Assembly: GCA_902779355.1 (NCBI GenBank) | Contig: CACZBF010000014.1 | Location: 1-64,000, forward strand | DNA length: 64,000 nt | Direction of reading: 5' to 3' | Source: an uncultured Lachnospiraceae bacterium | GTDB lineage: Bacteria > Bacillota > Clostridia > Lachnospirales > Lachnospiraceae | In this document: positions 1-64,000 of the stretch, in pieces | How the letters are laid out: every line of letters begins with the position of its first letter | Position numbering within the stretch: the stretch's first letter is position 1 | The notes under the pieces: model-generated | Told to the model about the DNA's origin: nothing | The model's database searches: none | Seen by the model: the letters and a program-made list of their open reading frames with translations, nothing else | Made by a program: the position numbers and the translations under genes

Positions 1-30
1 TTTTCAGTCATCTGTCAACTATTTTTTAAT

Positions 31-68
31 AAAAAAAGACCTCTATACCATTTCTGATATAGAGATCT
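31..68 (-). terminator. Intrinsic terminator for the minus-strand gene at 138-410
   Basis: Read on the minus strand, positions 68-56 and 49-37 form a 13-bp stem with a six-base loop. It is followed by a run of seven T (complement of 31-37). Two pairs are G-U on the minus strand but A-C mismatches on the plus strand, which supports minus-strand transcription. Confidence 0.75.
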
Positions 69-137
69 TATTCCGTCATCTTATCTTAATGACATTGGCC
101 TAAGCCCCGCTCTTTTTTCATAGATGCTGACATCTCT

Positions 138-410
138 TTAGATCCCAAATGATGATCTATCGTCCATTTCCTGAATCATCCCATTGGAAAGTAGCCGGTA
201 GAGGACGGCATCCGTCTCCTTTTCTTCCACAACGCCGATCAATTCCGCTTTGGCAAAAACCGGATGCTCTTTTAAAAATCGCATCGCCTTCTCCGTCACA
301 AAAACATGCTGTCCCCAATGGCTGATGCGATAGCCTTCCCGTTCTTCCAAAATGTGCGCATCCTGGCGGAAGGAGAAACGTGCCTCCTTCTCATACTGCG
401 GAAACGTCAT
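138..410 (-). CDS. Hypothetical protein, 90 aa
   Basis: No family recognised. The product is charged and soluble-looking, without signal peptide or membrane segment. A stretch around residues 40-80 (VFVTEKAMRFLKEHP, then VLYRLLSNGMIQEMDD) has the alternation expected of a small alpha/beta or winged-helix fold, but this is only an impression. A good terminator lies just downstream at 31-68, which supports a real transcript. No convincing ribosome binding site precedes the ATG at 410, and the first 31 bases overlap the opposing frame at 380-823. The true start could therefore be internal, or the gene could be a remnant. Confidence 0.45.
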   Translation of the reverse strand: MTFPQYEKEARFSFRQDAHILEEREGYRISHWGQHVFVTEKAMRFLKEHPVFAKAELIGVVEEKETDAVLYRLLSNGMIQEMDDRSSFGI

Positions 411-823
411 TTTTTTCTTTTGGAAGGAAAGAGGCAGCCGCTCCGGCCGTCCTTCCCTTTTCTCTTGTCGCGGAAGGTGACGCGGCCATGCTCATGGTTC
501 AGTTATTCCAAGGAGAACTGAAATTCTTTTTCCCCGATCCGGAAAACTACTACTATCTTCCTGACGAAGACACCGCCATCCACCGTTCTGTCGGGGGCTT
601 CGTGGATCGTGCTCATCGCGTTCCCGCGAAAAAAAGTAACTGTTACACGAAAAAAAGCGGCCTCTTCGTGCCGCAACCGGAACCGCTTTATACCCCTGCG
701 TTTTATGCTGCTTTTAAAGACCCGCTTTCCTATTTTCCCCTTCCGGATGCGTTCGATCCGGGTAGTGACAATATCCGCCGGTACATGAATGCTTGCGTGA
801 AGTATCTTGTTCTAAAGAAATGA
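380..823 (+). pseudogene. Probable 5'-truncated gene fragment, 147 codons from a GTG
   Basis: The second half looks like genuine protein: motifs NYYYLPDEDTAIHRSVGGF and PEPLYTPAFYAAF, ending in KYLVLKK. From memory, it resembles the C-terminal part of RNase H-like (YprB-type) proteins of Lachnospiraceae; this is unverified. The frame is open from 326, after a TGA at 323-325, but holds no ATG before 488. The only early start is the GTG at 380, which has no clear Shine-Dalgarno and lies inside an opposing ORF. The N-terminal residues are low-complexity and unlike the rest. I read this as the surviving 3' end of a longer gene. A short intact gene starting at the ATG at 488 is the alternative. 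Confidence 0.45.
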
Positions 824-827
824 CTGA

Positions 828-980
828 TCAAAACAAAAAACCGTGAGTCGCCCCTAACATCTGCCTCCGAGGATCCTGATCGTCACTCCATCGTCCGTGA
901 TGCGGAGACGACCTGTCAGGTCGGTTTCCATCAGAAACGGTATCGTGCAGTTGAATATGCAAAGTCATGATTTCCTTCAT
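828..980 (-). other. Small ORF (50 codons) coupled to the DmpA-type peptidase stop, possible frameshifted remnant
   Basis: The ATG at 978-980 overlaps the peptidase TGA as ATGA, an arrangement typical of translational coupling. It opens a 50-codon frame beginning MKEIMTLHIQLHDTV. Further along, a different frame on the same strand reads more like natural protein (METDLTGRLRITDDGVTIRI, stop near 850). The two halves together would make one plausible small protein if a frameshift lay near 930. It may be a decayed gene, or chance. No family recognised. Confidence 0.25.
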
Positions 981-1954
981 TCCTGTTTCTCTCCGAAGAC
1001 ATCCCCATACGCCGGGAAGCCGTATGCACCCGCTGCGCTTTTGACTGCGGTGACAATGGCGTCTGCCATCACCTTCGCCGCCAGTGTCCCGATGAGATCC
1101 ATATCGGCCTTTACCTTGCCGCTCGAGAGCGCGTAGATACTATCTCCATCCAGCGAGGTATGTACCGGCTTAATACACCTCGCATAGCCGTTATGCGCCA
1201 TAGAAGCGATCTTGGAAAGCTGCATCTTATTGAAAGCTGCGTTTGTCAGGATCGCACCGATCGTGGTGTTACCGGTAAAACCACCTTGCTGTGCATCGGC
1301 CATTTCGATCATGACCTGCTCCGTGTTGCGGAAAGACCGTTTATCCTCCGAAAGAAGTCCCGCAATGATTTTCCCCGTGTCTGGATCATAGATATCACCG
1401 ATGGCATTAACAGCTACGATGGCACCGAGCCTGATCTCACCGATGCTGACAGCCGCACTGCCGATCCCGGTCTTCATACAATAATCCATGCCAAGCCATT
1501 TCCCCACCGTGGCACCGCAACCGGCGCCAAAGTTGCCGTCTTTGTAATTGCCCTTTTCAGCATTGATGCATGCCTGCTCTCCCATCTTCTGATCCGGCCT
1601 TGTCATAGGATCCCCCACCGTCAGATCAAAAATGTCTGACTGACAAACCTGCGGGATATGGGTAATCCCCATATCGTAACCGATCTGATGCGCTTCCAGA
1701 TAACGAAGCACACCGCCGGAAGCATCCAACCCGAATGTAGAACCGCCTCCGAGCACCAGCGCGTGGATTACCTCAGCTGCAGAGAAAGGACGGAGCAGCT
1801 CGCATTCTCTGGAGGCAGGCCCGCCGCCGCGAATATCCACACCCGCTGCCATTCCGGTCTCTGAGATGATCACGGTGACCCCGGTCGCCGCTTTCTCATC
1901 TTCCGTCTGTCCAATCTTAAAATCCTCCAGATCCGTGATCGCGATCTTTTTCAT
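977..1954 (-). CDS. P1 (DmpA/NylC) family N-terminal-nucleophile peptidase
   Basis: 325 aa, the usual size for the S58/DmpA family of aminopeptidases and amide hydrolases, which self-cleave to expose an N-terminal Ser or Thr nucleophile. The sequence shows the glycine-rich family core (VIHALVLGGGSTFGLDASGG, residues about 62-81), the block FGAGCGATVGKWLG, and the candidate self-cleavage site GNTTIGAIL (about residue 230), where Asn-Thr would be cut as in NylC. No signal peptide, so probably cytoplasmic. The substrate could be beta-peptides or other short amides; it cannot be told from sequence. An AGGAGG site precedes the ATG. It lies downstream of cheR, separated from it by a terminator, so it is probably transcribed separately. 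Confidence 0.9.
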   Translation of the reverse strand: MKKIAITDLEDFKIGQTEDEKAATGVTVIISETGMAAGVDIRGGGPASRECELLRPFSAAEVIHALVLGGGSTFGLDASGGVLRYLEAHQIGYDMGITHIPQVCQSDIFDLTVGDPMTRPDQKMGEQACINAEKGNYKDGNFGAGCGATVGKWLGMDYCMKTGIGSAAVSIGEIRLGAIVAVNAIGDIYDPDTGKIIAGLLSEDKRSFRNTEQVMIEMADAQQGGFTGNTTIGAILTNAAFNKMQLSKIASMAHNGYARCIKPVHTSLDGDSIYALSSGKVKADMDLIGTLAAKVMADAIVTAVKSAAGAYGFPAYGDVFGEKQE

Positions 1955-1983
1955 ATGACCCTTCTCCTCCTTGTGATTTCTTT

Positions 1984-2017
1984 CAAAAAAAAGGTTTCGG
2001 CTACGCCGCCGAAACCT
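1984..2017 (-). terminator. Intrinsic terminator after cheR
   Basis: Arms 1992-2000 and 2009-2017 pair over 9 bp. On the minus strand they are followed by a long T run (complement of 1985-1991). It separates cheR from the peptidase gene. Confidence 0.85.
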
Positions 2018-2034
2018 CGTACATTTCTTTGCTC

Positions 2035-2820
2035 TTATTTCGCTTCCGCGTCTTTCACGAAGAAGAAACTCTGCTTCCGGCCGAAGCCGATGTCACGATA
2101 ATTCATGATCTGCTCGGTACTGCCGATGAAAAGCATCCCGCCCATGACAAGCGACTTGTTGAACTTCTTGTAAATCTCGTCCTTGGCTTCCTCAGTGAAG
2201 TAGATCACGACGTTACGACAAACGATCAAATGACATCCGGTGGGATATGGATCTTTCAGAAGATTATGCTCCTTAAATTCCACACGGGCTATGATCTCAT
2301 CCGCAATCTTGAAAGATTCGCCGACCTGCTTGAAGTATTTCTTTTTCAGATCCGCCGGAACACCTGCGATACTCTTTTCATTATAGAGTCCGACCTTCGC
2401 TTTGCCGATAACGGTCTTATCAATGTCCGTCGCGATGATCTTGATCTGGTTGATCGGAAGATGCTTACTCAGTGCCATGACCAGCGAATACGGCTCGTCA
2501 CCCGTGGAGCAGGCTGCGCTCCAGATCTTTAAGTTCTTGCCGAACTTCTCGATCAACGCCGGGAAAACCTCACGATCCATGAACGCCCATTGATCGGGAT
2601 TCCGGTAAAACTCGGAAACGTTGATCGTCATGAAGTTGATGAATTCATCGAACTTCTCTTTGTTGGTCTTGATCAGCGTGAAGTAATCAGCAAAGGACTT
2701 CTGCCCGTTTTTGGTCACGAGCGTCTCGATGCGGCGCTTCATCTGCTTTTCTTTGTAACAGGTCAGATCAATGGATGTCAGCCGCAATATGTCGGCTTCA
2801 AACTTTTCATATCCTTCCAT
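2035..2820 (-). CDS. cheR: CheR-type chemoreceptor glutamate methyltransferase
   Basis: 261 aa. SAM-dependent methylation of glutamate side chains in methyl-accepting chemotaxis proteins. The short N-terminal helical CheR_N domain (to about residue 75) precedes the Rossmann-like methyltransferase domain. That domain shows the SAM-binding loop WSAACSTGDEPYSL (about 100-113), the acidic ATDID motif, and the late signature CRNVVIYF. No C-terminal TPR or receptor-tethering pentapeptide domain, so it is the simple form. The only receptor in the window is about 17 kb away (19753-21462). It follows rpsA by 21 bp on the same strand, so it may be read from that operon, and it ends at a strong terminator. 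Confidence 0.93.
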   Translation of the reverse strand: MEGYEKFEADILRLTSIDLTCYKEKQMKRRIETLVTKNGQKSFADYFTLIKTNKEKFDEFINFMTINVSEFYRNPDQWAFMDREVFPALIEKFGKNLKIWSAACSTGDEPYSLVMALSKHLPINQIKIIATDIDKTVIGKAKVGLYNEKSIAGVPADLKKKYFKQVGESFKIADEIIARVEFKEHNLLKDPYPTGCHLIVCRNVVIYFTEEAKDEIYKKFNKSLVMGGMLFIGSTEQIMNYRDIGFGRKQSFFFVKDAEAK

Positions 2821-2841
2821 AAGGTCCCGTCCTCCGTGAAA

Positions 2842-3990
2842 TTATGCCTCTTCCGGCTTTTCCTCAGACGCTTCTGCCTCCATCTCCTGTCCTACTGCGT
2901 CGATATCCACATCCGCAACATCTGCGTCCGCTTCCGGCTCCTCCGGAAGAAGCGCTTTCATGCTGAGACTGATCTTCTTATCTGCTTCGTTGAAATCTAC
3001 GATCTTCGCTTCGATCTCCTGCCCGGTGGTCAGTACATCCGACGGCTTCTCGATATGCTCTTTTGCGATCTGGGATACATGCAGTAATGCATCTACGCCA
3101 GGCGCCAGCTCAATGAAAGCACCAAACTCGGTCATACGTGCGACCTTGCCGGTCACGATCGTACCGACTGCAAAGCGATCTGCCGCATCCTTCCACGGAT
3201 TCTCATCTTCAAACTTCATGGAAAGCGCGATCTTGTCCTCACGGATATCCTTAATGAAAACACGGACATCATCTCCGGACTTGAACAGTTTCTTCGGATT
3301 CTCGATCCGCCCCCAGCTCATCTCGGAGATATGAAGCAGGCCGTCCGCACCGCCGAGATCGATAAATGCGCCGAAATCGGTCACATTCTTGACCTTGCCT
3401 TCGATCACATCGCCAACCTTGATCCGGCTGAAGAGCTCTTTCTGACGCTCTGCTTTATCCGCTTCGAGAAGCTGTCTGCGGTCACCGATGATCCGGCGTC
3501 TGCGCGGATTGAACTCGGTAATCACGAACTCGATCTCCTGTCCCTGATACTTCGTGAGATCCTTTTCGTAGCTGTCACTGACGAGGCTCGCGGGAATGAA
3601 GACCCTTGCATCCTCGACTACAACGGACAGCCCGCCGGAAAGCACCTGAACGACTGTCGCTTTCAGGACTTCGTGATTCTCAAATGCCTCTTCCAAACGC
3701 TTGTTGCCTTTCTCCAAAGCAAGGTGCTTATAGGAAAGGATCACCTGTCCCTCGCCGTCATTGACCTTCAGGACTTTTGCTTCCATTGTGTCCCCGACCT
3801 TGACGACTGTGGTAAGGTCGACAGGATCATTGCTGTATTCATTCCGCGTGATGATTCCATCAGACTTATAACCGATGTTCAGGATGATTTCATCCGGTTT
3901 CACATCAATGACAGTGCCCTCAACGACCTCCCCATTTCTGATTGTTTTAAATGACTCGTCTAGCATTTGTTCAAAACTCATTTCGGACAT
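2842..3990 (-). CDS. rpsA: Ribosomal protein S1 homologue with four S1 domains
   Basis: 382 aa with four consecutive S1 RNA-binding repeats (about residues 16-84, 100-165, 190-260 and 275-345) and an acidic tail. The third and fourth carry the classic VTDFGAFIDLGGADGLLHIS and MTEFGAFIELAPGVDALLHVS-like cores. Clostridial S1 proteins of this size are ribosome-associated RNA-binding proteins thought to help mRNA recruitment. The ATG at 3990 has an AGGAGG nine bases upstream and lies inside the last codons of ispH (20-bp overlap, different frame). In many Clostridia the two genes are fused into one polypeptide; here they are separate but physically overlapped. Confidence 0.93.
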   Translation of the reverse strand: MSEMSFEQMLDESFKTIRNGEVVEGTVIDVKPDEIILNIGYKSDGIITRNEYSNDPVDLTTVVKVGDTMEAKVLKVNDGEGQVILSYKHLALEKGNKRLEEAFENHEVLKATVVQVLSGGLSVVVEDARVFIPASLVSDSYEKDLTKYQGQEIEFVITEFNPRRRRIIGDRRQLLEADKAERQKELFSRIKVGDVIEGKVKNVTDFGAFIDLGGADGLLHISEMSWGRIENPKKLFKSGDDVRVFIKDIREDKIALSMKFEDENPWKDAADRFAVGTIVTGKVARMTEFGAFIELAPGVDALLHVSQIAKEHIEKPSDVLTTGQEIEAKIVDFNEADKKISLSMKALLPEEPEADADVADVDIDAVGQEMEAEASEEKPEEA

Positions 3991-4822
3991 AATTTTGAAC
4001 CTCCTCGATTATATTTTTGGGGGTTGAAGCACCTGCCGTAATCCCGATCGTTTCGAAATCCTTGAGCAACTCAACTCCTAAGTCATTCTTCGTCTGGATG
4101 TAATACGCGTTGGGACAATGATTGCGGCAGATCTCGTAGAGTTTCTGCGTATTGGAGCTTCCTTTACCCCCTATCACAATCATAGCGTCAACACCGGATG
4201 CGATCTCTTCTGCCTCCAGTTGACGCTCCTCTGTGGCATTACAGATAGTATTCAAGACTATACTATCATAACCTTTTTTTTGTATGATTTCAACTAATTC
4301 TTGAAATTTCGTGTGTCGAAACGTAGTCTGGGACACAATACACAGTTTCTGTTCTTTGGATGTAAAACCCTCAGCTTCCTCCGTGGTTTCGATCACATCG
4401 GTCGGCGCGTCCAGACACCACCCGCGGATCCCCTCCACTTCCGGATGGTTGGCATTGCCGATAATGACGATATGACAGCCTTTTGCGGCATGTTCCTGCA
4501 CGGCCCGGTGGATTTTGGAGACAAACGGACAGGTAGCGTTCACCACCTCATAGCCCGCTTCCTCGATTGCTCGCAGCTCCGCCTCGGACACGCCGTGCGA
4601 ACGGATGATCATGACACCCTTCTCGTATTCTGACAATTCCGATAGTTCATGGAGTACCGTCACACCCTTCTCCTTCAGGTCACGCACCACTTCTTCGTTG
4701 TGGATGATAGGCCCGTACGTATAGATTGGGCGACGCTCTTTTTGGATCTGTTCGTAAACCGTATCCACCGCACGCTGCACGCCAAAACAAAAGCCCGCGG
4801 TCTTCGCCAGAATCACTTTCAA
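3971..4822 (-). CDS. ispH: 4-hydroxy-3-methylbut-2-enyl diphosphate reductase
   Basis: 283 aa. Iron-sulfur enzyme catalysing the last step of the MEP isoprenoid pathway, HMBPP to IPP plus DMAPP. The three cluster-ligand cysteines are visible in GFCFGV (about residue 12), NATCPFV (about 96) and NTICNATEERQ (about 193). The HNEEVV, RSHGV and GNANHPEVEG histidine motifs and the C-terminal GITAGASTP block are present. It overlaps cmk upstream by 4 bp (ATGA) and rpsA downstream by 20 bp, so the three are almost certainly co-translated from one message. Length is normal for stand-alone IspH. Confidence 0.96.
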   Translation of the reverse strand: MKVILAKTAGFCFGVQRAVDTVYEQIQKERRPIYTYGPIIHNEEVVRDLKEKGVTVLHELSELSEYEKGVMIIRSHGVSEAELRAIEEAGYEVVNATCPFVSKIHRAVQEHAAKGCHIVIIGNANHPEVEGIRGWCLDAPTDVIETTEEAEGFTSKEQKLCIVSQTTFRHTKFQELVEIIQKKGYDSIVLNTICNATEERQLEAEEIASGVDAMIVIGGKGSSNTQKLYEICRNHCPNAYYIQTKNDLGVELLKDFETIGITAGASTPKNIIEEVQNYVRNEF

Positions 4823-5487
4823 AGCCCCGTTTTCTCCTTTATGATCTCTCTGATCCTCTCCACCACTTCCTCAATGGTAAGTGTCGACGAGTCCACCAAA
4901 ACCGCATCCGCGGCCTGTGTCAGCGGCGCGGCTTCTCTATGCATATCGCGGTCGTCGCGTTCTGCAATGTCCTTTTCAATCACGGAAAGTTCCGGCGCCG
5001 TGCCGTTCTTTTCCATCAGTTCCTTATATCTGCGCTCTGCCCGCGTTCTGGTGCTGGCAGTCAGGTAAATCTTAACCTCCGCATCCGGCAGCACGGCCGT
5101 CCCGATATCGCGTCCGTCCATGACTACGTCGGTCTCTTCCGCCAGTTTTTTCTGAGATGCCGTAAGCTTCGCGCGCACCCCTGCATAAGCACTGGAAGCG
5201 CTTGCCATATTGCCGACTTCCTCGGTTCGCAGATGTGCAGTCACATTTTCCCCGTTTAAAAACACCTGCTGCTCCTCGTTCACATAGGAAAGCGTCACCG
5301 TATCTTCATTGGCCGCGGCCACGATCCGCTCCTCGTCCTTCACATCGAGTCCGCGCCGCAGGAAATCGATCGCCAGCGCTCGGTACATCGCGCCGGTATC
5401 CACATAAACAAACTGCAGTTCTTTCGCCAGCCTCTTTGCGATCGTGCTTTTGCCGGCGCCCGCCGGTCCGTCAATTGCTATCTTCAT
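4819..5487 (-). CDS. cmk: Cytidylate kinase
   Basis: 222 aa. Phosphorylates CMP and dCMP with ATP in pyrimidine nucleotide recycling. The P-loop IDGPAGAGKSTIAKRLA is at residues 4-20, followed by YVDTGAMYRALA and the MDGRDIGTAVLPDA nucleoside-binding block. The ATG at 5487 is chosen because it is the family N-terminus (MKIAIDGP) and forms a 4-bp ATGA overlap with the stop of the flavoprotein gene. It ends with another ATGA overlap into ispH. The cmk-ispH-rpsA order is a common clostridial arrangement. Confidence 0.96.
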   Translation of the reverse strand: MKIAIDGPAGAGKSTIAKRLAKELQFVYVDTGAMYRALAIDFLRRGLDVKDEERIVAAANEDTVTLSYVNEEQQVFLNGENVTAHLRTEEVGNMASASSAYAGVRAKLTASQKKLAEETDVVMDGRDIGTAVLPDAEVKIYLTASTRTRAERRYKELMEKNGTAPELSVIEKDIAERDDRDMHREAAPLTQAADAVLVDSSTLTIEEVVERIREIIKEKTGL

Positions 5488-6731
5488 TTTTCGCTCCTTT
5501 TGATGCTTTCTCCCGCAAGCCGCCCCGTAGACCATGCGATCTGCAGGTTAAAACCGCCGGTATGCGCGTCACAATCAATCATTTCTCCTGCAAAGAAGAG
5601 TCCCGGCACAAGTTTGGACTCCATCGTCGCAGGATCGATCTCCTTCACGGGAATGCCGCCGTTTGTAATGATTGCCTCCCGAAACCCCGCCGTATCAACG
5701 GCTGTCAGCGGAAAGGCTTTGAGCGCCCCAATCAGGGTCTGCCTCATCTCTTTTGTCAGCGAATGGAGGCGCGTCTGAGGGGGCAAAGATGCCGCTTCCA
5801 GCAACACTTCTCCGAGACTTTTCGGCAAGAGACGCGGCATTAATGTTTTCAACGCCTGATTTGGGGTTGCCTCGATCTCCCGCAGGATCCGCTCCGTCAG
5901 CTTCTCCTCTGTCAATGCCGGTTTCAGGTCAAGCGAAAGTGCGAGTTTCTTTCCGTCTCCGAGTCTTTCGGCCGCCCTACAGCTTGCCTTTAATGCGATC
6001 GGTCCGCTCAGCCCTGTATGGGTAAACAGCAGCTCACCAAATTCGCTGCATAGCGTCTTTCTGCCATCATATATGGTCAGGGTCACATTTTTCAAGGTCA
6101 GTCCCGCCAGACGTTCGCCAAAATGTTCTTCGGTCACAAGCGGCACCAGCGACGGTAACAACGGCGTCACCGTGTGTCCGAGGCTTCTTGCCATGGCAAA
6201 CGCCGTCCCGTCCGCCCCCGTAGTCGGATAACTCTTTCCGCCGGTTGCCAGCACGACCGCATTCGCATGAAAGGGTTTGCCTTTTTCCATGACAAGTCGA
6301 AAACCGCTCTCTCCGTCACGCTCGATCGCTGTGACCGCAGTATGAAGCCGCACGGTCACAAGCGCTTTTGCCAGTTCTTTCTCCAATGCCCTGATAATAT
6401 CCGAGGAATGATCGCTCACGGGAAAGACTCTCCCGCCGCGCTCGGTCTTTAACGGCACGTGACATCTTTCCGAAAAAAAATCCGTCACTGCGCGGTTATC
6501 AAACCCGTAAAACGCGCTGTAGAGGAATTTCGGATTCCGCTCCACCTCCGCAAAAAAATCCGAAATATCGGCATCATTCGTCAGATTGCACCGCCCCTTG
6601 CCTGTCAGGAAGAGCTTTTTCCCGAGCTTTTCGTTTTTTTCAAACAGCGTAACCGAATGGCCTGCCTCCGCAGCCGTGAGCGCTGCCATCATACCGGCCG
6701 GTCCTCCGCCGATGACTCCGACGTTACCCAT
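5484..6731 (-). CDS. HI0933-type NAD(P)/FAD-dependent oxidoreductase
   Basis: 415 aa. Flavoprotein of the HI0933/YhiN family (aminoacetone oxidase-like); the physiological substrate is not firmly established. The N-terminal FAD-binding GxGxxG motif is VIGGGPAGMMAALTAAEAGH (residues 5-24). Next come the family marker LTGKGRCNLTN (about 42-52), VLATGGKSYPTTGADG, and a C-terminal FAD-contact block GLFFAGEMIDCDAHTGGFN. The ATG at 6731 is preferred because it starts directly at the Rossmann strand. It overlaps the upstream regulator stop by 8 bp and the downstream cmk start by 4 bp, so the genes are coupled. Confidence 0.92.
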   Translation of the reverse strand: MGNVGVIGGGPAGMMAALTAAEAGHSVTLFEKNEKLGKKLFLTGKGRCNLTNDADISDFFAEVERNPKFLYSAFYGFDNRAVTDFFSERCHVPLKTERGGRVFPVSDHSSDIIRALEKELAKALVTVRLHTAVTAIERDGESGFRLVMEKGKPFHANAVVLATGGKSYPTTGADGTAFAMARSLGHTVTPLLPSLVPLVTEEHFGERLAGLTLKNVTLTIYDGRKTLCSEFGELLFTHTGLSGPIALKASCRAAERLGDGKKLALSLDLKPALTEEKLTERILREIEATPNQALKTLMPRLLPKSLGEVLLEAASLPPQTRLHSLTKEMRQTLIGALKAFPLTAVDTAGFREAIITNGGIPVKEIDPATMESKLVPGLFFAGEMIDCDAHTGGFNLQIAWSTGRLAGESIKRSEK

Positions 6732-7647
6732 TGTTTTCACCAAAGTCTGTAAGCCTGAGCCGCCTTGCATCATCCACAGGATCTAATTCATCATTACCGC
6801 CTGTCTGATAATCTCTCCAGATCTCTTCAAGCGTCTCCAGATTGCGGTTGACTTCCTTTTTGTATTTTGCGGCAAGCGCAACCAAAAGCGCATTTACAAC
6901 GCTCATCGGCGCCACCATGGACTCGATCAAAGAGGACGTGTCGCTCAATGCGATCAGATTACAGGAGGAATAAAGGTTCATCGGAGAATGTACGTTGTCC
7001 GTGATTGTAATGACCTTTGCATTCCGTTCATTCGCAAATTCCATCGCTTTCAGCGTCCGCATGGAATACCTCGGAAAACTGATCCCCACGATACAATCCT
7101 CTTTCCCAATCCGAAGCATCTGCTCAAAGATGTCATTGTCCGTGCTCATCCGAAGTGAAATCACCTGATCTCTGATCAGATTCAGATAATAGGTGAAAAG
7201 GTCCGCCACCGGTCCGCAGGCTCTGAGTCCGATCACATACACGCGACGTGCATCCGCGATCATGCCAACCGCCTGTTCAAACGCGCTGCCGTCAATCTGC
7301 TCCATGGTCTTTTTGATACGATCGCGATCCGCTTTCAGCATCGTATTTAAGATCTTGGAGTCGGAAAGCCTGCCATAGGAAGTCTCCATCCTGTCCGCCG
7401 AGTTCAGTTCCTTTTGCACCTCGGCACTCAATGCTTTCTGGAATTCCGGATATCCTTTATACCCGAGCGAAAAAGCAAATCGAACCACAGTGGACTCACT
7501 GACACCGACCTGCTCACCCAGTTCCGCTGCCGTGAAAAAAGCCGCTTGATCGTAGTGATCCGTGATAAAAGCCGCGATCAGCCTTTGCCCCTTACTCATG
7601 CTCCGGTATTGTTCATTGATCCGGTTGCGCAGATCATTCGTCGCCAT
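6724..7647 (-). CDS. MurR/RpiR family transcriptional regulator
   Basis: 307 aa. N-terminal helix-turn-helix (about residues 5-80, with LGEQVGVSESTVVRFAFSLG as the recognition segment) followed by a SIS sugar-phosphate-binding domain (about 125-265; VYVIGLRACGPVADLF and CIVGISFPRYS). Such proteins usually sense phosphosugars and control carbohydrate genes. A longer open frame exists upstream, but the ATG at 7647 with GGGGAG just ahead matches the family N-terminus. It lies 97 bp downstream of the oxaloacetate decarboxylase alpha gene and overlaps the flavoprotein gene. Its targets are unknown; the neighbouring decarboxylase cluster is one guess. Confidence 0.9.
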   Translation of the reverse strand: MATNDLRNRINEQYRSMSKGQRLIAAFITDHYDQAAFFTAAELGEQVGVSESTVVRFAFSLGYKGYPEFQKALSAEVQKELNSADRMETSYGRLSDSKILNTMLKADRDRIKKTMEQIDGSAFEQAVGMIADARRVYVIGLRACGPVADLFTYYLNLIRDQVISLRMSTDNDIFEQMLRIGKEDCIVGISFPRYSMRTLKAMEFANERNAKVITITDNVHSPMNLYSSCNLIALSDTSSLIESMVAPMSVVNALLVALAAKYKKEVNRNLETLEEIWRDYQTGGNDELDPVDDARRLRLTDFGENNG

Positions 7648-7744
7648 GTCACACTCCCCATTGATAAAATAGGAAAAATGCGCCGTAGAAGCTGTAATCT
7701 CAAGCCTCCGCGGCGCATGATCCACGTGTTCATTCAAAAGGTCA

Positions 7745-9166
7745 TCAGACCGGATATGCTCCGTTCTTCGTGTCTGCTTTTGTCGCATCCACGCCAGTCT
7801 GCTGCGCTTCACGATATTTGAAGAAGTCTGTCGCCACCTGCGGGAACAGAGCGTAGCTCAATACGTCCTCATCCTGCTGCTTGTACTGCTTCATCTCCGC
7901 TTCAAGTTTATCAAGCTCCGGTGCAAGATCGTCTGCCGGACGATGCGTGATGATCTGCTTCTTCTCCTCATCGGAGAGCACCTGATTGACCACATCCTGG
8001 TTAAACGGTTTCACGGTCTGGCCATAACCACCCATCAGAATACCCTTGGTCTCCTTTGTTGCCACTTTATAACGTCCGCCCATCAGCACATTAAACACGG
8101 CCTGTGTACCGACAATCTGAGATGACGGTGTCACAAGTGGCGGCTCACCAAGGTCTTTCCGCACGCGCGGTACTTCGTTCAGCACCTCTTCGAACTTGTC
8201 TTCTGCGCCCTGCTCTTTGAGCTGGGAAAGAAGGTTACTGAGCATACCGCCCGGTACCTGATATTTCAATGTCATGATGTTGACACCGAGCACCTTCGGA
8301 TTCAGAAGGCCTGAATCAAGCGCCTGCTGACGGATCGGTGCAAAGTAGTCTGCAATCTCAGTCAGCTGATCCAGATTCAGTCCTGTATCATACGGCGTCC
8401 CCTTGAAGGTCTGCACCATCACTTCCGTTGCCGGCTGGCTCGTACCAAGTGCAAGCGGGCTCATTGCGGTATCGATGATGTCGCATCCGGACTCGACTGC
8501 CTTCAGCAGTGTCATAGACGCCACACCGGAGGTGTAATGTGTATGCAGCTCGATCGGAATGGAAACAGCGCCCTTCAGCGCTTTTACAAGGCGTTCTGCC
8601 TCATACGGCACAAGAAGACCTGCCATATCTTTGATGCAAAGGGAATTTGCACCCATATCTTCGACCTTCTTTGCCATTTCAACCCAGTAATCCAACGTAT
8701 AGGCATCACCAAGCGTATAGGAAAGCGCAACCTGTGCATGTCCCTTCTCTTTGTTCGTTGCGGTAACCGCCGTTTGAAGGTTTCTCAGGTCGTTTAAGCA
8801 ATCGAAAATACGAATGATATCGATGCCGTTTGCAATGGACTTCTGGACAAAGTACTCCACCACGTCATCCGCGTAGGGACGATAACCCAGGATATTCTGT
8901 CCGCGGAACAGCATCTGCAGTTTAGTGTTCTTAAAGCCCGCACGAAGTTTCCGAAGGCGCTCCCACGGATCTTCCTTCAGGAAGCGGAGGCATGCGTCAA
9001 ACGTCGCACCGCCCCAGCACTCGACGGCATGATAACCGACTTTATCCATTTTATCGATGATCGGCAACATCTGCTCCGTCGTCATACGCGTTGCGATCAT
9101 GGACTGATGCGCATCACGCAGAATGGTCTCGGTGATCTTCACCGGTTTCTTTTCAATCTCAGACAT
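7745..9166 (-). CDS. oadA: Oxaloacetate decarboxylase alpha subunit / pyruvate carboxylase subunit B, lacking biotinyl domain
   Basis: 473 aa. Carboxyltransferase that moves CO2 between a 2-oxoacid and the biotin of a carrier protein. The HMGL-like TIM barrel starts with TETILRDAHQS (residues 12-22). CIKDMAG (about 177-183) supplies the lysine that is carboxylated, and ELHTHYTSG (about 205-213) the metal-binding histidines. The conserved post-barrel domain (YQVPGGMLSNL) follows. There is no C-terminal biotin domain; the separate biotin carrier at 10374-10748 must serve it. It is the last gene of the decarboxylase cluster, 42 bp after oadB. A stand-alone role with a biotin carboxylase encoded elsewhere cannot be excluded. 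Confidence 0.92.
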   Translation of the reverse strand: MSEIEKKPVKITETILRDAHQSMIATRMTTEQMLPIIDKMDKVGYHAVECWGGATFDACLRFLKEDPWERLRKLRAGFKNTKLQMLFRGQNILGYRPYADDVVEYFVQKSIANGIDIIRIFDCLNDLRNLQTAVTATNKEKGHAQVALSYTLGDAYTLDYWVEMAKKVEDMGANSLCIKDMAGLLVPYEAERLVKALKGAVSIPIELHTHYTSGVASMTLLKAVESGCDIIDTAMSPLALGTSQPATEVMVQTFKGTPYDTGLNLDQLTEIADYFAPIRQQALDSGLLNPKVLGVNIMTLKYQVPGGMLSNLLSQLKEQGAEDKFEEVLNEVPRVRKDLGEPPLVTPSSQIVGTQAVFNVLMGGRYKVATKETKGILMGGYGQTVKPFNQDVVNQVLSDEEKKQIITHRPADDLAPELDKLEAEMKQYKQQDEDVLSYALFPQVATDFFKYREAQQTGVDATKADTKNGAYPV

Positions 9167-9208
9167 ATGATTCTCCTTTCAAAGTCACCCTGCTCTCATG
9201 CAGCGCAC

Positions 9209-10357
9209 TCAGATTCCAAATATCGCCATAAAGGTTCCGGCGGCAACGGCAGTTCCGATGACCCCGGCCACATTCGGCCCCATTGCGTGCATCAACAGGA
9301 AGTTGGTCGGATCCGCTTCCGCGCCCACCTTCTGCGACACACGGGCGGCCATTGGCACGGCGGACACCCCGGCGGAGCCAATGAGCGGATTGATCTTGCC
9401 CTTCGTGATCAAACAGAGCAGCTTCCCTAGCAGGACACCGGCGGCAGTACCAAAGATAAATGCCACCAGTCCGAGGATGACAATCTTGATCGTTTTACCG
9501 TTCAGGAATGCCTCCGCGCTCGTGGACGCACCGACAGAAGTACCGAGCAAGATAACCACGATGTACATCAATGCATTGCTTGCCGTCGTCTCGAGCTGTT
9601 TCACCACACCGCACTCACGGAACAGGTTGCCAAGCATCAGCATACCAACCAGCGGAGCAGTCGTCGGAAGGATCAGGCAGACGATGATCGTCACGATGAT
9701 CGGGAATAAAATCTTCTCCAACTTGCTGACCGGACGCAGCTGATCCATCTTGATCGCGCGTTCCTTCTTCGTCGTCAGCAGTTTCATAATCGGCGGTTGA
9801 ATGATCGGAACCAATGCCATATAGGAATATGCCGCCACCGCAATTGGTCCCATCAGACCTGATTGTCCCAGTTTTCCGGCCAGGAAGATCGAGGTCGGTC
9901 CGTCAGCCCCGCCGATGATGGAAACCGCTGCTGCAGCCTTATCATTGAAGCCGAGCAGGATTGCGAGCAGATAAGCGGTAAAAATACCGAACTGTGCTGC
10001 CGCACCCATCAGGAAACTGATCGGGTTTGCAATTAACGGGCCGAAGTCTGTCATCGCACCGACACCCATGAAGATCAGGGACGGCAGAATCGACCATTCA
10101 TCCAATTGGAAAAAGTAATACAGTAACCCGCCTACGCCGTTGCTTGTCTCCTCCGGAGAGGCAATGATGTCCGGATAGATATTGACAAGCAGCATTCCGA
10201 ATGCGATCGGAATCAGAAGAAGCGGTTCAAATCCCTTGCGGATTCCGAGGTACAGGAATACGCATGCCACCGCAATCATGATATAATTGCCGACGGTCAG
10301 ATTTAAAAACGCTGTCTGATGCAGAAGGTTACCTAAAGTCTCTGCAACATAACTCAT
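9209..10357 (-). CDS. oadB: Sodium ion-translocating decarboxylase beta subunit
   Basis: 382 aa, the usual size. Polytopic membrane protein that decarboxylates carboxybiotin and exports Na+. About nine hydrophobic segments can be counted. The conserved Na+-site motif GGADGPTSIFLAGKL (about residues 149-163) and the C-terminal SAGVSAVPMAARVSQ / LLMHAMGPNVAGVIG blocks are intact. Seventeen bases separate it from the biotin carrier gene upstream. It is the only beta subunit in the window, so both carboxyltransferases of the cluster must feed it. Confidence 0.96.
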   Translation of the reverse strand: MSYVAETLGNLLHQTAFLNLTVGNYIMIAVACVFLYLGIRKGFEPLLLIPIAFGMLLVNIYPDIIASPEETSNGVGGLLYYFFQLDEWSILPSLIFMGVGAMTDFGPLIANPISFLMGAAAQFGIFTAYLLAILLGFNDKAAAAVSIIGGADGPTSIFLAGKLGQSGLMGPIAVAAYSYMALVPIIQPPIMKLLTTKKERAIKMDQLRPVSKLEKILFPIIVTIIVCLILPTTAPLVGMLMLGNLFRECGVVKQLETTASNALMYIVVILLGTSVGASTSAEAFLNGKTIKIVILGLVAFIFGTAAGVLLGKLLCLITKGKINPLIGSAGVSAVPMAARVSQKVGAEADPTNFLLMHAMGPNVAGVIGTAVAAGTFMAIFGI

Positions 10358-10373
10358 AAGGTTCTCCTCCTGC

Positions 10374-10748
10374 TTAATTCAAAGTCGCAAGAAGCTCACC
10401 TGCTTCTACGCGATTTCCTACCGCTGTATCAATGCTTGCAACCGTGCCGTCCTGCGGTGCGACAACCGGCGTCTCCATCTTCATGACTTCAAGCACCATG
10501 ATGGTATCACCCTTCTTCTTTGCATCGCCGACCTTGGAGTCGATGCTGACGACCTTACCTGCCGCGCCTGCAGTCACCTGTACGGAGCCTGCACCAGCGG
10601 AAGCTGCCGGAGCCGCTGCCGGTGCTGCGGCCGGAGCCGGTGCTGCGGCTCTCACCGAAGCTGCTGCAGCCGGCGCTGCGCCTGCGCCCTTTTCCTCAAC
10701 CGTCACATCATACACATTGCCGTTTACTGTAATCGAATAGTTTTTCAT
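10374..10748 (-). CDS. Biotin carboxyl carrier protein of the Na+-pumping decarboxylase
   Basis: 124 aa. N-terminal beta segment (MKNYSITVNGNVYDVTVEEK), an Ala/Pro linker of about 30 residues, then a biotinyl domain with the biotinylation motif EVMKME (lysine near residue 90). It carries carboxybiotin between the soluble carboxyltransferases and the membrane beta subunit. Equivalent to the gamma subunit MmdC or the OadA C-terminal domain of other systems. Located between the gamma-type and beta subunit genes. Confidence 0.95.
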   Translation of the reverse strand: MKNYSITVNGNVYDVTVEEKGAGAAPAAAASVRAAAPAPAAAPAAAPAASAGAGSVQVTAGAAGKVVSIDSKVGDAKKKGDTIMVLEVMKMETPVVAPQDGTVASIDTAVGNRVEAGELLATLN

Positions 10749-10786
10749 TGATTGTTTTCCTCCTGATTTCTCTTAAATACTCATCG

Positions 10787-11494
10787 TTAACGTCTTCGAA
10801 TGGAACGAACCACGAAATCGTCCGTTGATGTTCCGGTTGAAGCAGCGATCGCCGCCGCGATGACAGCGATGAGTTCGCCACTGTCCTGCTGCGTTTCTCT
10901 GCGTTCGATCTGTTCCACAAAGGTATCGCCCGCAGGCTTTTCTTCTTCTTTCTTGGAAAAAGCAGCCTGAATCTTCGGAATCAGATTGAAAGCATAGATT
11001 ACGAGACTGATCACGATCAACACCACGAATACAATGGAGATACACATGATCGTGTTAAGCCCGGCCTTTCCCATCTTTTCCGCGGTGGTATAGACCTGAT
11101 CCACATTGATGTCCGTGACATCCATGGTGTTGTAGTTAAACACATAGGTCAGCGTCAGCGGACGTTCCTCATAAAGAACCGTCTGCGCCGCAGTCAGGGT
11201 CTTTCCTGCTTTTTCTACCTGAAAATCCCCAAATCCCACGAAATTGCCGAGATCCGCGCGATTTTCCACCCAGCTTGTAACGAGCGCAGCGGTGGATTCG
11301 GATCCGCTTTCCAGATAGGACTGCAATTCTGCCATGGACAGACTCTCTAACGTCCGCACTGTGCTCTGGCAGGCTTCCTGCAGTTCATCATAGGTATAGC
11401 CGTTGTAGTCCACAGTCCTCGGGTCTTCCCCACATGCGGCAAGACCAAATACCAGAAGACATACGGCTATGAGTAAAGTCAGTTTTTTCTTCAT
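10787..11494 (-). CDS. OadG-like gamma subunit with N-terminal lipoprotein domain
   Basis: 235 aa, much longer than classical OadG (roughly 80-100 aa). It begins with a lipoprotein signal (MKKKLTLLIAVCLLVFGLAAC; lipobox LAAC, Cys about residue 21). About 120 residues of extracytoplasmic domain follow, then a single membrane helix (about 153-173, IVFVVLIVISLVIYAF). The cytoplasmic tail has the charged, Ala-rich ELIAVIAAAIAASTG segment typical of OadG. The membrane helix plus tail is the part expected to anchor and assemble the decarboxylase. The extra domain has no function I can name. Position between the carboxyltransferase and biotin carrier genes supports the assignment. Confidence 0.85.
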   Translation of the reverse strand: MKKKLTLLIAVCLLVFGLAACGEDPRTVDYNGYTYDELQEACQSTVRTLESLSMAELQSYLESGSESTAALVTSWVENRADLGNFVGFGDFQVEKAGKTLTAAQTVLYEERPLTLTYVFNYNTMDVTDINVDQVYTTAEKMGKAGLNTIMCISIVFVVLIVISLVIYAFNLIPKIQAAFSKKEEEKPAGDTFVEQIERRETQQDSGELIAVIAAAIAASTGTSTDDFVVRSIRRR

Positions 11495-11512
11495 CTTCTA
11501 TCCGCACCCTTC

Positions 11513-12946
11513 TTATTTTGCACTGTGTTTCTTAAACGGCACATCCATGCGCTTGGTATAGAGCATTTCAAATGCGTCGATCAGATACTTTCTGGTATCC
11601 TGCGGCTCTACGAGAAGATCCACATAACCACGCTTCGCTGCGGTCAATGCGCTGTCCTGGAGAGCATCGTATTCTTTTGCCTTCTCGGAAAGGGTCGCTG
11701 CATCCGCATCCGGATACATGATCTTGGCTGCAAGGTCTGCCGCCATCATTCCGATCTTCGCAGACGGCCATGCGTATACAAGATCCGCGCCGATCTGCTT
11801 GGAAGCCATCAGCACGCCTGCGCTGCCATAGGCCTCTCCGACCACGAGCGTCACCTTCGGCACCGTTGCGTTTGCGTAGGCAACAGTCAGTGCCCCGAGT
11901 TCTCTTGCAAGACGCTTCTCTGCACACATGCAGTTGCAGAAGCCCTTTGTATTCACAAGGGTCAATACCGGGATTTCAAAAGCATCACAGAAGTTCACAA
12001 AAGAAGCGGCTTTCTCCACACCTCTTGCGTTCAGAACTGCGTCAAAGGAGTCCGTCTTCTCACCGGTGCCGTCATGAATCTCGGTCGTATTTGCGACCAA
12101 TCCGACAGTCGTACCATTCAGGCGGATAAAACCGGTCACCATGCCCTTTGCAAAATCTTTCTTCGTCTCAAAGAACACATGATCATCGGAAAGTTCTGCA
12201 GCAAGATAGCGCGCATCACCTTTCATCACGTCCATAGACTGGCAGGCTCTGTTGAGGTCGTCTGCCGTCGGCGCATCGAGCTGTTTGCCGCTGTTATTGT
12301 CGGGCAGCATCGGGATCAGCGTGCGGATCGCAGTCAGGATCTCATCTTCTGTCCCTGCAAGATCGATGTTACCGGTTTCCTCACTCTGGAACTTTGCTGC
12401 CGAAGTGTCGCATTTATCAACATGATTGCCTTCGATCGCGTTCGGGGAGTTCAAAAACAGTTTGCCGTGCTCTTCTTCCATAAAGCAGAAATCGCACATC
12501 GCCGGCACAACAGAAAGTCCGCCGCCGCATTCGCCGAATACCGCTGCGATCTGCGGGATCACACCAGATGCCTGTGCCATTTTGCGGTAGATCTTGCCGA
12601 GCCCGGAAAGTGCATCCACAGATTCCTGCAGACGGATCCCTGCGCAATCCAAAAAGCCGATCACGGGAGCACCCATCTTCATTGCCATATCATAAACACC
12701 GGCAATCTTTCTGGCGTGCATCTCGCCAATCGTCCCATTCAGTACCGAGACATCCTGGCTGTATACAAACACCAGATTTCCATCGATCAATCCATGCCCT
12801 GTGATGACGCCGTCAGACGGTTCGGCCTGGTCTTTCAGGTTGAAGTCCGTGCTGCGCGCGGTCACAAGGGAGCCAAGCTCCACAAAGCTGTTCTGATCGA
12901 GGAGTCTCGCCAGCCGCTGTGCGGCTAAGCTGTCTTTGTTACTCAT
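11513..12946 (-). CDS. Acyl-CoA carboxyltransferase (methylmalonyl-CoA decarboxylase alpha-type)
   Basis: 477 aa, slightly shorter than the usual 510 or so. Crotonase-like carboxyltransferase with two related halves. The N-half has DGVITGHGLIDGNLVFVYSQD and LDCAGIRLQE; the C-half has VNTKGFCNCMCAEK and GEAYGSAGVLMASK, which bind acyl-CoA and biotin. It transfers the carboxyl group of a CoA ester (methylmalonyl-, malonyl- or glutaconyl-CoA) to the shared biotin protein. The ATG at 12946 is preferred over one five codons earlier because GGAGGG lies ideally before it. First gene of the decarboxylase operon, with a promoter at 12995-13023. The exact CoA substrate cannot be read from sequence. Confidence 0.88.
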   Translation of the reverse strand: MSNKDSLAAQRLARLLDQNSFVELGSLVTARSTDFNLKDQAEPSDGVITGHGLIDGNLVFVYSQDVSVLNGTIGEMHARKIAGVYDMAMKMGAPVIGFLDCAGIRLQESVDALSGLGKIYRKMAQASGVIPQIAAVFGECGGGLSVVPAMCDFCFMEEEHGKLFLNSPNAIEGNHVDKCDTSAAKFQSEETGNIDLAGTEDEILTAIRTLIPMLPDNNSGKQLDAPTADDLNRACQSMDVMKGDARYLAAELSDDHVFFETKKDFAKGMVTGFIRLNGTTVGLVANTTEIHDGTGEKTDSFDAVLNARGVEKAASFVNFCDAFEIPVLTLVNTKGFCNCMCAEKRLARELGALTVAYANATVPKVTLVVGEAYGSAGVLMASKQIGADLVYAWPSAKIGMMAADLAAKIMYPDADAATLSEKAKEYDALQDSALTAAKRGYVDLLVEPQDTRKYLIDAFEMLYTKRMDVPFKKHSAK

Positions 12947-12994
12947 AGTATCGCCCTCCATCTATTTTAAATCTAAAAAAATCAGCCACCCAAA

Positions 12995-13023
12995 ATCATA
13001 CCTCTATTTTGCCTATTTTTCAA
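12995..13023 (-). promoter_or_regulatory. Sigma-A-type promoter of the decarboxylase operon
   Basis: On the minus strand, TTGAAA (13018-13023) and TATGAT (12995-13000) are separated by exactly 17 bases, about 50 bases upstream of the carboxyltransferase start. Confidence 0.7.
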
Positions 13024-13045
13024 TCGGTATTTTTAACTATATCAC

Positions 13046-13181
13046 AAAAAAAGCGGCTGTTATTCACCGCAGGATCGCTTTCGCTACATGAAAAACGTAA
13101 CGGTTCTAAATGAGCAAAAAGCGCTCATAAAGAACCGACGTTTTCCAACGTTCCTGCTTGTGAAATAACAGCCGCTTTTTA
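13046..13181 (-). repeat. Long nested imperfect hairpin, likely terminator of scpB
   Basis: Arms 13048-13064 and 13164-13180 are perfect 17-bp inverted complements, extended by CAC/GTG with one bulge. Inside, 13069-13074 pairs with 13152-13157, 13092-13098 with 13138-13144, and 13101-13107 with 13131-13137. The whole 136 bases therefore fold into one long branched rod. On the minus strand the outer stem ends in seven T, so it can terminate scpB transcription. It is far larger than an ordinary terminator. Confidence 0.75.
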
Positions 13182-13188
13182 TGATTTC

Positions 13189-13764
13189 CTATACTGTTAC
13201 AACTTCCACCCCGGCTTCCTGCTCGGCCTCTGTTCGGAATTGCTCCATCTGGTCGGGCGTCAGCTCCGGGAGATCGTCGATGGAGGATACTCCAAAACTT
13301 CGCAAAAATTCCTCTGTTGTGCCAAAGAGCATCGGCTTGCCGGGTGCATCCAACCTCCCCAGTTCCTGTACCAGACCGTATTCCACAAGTTTGTTCACCG
13401 CATGGTCAGAACTGACGCCACGGATCTTCTCAATCTCCGCCTTCGTCACGGGCTGCTTGTAAGCCACAATGGACAATGTTTCCAGCAGCACGTCTGTCAG
13501 CACACGCTTGTGCGGCTGCTTCGCGATGCGGATCAGATACTCATACATCGCGCTGTCCGTACACATCTGATAAGAAGAGCCTTCCAGGCAGACGATCCGC
13601 ACACCGCGCCCTTCTTCTTCATAATGTGCCGACAGCTTCTCGATCCGTTCCTTGGTCTCCTCCTCAGAAAGTTCGATCGCACCGGCGATCTGGCTGAGTT
13701 CTACAGAGTCTCCCATCGTAAACAGGATCGCTTCTATGATCGCTTCGTAATTTTTTTCGCTCAT
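13189..13764 (-). CDS. scpB: Segregation and condensation protein B
   Basis: 191 aa, standard size. Winged-helix kleisin partner of the SMC-ScpA-ScpB condensin, needed for chromosome organisation. Two winged-helix domains are visible (about 5-85 and 90-165), with the conserved LETLSIVAYKQPVTKAEIE and VRGVSSD-like IRGVSSDHAVNKLVE segments. The ATG at 13764 matches the family N-terminus (MSEKNYEAIIEAILF) and lies one base after the scpA stop, so the pair is translationally coupled. Followed by a long hairpin. Confidence 0.96.
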   Translation of the reverse strand: MSEKNYEAIIEAILFTMGDSVELSQIAGAIELSEEETKERIEKLSAHYEEEGRGVRIVCLEGSSYQMCTDSAMYEYLIRIAKQPHKRVLTDVLLETLSIVAYKQPVTKAEIEKIRGVSSDHAVNKLVEYGLVQELGRLDAPGKPMLFGTTEEFLRSFGVSSIDDLPELTPDQMEQFRTEAEQEAGVEVVTV

Positions 13765-13765
13765 T

Positions 13766-14518
13766 TTATGCTGCCAGCCTCGATTCAATCCTAATATCGT
13801 CAAAGATCCGATCCTGCCTGATATGGATCGTCCCTGTCTTGATCAGTTCCAGCACTGCAAGAAAGGTCACGATCACCTCCATCTTGCCGGACTGCGCCTC
13901 CAGGAGATTTCGGAATGAAAAACTATGGTGGGTCGTACAATACTCCCGCAGATAAGCGATCCGATCCTCCAACGAGACCTCTTCTTTCTCAATACGGCCG
14001 AATTTAGAGCGGATCGGGTCGATGCGATCCTCCTGACGCCGCATCATCATCCGGAAGATATCGTTCAGTTTCTTTAAAGTCACGTCAGATACAAGTTCCT
14101 CCAGATTCACCGGTTCCTCATAGCGCGCCACTTCATCCGGAATGGTCGGTGCTTTGAACCAGACGCGTTCTGCATCAATCTGGCGATCCTTCAGCTCATA
14201 AGAAATGCACTTGTACATCTTATACTCCAGAAGCTGCCGCACAAGCTCTGCACGCGGATCCTCTTCTTCTTCGTTCTCAGGATTTTCCTGTTTGGGCAGG
14301 AGCATTCTGGACTTGATCGAAAGCAGCGTTGCCGCCATCACGAGAAATTCGCTCATGATGTTTAGATCCTGACGCTGCATCTCACGGATATACTCCATAT
14401 ATTGATTCGTGATCTCTACGATCGGGATATCGTAAATATTGACCTTGTTCTTCTCCAAAAGATGTAAAAGAAGATCCAGTGGTCCTTCGAATGCTTCCAG
14501 TTTTACCGGTATTCCCAT
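13766..14518 (-). CDS. scpA: Segregation and condensation protein A (kleisin)
   Basis: 250 aa. Bridges the SMC ATPase heads. The N-terminal motif FEGPLDLLLHLLEKNKVNIYDIPI (about residues 10-33) and the C-terminal winged helix (FLAVLELIKTGTIHIRQ, near 218-234) define the family. An acidic linker (ENPENEEEEDPR) lies in the middle. A near-consensus promoter sits at 14560-14588, and scpB follows immediately. Confidence 0.97.
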   Translation of the reverse strand: MGIPVKLEAFEGPLDLLLHLLEKNKVNIYDIPIVEITNQYMEYIREMQRQDLNIMSEFLVMAATLLSIKSRMLLPKQENPENEEEEDPRAELVRQLLEYKMYKCISYELKDRQIDAERVWFKAPTIPDEVARYEEPVNLEELVSDVTLKKLNDIFRMMMRRQEDRIDPIRSKFGRIEKEEVSLEDRIAYLREYCTTHHSFSFRNLLEAQSGKMEVIVTFLAVLELIKTGTIHIRQDRIFDDIRIESRLAA

Positions 14519-14559
14519 GATAAACTCCTTTTGACCTTACATTTTCACAACCAAAACTT

Positions 14560-14588
14560 ATTATAGTTGTTTACCCTGGGAAATACAA
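14560..14588 (-). promoter_or_regulatory. Sigma-A-type promoter of scpA-scpB
   Basis: Minus-strand TTGTAT (14583-14588), a 17-base spacer, and a perfect TATAAT (14560-14565), 41 bases upstream of the scpA ATG. Confidence 0.8.
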
Positions 14589-14629
14589 GATAAAAATACA
14601 AGATTTTGTAGAGAGGTCCAAAGCAAACC

Positions 14630-15475
14630 TCAAGATGGTGATTTCACATCGATCAGGACGACCTCTGCACGGTCAAAAATGCGAATGTGGAACGTATGTG
14701 TTCCAAGTCCTTTGCTGACGACAAGGTGTTGATCATCCTGCTCATAATGACCGCCGTCATATTTCGGGAAAAGCTTTAATTCCGGTGAAACGACGCTCTT
14801 TCCGCCTGGGATCCGCACAAGTCCGCCATGTGTATGACCGCTGACCGTGAGATCCGCTCCCCAGCGGAAGTAATCATCTCCAAATGCCGGATTATGAGCA
14901 AGCAGAATCGAAAATGACTGCTCATCGCATAGCCCGAGGGTTTCATTTAAAAAGCCGTCCGGGAGCGTCTGTTCTTTTCGTTTTTCATAATAAGAAAGCG
15001 GCAGGTCCAATCCGTAAAGTGTCAGCGTATTCCCGTGAACCGTCACGTTTTTGCTTTCGTTTCTTAATAAAATCACGCCGCTCTTTTGCAGTGTCTCTTC
15101 AAAAACAGCAAAAGACGGATTCTCGATTTTTGCACGAGCCTCATGATTGCCATAGGAAAAGCAGGTCGTTGCGATTCTGGATAATTCAGCTGTAAATGTC
15201 GCCATACTTTCGTATTGTGCCACTTTCTCGTGCACGATCAAATCCCCGGCTATCAGAATCAAATCCGGTTTTGCACCTCTGATCGCAGACAGCAGCCTCT
15301 CATTCCCTTTTCCATAGGAAAACCCATGTAAATCGGCAATCAGAGCAATGCGAAACCCCTCCGTTGTTTTGACGTTCTGCAATTCATATGTAGTCAAACG
15401 GAAAAAGCGCAGCTCAATCAGCTGCGCTATAACCGCGATCACTATGATTCCAATGATTATTCCACATGCAATCAT
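14630..15475 (-). CDS. Membrane-anchored calcineurin-like metallophosphoesterase
   Basis: 281 aa. The N-terminal hydrophobic segment (IIIGIIVIAVIAQLI, residues 5-19) anchors a metallophosphoesterase domain. Metal ligands are visible: IADLHGF (about 46-52), LILIAGDLIVHE (GD motif), SYGNHEA (GNHE), the LLAHNPAF histidine, and VSGHTHGGLVRI (GHTH). This is the YkuE/YaeI pattern, related to UDP-2,3-diacylglucosamine hydrolase-like and other phosphoesterases; the substrate is unknown. It starts 13 bases after pnp and has no clear Shine-Dalgarno, so it probably depends on read-through from pnp. Confidence 0.88.
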   Translation of the reverse strand: MIACGIIIGIIVIAVIAQLIELRFFRLTTYELQNVKTTEGFRIALIADLHGFSYGKGNERLLSAIRGAKPDLILIAGDLIVHEKVAQYESMATFTAELSRIATTCFSYGNHEARAKIENPSFAVFEETLQKSGVILLRNESKNVTVHGNTLTLYGLDLPLSYYEKRKEQTLPDGFLNETLGLCDEQSFSILLAHNPAFGDDYFRWGADLTVSGHTHGGLVRIPGGKSVVSPELKLFPKYDGGHYEQDDQHLVVSKGLGTHTFHIRIFDRAEVVLIDVKSPS

Positions 15476-15488
15476 CTTTTTGTATCAG

Positions 15489-17600
15489 TTAGTTGCTGGA
15501 GTACATACCTTCCTGCGTCGGTACATCTTTCATGGAGAAACTGATGCGCCCCATCTTATCCTTACCAAGGCAGATGACGGTCACTTTGTCTCCGAGCGTC
15601 AGAACATCCTCTACGCGATCGATCCGTTCCTTCGCGATCTTGGAGATATGTACCATACCTTCTTTTCCGGGTGCAAACTCTACGAATGCGCCGAATTCCT
15701 TAATGGAAACGACTGTTCCGTTGAAGATCTGACCTTTTTCAAAGTCGGTCACAATCGTCTTGATCATATGGATCGCCTGATCCATCATCGTTTTATCTGT
15801 ACCGCAAACGGAAACCGCACCTTCGTCATTGATATCGATTTTGACGCCCGTGCGCTCAATGATCTCATTGATCGTCTTGCCTCGCTGACCGACCACATCA
15901 CCGATCTTCTGCGGATCGATCTGGATCTGTACGATCTTCGGTGCATAGGGGCTGAGCTCTTTTCTGGGCTCCGCGATCGCCGGCTTCATGCAGGTATCCA
16001 TGATGAAGAGTCTTGCTTCTCTTGTACGGCGGATTGCTTCTTCCACGATCGGACGCGTCAGGCCGTGAATCTTGATATCCATCTGAATAGCTGTAATACC
16101 TTCGGTCGTACCGGTTACCTTGAAATCCATATCGCCGAAGAAGTCTTCCAGACCCTGGATATCGGTCAATACCAAATAATCGTCATCGGTCTCTCCTGTC
16201 ACAAGCCCGCAGGAAATACCGGCTACCATACGCTTCAGCGGTACACCTGCTGCCATCAGAGACATACAGGACGCACAGGTAGATGCCATGGAGGTCGAGC
16301 CGTTACTCTCAAACGTCTCGGATACCGCACGGATCGCATACGGGAACTCTTCCTCACTCGGAAGCACCGGCAGCAGCGCACGCTCTGCCAGAGCGCCATG
16401 GCCGATCTCACGTCTTCCCGGTCCTCTGCTGACCTTGGTCTCACCAACAGAGTAGGACGGGAAATTGTACTGATGCATATAACGCTTGTTTATCACGTTT
16501 GCGTCCAGCCCGTCTACCCTCTGTACTTCGGATAACGGTGCGAGTGTCACAACGTCACAGATCTGCGTCTGTCCTCTTGTAAACATTGCAGAACCATGTA
16601 CACGCGGGATCAGATCCACTTCTGCGGAAAGCGGACGGATCTGATCGATCGCACGTCCATCCGGACGCTTGTGATCCTTTAAGATCATCTTACGTACGGT
16701 CTTCTTCTGATACTGATAGATCGCATCTCCGACAAGCGGCAGCCATTCTTCGTTCTCGGCAAATGCCTCTTCGATCTTGTCGGTGATCTTGCGGATGTTC
16801 TCTTCTCTCACCTGCTTCTCATCGGTGAAGACCGCCTTCTCCATCTCTTCCGGCGGGACAAGACGCTTGATCTCGTCAAACATTGCCTCCGGGATCACAT
16901 AATGCTCATATTCATGCTTCGGCTTGCCAACCTCTGCAACAATCCCGTTGATAAAGGAAATGATCGTCTGGTTCACTTCATGCGCCTTATAGATTGCCTC
17001 CAGCATCTTCGCCTCCGGCACTTCCTTTGCACCGGCTTCGATCATGATCACCTTTTCAGCCGTAGATGCAACAGTCAGCTTCAGATCTCCCTTCGCCCAT
17101 TGCTCCTGAGACGGGTTGACCACCAATTCTCCGTCAACCAGACCCATCTGTGTCATTGCACACGGTCCGTCGAACGGAATATCCGAAATGGAGGTGGAAA
17201 TGGAAGCACCGAGCATTGCCACAAGTTCCGGGCGGCAGTTCGGATCCACGCTCATCACCATATTGATGAGGGATACATCATTCCTGTAATCCTTAGGGAA
17301 AAGCGGCCGCATCGGGCGGTCGATCACGCGGGAGGTCAAGATCGCATTCTCAGACGGTTTGCCTTCGCGTTTGGTAAATCCGCCCGGGATCTTCCCGACC
17401 GAATACATTTTCTCCTCATATTCCACAGACAGCGGGAAGAAATCAATGCCGTCCCTCGGCTTCTCAGAAGCCGTCGCCGTAGATAGCACGGTCGTTTCTC
17501 CGTATTTCATAAATGCGCAGCCATTTGCCTGCTTTCCGACCTTGCCAATCTCTACAGTCAGTGTTCTGCCTGCCAGTTCCAGTGTGTAACTCTTAAACAT
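15489..17600 (-). CDS. pnp: Polyribonucleotide nucleotidyltransferase
   Basis: 703 aa. Phosphorolytic 3'-5' exoribonuclease of the RNA degradosome. Two RNase PH-like core domains (about 10-225 and 310-540; the second contains GRREIGHGALAERAL and the SNGSTSMAS loop) flank an all-helical domain. A KH domain (about 552-612, VGQRGKTINEIIERTG) and an S1 domain (about 620-690, VVSIKEFGAFVEF) follow. Full length. It follows rpsO, the classical rpsO-pnp pairing, with an intervening terminator hairpin at 17659-17685 that may limit read-through. Confidence 0.98.
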   Translation of the reverse strand: MFKSYTLELAGRTLTVEIGKVGKQANGCAFMKYGETTVLSTATASEKPRDGIDFFPLSVEYEEKMYSVGKIPGGFTKREGKPSENAILTSRVIDRPMRPLFPKDYRNDVSLINMVMSVDPNCRPELVAMLGASISTSISDIPFDGPCAMTQMGLVDGELVVNPSQEQWAKGDLKLTVASTAEKVIMIEAGAKEVPEAKMLEAIYKAHEVNQTIISFINGIVAEVGKPKHEYEHYVIPEAMFDEIKRLVPPEEMEKAVFTDEKQVREENIRKITDKIEEAFAENEEWLPLVGDAIYQYQKKTVRKMILKDHKRPDGRAIDQIRPLSAEVDLIPRVHGSAMFTRGQTQICDVVTLAPLSEVQRVDGLDANVINKRYMHQYNFPSYSVGETKVSRGPGRREIGHGALAERALLPVLPSEEEFPYAIRAVSETFESNGSTSMASTCASCMSLMAAGVPLKRMVAGISCGLVTGETDDDYLVLTDIQGLEDFFGDMDFKVTGTTEGITAIQMDIKIHGLTRPIVEEAIRRTREARLFIMDTCMKPAIAEPRKELSPYAPKIVQIQIDPQKIGDVVGQRGKTINEIIERTGVKIDINDEGAVSVCGTDKTMMDQAIHMIKTIVTDFEKGQIFNGTVVSIKEFGAFVEFAPGKEGMVHISKIAKERIDRVEDVLTLGDKVTVICLGKDKMGRISFSMKDVPTQEGMYSSN

Positions 17601-17654
17601 GTTTTCTCTCCTTCTCTTCCTTCTTCTTTCTTACCTTAGCTACCATTCTATACG

Positions 17655-17686
17655 CAAAACAGAGCGGACGAGATGCCCGCTCTGTC
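17655..17686 (-). terminator. Hairpin between rpsO and pnp
   Basis: Arms 17659-17666 and 17678-17685 pair perfectly over 8 bp. The minus strand then reads TTTTGCG, a short U run. Likely a partial terminator or a processing site in the rpsO-pnp message. Confidence 0.6.
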
Positions 17687-17694
17687 TGACGGTC

Positions 17695-17961
17695 TTATTT
17701 TCTGAGACCAAGCCGCTCAATCAGGGAACGATAACGTTCAATATCAATGTCCTTCAAATACGCAAGAAGTCTTCTTCTCTGTCCGACCATCTTCAGAAGT
17801 CCTCTTCTGGAATGATGATCCTTCTGGTTGACCTTCAAATGCTCAGTCAGTTCATTGATCCGCGTCGTGAGAAGCGCTACCTGTACTTCCGGAGACCCGG
17901 TGTCTCCCTCGCTTCTGCCATACTCCTTGATGATCGTTTCTTTCTGTTCTTTTGTCAGCAT
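17695..17961 (-). CDS. rpsO: 30S ribosomal protein S15
   Basis: 88 aa, exactly the family length, starting [11 protein letters not shown] at the ATG at 17961 behind an AGGAGG. The conserved RNA-binding core [17 protein letters not shown] and [15 protein letters not shown] are present. It binds the central domain of 16S rRNA. The promoter at 18050-18079 leaves a leader of about 80 bases. S15 often represses its own translation through such leaders, but no specific fold is claimed here. Confidence 0.98.
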
Positions 17962-18049
17962 TTCTAATTCCTCCTTTTTTTGAAACCGCCATTCACTCAG
18001 CATTCGGTCGGAGTGTCCGAAAACCGTGTGAAAGGCTGACAGCGTTGCT

Positions 18050-18079
18050 AGTATAGCATGATTGCCGCTACAAAGTCAA
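18050..18079 (-). promoter_or_regulatory. Sigma-A-type promoter of rpsO
   Basis: Minus-strand TTGACT (18074-18079), an 18-base spacer and TATACT (18050-18055), placed between the NlpC/P60 gene and rpsO. Confidence 0.75.
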
Positions 18080-18111
18080 GATAAGATTTGTCTCGGCAGA
18101 TCGCTCTGTTC

Positions 18112-19533
18112 TTATCCCAAAACCCGCGTTGCGCAGATCGGGGAACGGTAATACATATTAGAAACCGTGATGCCCGTACGCTTGTTGCTTGCATGGCAGA
18201 TCTGTCCGTTGCCGATGTAGATCGCTACATGGCCAATCCTTCTGCCGCTGCCGTAAAAGATCAAGTCGCCCGGCTTCAGCTCGTCCAGACCGACTCTTGT
18301 ACCGCAATTTGCCTGTGCTGCGGAAGAATGCGGCAGCCCGACGCCGTATTTTGACATGATACTCATGACGAAGCCTGAACAATCCGCACCGTTTGTCAGG
18401 CTGGTGCCGCCCCATACATAAGGATTCCCGACAAACTGTGTTGCATAGTCAACAACCGCTACGCGCACATCAGAAACGCCTTCGCCGTAGCGCGCTTCCG
18501 ATAAGGTCAGCGCATCTCTCAGTTTCTCACCTACTTCAACGAATTCTGCTTTCACATAGCGCTCTTCGCCGTCCATTTCTACTTTGACCCATTCGCCAAG
18601 GTCCTCCAGTACCGGAATCTCTTCTCCGGTCGCCACCTGATCCACGACTTCACAGTCCGTATTGGGCTCCTCGCGCACATTGACGCCCTGTCCCTTAACC
18701 GTTGCGGTCAGTGTCATCAGCTCTTTTGCACGCTCCTGCGCGGGCTTCCCCGTCAGAAGGAACTCGGATTTCACATAGCCTTCCACATCACCGGAACGAA
18801 TCCTCGTCCAGTCTCCATCCACGCCAAGGATCTCAGCAGCCGCATCCGCCGGGAGCTTTCCGGCCAAAGAAGCGTCCTCTCCCGCCTCGGAACGGATATT
18901 CAGATTATCTGTGACATTTGCGATCGCAATGTTTGTATAACCGGCGATCTCAACCGGTTCTTCTTCTACCGACTCTTCCGGTTGTGCCTCAGCCTCTGCT
19001 GCAGGCGTTTCTGCAACCGTATTTTCCAAAATCGTGCTCAGATTACCGATGACTCCGGCACTTGCTGTCGGCGCCTGTGCAGGTGCTGCAGGGGCCTCTG
19101 CCTGTGCTTCTGCCGGAGCCTCTTCTGCTGCAGGAGTCTCTGGCTGTGCTGTTTCTGCCGCCGGTGCTGCTTCTGCCGTTGCCGGCGCTGCAGCCGCTTC
19201 CCCTTCCTGCAATAACGCTGCTGTTTCCTGGATCTCCGTGTTGGCTCCTGCCGTCTCCGCAGCAGACTCTGTGAGCTCTGTACCTGGAATCTCAGCTGAC
19301 GGCGCCTCCTCCTGGGCCGCAGCCTGGGGATCTGCAAGTTCTCCTACTGCAGAACGGATCAGTTGTGTGGAAGTAACCGTGGCAGGTAACGTCTTCTCAA
19401 GATTTCTGCCAAGTGCCTGTGCCACGCCGGATGTTGGCGTTGCTGCATACAACTGTGCTGCCGGCGTCATTAAAATGCCCGCCGCAAGCGTGATCGATAC
19501 CAATGTCTTCAGTAATGCTTTTCTTTTCATCAA
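18112..19533 (-). CDS. Secreted NlpC/P60 peptidoglycan endopeptidase with two SH3 domains
   Basis: 473 aa. The signal peptide (hydrophobic core LVSITLAAGILMTPAA, cleavage near AAQLYA) directs export. Residues about 75-190 are an Ala/Glu/Pro-rich low-complexity linker, then two bacterial SH3 cell-wall-binding domains (about 195-265 and 272-335; NIRSEAGEDA and NVREEPNTDCE motifs). The C-terminal NlpC/P60 domain has catalytic Cys in NGADCSGFV and His in RIGHVAIYIG; the third polar residue is likely His in ICHASN. It cuts peptide stems, typically D-Glu to diamino acid, during wall turnover. A perfect consensus promoter (19575-19603) suggests strong expression. Confidence 0.93.
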   Translation of the reverse strand: MMKRKALLKTLVSITLAAGILMTPAAQLYAATPTSGVAQALGRNLEKTLPATVTSTQLIRSAVGELADPQAAAQEEAPSAEIPGTELTESAAETAGANTEIQETAALLQEGEAAAAPATAEAAPAAETAQPETPAAEEAPAEAQAEAPAAPAQAPTASAGVIGNLSTILENTVAETPAAEAEAQPEESVEEEPVEIAGYTNIAIANVTDNLNIRSEAGEDASLAGKLPADAAAEILGVDGDWTRIRSGDVEGYVKSEFLLTGKPAQERAKELMTLTATVKGQGVNVREEPNTDCEVVDQVATGEEIPVLEDLGEWVKVEMDGEERYVKAEFVEVGEKLRDALTLSEARYGEGVSDVRVAVVDYATQFVGNPYVWGGTSLTNGADCSGFVMSIMSKYGVGLPHSSAAQANCGTRVGLDELKPGDLIFYGSGRRIGHVAIYIGNGQICHASNKRTGITVSNMYYRSPICATRVLG

Positions 19534-19574
19534 AAAACCTCAAAATACCTTACTTTTTCAACAATCCGAGGGTT

Positions 19575-19603
19575 ATTATAGCAAGCGTTTTCACAGTTGT
19601 CAA
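19575..19603 (-). promoter_or_regulatory. Consensus sigma-A promoter of the NlpC/P60 gene
   Basis: Minus-strand TTGACA (19598-19603), 17-base spacer, TATAAT (19575-19580): a full consensus match. It lies in the 219-bp divergent region shared with the chemoreceptor gene. For the chemoreceptor side I see a TATGAT near 19699 but no good -35. Confidence 0.9.
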
Positions 19604-19752
19604 CAAATATGTAACAATTTTGTAATATCCCCAAACAAAATCTACTTTTTCCCTAAGAACTTGTAAAAAACCACTATACGCAGCCATTTCTTTTTGCTAT
19701 GATGTTACAGATATCTCGCATTTTCTGACTGGAAAGGAGTGGCTTCTTCTAT

Positions 19753-21462
19753 ATGAAAGTAAGAAAAATCAGTATTACCAACAAGATGATCATCGGTGTG
19801 ATCCTGCTGTTTCTTGTATCCGATGCGCTTCTCGGCTTTATGGTTTATAAAAAATCCTATCAAACACTGCTTGACCAGATCAAGCATAATTCGGAAAACC
19901 TGGCGACCATCGTCGCAAACCGAGTCGATGCGGATGTGATCGCAAATGTACAGCCTGGAGAAGAAGAAACAGAGGAATATCTCGCAGTCAGCCGGGTACT
20001 TACAGATTTTCTTAACGACGCCGGCGTTGAATATCTGTATGCGCTAAGGCCGACCGCAAACGGCGGTATGGAATACGCGGTAGACGGCCAGATTGAGGAC
20101 GCCTCCATGACCGGCGATGTATTCGAAGATGAAGAAGCGCGGCCGGCGCTCTCCGGAAACGTCGTGTCCAACAGCAAGCCTTATACGGATGAATGGGGCA
20201 CACATATCTCCTCATACTGCCCTGTTTATCTGGAAGGAAAAGTAGTCGGCGCGATCGGTGTAGATGTCAGCATGGACTGGATCACAGAGCAGACCTCTGC
20301 ACTCCTTCGGACGATCATTATTTTATGTATTGTCATCCTTGCGATTGGGATTTTTTTGCTTTGGCTGCTCAGCCGTCCGCTCAGCCGGAGTTTTCGGACG
20401 CTCGATGACAAGATCATCGACCTGACCAATGGCGACGGCGATCTGACCAGAAGCATCGAATTGAATACCGGAGATGAATTCGAAGTGATCGGTACACATA
20501 TTAATGAACTGATCGCATTTTTCCGCAAGATGCTGCTCTCCATTCATCAGGATTCTTCCAAGCTGAACAAATCCTCTGCGGAGATCGCGGACAACGTCAG
20601 AGACGCGCGTAGTGATGCACAGTCCATCTCTGAAACGATGACGGATATGAGTTCCACCATGCAGGAGACGGTAGCTTCTTTGAATGAGATCAACGAGCTC
20701 ATGGCCAATATTACAACGTCATTTGAGGAAATCGTTCGCGAGATCGAACACGGTCGTGATTTTGCACATGAGGTCAAGAGCTCTGCTTCCAAGATTGGAG
20801 ACAATGCAAAAGACGAGCGCGGCGCGGCGGAGATCAAGGTGAATGACATGGCCGCAACGGTTTCTGATAGGATCGAACGCTCCAAAGCCGTCAGCCATAT
20901 TGAAGATCTGACCGGAAATATCATCTCGATCGCAAACCAGACCAATCTCCTTGCGCTGAACGCTTCCATCGAAGCGGCAAGAGCCGGTGAAGCAGGTCGT
21001 GGATTTGCCGTCGTCGCAACCGAGATCGGCGAACTTGCCAACAATTCTCAATCTGCCGCTTCCGAGATCAAAGATGTCTCGACGGAAGTCATCTATGCAG
21101 TCAATGAGCTCGCGACCGAAGCGCAGTCGCTCCTGGACTTCGTCAATCAGACCACGATGGAAGGCTTTTCGAATCTTGTGAATATGAGTGAGGAATACAT
21201 TCAGTCGGCCGAGCGGATCTCGGAGATGATGGAGCGGTTCTCTGATGCAACCACTCAGATCCAGGCCAATATCGACAACATTCAAAAATCCACCGACTCC
21301 GTGAATCAGGCGGTGGAATCTGCTGCAGACGGCGTCACCAAGACTGCGGAAAGAACCGTTGAGATGACGGACAACATGACCCGCATCGATGAGGAAGCAC
21401 TCTCCAGCAGTGAGCTCTCAAATGAATTGGAATCCGAAGTCGGTAAGTTTAAACTCGAGTAA
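19753..21462 (+). CDS. Methyl-accepting chemotaxis protein
   Basis: 569 aa transmembrane chemoreceptor. Membrane helix 1 (about 11-31, [21 protein letters not shown]), an extracytoplasmic Cache-like sensor (about 35-180), helix 2 (about 183-205, [21 protein letters not shown]), a HAMP domain (about 206-260) and a cytoplasmic signalling hairpin. The tip sequence is [20 protein letters not shown], followed by [15 protein letters not shown]. The ligand is unknown. It is one of three plus-strand genes in the window and stands alone, without other che genes nearby. It ends tail-to-tail with ribF with a 14-bp overlap and no terminator between. AAAGGAG lies 12 bases before the ATG. Confidence 0.95.
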
Positions 21463-22354
21463 GTTCTTTCGCTTTCTCAATATCCGCCCGCATCGCTTCC
21501 TGCAGGGCCGTAAGATCCGGGAAGCGTTTCTCCGGGCGCAGGAAGGATAAAAACTCTGTTTTGATCTCCTCCCCGTAGTTCTCCCCTTCAAAAGAAAAGA
21601 GGTGCGTCTCGACGCTGACAGGCGCATTGCCTTCGACCGTCGGTTTGACGCCGACATTGGAAACGCCGGCATGGCGCACGCCGTTGATCTCGGTCGTCGT
21701 GACGTAAACGCCGTTCGGCGGCAGGAGTTTTGCCGGCTCCGGGATCAGGTTCATCGTCGGGATTCCAATCCTGCGACCGATCTGGTTGCCATGCCGCACC
21801 TTTCCGGACACGAAATAAGGATAACCCAGCATGACGTTTGCCTTCTCCATATCTCCTTCACGGACTGTCTCACGGATATAGGTACTGCTGATATCGCGCC
21901 CTTCATGCTGTAATTTTTCCACGATCTTCGTTTCAAAGGACAGCTTCTGCCCAAGTTCCTGCAGTACCACAGCATTCCCTTCTTTCCGATACCCAAACGT
22001 GCAATCCGTCCCTGCGATTATGCATCGCATATTGGCACGCTCCTTCAGCATCCTTAAAAAAGCCTCCGGCCGCATGCAGCGTATCGTTTCATCAAACGGG
22101 CAAAGGATCGTCACATCAATCCCTGCGCGCGCAAAAAGGTCGCATTTCTCGCGATTTGTGGAAAGGATCTTTTTATTTTCCGATTGCGGGGGTGTCTCGA
22201 ACGTAAAAATGACTGCTGTCAGTCCCTCCGCTTTTTTTTGCAGAAGTGCCTCCAGCAGGTATTCATGTCCGCGATGGAGTCCGTCAAATTTGCCGATCGC
22301 AAGTGCCGTCTCCTCTTTTATGAAAAAATCAGTCGTTCCCAGAAATGTCTTCAT
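21449..22354 (-). CDS. ribF: Bifunctional riboflavin kinase / FAD synthetase
   Basis: 301 aa. The N-terminal adenylyltransferase domain contains [16 protein letters not shown] (about 19-34, the HxGH-type nucleotide-binding site), a FETPP segment and the SSTYIRE motif. The C-terminal riboflavin kinase domain (about 175-295) has [20 protein letters not shown] and [10 protein letters not shown]. Converts riboflavin to FMN and FAD. The ATG at 22354 overlaps the truB stop by 4 bp and begins MKTFLG; a much longer open frame upstream is not homologous. Last gene of the nusA-type operon. Confidence 0.96.
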
Positions 22355-23061
22355 GGTTTCTTTTGTATGTCTCCATCCGGATGCACCGGATAAAAACAAG
22401 TCTCCAACGTGCCATTCTTTTCTGCCGCTTCGATCTCTGCGATCTTCATCGCGGTAGAAAGGGTGAATTCCCCGACACGGATGCGTACGAGGGATTCCAT
22501 GCAAGCAGGGAGGGATAATTTTTCCCCGATATCCTCGCAAAGTGCACGGATATAGGTGCCGCGTCCGCAGACTGTCGATATCGTAATACGCGGTAACAGC
22601 ATCTCTTCCAGCGTCAAAGACGGGATCGATACCTGCCTTGGCTCTCGTTCGATCACGACGCCCTCTCTTGCGTATTCATACAGGCGTTTGCCATTCACTT
22701 TCAATGCGGAATACATGGGCGGGATCTGTGCATAGCCCGGTACAAAAGAGGTAAGCACCTGTTCAATCTCTTCTTTTGTCAGCGCCGGCACGTTGGCCTC
22801 GGCAAGAACATTTCCCGTGATGTCTCCGGTATCGGTCTTTTTCCCGAACAGTAACACCGCTCGATACTCCTTGTCATGGTCCATCAGCGCTTCGACTGCT
22901 TTCGTCGCGCGTCCGACACAGACCGGCAGCACGCCTTCCGCGTCCGGATCCAGCGTCCCGGTATGGCCGATCTTCTTAATCTTTAAGATCCGACGGAGCT
23001 TAGCCACCACATCAAAGGAGGTCCAGCCCTTTTCTTTATAGATATTGAGAATGCCGTCCAT
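22351..23061 (-). CDS. truB: tRNA pseudouridine-55 synthase
   Basis: 236 aa. Makes pseudouridine 55 in the T-loop of tRNAs. The catalytic aspartate is in GHTGTLDPDAEGVLPV (about 33-48). The KEYRAVLLFGKKTDTGD, VNGKRLYEYAREG and RGTYIRALCEDIG motifs follow. The C-terminus is short and lacks a clear PUA extension, which is common in Firmicutes. Its ATG overlaps the last base of the nrnA stop. Confidence 0.96.
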   Translation of the reverse strand: MDGILNIYKEKGWTSFDVVAKLRRILKIKKIGHTGTLDPDAEGVLPVCVGRATKAVEALMDHDKEYRAVLLFGKKTDTGDITGNVLAEANVPALTKEEIEQVLTSFVPGYAQIPPMYSALKVNGKRLYEYAREGVVIEREPRQVSIPSLTLEEMLLPRITISTVCGRGTYIRALCEDIGEKLSLPACMESLVRIRVGEFTLSTAMKIAEIEAAEKNGTLETCFYPVHPDGDIQKKP

Positions 23062-24023
23062 TATGCGCCCGCTTCCAGCTGTTTTTGCATCTCCGCGACG
23101 ATTTCACTCAAAAATGTCTCCGGATCTCCATTTAATGTCGCTCCTGCTGCACGGACATGGCCGCCGCCGCCATATTTCATCGTAATCTCCGCACAATCTA
23201 CGATCGAGGACGACCTGAGGCTCAGTTTGTACTCTCCTTCTCCGGTCTGATACATCAAAATCGATGCTTCCACGCCTTTCGTACAACGGAGCTGTGCAAC
23301 AATGCCCTCCGTATCCTTCCTGCAAGCCCCGATCGAAGCGAAGTCTTCATTAGAAAGAATGGAAGAGATCACCTTTCCGCCCAAATGCAAACGGCTTTTC
23401 ATCAGGGCGAGTCCCATGGCTTTTGTCTCTGCATACGTTTTCTGATAAAACGTATGATCCACGATTACGGGAAACTCGATCCCGCACTCCATCAAAAAGC
23501 CTGCCGCTTCCATCGTAGAACGGTGCGTACAGGAATACTGAAACACACCGGTGTCATGCACCATCCCGGTGTAAAGGCATTCTGCGATCTCTTTTGTGAT
23601 CTTCTCTTTGGAAATGAGCTGGAAGACCAGCTCGCAGGTAGAACTAGCGTCCGGAAAAATATAATTTTCCTTTGCAAAACTTTGATTACTGATATGATGA
23701 TCGATACAGAGCGTGTCAGCAGCCTCTTCAAAGTATTTCGCACGGTCTCCGAGGCGCTTTAAGTCTCCGCAATCCAGGCAGATAAAAAGATCAAACGGCG
23801 CACGATCCGGTACGTCGTTGATGATCTCTGCGGATCGGGACAGAAAAGAAAAGGCCGGAGGGATTTCCTCCAGAAAAAGCTCCGTTTTCACCTCGGGATG
23901 ATACGTCCGCAGATAGTTATAGACACCCAGCGTGGAGCCGACGCAGTCACCGTCCGGCTTGACATGTCCGGAAATCGCAACGGCTTGTTTGCCTGTCAGC
24001 ACTTCCTCCAATGACTGTATCAT
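23061..24023 (-). CDS. nrnA: DHH/DHHA1 phosphoesterase, NrnA-type nanoRNase/pAp phosphatase
   Basis: 320 aa. Degrades short RNAs and 3'-phosphoadenosine 5'-phosphate. The DHH domain shows GHVKPDGDCVGSTLG (residues 19-33), FICLDCGD (about 84-91) and CIDHHISN. The DHHA1 domain near the C-terminus has the substrate-binding GGGGHVRAAGATLNG. Four-base overlap with rbfA upstream and one-base overlap with truB downstream. This position is conserved in many Firmicutes. Confidence 0.95.
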   Translation of the reverse strand: MIQSLEEVLTGKQAVAISGHVKPDGDCVGSTLGVYNYLRTYHPEVKTELFLEEIPPAFSFLSRSAEIINDVPDRAPFDLFICLDCGDLKRLGDRAKYFEEAADTLCIDHHISNQSFAKENYIFPDASSTCELVFQLISKEKITKEIAECLYTGMVHDTGVFQYSCTHRSTMEAAGFLMECGIEFPVIVDHTFYQKTYAETKAMGLALMKSRLHLGGKVISSILSNEDFASIGACRKDTEGIVAQLRCTKGVEASILMYQTGEGEYKLSLRSSSIVDCAEITMKYGGGGHVRAAGATLNGDPETFLSEIVAEMQKQLEAGA

Positions 24024-24379
24024 TCTTTTCCCCCAACTACTTCATCGATCTTTTTTGACATATTGACACCGTACTCGATAGACTGGTCCAAAATAAAGCG
24101 GATTTCCGGTGTGTTACGCAGATTCAGATTTTTAGCGAGGGTGCTTCGGATAAATCCCTCTGCACTCTTTAAACCTGCGATCGTATTCTCCTGAGACTCC
24201 TTGCCGCCGAGCACGCTGACATAAGCCTTACAGGTCTTGAGATCCGGCGCGACCTCGACCGCCGTGATGCTGGTCATGGGGTCGATACGCGGATCCTTTA
24301 ATTCAGAGCGGATGATGTTGGCAAGCTCATGATGAACCTCCTGATTCACCCGCTGATTCTTCATGGAATGTTTTCTCAC
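24020..24379 (-). CDS. rbfA: 30S ribosome-binding factor A
   Basis: 119 aa. Late-stage 30S maturation factor with a KH-like fold. Conserved N-terminal helix (NQEVHHELANIIRSELKDPRI), the strand segment CKAYVSVLGG, and LRNTPEIRFILDQS. The start codon is GTG (24377-24379) with AAGGAG upstream, nine bases after the infB stop. The C-terminus is the short form. Confidence 0.96.
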   Translation of the reverse strand: MRKHSMKNQRVNQEVHHELANIIRSELKDPRIDPMTSITAVEVAPDLKTCKAYVSVLGGKESQENTIAGLKSAEGFIRSTLAKNLNLRNTPEIRFILDQSIEYGVNMSKKIDEVVGGKE

Positions 24380-24388
24380 GGGCTCTCC

Positions 24389-27172
24389 TTATCTTGCGAC
24401 TTCGACCATCTTATAGGCTTCGACCTGATCAAGCTCCGCAATGTCATTGAAGCCGTCAAAGACAAGACCGCATTCGAAGCCTGCCTTGACTTCCTTCACA
24501 TCATCCTTAAAGCGCTTTAAGGACGCGAGATCGCCTTCAAAGATCTGCTCGCCTTCTCTTGTGATCCGGCACTTGCAGCCGCGCTCAAAGACGCCGTCAA
24601 GCACATAGGAGCCGGCGATATTGCCGATGCCGGATGCCTTGAAGATCTGACGGATCTCCGCATGACCGATCACTTTCTCCTCGAAGATCGGATCCAGCAT
24701 GCCCTTCATGGCAGCCTCCACATCTTCGATCGCATTGTAGATGACCTTGTACAGCCGGATATCCACACCTTCCGCCTCCGCAGTGGACTTCGCCTGCGGA
24801 TCCGGACGCACGTTGAACCCGATGATGATCGCGGATGATGCCGATGCCAGGATGACGTCAGATTCGTTGATCGCACCCACGCCGCCGTGGATCACCTTCA
24901 CCACGACCTCGTCGTTGGAAAGCTTCTCCAGAGACTGCTTCACGGCCTCCACCGAGCCCTGTACGTCCGCTTTGACGATGATGTCGAGTTCTTTTACATT
25001 GCCGGCCTGGATCTGTGAAAACAGGTCGTCCAGAGACATCCTCGCACGGGTCTCCTCCAGGAGTTTCTCCTTGTCCTGCGAAATATAGGTCTGTGCGAAG
25101 TTATGCGCATCCTTCTCGGAATCGCAGACGACAAAAGTCTCGCCTGCATCCGGGACGTTGTTGAGACCCAGGATCTCGACCGGCGTCGAAGGTCCTGCTT
25201 CTTTCAGCCGCCGTCCCTTTTCATCGATCATGGCACGGACTTTTCCGTATGCAGAACCGCAAGCCACAGGCTGGCCAACCTTTAGGGTCCCTTTCTGTAC
25301 CAGAACGGTCGCTACCGCACCGCGTCCTTTGTCGAGCTGTGCTTCAACAACCACACCGCGGGCGTTCCGCTTCGGATTCGCCTTCAGCTCCAGTACATCC
25401 GCAGTAAGCAATACCATCTCAAGAAGGTTATCGATGCCTTCATGGGTATGCGCGGAAACCGGTGCAAAGACAGTGCTTCCGCCCCAATCCTCCGGGATCA
25501 GTTCATATTCGGAAAGCTCCTGCTTCACGCGGTCAATATTCGCATTCGGTTTATCAATCTTGTTGATCGCAACGATGATCTCGATTCCTGCCGCACGCGC
25601 ATGGTTGATTGCTTCCACGGTCTGCGGCATTACGCCGTCATCCGCTGCGACAACGAGAATCGCTATATCCGTGGATTTCGCGCCACGCATACGCATTGCC
25701 GTAAAGGCCTCATGACCCGGGGTATCAAGGAATGTGATCTTACGTCCGTTGATAGACACGACGTATGCACCGATCTTCTGCGTGATCCCGCCTGCCTCGC
25801 GGTCCGTCACATGCGTATCCCGTATCGCATCCAGGAGCGACGTCTTACCATGGTCAACGTGACCCATGACACAGACAACGGGCGGTCTCGATACCATGCG
25901 GCTTTCATCTTCTTCTTCTTCCTTTAAGAGTTCCGCAATGACATCGACCTTCTCTTCCTGCTCCGCAATGAAATTAAACTCCAGCGCAATCTCTTCCGCC
26001 GTCGCATAGTCCACTTCCTGGTTCATCGTGACCATCTGGCCCTTCAGGAAGAGTTTTTTGATCAGGACAGACGCTTGCACCTTCATCCGATCAGAAAGCT
26101 CCTTGATCGTCAGATGCTCCGGAAGCGTAATGGACTTGATCGTATCGTCATCTTCTTTCTTCTGGGGCTGCGGCTGCGGTTTCTTGCGATTGCTGCGCTT
26201 CTCCAGATTAAAGAAATTCTCCTGTCTCTTTCCGCCCAGGCGGTCGTTGTCGCGGCGGTTGTTGTTACCCTTCTGATTGCCTCTGCCACGTCCCTGGTCT
26301 TTCCCGCCACGGTTATCTCCGGACGGTCCCTGTTGTGCTGCTGCAGGATTCGTCCGTACAAAACGATTGGACTCTCCCGGGCCTCTCCTGACCGGTGCCC
26401 CCGCTCCTCTGTCCGCACTTGCGGGGCGTCTCGGGCGATCTCCAGCCGGACGCTGTTCTCTTGCCGGACGATCCGTTGTCTCTCTCTGCTGTGCGGCAGC
26501 CGCTGCTGCGCGTTCTGCGTCGGCGCGTTCCCTATCCTGACGCTCGCTTTCCATGAGACGTTTGCTGACCGGGCGCTCTCCTGCAAGTCTTCTGCTGACA
26601 GGGCGCTCTCCGGGACGACCCATGCCGCCTCTGCGTGGATCTGCGCCGCCCTGCGGACGATAACCCGGACGGTCTGCGCCGTTCTTGGTGTTCTGCGGAT
26701 TAAAGACCGCAAAGGTTGTTTTCTTTTTCGGGCGGATCGGCTTCCCATCCGGTCCAAGTCTGACGGGACGTTTTGCAGGATCGCCGGCAGGCTTCTTCTC
26801 CGCTGCACTCTCCGGCGTCTTCGCTTCTTCCGGTGCTTTTTTTGCCGGAGCATCCGCTTTCTTCTCGGCGGCCTCTTCCTTCGCGGCTGGTTTTGCCTTT
26901 GCAGACGCTTTCTCTTCCGCGCCTTCGGCAACCTTCGTCTTCTTATCCGGCTTCTCAGCCTTTTCTTCCTTTGACGCCTTCTTTGGCTTCTTTTCTTCCG
27001 TCTCTGAAGCAGAGGCAGCCGCCTTCTTCTTGCCGTATTTCTTGTTCGCCAGCGCGATCGCATCCTCTTTTGCAGCGCTTGCGGCTTTTACATCAATCCC
27101 GTTCTCCGCAAGATATGCGACAAGCTCCTTTGACTCAATTCCGAGTTCTTTCGCAAGTTCATGTATTCTCAT
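24389..27172 (-). CDS. infB: Translation initiation factor IF-2
   Basis: 927 aa. GTPase that positions fMet-tRNA on the 30S subunit. Residues 1-50 are an IF2_N domain. About 50-335 is a long low-complexity region, Lys/Glu/Ala-rich then Arg/Gly-rich, including a tandem repeat [20 protein letters not shown] near 195-215. A second IF2_N segment follows (about 350-400, [21 protein letters not shown]). The G domain carries [27 protein letters not shown] and NKIDKPNA. Domains II, III and IV (fMet-tRNA binding) complete the protein. Full length. Confidence 0.98.
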
Positions 27173-27538
27173 CTACTTGGCCACCTCCGTATTTACTCCT
27201 CTTTTCACGTCAGTTCCTGTATACTCCTCATTCTGCAATGCATTTTGCAGCATTTTCACAAACGATGGATCCGTGACTGCGGCTGATGCGCGGAAATCCT
27301 TGCCAATGCAGCGCCCGAGTATCTCTCTGTCCCCGTATTCCGCAATTGGGATCTCTGCGTATGTGCAGGCGTCACGAAATTTCTTTTTCGTGTTCTCCGA
27401 TGCGTCCGAAGCCACAAGCACAAACAGCGCGCTGCCGTCCTTCACGGCCGCCTCGGTCTGAAACTCTCCGCTTTTGATCTTTCCCGCTTTTGCCGCAAGG
27501 GAAAGTGCGGACAGCACCTTGTCACGTTTTTTCTCCAA
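27173..27538 (-). CDS. L7Ae/L30e-family ribosomal-like protein (YlxQ)
   Basis: About 121 aa. Small RNA-binding protein of the L7Ae/L30e fold, possibly binding K-turn RNA, encoded in the nusA-infB operon of Firmicutes. Core segments: SALSLAAKAGKIKSGE and LFVLVASDASENTKKKF. I place the start at a TTG (27536-27538), giving MEKKRDKVLSAL behind a GAGGAG about ten bases upstream. The ATG 11 codons earlier would add an atypical basic extension and overlap rnpM by 50 bases. The C-terminus runs straight into infB. Confidence 0.85.
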   Translation of the reverse strand: MEKKRDKVLSALSLAAKAGKIKSGEFQTEAAVKDGSALFVLVASDASENTKKKFRDACTYAEIPIAEYGDREILGRCIGKDFRASAAVTDPSFVKMLQNALQNEEYTGTDVKRGVNTEVAK

Positions 27539-27782
27539 GCGTTTCGATCTCCTCTTCCAGCTTTTCCGCAAGGGCTTCCGAAATCCGTTTCTTTTTCACG
27601 GCTTTCTCGATACAGGCCTTCTCTCTGCAGAGATAAGCACCGCGCCCCTCGGCTTTTTGTGTCGGGTCATAAATAAAGCTCCCGTCCACATCCTTTGTCA
27701 GGCGAAAAAGCTCAGGCTTTGCTCTCCTCGTCCTGCACAGCAGGCACATCCTCATCGGCGTCCGCTTCTCCTTCGGCTGCAT
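27522..27782 (-). CDS. rnpM: RNase P modulator RnpM (YlxR)
   Basis: About 86 aa. The family core RMCLLCRTRRAKPELFRLT, then GRGAYLCREKACIEKA, is intact. Work in B. subtilis links YlxR to RNase P control. The start is uncertain: 27782 (MQPKEKRTPM) gives the usual N-terminus, but ATGs at 27755 (preceded by AAGGAG) and 27806 are possible. In every case the first part lies inside the acidic 3' end of nusA in another frame, an overlap of about 45-95 bases. It overlaps the L7Ae gene at its end. Confidence 0.88.
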   Translation of the reverse strand: MQPKEKRTPMRMCLLCRTRRAKPELFRLTKDVDGSFIYDPTQKAEGRGAYLCREKACIEKAVKKKRISEALAEKLEEEIETLGEKT

Positions 27783-28959
27783 CGGTTTCTGCGACTGCTC
27801 CTTCTTCATAGGCTTCTTCCTCATACTCTCCGTCTGCATATTCACCGTCAGCGTATTCGCCTTCGTACTCGCCGTCCTCATAATAGTCGTCTTCGTACTC
27901 GTCGTAATCCATGAAGTCGCCGGCTTCTCTTGCCTGTGTCTCGGACTTGATATCGATCTTGAACCCTGTCAGACGCGCTGCAAGACGTGCGTTCTGTCCT
28001 TCGCGGCCGATCGCCAGGGAAAGCTGATAATCCGGTACCACGACCTTCGCCGATTTCTCATCGCCGTCTGCAATAACGGAAATGACCTTTGCGGGAGAAA
28101 GCGCATTCTCGATCAGCATAGCCGGGTTGTCACTCCAGGTGATGATGTCGATCTTCTCGCCATGGAGCTCATTGACGATCGCATTCACTCTCGTACCGTT
28201 CATACCGACGCATGCACCAACCGGGTCCACATCTTCATCGTTGGACCATACCGCTATCTTGGTACGGCTGCCGGGCTCTCTTGCGATGCTCTTGATCTCC
28301 ACAACGCCTTCCCGTACCTCTGTCACTTCTTCTTCAAAAAGCTTTTTCACAAGCTCCGGATGCGTCCTCGACACCAGAATCCTCGGTCCCTTCGGCGTCG
28401 ACTTCACTTCCAGAATGAAGACCTTGATCCGCTCGTTCGGGCGGAAATGCTCGGAACGCACCTGCTCGTTCTCCGTCAGCATCGCATCGGTCTTGCCAAG
28501 GTTGATGCTGATATTGCGGCCCACATTCCGCTGTACGATTCCGGTCGCGAGCTGCCGCTCCAGAGAGGAAAACTCATTAAAGATGCTCCGGCGCTCCTCT
28601 TCGCGGATCTTCTGCAGGATCACATTCTTCGCGTTCTGCGTCGCAATACGACCAAATGACTTCGACTGGATCTCCGTATTCACAACATCGCCCACCTGAT
28701 AAGACGGATCGATCATCTTGGCATCGGCCAGACTGATCTCAAGGGCTTTATCCTCCACCTCGGAAACCACGGTTCTCTCCTGCATTACCGTATATTCGCA
28801 GGTCTCCGGATCGATACTCACCTTGATATTTTCGGACTTTCCGAAATGGTTCTCGCAAGCTTTGAGAAGCGAATTCTCGATCGCTTCCAGCAGCGTCTCC
28901 CGCGGAATGTTCTTCTCCTTTTCGATCATATTCAGGGCATCCAACAGTTCTGTGTTCAT
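27712..28959 (-). CDS. nusA: Transcription termination/antitermination factor NusA
   Basis: 415 aa. RNA polymerase-binding N-terminal domain (1-125), S1 domain (about 135-200; NISINLGKTDAML) and two KH domains (about 205-345; DPVGACVGMNGTRVNAIVNE and AIGREGQNARLAARLTG). It stimulates pausing and intrinsic termination. The last 70 residues are very acidic and tyrosine-rich, with repeats of EYADGEYADGEYE type. The tail overlaps the start of rnpM. The ATG has AGGAAAAGAC upstream. Confidence 0.97.
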   Translation of the reverse strand: MNTELLDALNMIEKEKNIPRETLLEAIENSLLKACENHFGKSENIKVSIDPETCEYTVMQERTVVSEVEDKALEISLADAKMIDPSYQVGDVVNTEIQSKSFGRIATQNAKNVILQKIREEERRSIFNEFSSLERQLATGIVQRNVGRNISINLGKTDAMLTENEQVRSEHFRPNERIKVFILEVKSTPKGPRILVSRTHPELVKKLFEEEVTEVREGVVEIKSIAREPGSRTKIAVWSNDEDVDPVGACVGMNGTRVNAIVNELHGEKIDIITWSDNPAMLIENALSPAKVISVIADGDEKSAKVVVPDYQLSLAIGREGQNARLAARLTGFKIDIKSETQAREAGDFMDYDEYEDDYYEDGEYEGEYADGEYADGEYEEEAYEEGAVAETDAAEGEADADEDVPAVQDEESKA

Positions 28960-28989
28960 GTCTTTTCCTCCATAAAAGAAAATGATTGT

Positions 28990-29457
28990 TTAAAAATGAA
29001 ACGCCAATCGGATCAGCGCAATATCCTTCCTTTGAAAAATCCGTTCCTTCCCGTCCTCCTCTGCGATCGTAACCGTCTCGCTGTCAAAGGACTGTAAAAC
29101 GCCTTCAAACTCCTTTTGCTTCTCAATAGGCTGAAAAGTCTTCAATTCCACCTCTTCGCCGAGGCTCATTTGCAGGTGCTTGTCCTTTTTCAGCGTGCGA
29201 CCGAGCCCCGGAGAGCTGACTTCAAAGATGTAGCTTCCCTCCACATAATCCTCTTTGTCCAGAAGCTCATTCATCTCACGGCTCACCGCTTCGCAGTCAT
29301 CCACCGTGATGCCGCCTTCTTTTTCAATGTAGACTCTCAGATAATAATCTGTGCCTTCTTTGACATATTCGGTGTCATACAGCAAAAAACCCATGCGATC
29401 CAGGATCGGTGTGACGAGTTCCTCTGTATGGCTTTCAATCTCCTGCCGCTTTTTCAA
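28990..29457 (-). CDS. rimP: Ribosome maturation factor RimP
   Basis: 155 aa. 30S assembly factor heading the nusA operon. Conserved N-domain (YYLRVYIEKEGGITVDDCEAVS) and the SSPGLGRTLKKDKHL junction motif. The start codon is TTG (29455-29457) with GGGAG upstream; no in-frame ATG or GTG lies nearby. A terminator-like hairpin sits only 20 bases ahead of the start (29477-29499). Confidence 0.95.
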   Translation of the reverse strand: MKKRQEIESHTEELVTPILDRMGFLLYDTEYVKEGTDYYLRVYIEKEGGITVDDCEAVSREMNELLDKEDYVEGSYIFEVSSPGLGRTLKKDKHLQMSLGEEVELKTFQPIEKQKEFEGVLQSFDSETVTIAEEDGKERIFQRKDIALIRLAFHF

Positions 29458-29469
29458 AAGGACTCCCTC

Positions 29470-29499
29470 AAAAATTGAGAGTGGGCAAAACCCACTCTC
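29470..29499 (-). promoter_or_regulatory. Attenuator-like hairpin in the rimP-nusA leader
   Basis: Arms 29477-29485 and 29491-29499 form a perfect 9-bp GC-rich stem with a five-base loop, followed on the minus strand by AATTTTTGAG. It lies in the leader just upstream of rimP. From memory, in B. subtilis the corresponding leader holds a NusA-dependent terminator that lets NusA limit its own operon. The same logic is inferred here. Confidence 0.6.
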
Positions 29500-29590
29500 A
29501 CTGTCGTACTCTTATGAACCTATGTAACCTTAACACTTTTTCCCCGTTGATGCAAGGGATTTTACGATTTTTTCTGATCTTTTCACGGAA

Positions 29591-29616
29591 AAACACCCGG
29601 ATAATCTCCGGGTGTT
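29591..29616 (-). terminator. Intrinsic terminator after tRNA-Glu
   Basis: Perfect 10-bp stem (29592-29601 with 29607-29616), five-base loop, then TTTTT on the minus strand. It closes the tRNA transcript. Confidence 0.85.
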
Positions 29617-29639
29617 TTCTGGGTTGGGCTTTTCAAAAA

Positions 29640-29711
29640 CAGTTCGTAGGGGAATCGAACCCCTGTTTCCGCCGTGAGAGGGCGGCGTCTTAACCGCTTG
29701 ACCAACGAACC
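29640..29711 (-). tRNA. tRNA-Glu (anticodon CTC)
   Basis: Minus-strand cloverleaf. Acceptor arms GGTTCGT / ACGAACT (first pair G-U); D arm GTCAAGCGGTTAAGAC; anticodon stem CCGCC/GGCGG with loop CTCTCAC (anticodon CUC, reading GAG); T arm GGGGTTCGATTCCCC. About 72 nt, with no encoded CCA. It has its own promoter (29725-29753) and a terminator downstream. Confidence 0.93.
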
Positions 29712-29724
29712 ATGACCGTGAGTC

Positions 29725-29753
29725 ATTTTATCATGCTCACGGAATTAATGCAA
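29725..29753 (-). promoter_or_regulatory. Promoter of tRNA-Glu
   Basis: Minus-strand TTGCAT (29748-29753), 17-base spacer, TAAAAT (29725-29730). The -10 box sits in the loop of a perfect 7-bp inverted repeat (29716-29722 with 29736-29742). Confidence 0.75.
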
Positions 29754-29770
29754 GAAAAATTTTTGAAGCC

Positions 29771-30787
29771 TTAATCTTCGAAGCCGTTGGGATTGTTTTT
29801 CTGCCAGTTCCAACTGTCCGCACACATTTCACGGATCCCGTTCTCGGCTTTCCACCCAAGCTCTCTTTCGGCTTTTTCGGCGTTCGCATAGTTCATGGCA
29901 ATGTCGCCCGCACGCCGCGGCTTGATCTCATAAGGAATCTTGATCCCGGTGGCTTCTTCAAAGCTCTTGACGATATCGAGCACACTGTAGCCTACACCGG
30001 TGCCGAGGTTGTAGATGCAAAGTCCTGCCTTTTCCTCGATCTTCTTCAAGGCCTTTACATGACCGACCGCAAGATCCACGACATGGATGTAATCGCGTAC
30101 GCCCGTGCCGTCCGGTGTGTCGTAGTCGTCTCCGAAAACGCCGAGTTTTTCAAGCTTTCCGACCGCAACCTGCGTGATATAAGGCATGAGGTTATTCGGG
30201 ATGCCATTCGGGTTCTCTCCGATCTTACCGCTCTTATGAGCTCCGATGGGATTGAAATAACGGAGTAAGATCACGTTCCATTCCGGATCCGCTTTCTGCA
30301 CATCCGATAAAATCTGCTCCAGCATGTGCTTCGTCCAGCCGTAAGGATTGGTACAGACCCCCTTCGGCGTTTCCTCCGTCACCGGCACTTTCTCCGGCGT
30401 CCCATATACCGTGGAGGAGCTGGAAAAGATGATGTTCTTGCAGCCGTGACGACGCATCTCATCTACAAGCGTCAATGTACCGCTGATATTATTGTTGTAA
30501 TACTGCCAAGGCTTCTCAACGGATTCTCCGACAGCCTTCAAACCGGCAAAATGGATACAACTGTCGATCTTCTGTTCCGCAAAGATACGTTCCAGAATCT
30601 CCCGATCCAGAATATCTCCTTTATAAAAAACAAGGTCTTTGCCGGTCAGTTCCTTCACGCGCTCCAGAGACTTTTCGCTGGAATTGGAAAGATTATCCAA
30701 TACAACCACTTCGTATCCCGCGTTAAGAAGTTCTACACAGGTGTGGCTTCCGATATATCCGGCTCCGCCGGTCACCAATATTGCCAT
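29771..30787 (-). CDS. galE: UDP-glucose 4-epimerase
   Basis: 338 aa, standard length. Interconverts UDP-glucose and UDP-galactose. NAD-binding [16 protein letters not shown] at residues 6-21, catalytic Ser/Thr region SSSSTVYG (about 122-129) and YGWTK (Tyr/Lys pair, about 148-152). The [14 protein letters not shown] segment lies near the C-terminus. It lies 22 bp after rplT on the same strand without an obvious terminator between, so some read-through from the ribosomal operon is possible. Confidence 0.97.
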
Positions 30788-30809
30788 TCGTATCCGCTCC
30801 TATGCTTTG

Positions 30810-31166
30810 TTATGCGACTTTCTCTTTTGCCATCTCGGCAAGTGTCGTGAAACCATCCGCATCATTGACTGCCATATCCGCAAGCACTTTGCGGTTCATC
30901 TCGACACCCGCAAGCTTCAGGCCATACATGAACTTGCTGTAAGAAAGTCCGTTCATCCTTGCCGCTGCGTTGATACGCGCGATCCAAAGGCTGCGCATCT
31001 GACGCTTGCGCTGCTTTCTGCCTGCATAGCTGCTAGTCAATGCCCGCATCACGGACTGTTTTGCCACGCGATACTGTTTGCTGCGTGCGCCGCGATAGCC
31101 CTTTGCGAGCTTCAATACTCTGTTATGTTTTTTCTTTGCGTTTAAACCGCCTTTTACTCTGGCCAT
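30810..31166 (-). CDS. rplT: 50S ribosomal protein L20
   Basis: 118 aa, starting [20 protein letters not shown], the universal family N-terminus. Early 23S rRNA assembly protein and, in Firmicutes, the repressor that acts on the leader of this operon. Third gene of infC-rpmI-rplT. Confidence 0.98.
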
Positions 31167-31239
31167 TTTTATTCACTCCTTTTCGATCCTAAATCTGTCT
31201 TTCTGCATCCCACCGGAAGCACATCGCTTCCCATGATCC

Positions 31240-31437
31240 TTACAGATACGGCAGAATCTTCTTCATGACTTTCTCGTTGCTTGCATCCATGACTTCCGCA
31301 TGACGCAGGTTTCTCTTGTTCTTCGTGGTCTTCTTCGTCAGGATGTGACGTCTGTAGGCCTTGTTTCTTTTCAGTTTTCCACTTCCGGTCAGTTTAAAGC
31401 GCTTTGCTGCTGCGCTTTTGGTCTTCATCTTAGGCAT
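31240..31437 (-). CDS. rpmI: 50S ribosomal protein L35
   Basis: 65 aa from the ATG at 31437 ([20 protein letters not shown]), preceded by AAGGAGGAAAACGAA. A longer in-frame extension upstream is not homologous and overlaps infC. Between infC and rplT, as usual. Confidence 0.98.
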
Positions 31438-31480
31438 TTCGTTTTCCTCCTTTATCAGCAAGCCCTCACTTGCGTGTTTG

Positions 31481-31984
31481 TCACTTTTTTTCGGAAACCA
31501 CCATGCTGATGGTACGTCCTTCAATCTTGGGTGCTTTCTCCACGACTGCACTCTCTCCGAGTTTTTCCGCGAAATCATCAAGAATGTGCTGATTTTCCCG
31601 CATATGCGCCATCTCGCGCCCGCGGAAACGCAGGGTGATCTTCACCTTGTTTCCTTTGGAAAGGAATTTCTTCGCCGCGTTGATCTTGGTGTTAAGATCG
31701 TTCGTGTCGATGTTCGGAGAAAGACGGATCTCCTTGATCTCCACGATCTTCTGTTTTTTGCGTGCTTCCTTTTCCTTCCGAAGCTGTTCGTACTTGAACT
31801 TTCCGTAATCGACAATCCGGCATACCGGTGGCTTCGCCGTCGGGGCGATCATCACGAGATCAAGCTCCGCCTCATCTGCAAGATGCTGTGCATCCTTCGT
31901 CGGCATCACTCCAAGCTGCTCTCCGTCCGCTCCGATCACGCGGATCTCCTTGTCGCGGATCTGTTCATTGATCAGTTGTTTAAT
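31481..31984 (-). CDS. infC: Translation initiation factor IF-3 with AUU start
   Basis: 167 aa when started at an ATT codon (31982-31984). Binds 30S subunits and discriminates against non-standard initiator pairing. The frame from ATT reads [20 protein letters not shown], which restores the conserved IF-3 N-terminus. A GGAGGG lies nine bases upstream. The first alternative, a GTG at 31937-31939, would delete 15 conserved residues. AUU initiation is the known autoregulatory device of IF-3 in E. coli and many other bacteria. The C-domain ([19 protein letters not shown]) is intact. Confidence 0.93.
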
Positions 31985-32000
31985 GGCTTTAACCCTCCAT

Positions 32001-32160
32001 AAAAAAAGTGGATAGTCAGACTATCCACATAGATTACACTTCAAGCACAGAACCTGCGCTGTCGAAAACCTATTAACCCGAGTCGCTTCTGATCCGTGAA
32101 CCGCTGTTCACTGCGCTAAGGTGAGAGTGGATACTCTGCTTTGTTGTTTGCAACATTGGT
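32001..32160 (-). promoter_or_regulatory. Leader of infC-rpmI-rplT with terminator and putative antiterminator (L20-leader type)
   Basis: The minus-strand terminator (arms 32008-32016 and 32020-32028, three-base loop, seven T at 32001-32007) lies 17 bases before the IF-3 start. The promoter-distal arm-forming sequence GTGGATA (complement of 32022-32028) could instead pair with an upstream TATCCAC (complement of 32127-32133). That pairing is mutually exclusive with the terminator. Firmicutes L20 leaders work this way, with L20 stabilising the terminator. The pairing was worked out by eye. Confidence 0.7.
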
Positions 32161-32189
32161 AAGATAACACGTTTTGACCACGGCGTCAA
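32161..32189 (-). promoter_or_regulatory. Promoter of infC-rpmI-rplT
   Basis: Minus-strand TTGACG (32184-32189), 17-base spacer, TATCTT (32161-32166), giving a leader of about 170 bases before the IF-3 start. Confidence 0.75.
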
Positions 32190-32208
32190 GCATTTCTGCA
32201 AAAAAAGC

Positions 32209-33375
32209 TCACCCGAACAATCCAAAAGCGCTCAGCACATTTTCCATCGCCTGCTGCAGTTTCCTGTCGCCGGTGGCGTCACGAACCGTGATCTCAAGCT
32301 TTTCACCGCAGATCACGGCATACAGCATCAACGGGAATAAACGGATGCCTTCTTTGATCTCCATGACGTGCGGGGCGATCTCGTCGGGCACAAGGAATTT
32401 GCCGAGGTAGCTCACTACCATGGAATCCGAACCTGCCATCTTCTGGATCATCTGATAAAAACGCGTCTGATCCGTTTCCAGGATCAGATCCCGCCACTGA
32501 TTTAACTGGTAAATGGTGTCTTCCTTCGTGTTTTGCGTCCCCATCTGCTCTGCGATCGCAGTCAGAAGTTCTTCTGTCTTTTCTTCCTGTAAGAGTGTCG
32601 GAGACAGCTCCGCACGCAGGTTCACCAGACTCGAATTCTGGAACGTATTCGGCGTTTCCAGCGCAGCTCTCGCATTTACGGGGATCCGCACGGAGATCAT
32701 GTCCGCATTCTCCGGATAGGCTTCCTGCACGGCGCGTGCGGCAATTGCCGTCAAAAGTACCTGGGGTGAGCAATGCAGCGATTTGTAAAGCTTCTGGAAA
32801 GCCTCTGCGGAGGCGTGGTACTGGAGATTCTCGTCTTCAAACGGCATTTCTGCTTCGGGTCTGGAAAAAACCGTCGCCGGCGCTGCCTGTCCTTCTGCCC
32901 CATCTGCTTCCGGCCAGCGCTCTGCCAGAGGATCTTTATTGAAATCCGGTGCCGTCGCGCCGTTGTAAAGCGTTTTATCATTTCCGGCATAGAAATCCAG
33001 CACGGCTCTGACAAACCAGAAAATCCCGTTGCCATCGGTGAGGCAATGGCTCTGCATAAATGTCACCGTACTCCCGATCACACAAACCGCTGTCAGAAGT
33101 CCTTGATTCTCTTCTTCGTCCAATTTCTCCGGAATATGGTCGAGCACTTTTAGTGTCCCCGGATGCTGCACATGTCCATACAGCCGCCCCTCTTTTTTCT
33201 CCAGAGAGTACATCACATACGGGCAGGCTTCGCAGGCTCTGTCCACCGCCTTTTGCATGTTTGTAACGTCGATCGTCGCATCCATCGTGATCCGGATCCA
33301 CTGACTCTTTTTCGCATCATTGATCTGTCTTGGGTCTAACGCAAAGACAGATGCGCTGTAACTGATTTCTCCCAT
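32209..33375 (-). CDS. Condensation/alcohol-acyltransferase-like protein with HxxxDG motif
   Basis: 388 aa. Member of the CoA-dependent acyltransferase superfamily (alcohol acetyltransferase, WS/DGAT, NRPS condensation). The active-site motif HCLTDG is near residue 113, and the DFMISVRIPVNAR-like latch segment (MISVRIPVNARAALETPN) is near 235. No carrier-protein or adenylation domain, so it is a free-standing enzyme, probably cytoplasmic. The ATG at 33375 is chosen because AAGGAG lies eight bases before it; another ATG sits two codons earlier. Last gene of the operon, 12 bases after its paralogue. Substrates unknown. Confidence 0.75.
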   Translation of the reverse strand: MGEISYSASVFALDPRQINDAKKSQWIRITMDATIDVTNMQKAVDRACEACPYVMYSLEKKEGRLYGHVQHPGTLKVLDHIPEKLDEEENQGLLTAVCVIGSTVTFMQSHCLTDGNGIFWFVRAVLDFYAGNDKTLYNGATAPDFNKDPLAERWPEADGAEGQAAPATVFSRPEAEMPFEDENLQYHASAEAFQKLYKSLHCSPQVLLTAIAARAVQEAYPENADMISVRIPVNARAALETPNTFQNSSLVNLRAELSPTLLQEEKTEELLTAIAEQMGTQNTKEDTIYQLNQWRDLILETDQTRFYQMIQKMAGSDSMVVSYLGKFLVPDEIAPHVMEIKEGIRLFPLMLYAVICGEKLEITVRDATGDRKLQQAMENVLSAFGLFG

Positions 33376-33387
33376 TGTCATTTCTCC

Positions 33388-34662
33388 TTATGCCGGAAAG
33401 GCAAGTCCTACGTTGTTCTGCGGTACGGTTACATCCAATTCGACCGGAATGCCCGCATTCTCAATCGCCAAGCGAAATGCCTGCACGGTCGGATCATTTT
33501 CCTTTTTCTGGTGCAGGAAGCTCACTTCAAAGAGATCCTTCACGCCACAGATCGCGATCCCTCTCCCAAAGCTCGCGCCAGCCACGTTCAGCGTGGTCAG
33601 ATAGTTTTCCAGATCTCCGAGTTCGTATTTACCGAGGTAGCTCACAAGCACGCTCGGTACGAGGTCAAACAGGATCGAATGCTGCATATAGTACGCAGCT
33701 TTCCCCTTCAGATCCGGGATGCTTTCCATCTCGGTCAGGCTTGCCTTCTCTTTTTTCAGGATCTCGACCATGATCGCGGGATCCATCTGCTCCTTCATGA
33801 GCGTCCGCCCCTTCTGGCAAAGCTCTTCATCAGACAGCGCTGCCTCCTCTTTCGTCACGACCACATGCAAAAACCGCGTGATCAGTGACATCGTCTCCTG
33901 AAGGCCCAGACCTTCACTGGAATCGCAGGCAACACCGAGATTCAGCGCAACCGGTATTTCATCCATCTGTGCGATCAGGGAGCGATACAACAGCACGCCG
34001 AAATACGCAGCCGGCGACGTATGGTACGCTTTCACCTGCTTCATCACGTCCGCACTCTTCATGCGAAACGTCGTCTCATAGAGGCCGTCTCCCGCAGCAC
34101 CCGGAAGCATGGTCTCCAGCTGCGTAGGCAGTACAGGCTTGATGTCGGCCGGATACCCTTTCCAGGTACGCTCCAGATCCGGGAGATTATCAAACGGCTC
34201 TACAAAGTCCTCTCCCGCCCCCGGCGTCTGATCCCATCTGCGGATATTCTCGCATTTCAACGCCACGCCGTATTTCTTTTCCACATAGGCAACCAGACAG
34301 GACAAAGCCCAGCGCATCATGCCTCTGCCGGCGCTGATATTATGGCACATGTTAAAGCAGATCCGGTTTTCTTCATAATCCACAAGAATCATGTGGAAGT
34401 TTGTCTCCGGAGTCCCGTATTGCGGCTGCGGGTACGTCGTTGCCATGACCGGCACCGGAAGATCATTCGCCTGATAGACAAATTTGCCGTCTTCCACGAC
34501 GAGCTTTTTCATAATATAAGGATAGCGTATTTTCGTCGTCTCTCTGACTGCTTCGGTCAGAATCGCGCCGTCAATCGGGTCATTCATCACATACCTAAGC
34601 CGCATGGAGAGCGTTCCCGTCAGCATCATCGTGTATAAGAGTCTTGTGTTGTAACTGATCAC
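33388..34662 (-). CDS. Paralogous condensation/acyltransferase-like protein with degenerate HxxxAG motif
   Basis: 424 aa. Same fold as the next gene: both begin with an ISY segment followed by a matching strand pattern (TEAVRETTKIRYPYIMKKL versus QKAVDRACEACPYVMYSL). The active-site motif here is HNISAG (about residue 110), with Ala where family members have Asp, so catalysis may be lost or altered. The start is taken as GTG at 34662, since AAAGGAGG sits eight bases upstream and the GTG codon begins the ISYNTRLL homology. The ATG 12 codons earlier overlaps the phosphatase gene. It may act as the inactive half of a pair. Confidence 0.7.
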   Translation of the reverse strand: MISYNTRLLYTMMLTGTLSMRLRYVMNDPIDGAILTEAVRETTKIRYPYIMKKLVVEDGKFVYQANDLPVPVMATTYPQPQYGTPETNFHMILVDYEENRICFNMCHNISAGRGMMRWALSCLVAYVEKKYGVALKCENIRRWDQTPGAGEDFVEPFDNLPDLERTWKGYPADIKPVLPTQLETMLPGAAGDGLYETTFRMKSADVMKQVKAYHTSPAAYFGVLLYRSLIAQMDEIPVALNLGVACDSSEGLGLQETMSLITRFLHVVVTKEEAALSDEELCQKGRTLMKEQMDPAIMVEILKKEKASLTEMESIPDLKGKAAYYMQHSILFDLVPSVLVSYLGKYELGDLENYLTTLNVAGASFGRGIAICGVKDLFEVSFLHQKKENDPTVQAFRLAIENAGIPVELDVTVPQNNVGLAFPA

Positions 34663-34676
34663 TGTTCGATCCTCCT

Positions 34677-36461
34677 TTATCCGAAATACCTTACGCAAAG
34701 CATCGTAATATCGTCAAACTGCTCCGCTTCTTTCACAAACTCGTGGAGCCGATCTCTCATATGCGTAATGATCTCATCCGGCTCTGCGTCCGGAACTTCG
34801 CTCAAAGCTGCAAGCATCCGATCATTCCCGAAAAGTGCCAGACTTTCCGATGTGGATTCCACGACACCATCCGTATAGACAAAAAGTGCATCCCCCGGGC
34901 GCAGTTTTGTCTTCTGCTCCGTAAAGGTCAGGTTATCCAGCATCGCAAGCGCCATATCATGCGGCACGCGTTCCAGATCCCAGCCTTCTCCCGCCCGGTA
35001 GAACACAGGCTTCTCATGCCCGGCGTTCACGGAAATGAGTTCGCCTGTCGAGATCGTCAGCACGCCCACCCAGACCGTGACAAACATTTCCGCCGTATTT
35101 GCCTCATAAAGCTGACGGTTGACGTGCTCCATGGTCACTCCCGGAGACTTGATGCTGCACAGCATGCTCTTGATCAAGGTTTTTGCCGTCATCATGAACA
35201 GGGCTGCCGGTACGCCTTTATCCGAAACATCCGCGATCACAAGCGCCAGATGATCCGGATCTATGAAAAAGAAATCATAGAAATCGCCGCCCACCTCTTT
35301 TGCAGGTTCCATCGAGGCATAGAGAGAAAACTCGCTTCTGTCGGGATACGGCGGGAATTTACGCGGAAGCTGCCCCTCCTGGATTGATGCCGCCATGGAA
35401 AGCTCTGCCTTGGTACGCTCTCTCTCGATCGCCTCAGCCTCGATCTTCGAAAGATAGCCATCAATATCCTGCGTCAACGTCACGAAAGAAACTGCAAGAT
35501 CATCCAGCTCATCCTTTCGTTTCACCTTTAACCGTCTGTGCAAGCGTTCTGCAACTTCAGCACTGTCCTTATTTTGGTCATACACCTCCACCGTCCGTTC
35601 GATCTGGCGGATGCGGCGAATCACCCAAATACCTTGTACGATCAGAAGCAGGAAAAACCCAAAAGCAAAGACAATGCTCATCACAAACACGGTTCTGCGA
35701 ATGATATACGTCAATGTCGTGTGGAGAAGCTCACCCCACAGGAAGGTTACTTCCACATAACATAGCACCGTGCCGTCTGCTTCAACCGGCGTATATCTGA
35801 CCAAATACGGCTGCTTACTTTCAGGATCGTTGGCAACCGCATACAAAAGTCCATACTTTCTTGGTCCTTCGATTGCCTCTCTGAGCGCCCCTTTCTTCTT
35901 CGTCGTCAAGGGGTACGGCTTACCAAGCTGGTAGCATTCCCCCATGTCATCATCTGCTTCCATCCCTTGAAAAAGCAGGATTGCCTCATCATCCTGAAAG
36001 ACATCTATGCATCTGAAATTAAGCTTCACATAGGTCTGTTCCTGATAATCAAACTGTTCCGCGATCAGCTCATAGCAAAATTCCGCAAATTGCTTTTGCT
36101 CTTCAGGCGTCATCGCGCTGATATCATCTTCCGACATCGAAGTTGGCGAAGTATCATACACCCATTCGTGTTCTTTGAACCATGTCGATTGATAATCTTC
36201 CAGTCCATAGACGGGGAGTTCCATCTCCTTCCCATGGTCCTTCCAATACGGGACAAGCCATGATGCAGAATCAAACGAAAGAATGACATCCCGTCCGTAT
36301 CTCCCCATGGCGTCAAGTTCCGTCACTTTCGTATCTGCAATGACAAGTATAAATCCGAAGCACAAAACGTTCAAAGAAACTACAAATGCAGGAAGGAATA
36401 CACCGAGAAAGAGCAAAATAAACCGCCTAAGGATACGGTGGTTTTTTCTCCGGGCTTTCAT
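34677..36461 (-). CDS. Membrane-anchored SpoIIE/PP2C-type serine phosphatase
   Basis: 594 aa. Membrane helix (about 11-40), extracytoplasmic sensor-like domain (about 45-250), second helix (about 255-280), a HAMP-like linker with coiled coil, and a C-terminal SpoIIE-type PPM phosphatase (about 375-594). The metal-binding aspartates are present in GGDFYDFF, VIADVSDKG, FVYTDGVVES and FDDITML. Such enzymes remove phosphate from Ser on STAS-domain switch proteins; a STAS protein is encoded in the same operon. Its ATG overlaps the tyrosine phosphatase stop by 4 bp. Tandem paralogue of the protein at 37213-39069. Confidence 0.88.
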   Translation of the reverse strand: MKARRKNHRILRRFILLFLGVFLPAFVVSLNVLCFGFILVIADTKVTELDAMGRYGRDVILSFDSASWLVPYWKDHGKEMELPVYGLEDYQSTWFKEHEWVYDTSPTSMSEDDISAMTPEEQKQFAEFCYELIAEQFDYQEQTYVKLNFRCIDVFQDDEAILLFQGMEADDDMGECYQLGKPYPLTTKKKGALREAIEGPRKYGLLYAVANDPESKQPYLVRYTPVEADGTVLCYVEVTFLWGELLHTTLTYIIRRTVFVMSIVFAFGFFLLLIVQGIWVIRRIRQIERTVEVYDQNKDSAEVAERLHRRLKVKRKDELDDLAVSFVTLTQDIDGYLSKIEAEAIERERTKAELSMAASIQEGQLPRKFPPYPDRSEFSLYASMEPAKEVGGDFYDFFFIDPDHLALVIADVSDKGVPAALFMMTAKTLIKSMLCSIKSPGVTMEHVNRQLYEANTAEMFVTVWVGVLTISTGELISVNAGHEKPVFYRAGEGWDLERVPHDMALAMLDNLTFTEQKTKLRPGDALFVYTDGVVESTSESLALFGNDRMLAALSEVPDAEPDEIITHMRDRLHEFVKEAEQFDDITMLCVRYFG

Positions 36462-37207
36462 CGTCTCAAAAGCGAGGCGCGTAAACGATCCGCCTGCTCC
36501 TCACCAAAGCCTCGTTCTTTCATGATATGGCTGAAATGATTTGTATGCATCCAGTCAAGAAGCGCTTCCATCGTCTCCGCCTTCGAAGCAGTCGCAAGGT
36601 TCATCTTCTCCGGTGGAATCTCTGCCTTCATGGATTCCGGCAGGGAATCGATCCGCGCCTGGATCACCTTGGCGTTGTAGATTTCCGTCACGCTGTAGTC
36701 CGCGATGATCTCTTCATCAGAAACGCCGCATAGATACAAAACCGCAGCCGCCAAAATCCCCGTGCGATCCTTTCCGGCTGTACAGAAGAAATCCACGCCG
36801 CCTTCCTCCAGAAAATCTGTCAGGTGAAGCAGAATCTCCGCCATCTCATCAAGAGAATTCTGCAGCATCACAGCATAATCGAGGCTCAAACTGTCCAGAA
36901 ACATCCGGGCCGCTTCCTCCGGGTCCTCGATGCTGGCATCCTCCTTCAAAAACGGGCAATGATGGTAGGTGATGTTCTCCGGCGCCTGCACCGGGTTTTC
37001 CTTTGCTTCATAGGTGCTGCGGAGATCCATGATATTACGGATATTCAACGCACGGAACGTATCCCACTCCGCATCTTCCAGCGCATCCGGGCAATCGCTC
37101 CGAAACAGCTTCCCCCAAATGATCATGGCCTGATCCTTGGTCTCATATCCGCCAAGATCCCTGAAATTATGCAGATGCGACAATGCTCTTCTTCGTACTG
37201 CAGCCAT
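36458..37207 (-). CDS. Protein-tyrosine/serine phosphatase of the dual-specificity (DSP) superfamily
   Basis: 249 aa. The CX5R active site is FCTAGKDRTG (Cys about residue 137), with the upstream family signature HNFRDLGGYETKD near the N-terminus (about 14-26) and the general-acid-region CPFLKED. This is the Tyr_phosphatase_3 pattern of bacterial phosphotyrosine, phosphoserine or phosphoinositide phosphatases. The ATG at 37207 with AGGAGG nine bases before it is preferred to an upstream start inside the previous gene. It sits exactly between the two PP2C genes, which suggests a shared regulatory pathway. Substrate unknown. Confidence 0.88.
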   Translation of the reverse strand: MAAVRRRALSHLHNFRDLGGYETKDQAMIIWGKLFRSDCPDALEDAEWDTFRALNIRNIMDLRSTYEAKENPVQAPENITYHHCPFLKEDASIEDPEEAARMFLDSLSLDYAVMLQNSLDEMAEILLHLTDFLEEGGVDFFCTAGKDRTGILAAAVLYLCGVSDEEIIADYSVTEIYNAKVIQARIDSLPESMKAEIPPEKMNLATASKAETMEALLDWMHTNHFSHIMKERGFGEEQADRLRASLLRR

Positions 37208-37212
37208 ATGAT

Positions 37213-39069
37213 TTATTCCTCCTGTTCCTTGATCGCTCCATGATATATGATACAAAGCATCGTGATGTCGTCAAACTGTTCTGCCCCGTCAACAAACGAT
37301 GCGACTTCTTCTTTGACATGATGGATCAGCTCTTTCGGATCATTTGTCTTCGCCTGATCTAAGGCCTTTAGCATGCGTTCGTTCCCGAAACGTTTCCCGT
37401 CCCGGTCCGTGGCCTCCGTCACGCCGTCGGTATAAACAAACAGCATATCTCCTGCCAAAAGCTGCGTTGTGTGTTCTTCAAAGGTAAGATCCGGAAGGGA
37501 ACCCAGCGCCATATCATGAGGCGTTTTGTCAAGTGCAAATGCCTCACCCTTTTGCCGGATCGCCGGCTTCTCATGCCCGGCATTGATGCTGACGAGTTTC
37601 CCGGTGGCCAGTTCCAGTACCGCAACCCAGACTGTTACAAACATGCCTTCCGGGTTGGCTCTGTCAAGCTGACGATTCACATGCTCCATGGCAGTTTCCA
37701 GACGCACACCCGAGTATACCGCGCTTTGGATCAATGCCTTAGTCGTCATCATAAACAGCGCGGCCGGGACACCTTTGTCAGAGACATCCGCGATCACCAG
37801 CGCCAAATGACTGTCCTCGATCAAAAAGAAATCGTAAAAATCTCCTCCCACTTCCTTGGCCGGATCCATCATCGCAAAGATGTCAATTTCAGGGTGCTCC
37901 GGGAATGGCGGAAAAACTGCGGGAAGCTGTCCCGTCTGTATCCTGGTAGCCATCTGCATTTCCGCTGCAACCATCTGCCGCTCTATCGCATCTTTTTCAA
38001 TCTTCGCCACATAGCGGTCGATGTCCTCCGTCATCGCCACAACATCATCCGCCAGCTGTACCGCCTCCGTACGAACCTTCTTTTTCCGTATTTTCTCCAG
38101 TTTTTTCCTTGCCAGGGCGCTGTCTTTGGTGTTCGTATACTCCCGAACGCTTCCCGAAACCCTGATGATCGGCCGTACTGCAAGAAAATACATCATCACA
38201 AGCACCAGAATACCATCTGTGACAAGTGCTGCGATGTTCATGATCTCCACGCTGCGCAGATTATCCGCAAGGATGTGCACCTGTGCTTCGACCGGGATCT
38301 CCTCCATGATCACATACTCTGTCTGCTCCTCATCACCGAAATACTGAAAGACCCTGATCCATACGTCCTCCCCGTTTTGATAATAATTGAACCAGACGCC
38401 ATCCCCCAGAGAACCAATATCAAGATCCTGACCGAAAAACAACAGCGGCGTCAGATCTATCTCCTGCATTTCTCCCAAAGGATACCTCTTGGCTGTGCTG
38501 TCTTCGGGGAGTGTCTGGAAGATCACCTCCACCTGCGTGTCCTTTTCTGTACATTTCAGAACAGTGTCCAGCACGGAAGGAAAGGGGACTCGCTGAGACG
38601 CCAAGATCGATGCGATCTGTTCATAACAGAACTCTGCGAAAAGTTTCTGATCCTCTGCAGAAAACGTTTCAATCTGTTCCTCTGTGACGGACTCGACATC
38701 CACCAGAAAAAACTGTTTATGGTCTTCATACCATCTGCCGGAATAGTTGTTGTAGGCGCCGACGGGAAGATCCAGCTCGTCCACATGCTCCGTCCAGTAG
38801 GAAAGAAGCCACGAATGCGCCTTGTATTTCATCAGGACATCCTCTGTGTAACGTCCCAACCCGCACAGTTCCACAGCTACCGTTTCAAAATAGAAACGCA
38901 AAAAATACGTAAGCGTATTCGCAGCATTGCAGAATACTACGAGAGAAAAGAGAAATGTCAGCCAAAGCGCAACGATCAGAAGGATCCTAAAGCGCCTCGG
39001 CTTTTTCCTGGCGCCTCCACGCACACGCCCTCCCGCAGATTTCTGTTGCCCTTTTGTGATGTCCGACAA
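37213..39069 (-). CDS. Membrane-anchored SpoIIE/PP2C-type serine phosphatase
   Basis: 618 aa. Basic N-terminus, membrane helix (about 28-50), extracytoplasmic domain (about 52-275), second helix (about 278-297), coiled coil, and a PPM phosphatase domain (about 395-610). The metal-binding motifs are GGDFYDFF, VIADVSDKG, FVYTDGVTEA and FDDITML. The sensor region is only loosely similar to that of the paralogue at 34677-36461, while the phosphatase halves are close. The two may therefore answer different signals but share a target. The start is TTG (39067-39069) directly after the stop of the preceding gene, with GAGGTG upstream; no nearby ATG fits. Confidence 0.87.
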   Translation of the reverse strand: MSDITKGQQKSAGGRVRGGARKKPRRFRILLIVALWLTFLFSLVVFCNAANTLTYFLRFYFETVAVELCGLGRYTEDVLMKYKAHSWLLSYWTEHVDELDLPVGAYNNYSGRWYEDHKQFFLVDVESVTEEQIETFSAEDQKLFAEFCYEQIASILASQRVPFPSVLDTVLKCTEKDTQVEVIFQTLPEDSTAKRYPLGEMQEIDLTPLLFFGQDLDIGSLGDGVWFNYYQNGEDVWIRVFQYFGDEEQTEYVIMEEIPVEAQVHILADNLRSVEIMNIAALVTDGILVLVMMYFLAVRPIIRVSGSVREYTNTKDSALARKKLEKIRKKKVRTEAVQLADDVVAMTEDIDRYVAKIEKDAIERQMVAAEMQMATRIQTGQLPAVFPPFPEHPEIDIFAMMDPAKEVGGDFYDFFLIEDSHLALVIADVSDKGVPAALFMMTTKALIQSAVYSGVRLETAMEHVNRQLDRANPEGMFVTVWVAVLELATGKLVSINAGHEKPAIRQKGEAFALDKTPHDMALGSLPDLTFEEHTTQLLAGDMLFVYTDGVTEATDRDGKRFGNERMLKALDQAKTNDPKELIHHVKEEVASFVDGAEQFDDITMLCIIYHGAIKEQEE

Positions 39070-40479
39070 TCACTTCACCTCTTTGTTTTGCGCAAAGCAC
39101 CACATCCGACGAAAACCCTTTTCGGAAAGGGATTTCGTCATGACGATCCCGCCGCATTGGCCGGAATACATAAACGACTCGCACCGCGAAAGCAGGTACA
39201 ATGCGTAAAAATAGTTCGCCGTGGAGTCTTCCAGAAACTGATCATATTCCTCTTCGCTGGCATGGCGTTTTCTGTCCAGCTCGCTGATCGTCGTCACCTG
39301 CTCCTTTTGAAAATCCGTGATGCCGTATCGTTCCTGCGATACCGCCCGAATCTTTCCGGGGAAAGCGGCAAGCATTTTTTCCAAAATATCCCGATCCTCG
39401 GTCGCGAGGAAGATGCCGTCGTAATTGCCCTCCTCCATCCATTCCCGGATCTTCGGCAGAGCCGATTCCACAGTGACGGGCGCTGACGCTCCGCTCATGC
39501 CGGAAGCGATATAATCCGATCCGCGCAGCAAAATTCCAAGCCACCGTTTTTCTCCGAGCACACTGTCTCCGTACTCCTGCATTTCCGAAAGAAACGTCGG
39601 ATTCAGCGAAGAAGCGTCAAAATCGTTGCCGGAGCTGTAACGAAGCATCTTGGTAAACAACAGCCCGTAATAGTTGGTGATATAGATCGTATTGGATGGG
39701 TTCGCATCCTGCGGCGTCATACGAACGCTGAAATACTTTTCGATGATGTGATCCGCATAGCGCGGGCTGCCGGGACAAAGCGTAACCTGAATGCCGTATC
39801 GCTTCAAAAACGTTGCGGCTCTCGCATGGATCGTCAGGATGCTGCCGATGCCTTCGCTCTTCGCCACCAGGATCTCGGCATATTTCACCTGTTCCATCGG
39901 TAGATCCGTCAGCCACTGCAGCACAAAGACATGGTGAAACAGCGCAACGGGATCCATCGTAAAGAAATCACAGATAAACGAGGAAGGATGAAACCGGTTG
40001 ATCACCCGCAGCGTCGTCTTCTCTTCCACGGGCGGGACATCCTCCGACACCGTGATCCTTTTCTCCTCCGGAAAAAACCAGCGGATCCTCTCATCCTTCC
40101 ATTGAATCGGGAGGTCTGTATATTGAAGCAGCACGCCGGTCAGCACGACCGTGTATTCACTCGCCTCCTCAAACCAGACCTTTGTAAATCCCTCTAAAAT
40201 GTCAAAGCAGAGGCGATCTTTGTCATGCTCATCATAGAGGAGATACGGTGGGAATAACGGATCTTCATGAAACAACGGCGAATCCGGATAAGACTCCGAC
40301 GCTTCCGCCCAAGCCTGATTTTCCACATACTCCAGATCGTAATCAGATCCCGCAGGATTCTTGACATGAAAGCGTTTCTCGCCGCGCAAAACCGCGTCGA
40401 GCGCCTCATGAAACAGCATCTCTCCCAGCGTTAATGTCCTGTGATTTCGTTCCTTGTCATATTCCCTGAATTGGAGCAT
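39070..40479 (-). CDS. Putative glycosyltransferase of the fucosyltransferase (NodZ/FUT8/O-FucT) superfamily
   Basis: 469 aa, soluble. The N-terminal 200 residues are unlike anything I recognise. The C-terminal part has features of GT-B fucosyltransferase-like enzymes: LGILLRGSDY (about 310-319, the peptide corresponding to the R-x-x-D donor-binding motif), GIFLATEDRDILEKM (about 352-366), and ALYLLSRCESFMYSGQCGG (about 425-443). I infer a sugar transfer role with modest confidence. It is followed directly, with no spacer, by the TTG start of a PP2C gene, and preceded by the ATP-grasp gene at three bases' distance. Confidence 0.55.
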   Translation of the reverse strand: MLQFREYDKERNHRTLTLGEMLFHEALDAVLRGEKRFHVKNPAGSDYDLEYVENQAWAEASESYPDSPLFHEDPLFPPYLLYDEHDKDRLCFDILEGFTKVWFEEASEYTVVLTGVLLQYTDLPIQWKDERIRWFFPEEKRITVSEDVPPVEEKTTLRVINRFHPSSFICDFFTMDPVALFHHVFVLQWLTDLPMEQVKYAEILVAKSEGIGSILTIHARAATFLKRYGIQVTLCPGSPRYADHIIEKYFSVRMTPQDANPSNTIYITNYYGLLFTKMLRYSSGNDFDASSLNPTFLSEMQEYGDSVLGEKRWLGILLRGSDYIASGMSGASAPVTVESALPKIREWMEEGNYDGIFLATEDRDILEKMLAAFPGKIRAVSQERYGITDFQKEQVTTISELDRKRHASEEEYDQFLEDSTANYFYALYLLSRCESFMYSGQCGGIVMTKSLSEKGFRRMWCFAQNKEVK

Positions 40480-40482
40480 CGA

Positions 40483-41829
40483 TCATCCTTCCTTTTCACG
40501 CAGTGCTTTTACAAGGTCCGCCGGGATCTGCTCCGGATATTTCTGCTGTAACGCCGCAAAGCCATCCAGCAATTCGGTAAGGCTCTTGTAGCCACCTGTC
40601 ACCGCATCGTTGAAAAAGTACGGATCCTTCCCGGGCAGACGCACTTCATACTGGATCACACTGCACATCGACGGTTCCGCTGCAATTTTGGTCAGCGTTT
40701 CCATATCAATCTTCGGCATCTTAAACTGGCAGGCAAAGGAGAGATTCTTTGTGTCGTTCAGGTCCACAGCGCCTTTCTCCACCTGCTCCACATACACATC
40801 ATAAGGAAGTCTGTTTTGGGAAGCCGTGATCAGCGTCGTGAGACCGGACCAGCGGTTGTTGATCTCAAGGATCAGCCATTCGCCCTTCACCAGCACGAGA
40901 TCGACCTCCATGATGCCGGAAAACTCCATGATCTTGGCCATCCGCTTCAGTTCCGCGCGGACCTCCTCTACTTTCAGCTTCTCATCGAGGATCGGTCCGT
41001 ATTTCAACGTCGTCGCGCCAAGCGGATCGTTCAACTCGCCTTTGACCGTATTAAAAATGCGATATGGCGGCGATACAACGTAATCTCCATTGCTGCCGTG
41101 GACTTCCGCGCCGTACTCTTCACCGTCCAGGAACTCCTCGATGATCACATCCTCGACCAGTTCATCGGAAAGCAGATAATTTTTCGCGTCTTCAAAATCT
41201 TTTGCAATGTGGATCCCCATCGAAGAAGACCCAGTCGTACTCTTGATCACGACCGGCATCGGAAGTTTGGAGATCTCGTACAAAATGTACTCCTGATATA
41301 CATTTCCGGTGGAAACGGCACTGAGCTTCTGCGTCGTAAACATCTCATAATGGAGATAGAGCGCATGCGGGATCCGGAACCCGTTTTTCTGCAGCACCTG
41401 ATGCGTCCGCCATTTATCAAAGCAATCCAGCGCGGTGTCCGCAGAATAGCAGATCGTCTCAATCCCTCTCCGCCGTAATTCTTCAGCAATCGCCGCATCA
41501 CGGATCCCGTTCCAGTCATATCCGCTGACAGGCCCCGGCATCGCCACCGCGATATCCGGCTTCAGATTTGTCACGGCATCGGCAAATTCGTCCAATTTTG
41601 CTTCCATTGGCAAAATCTCAAGATGGATCTTCTCCGGCTTCTGCGCAAGCTCTCCCTCGTTGACATCCAAAAAATACCGGCCGTTCAGCTGCACCACAAG
41701 CGTGATGTCAAGATCCGGATGGCGGAGTGCCATCTCATCCCATTGTGCTGCCCATTTCGGGAAAACGGTGCAATTGGAACTCTTGTCCCGGTGTTTGCTG
41801 TTACTGGAAAATAATACAACTTTTTTCAT
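40483..41829 (-). CDS. ATP-grasp ligase
   Basis: 448 aa. N-terminal Rossmann-like domain (1-130), then an ATP-grasp fold. ATP-binding strand PMPVVIKSTTGSSSMGIHIA (about 210-229), adenine contact VIIEEFLDGEEYGAE (about 247-261), and metal-binding ILEINNRWSG (about 330-339, the usual ExN triad). Such enzymes join a carboxylate to an amine or similar nucleophile via an acyl-phosphate. The C-terminal 90 residues may close over the substrate. It resembles the general L-amino-acid-ligase/carnosine-synthase type rather than D-Ala-D-Ala ligase, but substrates cannot be named. AAGGAG lies upstream of the ATG. Confidence 0.85.
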   Translation of the reverse strand: MKKVVLFSSNSKHRDKSSNCTVFPKWAAQWDEMALRHPDLDITLVVQLNGRYFLDVNEGELAQKPEKIHLEILPMEAKLDEFADAVTNLKPDIAVAMPGPVSGYDWNGIRDAAIAEELRRRGIETICYSADTALDCFDKWRTHQVLQKNGFRIPHALYLHYEMFTTQKLSAVSTGNVYQEYILYEISKLPMPVVIKSTTGSSSMGIHIAKDFEDAKNYLLSDELVEDVIIEEFLDGEEYGAEVHGSNGDYVVSPPYRIFNTVKGELNDPLGATTLKYGPILDEKLKVEEVRAELKRMAKIMEFSGIMEVDLVLVKGEWLILEINNRWSGLTTLITASQNRLPYDVYVEQVEKGAVDLNDTKNLSFACQFKMPKIDMETLTKIAAEPSMCSVIQYEVRLPGKDPYFFNDAVTGGYKSLTELLDGFAALQQKYPEQIPADLVKALREKEG

Positions 41830-41847
41830 CTCGTCTCCTTCGGCTTC

Positions 41848-43041
41848 TTACCAATCCACTGCCCCGATCAGTTCGTCGATCTTAGGCAGGAAATTTTGTT
41901 TTGCGTCATCAATGCTGGCCTGAATGATCTCCGGTGCCGCGCCGCGTCCGAATACCGGCGCAAGCGCCACCTTGAGTTTGGAGAAAATACAGATCTGCTC
42001 TTCGATGCGGTCCCGTTCTTCCTTTGTTTTGTCTCCGAAATACTGATCAATCAACTTCCGCCAGGTCTTGGTGATCAGTTCCGCCGGCATCTTGGTGTGG
42101 AATTCCGCATACTCAGGGCTGAGTTTCACAAGATTCACCTGTGTCGCTGCTGTGGCAAGGAAATCAAAGATCGGATGGCCGATACTCATATCACCCATAT
42201 CGATCAGGATCAGATCCCCGTTCTGCCACATGACGTTGTTCGGGTGATAATCCCCGTGGATCAGCGTCTTCCGATCCGGAACAGACGCCACAAGGTCATG
42301 CAGCTTTTGCAGTTCTGCCTCGCTGTAATAGTCTTTGCAAGCGTTGATGGAATCATAGTAAATGTCCTTGATCGAACCGAATGCGGTCGGATCTCCCTCG
42401 GTTTCGTGGATCTTTTTATATAGGTGAATATATTGATCCGTATTCTTTTCGTAAGTGTCCGGGTTGTTTTTCAGAACCTGAGACAGCGGATCTGCGTCAA
42501 TAAGCTCAAACACGATCCCGTAGCGATCCTCATCCACCACGACCACGGTATAAGAAATTGCCGTCGGAATGCCATCCAGCAACGCCTGCTGTGCAAGATT
42601 CCTCTCCCTGTCGATGTCTTCCAACGGGGTACTCTTTTGGAAAACCTTGACGATATTTTCTTTGTCCATGCGGAATACCTGGCCGTTCGCGCCCTGCCCG
42701 ATCATTTCGCACCCCTCGAGTGAGTAGTGCTTCATGGCTTTATGAGCTTCAAACATCTTGACAAATCCGGTATCTTCCAGAATCTCAAAAATATCGGAAG
42801 AAATCTGGAAGACCTTGACCTTCTCTTTTTCTTCCTTCGCGATCGTCAGCAGCATGCGAAGCCCCGCACTGGAGATGTATTCCAGCTTCTCAAAATCCAA
42901 AGTCAGCGTCCCCTGCGGGTGATCTGCCCTGATCTGACGCAGTTCCTTTTCACAATCGGGTGCGTTGTCTCTGGAGATCCTGCCGCTGAATCCTACCACG
43001 ACGTTGGTTTTTCCGCTTTCCTTCAATTGAATTTCGTTCAT
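41848..43041 (-). CDS. STAS domain fused to aminoglycoside-phosphotransferase-like kinase
   Basis: 397 aa. Residues 1-100 are a STAS (anti-anti-sigma) domain. The phospho-acceptor loop is EYISSAGLRML, with Ser58 the residue usually phosphorylated. Residues about 108-390 are an APH/choline-kinase-like fold: glycine loop GQGANGQVFRMD, Lys in NIVKVF, catalytic HGDYHPNN (about 267-274) and metal-binding LIDMGD. STAS domains are classic substrates of SpoIIE-type PP2Cs, two of which are encoded downstream. No RsbW-like kinase is visible here. The kinase half may phosphorylate a small molecule, a protein, or the STAS half. Central gene for interpreting the operon. Confidence 0.88.
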   Translation of the reverse strand: MNEIQLKESGKTNVVVGFSGRISRDNAPDCEKELRQIRADHPQGTLTLDFEKLEYISSAGLRMLLTIAKEEKEKVKVFQISSDIFEILEDTGFVKMFEAHKAMKHYSLEGCEMIGQGANGQVFRMDKENIVKVFQKSTPLEDIDRERNLAQQALLDGIPTAISYTVVVVDEDRYGIVFELIDADPLSQVLKNNPDTYEKNTDQYIHLYKKIHETEGDPTAFGSIKDIYYDSINACKDYYSEAELQKLHDLVASVPDRKTLIHGDYHPNNVMWQNGDLILIDMGDMSIGHPIFDFLATAATQVNLVKLSPEYAEFHTKMPAELITKTWRKLIDQYFGDKTKEERDRIEEQICIFSKLKVALAPVFGRGAAPEIIQASIDDAKQNFLPKIDELIGAVDW

Positions 43042-43065
43042 CGCTTTCCTCCTTGCCTTTCATCT

Positions 43066-44817
43066 TTAAGTGCTTGTATAAAGTTTGTAGTAAGCGCCCT
43101 TCTTTGCCATCAGTTCCTCATGATTACCGCTTTCCAAAATCCGCCCGTGATCCAGCACCAGAATGCAGTCGCTGTTTTTGATCGTAGACAGGCGATGTGC
43201 AATCACAAAGGACGTGCGCCCCTCCATCAGATGATCCATGCCTTCCTGAATCAGCCGCTCTGTCCTGGGATCCACAGAGCTTGTTGCCTCATCCAGGATC
43301 AAAACCGGTGCGTCGCTTGCCACTGCGCGGGCAATATTGAGAAGCTGCCGCTGGCCTTCCGCGAGCGTATCCGCATCATGCGTCAACACGGTTTCATATC
43401 CTTCCGGCAGACGCTCAATGAAATCTGATGCCCTGGCATTCTCCGCTGCACGTTTGCAGTCCTCATCCGAAAGAGACGGATTGCCGTAACGAATATTGTC
43501 GAGGATCGTCCCGGTGAACATATGCGTATCCTGCATCACAAGCCCGATCATTTTACGCAGTTCTTCTTTTTTGTATTGCTGTACCGAAATCCCGTCAATC
43601 AGGATCTCGCCCTGCTCGATCTCATAAAACCGATTTAGCAGGTTTGTGATCGTCGTCTTCCCGGAGCCTGTCGTCCCGACGATCGCAATCTTCTGCCCCG
43701 GCTCCGCCGTCAGTGTCACATCATGAAGGACGGGCGTGCCCGGTACATAGGAAAAGTCGACGTGCTTGCATTCGATGCGACCTTCCGGTCGCTTGCCGTT
43801 TAGGGTGACCGTCCCTTGATCTTCCTCAGGCTCTTCATCGATCATCGCAAAGATCCTCTTTGCGCCGGCAAGAGCGGTCACACAGGAATAGAGCTGTCCG
43901 GATGCGAGGACGACCGGGACATTCATCGTTTTTGCCAGTGACAGGAACGCGATCGTTTTACCGATTGTCATGCCGCCCCAGCCGTTGATGACGCAGACTG
44001 CGCAAAGCACTGCAAAAGGCAGATAAAAGATCAGGTTTCCTGCCTGCATATTCAACGCCGAGATCAATCCCGTGTATTTCACCGCCTGATACGCAGACTT
44101 CTGAAGAGATGCATTCCGCTCCTGAAATTCTTCCTTACAGGTTTCCTCGCGGTGGAATACCTTGACCACCTTCTGCCCGCTCATGATCTCTTCCACATAG
44201 CTGTTCAGGTTGCCAAGCCGCTCCTGCTGCGCTGAATAATGGCCTCTTGCAGACATGATCACCTTCATACTGAGCGCCGTCACACCGACGAGCAGCACAA
44301 GGCCAAGAAGTGAAAGCGGTACGTTCAAGGAAAACAGCGCAAGGATCATCGCAACCGCCGTTACGATCGCGGAAAACAGATACGGCAATCCCTGACTCAG
44401 CATCAGGCGGAGCGCGTCAATGTCATTCGTATAGACTGACATCACTTCTCCTCTGGTGTGCGTATCAAAGTAGCGCAGCGGAAGCCGCTCCATTTTCGAA
44501 AACAGCTCGTTACGAAGGCTGTACATAATATCATGGGAAAGCCTGGCTGCCGCAAAGCCCTGGATCAGTGTTACGATTGCCCCCAGCAAAAATACCGCCG
44601 TCAATCCGAGCAGTGCCAGCGCAAGTCTCTGGAAACCGGGCGTTTTATCGACCATGGTAATGAGCGGTGTAATATAGTCGTCCACGAGGGAGGACAAAAA
44701 CCAGTACGACACCACCGACGTGATTGCCGCGAGCACCACGCAGACCATCAGCCCGATCAGGAGTCCTTTTCGTCTGGCGGTGATGTATTTCAGGAGTCTG
44801 AATAAAGTATCTTTCAT
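43066..44817 (-). CDS. ABC exporter subunit, catalytically complete half (pair 1)
   Basis: 583 aa. Six-helix exporter membrane domain (to about 320) fused to an ATPase domain. Walker A GTTGSGKT, signature LAEGQRQLLNIARA (LAEGQ in place of LSGGQ), and Walker B ILDEATSSVD with the catalytic Glu, followed by the H-loop VIAHRLST. Partner of the gene at 44814-46538, with which its ATG overlaps by 4 bp. Together they should form a heterodimeric exporter of the BmrCD/TM287-288 type. The start at 44817 is chosen over a longer frame. Substrate unknown; it may be the product of the downstream operon. Confidence 0.92.
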   Translation of the reverse strand: MKDTLFRLLKYITARRKGLLIGLMVCVVLAAITSVVSYWFLSSLVDDYITPLITMVDKTPGFQRLALALLGLTAVFLLGAIVTLIQGFAAARLSHDIMYSLRNELFSKMERLPLRYFDTHTRGEVMSVYTNDIDALRLMLSQGLPYLFSAIVTAVAMILALFSLNVPLSLLGLVLLVGVTALSMKVIMSARGHYSAQQERLGNLNSYVEEIMSGQKVVKVFHREETCKEEFQERNASLQKSAYQAVKYTGLISALNMQAGNLIFYLPFAVLCAVCVINGWGGMTIGKTIAFLSLAKTMNVPVVLASGQLYSCVTALAGAKRIFAMIDEEPEEDQGTVTLNGKRPEGRIECKHVDFSYVPGTPVLHDVTLTAEPGQKIAIVGTTGSGKTTITNLLNRFYEIEQGEILIDGISVQQYKKEELRKMIGLVMQDTHMFTGTILDNIRYGNPSLSDEDCKRAAENARASDFIERLPEGYETVLTHDADTLAEGQRQLLNIARAVASDAPVLILDEATSSVDPRTERLIQEGMDHLMEGRTSFVIAHRLSTIKNSDCILVLDHGRILESGNHEELMAKKGAYYKLYTST

Positions 44818-46538
44818 GCCGACTCCTTTCCTGCAACACCGCAAAGGTCGCGGTAGATCGCATTTGTCTGTATCAGTGCCTCATGGGTATCAAACCCGTC
44901 CACTCTGCCCTTATCCAGGATCAGGATCCGGTCGGCATCCTGAATGGAGCCCACACGCTGTGTGATGATGAGCTTCGTCATCTCAGGCATTTCGTTCCGC
45001 AAAGATGCTCTGATCGTCGACTCCGTCTCGGTATCGAGCGCCGACAGCGCATCGTCCAGGATCAATATCTTCGGCTTCCGGATCAAGGCTCTGGCAAGGC
45101 AAAGTCTCTGCCTTTGCCCACCGGACAGGTTCGCGCCGCCCTGCTCAATGACGGCCTCATACTGCCCTTCCTTTTCTTTGATGAAGCCGTCGGCACAAGC
45201 CATGCGGCATGCCGCCTCACATTCCTCCAGCGTCGCATCGGGCTTGCCCCAGCGAAGGTTCTCTAAGATCGTGCCGGAAAACAGCACGTTTTTCTGCAAT
45301 ACCACAGCAATATGATCGGAAAGCGTCTCCAACGAGTATTTTTTGACATCCACGCCGCCGATCGTCACGGTCCCCTCTGTCGCATCATAGAGACGGCTGA
45401 CGAGGTTGATGAACGACGTCTTGGAGGAGCCGGTCGCACCGATGATCCCGATCATCTCGCCGGAACGGATGGAAAGGTCGATATCCTCGAGCACGTTCTT
45501 GCCCTGCCCCTGTCCGTAACGGAAAGAAACATGGGAGAAATTGATCGCATCGCCCGTCATTTCAGTCACGGGGTTCTCATCTTCCACAAGCGTCGGTTCT
45601 TCCGCAAGCACCTCTTTCACACGCTTGATGGATGCAAAACTCGACGATACCTGGACAAAACTTAACACGAGCGTGGAAATATAGGTCATGATCTGAAATG
45701 CATAATTGATGAACCCGGCCAGATCACCGGTCGTCATGTCGCCGACACTGATGTATTTCGCGCCAATCCAGCTGATCCCGATAAAGCAGAACTCCAGCGC
45801 CAGCATCATCACCGGATTATTGAACGCCTGAATCCGTTCCACCTTAATAAAGCCCTTGCGCACCGCGGATGCCGGAACATCGAATTCCTCGCATTCCGTC
45901 TTTTCCTTCGCAAAGGATTTTACGATCCGGATGCCCGTCACGTTTTCCTGCACTTTGCCATTCAGCTTGTCATAGTCCTGATACACCTTCTGGTACATCG
46001 GGATCGTTTTTTTAATGATCAAGGTGAGAAAAACCGCAATGATGGCCACGCCGATCAAAAGCACAAGACTGAGCTTTTTATTCAGCGTTGCGGTCAGATA
46101 CAACGCATAGATCACAGACACCGGCGTCTTGAAAAAGCTGGTGAGGATCGTCTGTGCCATGTTCTGGATGTTGGTAACATCCGTCATGGTACGGGTCACA
46201 AGGCTGGAAACGCCGAATTTATCAAGATTTGCAAAAGAATAGGTCTGGACCTTGCCAAAAACCGCCTGCCGTAAATTTGCGGCAAGGCCGGTCGAAGCCT
46301 TGGCAGACTGCAGATAGCCGAGGATCGCAAAGATCAGCGTACCAACGGAAAGGACGAGGATAAAAGCGCCCCACTTCCAGACGGCGTCCATATTGTTTGC
46401 GGAAATCCCGTCATCAATGATATGCGTCATCATCATCGGGATCTCTGTTTCCAGGACACCACTTAAGATCATGAAGATGGGCGCAAGCAGAAATGCGCCC
46501 CTGTATTGCTTTATCTCCCTCAGTATCAAATCCTTCAA
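44814..46538 (-). CDS. ABC exporter subunit with degenerate ATPase site (pair 1)
   Basis: 574 aa. Membrane domain (to about 310) then ATPase domain. Walker A reads GATGSSKT, with Ser replacing the glycine before Lys. The signature LSGGQRQRLCLARA is canonical. Walker B ends ILDDALSALD, with Asp instead of the catalytic Glu, and the switch histidine is replaced in IITQRVGS. These are the marks of the non-catalytic half of a heterodimeric exporter. First gene of the run after pyk, 51 bp from its stop, with no terminator seen between. Confidence 0.92.
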   Translation of the reverse strand: MKDLILREIKQYRGAFLLAPIFMILSGVLETEIPMMMTHIIDDGISANNMDAVWKWGAFILVLSVGTLIFAILGYLQSAKASTGLAANLRQAVFGKVQTYSFANLDKFGVSSLVTRTMTDVTNIQNMAQTILTSFFKTPVSVIYALYLTATLNKKLSLVLLIGVAIIAVFLTLIIKKTIPMYQKVYQDYDKLNGKVQENVTGIRIVKSFAKEKTECEEFDVPASAVRKGFIKVERIQAFNNPVMMLALEFCFIGISWIGAKYISVGDMTTGDLAGFINYAFQIMTYISTLVLSFVQVSSSFASIKRVKEVLAEEPTLVEDENPVTEMTGDAINFSHVSFRYGQGQGKNVLEDIDLSIRSGEMIGIIGATGSSKTSFINLVSRLYDATEGTVTIGGVDVKKYSLETLSDHIAVVLQKNVLFSGTILENLRWGKPDATLEECEAACRMACADGFIKEKEGQYEAVIEQGGANLSGGQRQRLCLARALIRKPKILILDDALSALDTETESTIRASLRNEMPEMTKLIITQRVGSIQDADRILILDKGRVDGFDTHEALIQTNAIYRDLCGVAGKESA

Positions 46539-46589
46539 CGTTTTTGCTCCCTTTCTGTCAATCGTTTCCCGTCCAGGCGAGAACCACTC

Positions 46590-48008
46590 CTATTCTACGG
46601 TCTGTACACGGAGCATGTCCGTTGAGCCGGTATGTCTGAGCGGCACGCCGCAGGTCATTACGACAAGGTCGCCGCTATTTACTTTCCCCTGTTTTTTTGC
46701 TTCCGACAGCGCATAGCTGGTCAATTCGAACGGATCATCGCGTTCCTCCAAAAGAAGCGGCGTCACGCCCCAGGAAAGGCAAAGCTGCCGGAATGTCTTT
46801 TCGGAAGAAGTCCCGCCAAAGATCATGCTGTCCGGACGGTAACGAGAGATCATGCGCGCCGTCTTGCCGGAAGTCGTAAGTGTCAGGATCGCTTTCACAT
46901 CCAAGTCATAACTCGTCGTTACGGTTGCATGGCAGATCGCATCCGTGATATCCGGATTTTCTGTCCTGCGCAGGGAGAAGAACCGTTTCCGGTAATCAAT
47001 CTCTTCTTCCGTACGGGTCGCGATGCAATCCATCATCTTCACCGCTTCCACGGGATATGCCCCGCTTGCGGTCTCACCGGAAAGCATGATCGCGCTTGTC
47101 CCGTCAAACACAGCGTTGGCAACATCTGCTGCTTCTGCTCTCGTCGGTCTCGGATGCACCATCATGGAATCCAGCATCTGTGTGGCTGTCACCACCTGCT
47201 TCCCTGCGATCAACGCCTTTTTGATGATACGCTTCTGAATGATCGGCACTTCCTCGGGCGGCAGTTCCACGCCCATATCGCCTCTCGCAACCATGACCGC
47301 ATCAGCGACCTTGATGATCTCGTCGATATTGTCCACGCCCTCACGGCTTTCAATCTTTGCCATGATGTGGATGGACGAACCGCCGTGCTCTTCTAAGAAC
47401 CACCGGATCTTCTGGACATCTTCCGCGCACTGCACAAACGAAGCTGCAATAAAGTCTACGCCCTGTTCGATTCCAAAGCGGATATCCGCCATGTCTTTTT
47501 CGGAAAGATACGGCATGCTGATATGCACATCCGGGACGTTGATCCCTTTATGATCACTGACCTTGCCGCCGTTTTCCACAGTACAGACGATGTCTTCCCC
47601 TACGAATTTATCTACCTTCAGTCCGATCAGACCGTCGTCGATCAGAATACGGTTGCCAGGGTGGACGTCCTCAAAGAGCTTATCATACGTGATGAAGCAC
47701 CGTTCCTCGTTTCCTTTGCACTCCTTATTGGTCAGTGTAAAAGTCTGTCCGGCTTTCAGCTCGATCGAACCGTTTTCAAATGTTCCGGTCCTGATCTCCG
47801 GGCCCTTGGTATCAAGAAGGATCGCAATCGGATGGCCGACTGCTTTTTCCACCTCATGGATCCTGGCGATATGCATGGCATGCTGCTCATAATCCCCATG
47901 GGAAAAATTGAGCCTTGCGACATCCATTCCGACGCGCGCGATCTCTTCGAGCACGCCCGGTTGATCCGTCGCCGGACCGATCGTACATATGATTTTTGTT
48001 TTCCGCAT
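46590..48008 (-). CDS. pyk: Pyruvate kinase
   Basis: 472 aa. Converts PEP and ADP to pyruvate and ATP. N-terminal KIICTIGPATDQP, barrel motifs LLDTKGPEIRTG, IMAKIESREGVDNI (catalytic Lys and Glu) and MVARGDMGVELP, MLDSMMVHPRPTRAE, and the C-terminal allosteric domain. The C-terminal PEP-utiliser domain found in many Firmicutes pyruvate kinases is absent, giving the shorter E. coli-like form. AAGGAGG precedes the ATG. Upstream lies a large palindrome (48033-48308). Confidence 0.97.
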   Translation of the reverse strand: MRKTKIICTIGPATDQPGVLEEIARVGMDVARLNFSHGDYEQHAMHIARIHEVEKAVGHPIAILLDTKGPEIRTGTFENGSIELKAGQTFTLTNKECKGNEERCFITYDKLFEDVHPGNRILIDDGLIGLKVDKFVGEDIVCTVENGGKVSDHKGINVPDVHISMPYLSEKDMADIRFGIEQGVDFIAASFVQCAEDVQKIRWFLEEHGGSSIHIMAKIESREGVDNIDEIIKVADAVMVARGDMGVELPPEEVPIIQKRIIKKALIAGKQVVTATQMLDSMMVHPRPTRAEAADVANAVFDGTSAIMLSGETASGAYPVEAVKMMDCIATRTEEEIDYRKRFFSLRRTENPDITDAICHATVTTSYDLDVKAILTLTTSGKTARMISRYRPDSMIFGGTSSEKTFRQLCLSWGVTPLLLEERDDPFELTSYALSEAKKQGKVNSGDLVVMTCGVPLRHTGSTDMLRVQTVE

Positions 48009-48032
48009 GGGATACCTCCTTGAATAAATGCC

Positions 48033-48308
48033 GGAGTCAAAAGCGTTCTTCCTATCGTCAATTTGCGCATAAAACTCCGCTCACTGTAATCGGCGTCAAA
48101 ATTCTCTAGTCATTTGCGTACAGTTTTCTCTCCGTACGCAACCGGTCGCAACACGCCATCCTGGCGTGATGCTCCCTGTCTGCGCCATCCATAGCCCAGA
48201 CTTGCTGGTTACAAAGCAAATGCCAAGAGAATTTAGTCACCTCATAATGTTCGCTTTGTTTTATGTGCAAATTTCCGTATCAACACTATTTGTAGCGCTT
48301 TTGACTCC
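48033..48308. repeat. Large imperfect palindrome, candidate structured RNA or small mobile element
   Basis: It occupies nearly all of the 325-bp gap between the DUF308 gene and pyk. The outer arms 48033-48045 and 48296-48308 are perfect 13-bp complements. Further inside, 48060-48075 pairs with 48258-48273 (one G-U) and 48099-48117 with 48216-48234 (two mismatches). Local hairpins occur at 48115-48121/48134-48140 and 48152-48158/48162-48168. The pairing order is fully nested apart from competing inner hairpins. No ORF of note. No flanking target duplication is evident. Confidence 0.7.
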
Positions 48309-48333
48309 AGCAAAACGTTTGTTAATAAAAGAT

Positions 48334-48879
48334 TTACGCTGCTGCTGCGCTGTCGTCTCCGTCGTCTCCGCCACTTCCACTCCGGAAGCCGACATAGATC
48401 AAGTCAAAGCCCGCATAGATGAAGTAGAACGAGATCATAAAGCCGATCGCAACCACCTCAACCAACGGATGCACGAAGAAAATGATGCCCAGGATCACTG
48501 CAAGGATTCCAAGGATAATACCGAAGATCCACATTTTGTTCGGTGCCCCTTTGGCGCTCTTGATTGCGAGGATGATAGAAAGCAGGCCTCTTGCCACAAG
48601 GAATGCTGCCGCCAGATAGAGAATAATGAGATCTGTTCCAAGAGCGGTGCCCGGAGAGATCATGAGGATGAACGCAAGCACGATCGCAAGGATTGCAACA
48701 ACAATACGCCAGCCATATACCTTTGTGCTGACACAATTGACTACCGCCATGATGCCCCATACCATCAATACGATCGCAAGAAGCGTCGCAATGCTGAGAA
48801 ACGTCATGATCGGTGTCCACATGATCGAGAACCCGCAGATCACGAGCAACACACCCAGAATTACTGATACTACTGTCAT
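48334..48879 (-). CDS. DUF308 (HdeD-like) membrane protein
   Basis: 181 aa with six predicted membrane segments in three hairpins (for example VVSVILGVLLVICGFSIMW at 3-21 and LLSIILAIKSA near 99-109), as in HdeD-type acid-resistance-associated proteins. The function in Firmicutes is not known. The C-terminus is Gly/Asp/Ala-rich. AAGGAGG lies upstream of the ATG. It sits between the second ABC pair and the palindrome; no ordinary terminator is visible after it. Confidence 0.88.
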   Translation of the reverse strand: MTVVSVILGVLLVICGFSIMWTPIMTFLSIATLLAIVLMVWGIMAVVNCVSTKVYGWRIVVAILAIVLAFILMISPGTALGTDLIILYLAAAFLVARGLLSIILAIKSAKGAPNKMWIFGIILGILAVILGIIFFVHPLVEVVAIGFMISFYFIYAGFDLIYVGFRSGSGGDDGDDSAAAA

Positions 48880-48915
48880 TTTTTAAGTCCTCCTTGTTAT
48901 ATAAAAATCTTAAAA

Positions 48916-50733
48916 TTACCCAAACTGTGAATTATACAGCGTCGCGTATTTCCCGTTCAGCTGCATCAAGGTATCGTGATCGCCGACTTCCTTGATATCG
49001 CCGTTCTCCATATAAAGGATTACGTTGGCATCGCGGATCGTGGAAAGGCGATGTGCGATCACAAAACTTGTACGCCCTTTCATAAGCGTCGCCATGGCAT
49101 CCTGGATCACCTGCTCCGTGTGGGCATCGACGTTACTCGTTGCCTCGTCGAGGATCATGATCTCCGGATTCGCGACAATCGCGCGGGCGATGGTCAGGAG
49201 CTGTCTCTGGCCTTGCGAAATATTCTCCGCGCCCTTGCTGAGCATCATATCATAGCCACCCGGCATGGTCTTGATAAAGGTATCTGCGCAGACGGACTCT
49301 GCCGCTTTCTGGACTTCCTCATCCGAGACCTCGCGATCTGTACTGTATTTCAGATTGTCGCGGATCGTCCCTTCAAAGAGCCAGGTATCCTGAAGCACCA
49401 TACCGAAGTGCTTCCTAAGCTCATGCCGCGTCATCTCCTTCGTATTTACGCCGTCCACCCAGATCTCTCCGCCGTTGATCTCGTAGAAACGCATCAAAAG
49501 ATTGATCAATGTGGTCTTACCGGCGCCGGTGGGTCCGACGATCGCGATTTTCTGCCCCGGCTCCACATGCACGTTCACATCCGTCATCAGGAGTTTGTCC
49601 GGGAGATAGCCGAACTGCACATGCTTGAATTCCACCGCGCCGTCCGTCACTTCAGGCGTTTTCCCGTCTTCCGGATCCGGAATCTCCTCCTCCGCATCCA
49701 GAAGTTCAAAGACACGCTCTCCTGCTGCCATGGCTGCCGAGATCTGGCCGGCCATCTGGGCAAACGTCGTAAAGGGCTGCTGGAAGTTCTTGGTATACTG
49801 CAGTGCGGACTGTACATTACCGATGGTCATGGTGCCGCCCAGGGCGCACATACAGCCGATCAGTGCCGACACACCATAGCCCACGTTGTTCACCATCTGC
49901 GTCAGCGGCATCATTGCGCCGGAGTAACTCTCCGCTTTTTTTGCTTTCTCAAAAAGCTTTCCGTTGAGACTGTCGAACTTCTCAATGGCTTTCGTCTGAT
50001 AGTTGAAGGAGGACACGACATTCTGTCCGTCATACATCTCCTCCACATAGCCGTTCAGATCACCCAGAAGGTTCTGCTGCGCTGCATAGTTTTTGCCGCT
50101 GACCTTCATCACGGCACCGGAGGAAAGAAGCGTCGCCGGAATCATCGCCACCGCAATCAAAAACAGCCACGGATTGATGGAAAGCAGCATGATCATAATC
50201 CCGACCAGCATGACGATCTGTGTCAGCGCCATATAAAGATTCTTGCCAAACATGGTGTTGATGGCATCCACATCATTCGTGATCACCGAAAGGATCTCGC
50301 CGTTGGTACGCGTGTCGTAATAATCCAATTTCATCCGGTGCATTTTTTTATCAATCTCCGTCCGGAGGTTCTTTACCATCATTGCAGACACTCTGGCCAG
50401 CGTAGAATTCGCAACCATGCAGAAGATCCATGCCAGCAGATATACGATGACAAGCAGGTTGATGATCCACACCATGCAACCGACTTTTCCGAGGGGCATT
50501 CCAAAAACCGTCGTATAGACAGTGTCCGCAATCGGCGAGCCATCTGCCGCATATTCCACGACCCACACCTGATCTGCGATTCCGTTTGTGAGGATCGTCG
50601 TGATCTCACCGAGAATCCACGGCGCCAACACCGTAAAGACCGTTCCGATCACCGCCGTGATCACGGCAAGCACCATTTTCCCTTTAAAATCTCCCAGATA
50701 GGAAAGAAGACGTTTAAGCACATGCAATTTCAT
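48916..50733 (-). CDS. ABC exporter subunit, catalytically complete half (pair 2)
   Basis: 605 aa. Exporter membrane domain with a large loop after the first helix (about 45-75), then ATPase domain. Walker A GPTGAGKT, signature ISQGQRQLLTIARA, Walker B MILDEATSNVD, H-loop VIAHRLST. Overlaps the preceding gene by 20 bp. Forms a heterodimer with it by analogy to other Firmicutes exporter pairs, often drug or lipid exporters. Substrate unknown. Confidence 0.93.
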   Translation of the reverse strand: MKLHVLKRLLSYLGDFKGKMVLAVITAVIGTVFTVLAPWILGEITTILTNGIADQVWVVEYAADGSPIADTVYTTVFGMPLGKVGCMVWIINLLVIVYLLAWIFCMVANSTLARVSAMMVKNLRTEIDKKMHRMKLDYYDTRTNGEILSVITNDVDAINTMFGKNLYMALTQIVMLVGIMIMLLSINPWLFLIAVAMIPATLLSSGAVMKVSGKNYAAQQNLLGDLNGYVEEMYDGQNVVSSFNYQTKAIEKFDSLNGKLFEKAKKAESYSGAMMPLTQMVNNVGYGVSALIGCMCALGGTMTIGNVQSALQYTKNFQQPFTTFAQMAGQISAAMAAGERVFELLDAEEEIPDPEDGKTPEVTDGAVEFKHVQFGYLPDKLLMTDVNVHVEPGQKIAIVGPTGAGKTTLINLLMRFYEINGGEIWVDGVNTKEMTRHELRKHFGMVLQDTWLFEGTIRDNLKYSTDREVSDEEVQKAAESVCADTFIKTMPGGYDMMLSKGAENISQGQRQLLTIARAIVANPEIMILDEATSNVDAHTEQVIQDAMATLMKGRTSFVIAHRLSTIRDANVILYMENGDIKEVGDHDTLMQLNGKYATLYNSQFG

Positions 50734-52459
50734 TTTTCACTACCTCCTCTCCCAGCTGAATCTCTGCAATCTCACGATAAAGATCGCAGTTCTTCAGGAG
50801 CTCCTTATGGGTACCCATGCCGGCCACTTCGCCGTTATCAAGGACGATGATCCTTGTGGCATCCATGATCGTGCTGACGCGCTGCGCGATCACGATCATG
50901 GTGGCATCTCCCATGCTCTCCTTCAGGTTCTGACGCAGCTCCCTGTCAGTTTTCATATCCAACGCGGAAAAGCTGTCATCAAAGATGAACACCTCCGCTT
51001 TCTTCATGACGGCTCTGGCGATGGCCATTCTCTGCCGCTGACCGCCGGACAGATTGGTGCCGCCCTGCGCGATGGTCGCATGATACACGCCGTCTTTTTT
51101 ATCAACAAACTCGGAAGCGCAGGCGATCCGCACCGCCTCCGCCCATTCCGCTTCGGTTCCGTTTTCATTTCCGAAATTCAGATTGGAAGCGATATCACCG
51201 GAAAACAGGACATTCTTCTGAGGCACATAGCCGATCAGCTCCCGCAGATGATCCAGCTTGTAATCCTTGACATTGACGCCATCCACAAGCACTTCTCCGA
51301 ACAACGTATCATAGAGACGCGGGATCAGCTTGACGACGCTGGATTTCCCGCAGCCTGTCCGTCCGATGATGGCCGTGGTCTCCCCGGGGCCTGACTTGAA
51401 ACTGATGCCTTTTACTACAGGCGCATCCGCATTCGGATAAGCGAAGGTGACATTCCTGAATTCCACTGTGTTTTTGCAGGTCTGTGCCGGTTCTTCCTTC
51501 TCGGGATCCTGGATGGAAGCCTCAGTATCAAGGACTTCTCCGATCCGCTTCATGCAGGCATAAGCATCCGGGAACAGGCTCACCACATACGCCATCATGA
51601 TGATGCCGAGGAGGATCATGTTGATATACTGGGTCGCCGATACCAGAACACCGACGTCCATTCCGCGGAAGATCACAAAGCCCGTACCGACAGCCATGAC
51701 CGCAACCGTTGTAAAGCCAAACAGCATGTTGACCACCGGAAACAGCGCCGTGGAAACGTTCACCTGCTTTCTGGAAAGTTCCGCCGTCTCCTGGTTGGTC
51801 TCGCCAAAGCGGTCAATCTCGTGCTTCTGTTTATTAAACGCACGAATCACGCGCACCCCTTCCAGGGTTTCCAGAAACAGCTGGTTGATGCTGTCGATCT
51901 TTTTCCGAAGTTTCACCGAAGAGCGGCTTGCACCGATGATCAAGGCGGTAGCCACAACTACCAGCACAGGGATCGCAATGGCAAGCACCATGGAAATCTC
52001 ACCGGCCGTCGCCACCGAAAGGATCAAGCCGATCACCGCCATCGCAGGCGCCATCAGACCGATCCGAAACAGCATCGAAAAGAACGTCTGGATCGTCGTC
52101 ACATCCGTCGTACTCCGCGCGATCAGCGATGCAGTGCCGAATTTATCGATTTCCGCCGCCGAAAAGCTCTGCACCTTATGGAAGATTTCCTGCCGGATGT
52201 CCGCGGAAAACTTCGTCGTAACAGATGCGGATATGGTCGTCGAGACCACGTTCATCACACAGGCGAATACCGCCAGCACGATCATAGCGATCCCGATCGC
52301 GATGATGAGCTTCTCATTGCTTTCGCCCACACCGCTGTCGATCATCTGTGACAGCAAGGACGGAATCAGCATCTGCGCAAGCGCCGAAATCAGCATGAAC
52401 AGCACAAGCGCAACCACTTGCTTGACGCTCATGTGGATCCGTTTAAAAATAGCAGTCAT
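50714..52459 (-). CDS. ABC exporter subunit with degenerate ATPase site (pair 2)
   Basis: 581 aa. Membrane domain then ATPase domain. Walker A GRTGCGKS and signature LSGGQRQRMAIARA are canonical, but Walker B ends FIFDDSFSALD (Asp for the catalytic Glu) and the H-loop is VIAQRVST (Gln for His). Typical degenerate partner. The ATG at 52459 follows GGAGGAG and begins at the conserved MTAIFKRI. The promoter at 52504-52509 serves this pair. Confidence 0.93.
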   Translation of the reverse strand: MTAIFKRIHMSVKQVVALVLFMLISALAQMLIPSLLSQMIDSGVGESNEKLIIAIGIAMIVLAVFACVMNVVSTTISASVTTKFSADIRQEIFHKVQSFSAAEIDKFGTASLIARSTTDVTTIQTFFSMLFRIGLMAPAMAVIGLILSVATAGEISMVLAIAIPVLVVVATALIIGASRSSVKLRKKIDSINQLFLETLEGVRVIRAFNKQKHEIDRFGETNQETAELSRKQVNVSTALFPVVNMLFGFTTVAVMAVGTGFVIFRGMDVGVLVSATQYINMILLGIIMMAYVVSLFPDAYACMKRIGEVLDTEASIQDPEKEEPAQTCKNTVEFRNVTFAYPNADAPVVKGISFKSGPGETTAIIGRTGCGKSSVVKLIPRLYDTLFGEVLVDGVNVKDYKLDHLRELIGYVPQKNVLFSGDIASNLNFGNENGTEAEWAEAVRIACASEFVDKKDGVYHATIAQGGTNLSGGQRQRMAIARAVMKKAEVFIFDDSFSALDMKTDRELRQNLKESMGDATMIVIAQRVSTIMDATRIIVLDNGEVAGMGTHKELLKNCDLYREIAEIQLGEEVVKNEIACA

Positions 52460-52503
52460 TTCTCTTCTCCTCCTCTGATTGGTATCCACAACAAAACCGA
52501 CTT

Positions 52504-52509
52504 ATTATA
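52504..52509 (-). promoter_or_regulatory. Extended -10 promoter of ABC exporter pair 2
   Basis: Minus-strand TGGTATAAT, a perfect -10 with the extended TG dinucleotide. No convincing -35. It lies 44 bases upstream of the exporter ATG and 51 bases after the ppk stop. Confidence 0.6.
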
Positions 52510-52560
52510 CCATGGAATCGGCCTATTTACGAAGGAAAATATCTTTTCGTTTTCGGTTTC

Positions 52561-54723
52561 CTATTCCGTATCCACAGGCTGTGCGGGAATAAAGACGCGG
52601 TCTTTTCGAACATCCTGCGGCACCGGCGCCGCCTCTTCCGCCTCTTTGCAAAACTGCTCCTGAGAATTCACAAGCACCTTGCCGCGCTTATCCACCTTCG
52701 TATAAAGCCCGTCGTCTCCGAGGATATTTGCTTTTGTGTTGTCTGCAAGCTCTACCGCCAGGATATGTTTTGCGGTTTCCATGAGCGCCGGCTGTTCCAC
52801 CGGGAAGATGATCTCCACGCGGCGATCGAGGTTTCGCGGCATCCAGTCCGCACTGCCCATGTAAAGCTCTTCTTCTCCAAGGTTATAGAAATAGAAGATC
52901 CGGCTGTGTTCCAGGAAATTTCCGACGATCGAACGCACCCGGATATGCTCGCTGACACCCGGGATCCCGACCTTAAGGCAGCAGATCCCGCGGATGATGA
53001 GATCGATCTCCACGCCAGCCGCGGATGCTTCGTAGAGCTTTGCAATGATCTCCCGGTCGCATAGAGAGTTCATCTTCGCGATGATCCGGGCTTCCTTCCC
53101 GTTCTGGGCATGACGGATCTCCCGGTCGATCAGTTTCGTGAACTTCCTCCGCAGCCAGATTGGCGCTACGGAAAGCTTATTCCAGTTCAGCGGCTCGGAA
53201 TAGCCTGACAGCATGTTAAAGACTGCGGTCGCGTCCTCGCCGATCTCCTCCGCACAGGTGAAGATCCCGCAATCCGTATAGAGTTTTGCCGTGGAATCAT
53301 TGTAATTGCCCGTTCCGAGATGAACGTACCGGCGGATCCCCTCTTCTTCGCGCCGCACCACAAGCGCGATCTTACTGTGGGTTTTCAGTCCCACAAGTCC
53401 GTAGATCACATGACAGCCGGCCTTCTCCAGCATCTTCGCCCAGACGATATTGTTTTCCTCGTCAAATCGCGCTTTCAGCTCCACCAGCACCGTCACCTGC
53501 TTGCCGTTTTCCGCAGCCTGTGCAAGACTTTTGATGATCGGAGAATTGCCGCTGACGCGGTACAGCGTCTGTTTAATGGCCAGCACATCCGGATCGAGGG
53601 CCGCCTGATGAATGAAACTGACCACCGGATCAAAGGTTTCATAGGGGTGATGCAGGAAAATATCACCCTTCCGGATACATTCGAAAAGATCCGCACCGGC
53701 GGGAATTTCCGGAACCGGCTGCGGTGTATACTTGGGATATCGTTCCCTGTCATACCCTTCCAGGCCGTAAAGCTTCATCAGAAACGTCAGATCGATGGGT
53801 CCGTTAATATGGTAGATCGCACCGTCGTTTGTGATCTCAAGCTGTTTTTTTAGGAAATTCAGAACTTTCTTTTCTGCCGTGTTTTCCACTTCGAGCCGGA
53901 TCACTTCTCCCCATTGCCGCATTTTCAGCTGTTTCTGGATCTCCTTCAAAAGATCGGACGCTTCGTCCTCGTCGATGGAAAGATCGGCGTTTCGCATGAT
54001 ACGGTACGGAAAAGCCGTCTTTACATCATAATTGGAAAACAGCCGGGCAATATTGCGCTCGATGACCTGCTCCAGAAGAACGTAAGCATGGGTCTGCCCC
54101 TCCTCGCAGGGGATCTCCACAAGACGCGGCAGAACAGATGGCACCTGCACTGTCGCATATTCCGCCTCGCCTTTTCCGGTACCGCCAAGTGCGACACCTG
54201 CCTTTTTCTTCAGCAAAGCAACGATATTCAAGGTCTTGTTACGGATCAGCGGAAACGGTCGCGATGCATCCACCGCCATTGGTGTCAGTACGGGATAGAT
54301 CGTTTTTTCAAAATAGCGATCCGCATATTTTGCCTGCGCTTCGGACAGTTCTTCATGTTTGTCGAGGACCACGATCCCCGCCTTTTGCATGAGTGGCTGA
54401 AGCGATCGGTTATAGACCGTGTACTGACTCTCCACAAGTTCCCGCGTCGCGATGTTGATCGCGTCGATCTGCTCCATCGGCGTCATCCCGGCAATATCGG
54501 GCTTCTTATAATCCGCATGCACCATATCCATCAGGGAGGCTACCCGCACCATAAAAAACTCATCCAGATTGGAACTCGTGATGCTGGTAAATTTCAGGCG
54601 TTCCAAAAGCGGAATGGACTTGTCCTTGGCCTCATTCAGAACTCGTTCGTTAAATTTCAGCCAGGAAAGCTCGCGATTTTCGTAATAAGCAGGGTCGGTA
54701 AACAATTCTTTTTCTTTTTCCAT
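52561..54723 (-). CDS. ppk: Polyphosphate kinase 1
   Basis: 720 aa, full length. Reversibly polymerises the gamma-phosphate of ATP into polyphosphate. N-terminal domain NRELSWLKFNERVLNEA (about 16-32), head domain, and two PLD-like catalytic domains. The autophosphorylated His is in YVHLGTGNYND (near 447), and a second His in FLEHSRIFYFYN (near 605). The R-x-D and K residues of the ATP site (LVELKARFDEENNI) are present. It starts two bases after the ppx stop, so polyphosphate synthesis and breakdown are encoded on one transcript. Confidence 0.97.
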   Translation of the reverse strand: MEKEKELFTDPAYYENRELSWLKFNERVLNEAKDKSIPLLERLKFTSITSSNLDEFFMVRVASLMDMVHADYKKPDIAGMTPMEQIDAINIATRELVESQYTVYNRSLQPLMQKAGIVVLDKHEELSEAQAKYADRYFEKTIYPVLTPMAVDASRPFPLIRNKTLNIVALLKKKAGVALGGTGKGEAEYATVQVPSVLPRLVEIPCEEGQTHAYVLLEQVIERNIARLFSNYDVKTAFPYRIMRNADLSIDEDEASDLLKEIQKQLKMRQWGEVIRLEVENTAEKKVLNFLKKQLEITNDGAIYHINGPIDLTFLMKLYGLEGYDRERYPKYTPQPVPEIPAGADLFECIRKGDIFLHHPYETFDPVVSFIHQAALDPDVLAIKQTLYRVSGNSPIIKSLAQAAENGKQVTVLVELKARFDEENNIVWAKMLEKAGCHVIYGLVGLKTHSKIALVVRREEEGIRRYVHLGTGNYNDSTAKLYTDCGIFTCAEEIGEDATAVFNMLSGYSEPLNWNKLSVAPIWLRRKFTKLIDREIRHAQNGKEARIIAKMNSLCDREIIAKLYEASAAGVEIDLIIRGICCLKVGIPGVSEHIRVRSIVGNFLEHSRIFYFYNLGEEELYMGSADWMPRNLDRRVEIIFPVEQPALMETAKHILAVELADNTKANILGDDGLYTKVDKRGKVLVNSQEQFCKEAEEAAPVPQDVRKDRVFIPAQPVDTE

Positions 54724-54725
54724 CT

Positions 54726-56267
54726 TTACAACATCCTCTTTTCTTTGATCATCGGCCGGATACTGTAAATACGTTCAAACGCATCCGCCTTGCTCTCGAA
54801 GATCATCTTCTCCAGTCCGATGTCTTCCGTCGCCGATACGGTCACAATGAGCTGACGTCCCTTGACGGCGGCTTTCAGATCCTTGATCTTCTGCTGATGG
54901 CTCCGGTCAAGCGCATTTGCAAGGCGAAGGATCTGGCTGATCTTGCCCACCGTGAGATATGCTTCTTCTGTCAGTTTATCCGCCAGTTCCTCAAACTGTG
55001 GCATATCCTGCACATTATATTTCACACTGCAGGCGATGATCTCACGCTCCTGATGCGTCAGACCGATGATCTCGGACGCCATGATGATCTCATAGGAGCA
55101 GTCCGCTGCAGTCACGGAGCTCACATATTTCCCGCAGTCATGCAGGAGTGACGCAACTTCCGTCAGGAGTTTTTCCCGTTTCGTCATCCCGCCCGGCTTT
55201 CGCAGTGCGTCAAACAATTCATCACAGATCTTGATCTGTGCCTTTACATGCGGCGAATAGCTTTCATAACGTTTCGCCATATTGATCGCCGCTGTCTTCA
55301 CATCCGCATCAAAATCATGGCGGCTTGAAAACAGCTTACTCTTCTGCGCATAATCATAGGCGATCCCATCGCTGATCGAGGTCCCCGGGATCCATACGAA
55401 GTCCGCATCCAATGCCTCCATCGTCTGTTTTACGAGAAGAAGTGCCGGGATGATCAGAGAATCGGTTTCATCGATCAGGCCGAGTTCTTCAAAGATCCGG
55501 TCTTTATCATAGGAAGACAGTTTGTTCAGATATTTCTGGAAGGATTCCATGGATACAACGGCATCATCCTTCTTTTTCAGGACACGCTTCATCAAATTTG
55601 CGCAGTAATCACCGATCAGAATGATGTTTTTGATGGAGCGTTTCTGCATGTACATGCTCTGGAATACCTCCATCTCCTTATCCACCAGTTCGCAGATCTG
55701 CTGCTTATAATTCGACAAGGTCTCACCGGAAAACACGGAGAGTTTCTCCCGCAGCCGCACGGTTCCGAGGATCAGATGCTGCGTCGTCACGACCTCACCA
55801 TTATCAAACAGTGTGATCTGGAGGCTCGCTCCGCCGATATCCACCACTGCGGCACCTTCCGCGGTATACTTATCAAATGCCGGAAGGCTTGCCACCGCAC
55901 GGTAGCTGATAAACCGCTGCTCGGAGTTGCTGAGGATCGTGACGGAAAGCCCGGTCCTTGTCTTGATCTGACCCAGCAAAAACAGGCGGTTTGCGGCATC
56001 CTGCAAAAACGGTCCCGCGAACGCACGGCAGGCACTGACCCGATAGCCCTCCATGATCGTCACAAACTCGGAGAGGATATCACACAGCTCATCCGTCGTG
56101 TCCGCAGATACCGCTCCGATCTGCAACACGTCCCGGCCGATATCGATCCGACGCCGCAAAAGATCCACCTTTTTGATCTTCTTCTCGCTTCCCAGCTCGC
56201 AGATCTTCATGGAAATCTCATACGTCCCGATGTAGATCGCGGCAAATGTAGTGATCTTTGAAGCCAT
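54726..56267 (-). CDS. ppx: Exopolyphosphatase / guanosine pentaphosphatase (Ppx/GppA) with HD domain
   Basis: 513 aa. Two ASKHA-type subdomains (1-300): an atypical first phosphate-binding loop IYIGTYEISMKI (about 11-22), where most members have D-x-G-S-N, then VVDIGGASLQITLF (about 148-161). A C-terminal HD-type domain (about 310-500) contains VASLLHDCGKYV. Hydrolyses terminal phosphates of polyphosphate and perhaps pppGpp. The departure from DxGSN at the first loop may lower or change activity. It has a promoter at 56317-56345 and heads the ppx-ppk operon. Confidence 0.9.
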   Translation of the reverse strand: MASKITTFAAIYIGTYEISMKICELGSEKKIKKVDLLRRRIDIGRDVLQIGAVSADTTDELCDILSEFVTIMEGYRVSACRAFAGPFLQDAANRLFLLGQIKTRTGLSVTILSNSEQRFISYRAVASLPAFDKYTAEGAAVVDIGGASLQITLFDNGEVVTTQHLILGTVRLREKLSVFSGETLSNYKQQICELVDKEMEVFQSMYMQKRSIKNIILIGDYCANLMKRVLKKKDDAVVSMESFQKYLNKLSSYDKDRIFEELGLIDETDSLIIPALLLVKQTMEALDADFVWIPGTSISDGIAYDYAQKSKLFSSRHDFDADVKTAAINMAKRYESYSPHVKAQIKICDELFDALRKPGGMTKREKLLTEVASLLHDCGKYVSSVTAADCSYEIIMASEIIGLTHQEREIIACSVKYNVQDMPQFEELADKLTEEAYLTVGKISQILRLANALDRSHQQKIKDLKAAVKGRQLIVTVSATEDIGLEKMIFESKADAFERIYSIRPMIKEKRML

Positions 56268-56316
56268 CGATTGCCTCCTTCACTTTGTAATGTCCGCTTT
56301 TCAAAAAACCTTTTTC

Positions 56317-56345
56317 ATTATAGCAAATTGTCGCTTATTTTGAAA
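56317..56345 (-). promoter_or_regulatory. Promoter of ppx-ppk
   Basis: Minus-strand TTTCAA (56340-56345), 17-base spacer, perfect TATAAT (56317-56322), about 50 bases upstream of the ppx ATG. Confidence 0.7.
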
Positions 56346-56654
56346 TCAGATTTGCAATTTCCCCTGGATCTGTTTTCGTGGGAAGGGTTGGCACGGCAGG
56401 CGCGCAGTCTGGGATGGTTGGGCTCCGTCGTTTGCGGCTCCACGGAAGGTTGTGGGTAGGGTCTGGTTTAGTGTGTATCTTTTCTGTTGTCGTTCTTCTT
56501 CCCATTTCTAAAATTTTTCTAAAATCTGACGCAACTCTCTTGTTTTTTCATTTTCATTTGTTAAACTGACTTCATCGGAATTCTTCCGATCCTTTCGACC
56601 TCCTGTCGGACAGGTTTTTTCTCACAAAAATATTAAGCACGCAAAGGAGTCACT
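56346..56654 (+). promoter_or_regulatory. Leader/intergenic region of the Rpn gene with two hairpins and a G-rich tract
   Basis: 309 bases without a credible gene. Positions 56380-56470 are strikingly G- and T-rich on the plus strand (several GGG runs). Then comes an AT-rich stretch, a 7-bp hairpin (56574-56580 with 56584-56590), and a terminator-like hairpin (56602-56606 with 56610-56614) followed by six T (56615-56620). It ends with AAAGGAG just before the Rpn ATG. The last hairpin could act as an attenuator. A possible -35/-10 lies near 56541-56565 but is weak. Confidence 0.5.
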
Positions 56655-57596
56655 ATGTCAAAAAAAGACACGCTGACCAAGCAATTCCTTGGTCAGGATG
56701 AGGTGTTTGCGGACGCCTTCAACTACTATCTCTTTAATGGAAAGCAGGTGATCAGGCCTGAAGACCTGAAAGCGCAGGATCCGACCGAGATCGCCGTCAT
56801 CCGGAAGCAAGGACAGCTCTTTCCTCATCAGCGTTTTCGGGATGTACTGAAACACTGTACGATCCGGTGCAACAACTCTGCCACTTTTATTTTGCTCGGA
56901 ATCGAAGCGCAATCATTCATTCACTATGCTATGCCCATTCGTGATTATCTGTATGATGCACTGAACTATGCAGCGCAGGTGGAAACGATCCGGAAAAAGC
57001 ATCTAGCCGCGCATGACCTGCATGACTCTGCAGGATTACTGTCCGGCTTCACCAAAAGAGATAAGATTCTGCCCGTGATCACGCTCTGTATCTGTTTCGA
57101 TAATACAGCGTGGGATGCACCTCGCTCACTCTATGATCTGTTCGGAGAAGTAGATCCATGGATCACGGAGTATGTAGATGACTACAGGCTGAATCTCATC
57201 ACGCCAGATGAGATTCAGGACTTCAACAGGTTTTCTTCCGATCTCGGTCTTGTGCTCGAGTACATTAAGAATTCGGGTGACAACAAGCGCTTACGTGATA
57301 TAATAGAATCGAAAGAAACTTATCAATGCGTCGATGTGTCTACAGTCGACATGATCAATGCATATACCGCAACAAATATTTCTACGAAAAATGCGGATGG
57401 AGGAAAGATAGATATGTGTAAAGCCATTCAGGATATGATGGAAGAAAGTCGTGTGGAAGGGCATGCAGAAGGCCAAAAAGAAATAGCCGACACAATCAAA
57501 ACACTCCGTGCTTCCGGGATGTCTGCCGATCAGATCCTCAAGAAAATAGAGCGCGATGCAAAGCGAAATGCACGCACCCGGAAAAAGCGGCGCTGA
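56655..57596 (+). CDS. Rpn family PD-(D/E)XK nuclease / putative transposase-like protein
   Basis: 313 aa. Recombination-promoting nuclease family, common in multiple copies in Lachnospiraceae. N-terminal DEVFADAFNYYLFNG (about 15-29, first acidic residue), then ATFILLGIEAQS (about 75-86, the catalytic E-x-Q). A C-terminal helix MCKAIQDMMEESRVEGHAEGQKE-type (MCKAIQDMMEESRVEG) precedes a charged tail ending RKKRR. Related E. coli Rpn proteins are endonucleases that raise recombination, and variable-length forms have been linked to phage defence. It stands alone on the plus strand with no flanking inverted repeats seen. It ends 11 bases from the opposing gene at 57608. Confidence 0.85.
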   Translation: MSKKDTLTKQFLGQDEVFADAFNYYLFNGKQVIRPEDLKAQDPTEIAVIRKQGQLFPHQRFRDVLKHCTIRCNNSATFILLGIEAQSFIHYAMPIRDYLYDALNYAAQVETIRKKHLAAHDLHDSAGLLSGFTKRDKILPVITLCICFDNTAWDAPRSLYDLFGEVDPWITEYVDDYRLNLITPDEIQDFNRFSSDLGLVLEYIKNSGDNKRLRDIIESKETYQCVDVSTVDMINAYTATNISTKNADGGKIDMCKAIQDMMEESRVEGHAEGQKEIADTIKTLRASGMSADQILKKIERDAKRNARTRKKRR

Positions 57597-57607
57597 GCAA
57601 CCGGACA

Positions 57608-57913
57608 CTACTCCTCCGGCTCGCCGTCTATCCCATAGTAGAGCAACTCATTGTATCGCTCATTAGCCTGCTCACTGGCTTTCTTTTGGCGCCATGCCTC
57701 GATCTCGCTTCGTATGGCAAGCATCTCATCCACCACAAGTTCAATCTTTTTTGGTTTCACATTGTAGAGGTACCCCAGCATCCGACGCATGGCCTTCGGA
57801 CTCCCAAGGTTTTTGGCGGCCTCATAGCCAAGCTCTTTCGGAAATCCCAGTGCCTCCACGGCAGCGATCAACTCATCTCTGGTTCGGATCCATTGTCTTT
57901 CCTCTTCTGTCAT
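57608..57913 (-). CDS. Hypothetical protein, 101 aa
   Basis: No family recognised. Soluble, helical and charged: TRDELIAAVEALGFPKELGYEAAKNLGSPKAM in the first half (given as TRDELIAAVEALGFPKE, then AAKNLGSPKAM), and VVDEMLAIRSEIEAWRQKK as a likely coiled helix in the second. It ends in an acidic tail. It starts 33 bases after the oxidoreductase stop, so it is probably co-transcribed. Convergent with the Rpn gene with only 11 bases between and no terminator. Confidence 0.7.
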   Translation of the reverse strand: MTEEERQWIRTRDELIAAVEALGFPKELGYEAAKNLGSPKAMRRMLGYLYNVKPKKIELVVDEMLAIRSEIEAWRQKKASEQANERYNELLYYGIDGEPEE

Positions 57914-57946
57914 GATCCCGGCCTCATTATCATCAGCACTCCGGCG

Positions 57947-58909
57947 CTACTCCATTTCATATGTAAGCCCCATCTGCCAGCGGCACTCGTCCATGATCTT
58001 CATGCAATCCAGCGTATGCCGAAACGGCACAAAATCCGATTCCTTCTTCCCGGCCTTAATCTCTTCCGACACTTTCGTAAACTCGGTCTTATAGTCTGTT
58101 GCGCCTTCTGCCCGGTAAGATTTCCCGCCGCAGTTGCACTCTGCCATGGAAGCCCCGTGAAATTCGCCCGGAATCGTGATCGTTCCTTTTTCGCCTATGA
58201 GCTCGAATTTCTCCTCCGGATAGCGCAGAGAAGAAACGCACGTGCATTCCCCTGTCGGATAACGTAAGGTCACCTTCTCTTCCTCATCGATGCCGTTTGC
58301 AAGTTCACCGACACACCGGATCTCCTGTGGGAAGCCGTACAGATTATAAAAGTAGGTAATCGGATAGATGCATAGGTCCAGTAATGCGCCGCCTGCGGTG
58401 GCCGGGTTTAGTAATCGATCCTCTCTTGATTTCTCTGACAGTCCCGGAATGCAAAAGCTCCCGTAGGCACTCTTCAGATCTCCTATACGCCCCTCCTGCA
58501 CCCATTTTCTTACTTCATTGGCAACAGGCGCATACCAGGTCCACATGGCTTCTGCCAGATAGACTCCTTCCTCTCTGAAAACGGCAATCATCTCTTCTAC
58601 TTCCGAGATATTGATCCCGATCGGTTTTTCACACAGTACAGGCTTTTTCAGGCGCAGCGCACGGATCGCATACTCCTTATGGGAGGTATGCGGTGTCCCG
58701 ATATACACGCCATCAATGTCCTCCCGATCCACGGCTTCTTCAAAGGTCTCGCACGGTTTCGCCCCATAGCGAAGCGCGAACGCCTCTGCGCTTTCGAATC
58801 GTCTGGAATAAACCGTTACGATTTCATGATCCTCCGTCACAATCTCATCCGCTGTAGTCTTACAGATACTGCCTGAGCCGATATATGCCCATCGAAACTT
58901 TTGATTCAT
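57947..58909 (-). CDS. Gfo/Idh/MocA family NAD(P)-dependent oxidoreductase
   Basis: 320 aa. N-terminal Rossmann domain with AYIGSGSICKTTADEI (residues 8-23, GxGxIC loop) and the family marker LCEKPIGINISEVEEMI (about 111-127, catalytic Lys in EKP). The C-terminal alpha/beta domain carries substrate specificity (SREDRLLNPATAGGALLDL). Likely acts on a sugar, inositol or their derivatives. A hairpin lies upstream at 58932-58957. No transporter or kinase nearby gives a hint of substrate. Confidence 0.92.
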   Translation of the reverse strand: MNQKFRWAYIGSGSICKTTADEIVTEDHEIVTVYSRRFESAEAFALRYGAKPCETFEEAVDREDIDGVYIGTPHTSHKEYAIRALRLKKPVLCEKPIGINISEVEEMIAVFREEGVYLAEAMWTWYAPVANEVRKWVQEGRIGDLKSAYGSFCIPGLSEKSREDRLLNPATAGGALLDLCIYPITYFYNLYGFPQEIRCVGELANGIDEEEKVTLRYPTGECTCVSSLRYPEEKFELIGEKGTITIPGEFHGASMAECNCGGKSYRAEGATDYKTEFTKVSEEIKAGKKESDFVPFRHTLDCMKIMDECRWQMGLTYEME

Positions 58910-58931
58910 CGTATCCCCTTAAAAGTGTAGT

Positions 58932-58957
58932 GACCTCGTCCCTCCGGGACAAGGGTC
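58932..58957 (-). terminator. Hairpin between the lipoprotein and oxidoreductase genes
   Basis: Interrupted stem: 58932-58936 with 58953-58957 and 58938-58942 with 58946-58950, three-base loop. The minus strand continues ACTACACTTTT, only a weak U run. It may be a terminator of the lipoprotein gene or a leader element of the oxidoreductase. Confidence 0.45.
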
Positions 58958-58993
58958 AATTACAAATGTCAACGTGCACTGCTGTTCGGTATT

Positions 58994-59965
58994 TTACTGC
59001 TTCATAAATTCAAAATTCAGATAATCCGGCATATTCGGTCCCGTCAGTGACATTCTGATGTATCCGTCCTTGTTGATCACTGCCGTTCCTTCGTCAGCCA
59101 TCATCTGCGTCTCAAACGTCACCAGTACATTCTGATCATCAAGTACCTCCACATCGTCCACGCCGAACTCTGTCGTGTTATCCATTCCATCATTATACTG
59201 ATCATCCCGTGTCACCAGCCTCATATGCTTGATCACATATCCGTCACCGGATTTGGCAAGTTCAAATGTATCCCCCTGCTTTTCCTTATATTCTCCGCAG
59301 GCTCCATCCAGAAACTCTTTCACGGCGCTTCTGTTCAGTTCTTCCGAACTACCGGTATTCTCTCCGCTGCCATCGGCTGCAGCATTTAATTCTTCACGCG
59401 CCACATCCGCCCAGGAAAGGGTCAGATTCGGCCCTCCCTGATCCTTGTATTCATAGTGAAGTATGCAATCCCCGGATACATCCGAAAACGAAAATCCATC
59501 CTCGCCATTCATATTCGCAGTCAACTGCACCTTCGGTCCGTCAAACGAATAAGTGGCCTCTGCATTTTCCATGATGCTCCCGCCATCGCCCTCAATCTTC
59601 CACATATTACACTGGAAATCTCCCGTGCCATCAAAGTCGTTCAGACCGATCATATAATCGTCCGCAAACTGAACGGTCACTGCAGTCAGATCGTCGATCC
59701 CCTGTGCAGTCGTACTGTCGAAAATGAAATCAGCCGTTTTGTCCCCTCTGACGATGACTTCAAGCTGTACAGCAGGTCCGGCGCTTTCTGCGGTCTCCTG
59801 CCCGGAATACTCCGTATCGGCAGGGACTGTCTCTGCTGAGTCATTCACAGGCACCGTCCCATTTTCCGTTCCCAAAGAACTCACGGTTTTCTCTTCCTGT
59901 CCGCATGCAGCAAGCGAAACCAGACATACCAAAACTGCCGCGAGAGATAGCATCTTCTTTTTCAT
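58994..59965 (-). CDS. Secreted lipoprotein of unknown function
   Basis: 323 aa. Lipoprotein signal peptide MKKKMLSLAAVLVCLVSLAAC (lipobox LAAC, Cys at residue 21), then an acidic Ser/Thr-rich linker to about residue 60. The predicted extracytoplasmic beta-rich region shows no motif I recognise. A central Asp/Glu/Gly-rich stretch (FNDFDGTGDFQ-like LNDFDGTGDFQCNMW) could bind cations. The C-terminal 110 residues may form an NTF2-like domain (KEFLDGACGEYKEKQ). The ATG at 59965 follows AAGGAGACG. It lies 58 bases after the membrane protein of the export locus. Confidence 0.8.
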   Translation of the reverse strand: MKKKMLSLAAVLVCLVSLAACGQEEKTVSSLGTENGTVPVNDSAETVPADTEYSGQETAESAGPAVQLEVIVRGDKTADFIFDSTTAQGIDDLTAVTVQFADDYMIGLNDFDGTGDFQCNMWKIEGDGGSIMENAEATYSFDGPKVQLTANMNGEDGFSFSDVSGDCILHYEYKDQGGPNLTLSWADVAREELNAAADGSGENTGSSEELNRSAVKEFLDGACGEYKEKQGDTFELAKSGDGYVIKHMRLVTRDDQYNDGMDNTTEFGVDDVEVLDDQNVLVTFETQMMADEGTAVINKDGYIRMSLTGPNMPDYLNFEFMKQ

Positions 59966-60023
59966 TTTTTCGTCTCCTTCTGTGTTGCGGTTGTGATAGA
60001 TAAATACTGATAAAGTGAAACCC

Positions 60024-61388
60024 TCACACGCCAAGCGAGCTGATAAACTCCGTCGCTCTGGAATAGATGGTCACACCGGCCCCTGCAGATACAATGGCGA
60101 TGGAAAGTGCCATGACACCCAAAGCGATGAGTACAAAGAACGGATAAAGGAAACTCAGCTTATCCGCACTCCTTGCATCGCCGCTGCGTATGATCACCGT
60201 GAAAATGTACACCACCTCAAAGATAAATACCAGATTGAAGAGAAAAATCCCGACGACCGGGGAAAACATGGCGGCCACGGCCGAAATGATGACGAAGGGA
60301 ATTGCGATCATGCTTCTGATCGCTGCGATTGCAAGGCTTTCTCCCTTCTTTCTCATGGGATGTGATGTGATCTTCAGCAAAAGCTTGATCAGAAGCACCA
60401 TGATCATGGAGGCCAGGGCTGAGCCGACGAGACCAAGGGCAAAACCAAGCCCCTCCGGCAGTTCCAGCACGCCATACAGTTTATTGAGGAAATTGCTCAC
60501 TTCCAGTGAAAAATATCTGGCAGCATGATCCAGCCCCGCTCCTGCTGCATTGTCCAATGAGGAGCCAAGCGCTTCCCCGATACCCGGGATCATGGAGATC
60601 AGGCTGATAAGGGAATTTTCAAGCAATCCCTGAAGCAAGCCCGACAGACCGTAAAGCCCCTCCGTAACTTTATTTCCCAGATCCAGCATCATATTCAGTA
60701 ACGCCGTATTCAGGCTGTGGAACAGACTGACCGTAAAGAAAGCAGCCGAAAGTGCATGCAATCCGATCGCAAATAACGACGCACCGATATGCCGTTTTTT
60801 CACAAAATCCGGCCCGCAGGTCGCGGGCTTTAAGATCAGTCTCGGCAGCATTTTTACCGCTTCCGGTACATGAATCCTTCCCTTTTCCAGCCACGCTTCA
60901 TGTCTGGTGACAATGTCTTCCTGCAGGTCCTCCGGCGATTTCGTTACGATCACACGCAGATCATCACTGCTTTCGGAAATCTTAGGCGGCTTTCCCTGAA
61001 ACAGTTTCTGACGGCCGTCTTCTACCTTTTCCGAATAACCCGTTGTATAAGTCGCGATCATTCTGCCGAAGTATTCATGGCGCTCTCTCATATAACCTGA
61101 GATCACCTGCTCATTCAGGAGATCGATACTCTCAGGCGCGCAGGCGACAAAGAAAGGTCTTCCGTCATTCAGATGTTCAAAATAATAATCCAGTTCCTGA
61201 TAGATCTCCGGCTCCGCGTTCTGCTCCCTCTCCCCTTCCTGTTTCTCCGTCTGCTCCGTCGGGAAAAAGAATACATTTGTGCTTTCTTCAAAAGCCGTCT
61301 TTGGCTCATACACAGGGCTGAAATAAAGCGTATCCGCATCCTTACAGATCCGCGGGATAACGATCCCCCTCATTTCCCCGTCACTCAT
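60024..61388 (-). CDS. Polytopic membrane protein in a putative leader-peptide export locus
   Basis: 454 aa, no family recognised. The N-terminal 190 residues are soluble, with repeated acidic motifs and segments such as PFFVACAPESIDLLNEQVI. A membrane half (about 205-454) follows, with hydrophobic stretches near 207-225, 258-275, 335-360, 372-405 and 420-445. Its ATG overlaps the stop of the ABC gene upstream by 4 bp, so the two are translationally coupled and probably work together in export. Not similar to any transporter fold I can name. Confidence 0.75.
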   Translation of the reverse strand: MSDGEMRGIVIPRICKDADTLYFSPVYEPKTAFEESTNVFFFPTEQTEKQEGEREQNAEPEIYQELDYYFEHLNDGRPFFVACAPESIDLLNEQVISGYMRERHEYFGRMIATYTTGYSEKVEDGRQKLFQGKPPKISESSDDLRVIVTKSPEDLQEDIVTRHEAWLEKGRIHVPEAVKMLPRLILKPATCGPDFVKKRHIGASLFAIGLHALSAAFFTVSLFHSLNTALLNMMLDLGNKVTEGLYGLSGLLQGLLENSLISLISMIPGIGEALGSSLDNAAGAGLDHAARYFSLEVSNFLNKLYGVLELPEGLGFALGLVGSALASMIMVLLIKLLLKITSHPMRKKGESLAIAAIRSMIAIPFVIISAVAAMFSPVVGIFLFNLVFIFEVVYIFTVIIRSGDARSADKLSFLYPFFVLIALGVMALSIAIVSAGAGVTIYSRATEFISSLGV

Positions 61389-63595
61389 TTTTTTGCCTCC
61401 TTTTCATTCTTTTTCTCCACCTGCTGTCGCTTGACAAGTTCCGCAAAAACACCGTTCTTTGCGATCAGCTGCTCATAGTTCCCGTCTTCCACGATCTTTC
61501 CCTGATCGAGTACGATGATCCTGTCGCAGTTTTTGATCGTCGAAAGGCGGTGCGCGATCACAACACGAGTGCACTTGAGCGAATCCAGCGAATCGGACAC
61601 TTGCTTCTGGGTGAGGTTGTCGAGCGCACTTGTCGCCTCGTCAAACATCAGGATCTTCGGCTTCGGAGCGATAGCGCGTGCGATCATGATACGCTGTTTC
61701 TGCCCGCCAGAGATCCCGCCGGCTCCCTCTCCGATGATCGTAAACATATTCATCGGCATCTTTCTGATATCCTCTGCGATCCCGGCCATCTCCGCCGCTT
61801 CCCATGCATCGTCCAGCGTCAGTTCCGGCGCGGAGATCGTAATATTCGAATAAATGTCTCCCATGAAGAGCGTGCCGTTCTGCATAACCGTTCCGATCTT
61901 GCTGCGCAGGGACTTTAGGTCGATGCGGGTGAGGTCTCGTCCGTCATAGTAAACGGCGCCTCTCTGCGGCTTTTCAAAGCCCAGCATGATCCGCATCAAG
62001 GTACTCTTGCCGCACCCTGTTTTGCCTGTGATCGCGATATACTGTCCCGGCCGGATCTTTAAGCTCAGATCGTCCAGAACCGGCGGCATATCCTCGCTGT
62101 AGCGGAAGGTCACGTTGTTCAGTTCGATCGCGCCGGAAAGTCGTTCGATCACCGGTTTGTCCTCTGCAATCTCGGGCTCTGCCTCAATGATCGGACGGAT
62201 CAATTGAAATGTCGGTGCGATCTGAGACGCCGGTTCAATCATCGGAACGAGCGTCGCAAACGCTCCGTTGATGATCGCAAAAGCCGAGTTAAACGCATAG
62301 TACTGTCCGACATCAATATGCGTACTGATCGCGATAAAATAAATGAGCATCGTGCCAACCAAAGAGATTGCTGTCACAACCGCCGGAAACACCTTGACAA
62401 ACATCGGCGGATCATACATATACTTCGCCTGCGCTGCATAGGCATCCGCCCACTTGGAAAACGCTCTCCGCTCCGCACCCGCAAGTTTGATCTTTTCCAC
62501 ACCCGTGATCAGTGAATAGGAAAGACCGCTCTCCTTTGCGGCAAGCTCCATCTGTGTCTTGTTGATCTTAGACCGGATGGCCAACGCTGCCCCGATCGTG
62601 GTCAGTTGGAAAAAGCCGACCAGAAAAGCCGGTACTGCCAGCGCCGGTGCAAACGTTGCGATCTGGAAAATGTAGAGGAACGAGAACAGTGCCGAGGTAA
62701 AGCAGGTCATCACCATGTTGAGGATCTGATACACAAGGACGCTGACATTTTCTACACGGTTCGCGAGATCACCGGCAGAGTATTCGGAGAAGAACTTGCT
62801 CGGGAGTGTCAGAATCCGCATCATCGTCGCCGACTCGATACTCACATTAAACTTCTGCGTCATCCGGTGCAAAAACAATTCCTGTATCGTCCCGAACAAC
62901 AGCTTCGAAAGCGAGGCACAAAGCAGAAATACCCCGATCGCGATCAACGCAGAAACGTTCTTCATCGGAACAATGTCCGAGAATAACATATGATTGATCC
63001 ACGGTACCAAAAGCCCGACGCAGGTTGCAATCAATGCAAAAGCGAAGTAACCGACAAGGCCCGCTCTATCAAAGTTCTCAAAGATGTAGCGGTTCAGATC
63101 CTTCATCGTCATCGCTTTGGTCGGAAACGGCTTATAGAAGGCGTACGCCTCTCCTGAAAACAGTTTTTCGGAAGCCGCTGTGACGCTTTTCATCTTTCCC
63201 GTATCAGGGTCGGCATATCGGTATCCATTGATTCCGGCAGGAAGGAGCGCCACCGGTTTTTCAGTGTCTGCAAAGGTTGTCAGCATCGCCCCGGAGGAAT
63301 TGTGCCGAAAGCCCTCATGGAGCTTGACCTGTCTTGTCATGATACCGTACGGCCGCAGGAGATATTCCAGCACTTCATCGATGGAAGTCAGATTTTCCGG
63401 CACTTCCCGCACTTTTACATGATAGTATTTCAGGATCGCGCCGATCGCATCTTTCGCCTGTTCACGCTCATTTTGCAGCGCGGCAGAAAGTACCTGTCCC
63501 ATGACCGATCCCGCGATCTTGAGGCACGAATCTTCGAATGCTTCTATGTCGTTTTCTTTTCGCAGCGCTATCTGCTCTTCAAACCAGCTTTGCAT
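61385..63595 (-). CDS. NHLM-type bacteriocin/leader-peptide ABC exporter (ABC2-like)
   Basis: 736 aa. N-terminal 155 residues without peptidase Cys/His motifs, including a YRYADPDTGKMK segment typical of this family. Exporter membrane domain (about 170-460), then an ATPase domain with Walker A GKTGCGKS, signature ISGGQKQRIMIARA, Walker [13 protein letters not shown] and H-loop VIAHRLST. The layout matches the second ABC protein of NHLM/NHLP systems, which export RiPP precursors with nitrile hydratase-like leaders. AAGGAGGG precedes the ATG. Seventeen bases separate it from the upstream ABC gene. Confidence 0.87.
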   Translation of the reverse strand: MQSWFEEQIALRKENDIEAFEDSCLKIAGSVMGQVLSAALQNEREQAKDAIGAILKYYHVKVREVPENLTSIDEVLEYLLRPYGIMTRQVKLHEGFRHNSSGAMLTTFADTEKPVALLPAGINGYRYADPDTGKMKSVTAASEKLFSGEAYAFYKPFPTKAMTMKDLNRYIFENFDRAGLVGYFAFALIATCVGLLVPWINHMLFSDIVPMKNVSALIAIGVFLLCASLSKLLFGTIQELFLHRMTQKFNVSIESATMMRILTLPSKFFSEYSAGDLANRVENVSVLVYQILNMVMTCFTSALFSFLYIFQIATFAPALAVPAFLVGFFQLTTIGAALAIRSKINKTQMELAAKESGLSYSLITGVEKIKLAGAERRAFSKWADAYAAQAKYMYDPPMFVKVFPAVVTAISLVGTMLIYFIAISTHIDVGQYYAFNSAFAIINGAFATLVPMIEPASQIAPTFQLIRPIIEAEPEIAEDKPVIERLSGAIELNNVTFRYSEDMPPVLDDLSLKIRPGQYIAITGKTGCGKSTLMRIMLGFEKPQRGAVYYDGRDLTRIDLKSLRSKIGTVMQNGTLFMGDIYSNITISAPELTLDDAWEAAEMAGIAEDIRKMPMNMFTIIGEGAGGISGGQKQRIMIARAIAPKPKILMFDEATSALDNLTQKQVSDSLDSLKCTRVVIAHRLSTIKNCDRIIVLDQGKIVEDGNYEQLIAKNGVFAELVKRQQVEKKNEKEAKK

Positions 63596-63612
63596 GATCC
63601 CTCCTTCAGGGA

Positions 63613-64000
63613 CTATTCACTCGTCACAAGTCTTGCATACAGGCCGTCATGCGCCATCAGCTCCTCATGAGTGCCGCGCTCCATCACCTTGCCGTTGTCC
63701 AGCACGATGATCTCGTCGCAGTCTCTGATTGTGGACAAGCGGTGCGCAACCACGATCGTCGTGATACCTCGTTCTTTGATGGAGGAAACCACATCGTATT
63801 CGGTCTGCGCGTCAAGCGCGCTCGTCGCCTCGTCCATAATCATGATTGTCGGATCCTGTGCCAGCACACGCGCGATTTCGATCCTCTGCCGCTGTCCGCC
63901 GGAAAAATCCAATCCGCCCTGCCGGATACGGTAAGCATAACCACCGTCTCTTTTGATAATCTCTTCATGAATCTGCGCATCTCTCGCAGCCAGGATCATC
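63613..64000 (-). CDS. C-terminal part of a second ABC exporter, truncated by the window end
   Basis: At least 128 codons, open to the window edge. Signature [15 protein letters not shown], Walker [13 protein letters not shown] and H-loop VVAHRLST are complete; Walker A would lie beyond 64000. By position it should be the peptidase-containing ABC1 partner of an NHLM export pair, but the N-terminal C39 peptidase domain is outside the window and cannot be confirmed. Confidence 0.85.

Follow-up and report, generated by a model that had tools for sequence, protein, structure and literature searches.

The ten minus-strand genes at 32209..46538 of the window (the whole 64,000-nucleotide stretch of DNA analysed, from an uncultured Lachnospiraceae bacterium) belong to a conserved cluster that may assemble, glycosylate and export a small amino-acid-derived conjugate, with PP2C phosphatases predicted to switch a STAS-kinase and not a sigma factor. 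We hold this reading as a whole at a little below even chances. There is a strong case that the ten genes are one functional unit and a good case that the cluster performs small-molecule assembly and export; that a PP2C-STAS switch acts on the fused kinase is a reasonable prediction. A first-pass annotation had proposed a signal-gated system making and secreting a small conjugate. The conserved unit, the joining enzymes, the glycosyltransferase fold, the exporter and an intact STAS phospho-site beside PP2Cs were all found, and the control of the STAS protein by the PP2Cs and the product itself remain predictions.

All ten open reading frames were present on the minus strand at the coordinates of the first-pass annotation, whose overlaps or gaps of at most about 25 bases agreed with spacings, in transcription order, of -31, 24, 18, 3, 0, -43, -4, -22 and 6 bases (range -43 to 24). 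The overlaps of -31, -43 and -22 bases are produced by TTG starts and would be shortened by later ones. The operon opens with ABC1 (44814..46538) and ABC2 (43066..44844), the two halves of an ABC exporter, followed by a STAS domain fused to an APH-type kinase (41848..43041; PF01740 and PF01636), the ATP-grasp ligase GRASP (40483..41829) and the fucosyltransferase-fold enzyme FUT (39070..40479). Two receptor-type SpoIIE-family PP2C phosphatases, PP2Ca (37213..39069) and PP2Cb (34677..36461), are encoded on either side of PTP (36458..37255), a C-x5-R phosphatase of the Y_phosphatase3 family (PF13350, E 3e-50; motif CTAGKDR), and the condensation/CAT-type proteins C2 (33388..34698) and C1 (32209..33381) come last. 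ABC1 starts 51 bases past the stop of a gene that we take, from reading its sequence, to encode pyruvate kinase (pyk), therefore read-through from this gene is possible. A hairpin with a T run at 32028-32008 lies about 180 bases past the last stop of the operon and may be part of the leader of the next gene. A promoter scan returned 9 sites against a shuffle mean of 13.9, and a terminator scan returned 25 sites, above the shuffles (mean 14.9, sd 3.9), an excess that could not be matched to the gene boundaries of the operon. A TwoAYGGAY RNA (RF01731) was located 5' of the pyruvate kinase gene (window positions 48085-48248, minus strand) with 92.9 bits at a gathering score of 43; for this RNA nothing scored above gathering in the related loci L082 and L088.

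The conservation of the cluster was analysed through FUT. A protein search returned 183 FUT homologues (120 among the matches listed), and an alignment scan of genome contigs gave 114 confirmed places, the best 80 of which were analysed as loci. According to their titles, these loci come from Lachnospiraceae and genera related to them, from Selenomonadaceae, Veillonellaceae and Erysipelotrichaceae, and from Eubacteriales, Clostridiales or Bacillota without closer placement. All open reading frames of the 80 loci were scanned with family profiles, and a family was counted when it lay in the same-strand run around FUT. With profiles partly built from the counted loci, whose members match by construction, and with related species that are not independent, STAS was found in 26/80 of the runs (best 80 of 114 loci), APH in 23/80, PP2C in 22/80 and ABC in 21/80. 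On the same basis, condensation domains occurred in 42 of the 80 runs, A domains in 18, PTP in 16 and the window-type ATP-grasp in 15, while a second ATP-grasp, MATE and HATPase were each present in 14. The run of L088 is split by a spurious 97-residue reading frame, which leaves its ABC and condensation genes outside these counts, although the comparison of gene orders in the clade includes them. The domains were concentrated inside the FUT runs (711 kb) compared with outside (545 kb), at 26 against 1 for PP2C, 32 against 4 for STAS, 27 against 0 for APH, 62 against 3 for condensation and 23 against 0 for A domains; the figures were 18 against 5 for HATPase, 36 against 11 for ABC and 15 against 6 for MATE. 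In 23 of the 80 loci (best 80 of 114), some of them on short contigs, there was no switch part and no condensation domain, which counts against the association, and the idea that every FUT homologue lies in such a cluster was rejected.

In a FUT tree of 79 rows calculated by a quick method, the window falls in a starred clade of 19 rows. Eight of its 18 clade relatives (L073, L074, L079, L081, L082, L084, L088 and L096) carry on the same strand the full core set of seven families, namely both halves of the ABC exporter, the STAS-APH fusion, ATP-grasp, FUT, PP2C and one or more condensation domains. PTP accompanies this set in seven of the eight, as does the second ATP-grasp. Subsets were found in nine relatives cut by a contig end (L072, L075, L076, L077, L078, L080, L085, L086 and L087). 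The contig of L083 is uncut, and of the profiled families its run holds PP2C and FUT only, which counts against the preferred reading; a STAS gene lies upstream on the opposite strand. At least four gene orders occur among the eight full-set relatives, and this retention of content under changing order suggests selection on the gene set. APH accompanies FUT in four distinct clades of this tree. In the same-genus locus L070, on a cut contig, C2, C1, ABC1, ABC2, STAS-APH and ATP-grasp are consecutive. The genes thus mostly stay together in relatives, and the conserved co-occurrence suggested earlier as a check is borne out by the core set in the clade, its gene orders and the in-run enrichment.

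Both ABC halves consist of a membrane and an ATPase domain (PF00664 and PF00005). The translation of ABC1 contains the signature LSGGQ and a Walker B of LILDDALS, with DD replacing DE, and that of ABC2 contains the Walker B LILDEATS and the signature LAEGQ. We read ABC1 as having a canonical signature with a degenerate Walker B, and ABC2 as having the reverse. By motifs and Pfam, the pair fits the heterodimeric ABC exporters, whose two half-transporters have asymmetric ATP sites, and it would serve as the exporter of the product.

GRASP matched PF02655 and PF07478, with D-Ala-D-Ala ligase and sugar-transfer-associated models among its matches. A protein search, with scoring limited to the 7996 candidates that had the most words in common, found 80 homologues. 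The family is scarce in the order, with 5 of 392 genomes at E <= 1e-30 including the window's own, and in two of these five the gene is a fragment with stops. A search of three further genomes of the genus found the gene in each, at 72-92% identity. A distant paralogue (about 32% identity) is encoded on contig C6 of the own genome, and among plasmids the protein matched 13 Apilactobacillus records, with 26% identity across 60% of the query. The second ATP-grasp of the sister clusters is encoded in the window genome away from the operon (69% identity), where it adjoins two family-2 glycosyltransferases and one acyltransferase; its separation from the operon counts against the preferred reading. 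The ATP-grasp ligase of the operon would couple carboxyl and amine building blocks.

Pfam gave zero matches for FUT and C2, and for C1 one sub-threshold match to an unrelated model. The description of FUT as fucosyltransferase-like held, since its residues ~192-469 have a GT-B fold of the FUT8/NodZ type; residues 1-190 lie outside this assignment. Identity to FUT8, NodZ and POFUT is about 12-16%, and FUT differs from them in its N-terminal part without an assigned fold and in its linkage or fusion to condensation-type domains. The FUT segment LLRGSDY aligns with HLRRKDF of POFUT2, the conserved Arg motif of the donor site, in an alignment that is not significant by itself, and R319 and D322 are invariant in 29/29 aligned sequences. 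Sequence searches with FUT, C2, a FUT profile and a C1/C2 profile against solved structures gave nothing significant; POFUT2 was listed for FUT at E 0.74, and this lack of a significant match for FUT counts against the preferred reading. The FUT-fold enzyme would attach a sugar from a GDP-sugar, and a GDP-deoxysugar donor is possible because the window genome encodes a GDP-mannose 4,6-dehydratase (contig C6). The two condensation-like acyltransferases named by the first-pass annotation were recovered by fold for C1, which is a member of the condensation/CAT superfamily, and by alignment with C1 homologues for C2, a putative condensation/CAT-type protein. C1 retains HxxxDG, with Ser replacing the first His of HHxxxDG; C2 retains the His and lacks the Asp of HxxxDG, which counts against the preferred reading. 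C1, perhaps with C2, would move an acyl or aminoacyl group.

In the sister species of L084, the C1 homologue makes up the N-terminal region of a C-A-PCP protein of 959 residues (Pfam for A and PCP, a profile for C), which places the operon next to NRPS-type pathways. A homologue in L087 shares 131 bits with C1, and FUT in L128 and L138 has A-PCP-C proteins among its neighbours, with condensation matches by Pfam. Fusions of FUT to a condensation-type domain occur in 13/80 loci (best 80 of 114). In these 13 (L098, L118, L121, L123-L127, L129, L133-L135 and L140) the condensation-type domain is C-terminal, and most lack the other cluster genes. Two observations count against the preferred reading: Pfam found neither an A nor a PCP domain among the ten genes, and the window genome has just two PP-binding matches, neither of which lies by eye in an NRPS. 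From reading, we take one to lie beside fatty-acid genes and the other to be a small carrier next to an FkbH-like gene. Because no NRPS carrier was found in the window genome, the operon resembles a reduced or carrier-independent form of such pathways. Rumen Bacillota are rich in NRPS clusters, with 5,346 clusters in 8,160 rumen genomes given in the accessible part of PMC8241843, which does not mention partner-switch-type control of them. Condensation-type domains are shared with those clusters and the relatives' proteins are A-PCP-C or C-A-PCP, whereas the condensation-type proteins of the operon are free, without A or PCP domains. Clusters of this kind would be expected to escape NRPS-module searches.

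The same genes could also modify the envelope: FUT, C1/C2 and the ATP-grasp would decorate a lipid- or wall-linked glycan, the MsbA-like ABC pair would flip it, and the switch would tune the surface without any free metabolite. The best-scoring models for both ABC halves are indeed MsbA-type, yet far under their cut-offs, and the D-Ala-D-Ala ligase and sugar-transfer-associated matches of GRASP point in this direction, as do the glycosyltransferases and acyltransferase beside the unlinked second ATP-grasp. However, relatives link FUT to A/PCP domains (A in 18/80 runs, best 80 of 114 loci) and to MATE exporters, and a soluble product fits these better. We consider surface modification unlikely, though a serious contender.

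For the switch predicted in the small-conjugate reading, both PP2Cs matched PF07228 (E 5e-46 and 2.5e-49). Hydrophobic stretches lie at about 26-53 and 273-306 in PP2Ca and at about 9-46 and 252-284 in PP2Cb, which also has a HAMP-like segment (PF00672 slightly below cut-off). The proposed STAS phospho-site, Ser58, was located in the motif YISSAGLR and is invariant in 20/20 aligned homologues, as are H262, D264, N269 and D281 of the APH kinase. The invariance of the phospho-serine and the kinase residues in these alignments suggests that the STAS and APH halves are likely both functional. The PP2C receptors would sense an outside signal and dephosphorylate Ser58, and this would turn the attached kinase, hence the pathway output, up or down. 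Ser58 might be rephosphorylated by a HATPase_c_2 protein encoded elsewhere or by the fused kinase itself. The claim that sigma factor, anti-sigma factor and RsbW kinase are missing stands for the ten genes, among which Pfam found no sigma factor and no HATPase_c_2 kinase, the latter being undetected on the window's contig as well; it does not extend to the genome, where HATPase_c_2 was matched 15 times at E <= 0.001 and 13 of these matches exceed the curated cut-off. The lack of an RsbW-type kinase among the ten genes counts against the preferred reading.

The own genome (2.97 Mb) contains 25 SpoIIE-domain matches, one of them partial, which weighs against assigning the window PP2Cs to this STAS and thus against the preferred reading. 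The sensor region of the window PP2Cs had a match in 1/22 PP2C open reading frames of other own-genome stretches (L056:9581-11401). The two other STAS-APH proteins of the genome have PP2C genes within 5 kb (L052 and L054). Among the STAS-bearing FUT runs (best 80 of 114 loci), PP2C was present in 15/26, HATPase in 11/26 and at least one of them in 21/26. In L128, L130 and L131, PP2C, a free HATPase protein and STAS adjoin FUT, and for L128 the HATPase and STAS are also supported by Pfam. L145:4380-12427 and L147:6282-12519 both contain three STAS-APH genes, grouped around a single FUT and a single PTP.

In the proposed pathway, the APH kinase would phosphorylate an intermediate or partner, and the C-x5-R phosphatase would undo this at or before export. 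These two enzymes could alternatively provide self-protection by a phospho-prodrug, with APH keeping a toxic product inactive inside, the phosphatase freeing it at export, the STAS domain just docking the kinase and the PP2Cs serving other STAS proteins. Kinase/phosphatase pairs of this sort occur in antibiotic pathways, and APH and PTP are found together in 14/80 FUT runs (best 80 of 114 loci), 12 of them in the window clade and the others in L145 and L147. However, the STAS serines invariant in 20/20 homologues and the PP2C or HATPase neighbours in 21/26 STAS loci favour a regulated STAS, and we regard self-protection of this kind as quite improbable. A chance same-direction run of unrelated genes downstream of pyruvate kinase, a reading invited by the ABC1 start just behind the pyk stop and by the commonness of same-strand gene runs in Bacillota, was already disfavoured and is very improbable in view of the recurrence of the set in at least four gene orders and the in-run versus out-of-run counts. 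A sporulation role was rejected, since the SpoIIE and CotS models scored far under cut-off and the set accompanies biosynthetic genes.

Some related clusters do encode an RsbW-type kinase, either free-standing (by Pfam) or fused as a tail to a MATE exporter (for the most part by profile). MATE proteins with a HATPase tail by profile were found in 13/80 loci (best 80 of 114), on the opposite strand in L108. Among four cases scanned with Pfam, the tail lay above cut-off in L106 and below it in L141 and was missed in L128 and in L065 of the own genome; tails found by profile are therefore often divergent, as Pfam misses or under-scores several. The fetched stretches of the window genome encode eight such MATE proteins by profile, and 6/8 tails match PF13581 at E <= 0.001, five above the curated cut-off. 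Seven of the eight were seen in L062, L170, L172, L173, L174, L175 and L050. The other, one of the two that Pfam misses, lies in L065:7238-11251 (own contig C3:224237-228250), where PP2C, STAS and MATE form an overlapping run with an RsbW-like tail by profile only, possibly a whole partner switch assembled on a transporter. The E...N and RDD motifs are retained in many MATE tails and absent in some, which suggests that some tails may be binding platforms and not kinases. In the order, the tail profile matched 35/246 genomes at E <= 1e-10, the own genome included; among the 59 matches listed, 40 lay in frames of 570-645 residues, the size expected for MATE fusions, and are candidates for such fusions by their length. 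ABC-HATPase fusions in L099, L101 and L114 were rejected, being seen by our own profile only, with Pfam finding none in L099 and L101. A STAS gene followed by an ABC ATPase-HATPase_c_2 fusion (PF00005 and PF13581, 85 bits) was observed in L160:1486-2963. The stretch L050:9393-19866 (own contig C6) encodes CTP synthase, glutamine-synthetase-like, ANTAR and DUF3089 proteins, a phosphopantetheinyl transferase, a MATE with HATPase tail, the paralogous ATP-grasp (about 32%) and a dCache-HAMP PP2C, and it is possibly a second switch-controlled cluster.

Partner switching is the textbook route to sigma-factor release; other outputs are few, and several have targets that are not known. Like the Rsb and SpoIIA switches, the operon has SpoIIE-type PP2Cs and a STAS serine, but it lacks a HATPase_c_2 kinase and a sigma factor within its ten genes. 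Partner switches without a known sigma output include SypE/SypA of Vibrio fischeri and BtrUVW of Bordetella (PMC8256260, accessible part) and SiaABCD of Pseudomonas (PMC8457831, likewise). As far as these excerpts describe them, they share with the operon a PP2C phosphatase, a STAS with a conserved serine and a non-sigma output, which is predicted here. In contrast to them, the operon STAS is fused to an APH-type kinase in a biosynthesis and export cluster without an RsbW-type kinase, and its switching is a prediction. TciR, a REC-RsbW fusion, affects the NRPS pigment indigoidine in Vogesella, which lacks an RsbV homologue according to the accessible text of PMC12826045. On that text, TciR offers an earlier example of an NRPS pigment under RsbW-like control, and differs in being a two-component regulator with no exporter fusion. 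Searches of the open-licence literature, several of which combined many terms, found no description of this gene set or of fusions of STAS to APH or of MATE to HATPase.

More broadly, we suggest tentatively, as a somewhat unlikely possibility, that partner switching has been rewired from transcription to secretion in this gut lineage. STAS would sit on a biosynthetic kinase and RsbW-type domains on MATE exporters, with PP2Cs setting the phosphate, so that outside signals and exporter state would gate, without any sigma factor, how a family of NRPS-related conjugates is made and exported; the ten-gene operon would be a STAS-kinase variant without an RsbW-type domain in the cluster. The candidate switch target, the fused kinase, lies in the same protein as the STAS domain, and some relatives carry the switch kinase domain within an exporter. 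What a STAS switch does outside transcription could thus be tested directly, in isolates such as those of L088 and L096 (Lachnospiraceae AD3010 and AC3007, whose records have no MAG label).
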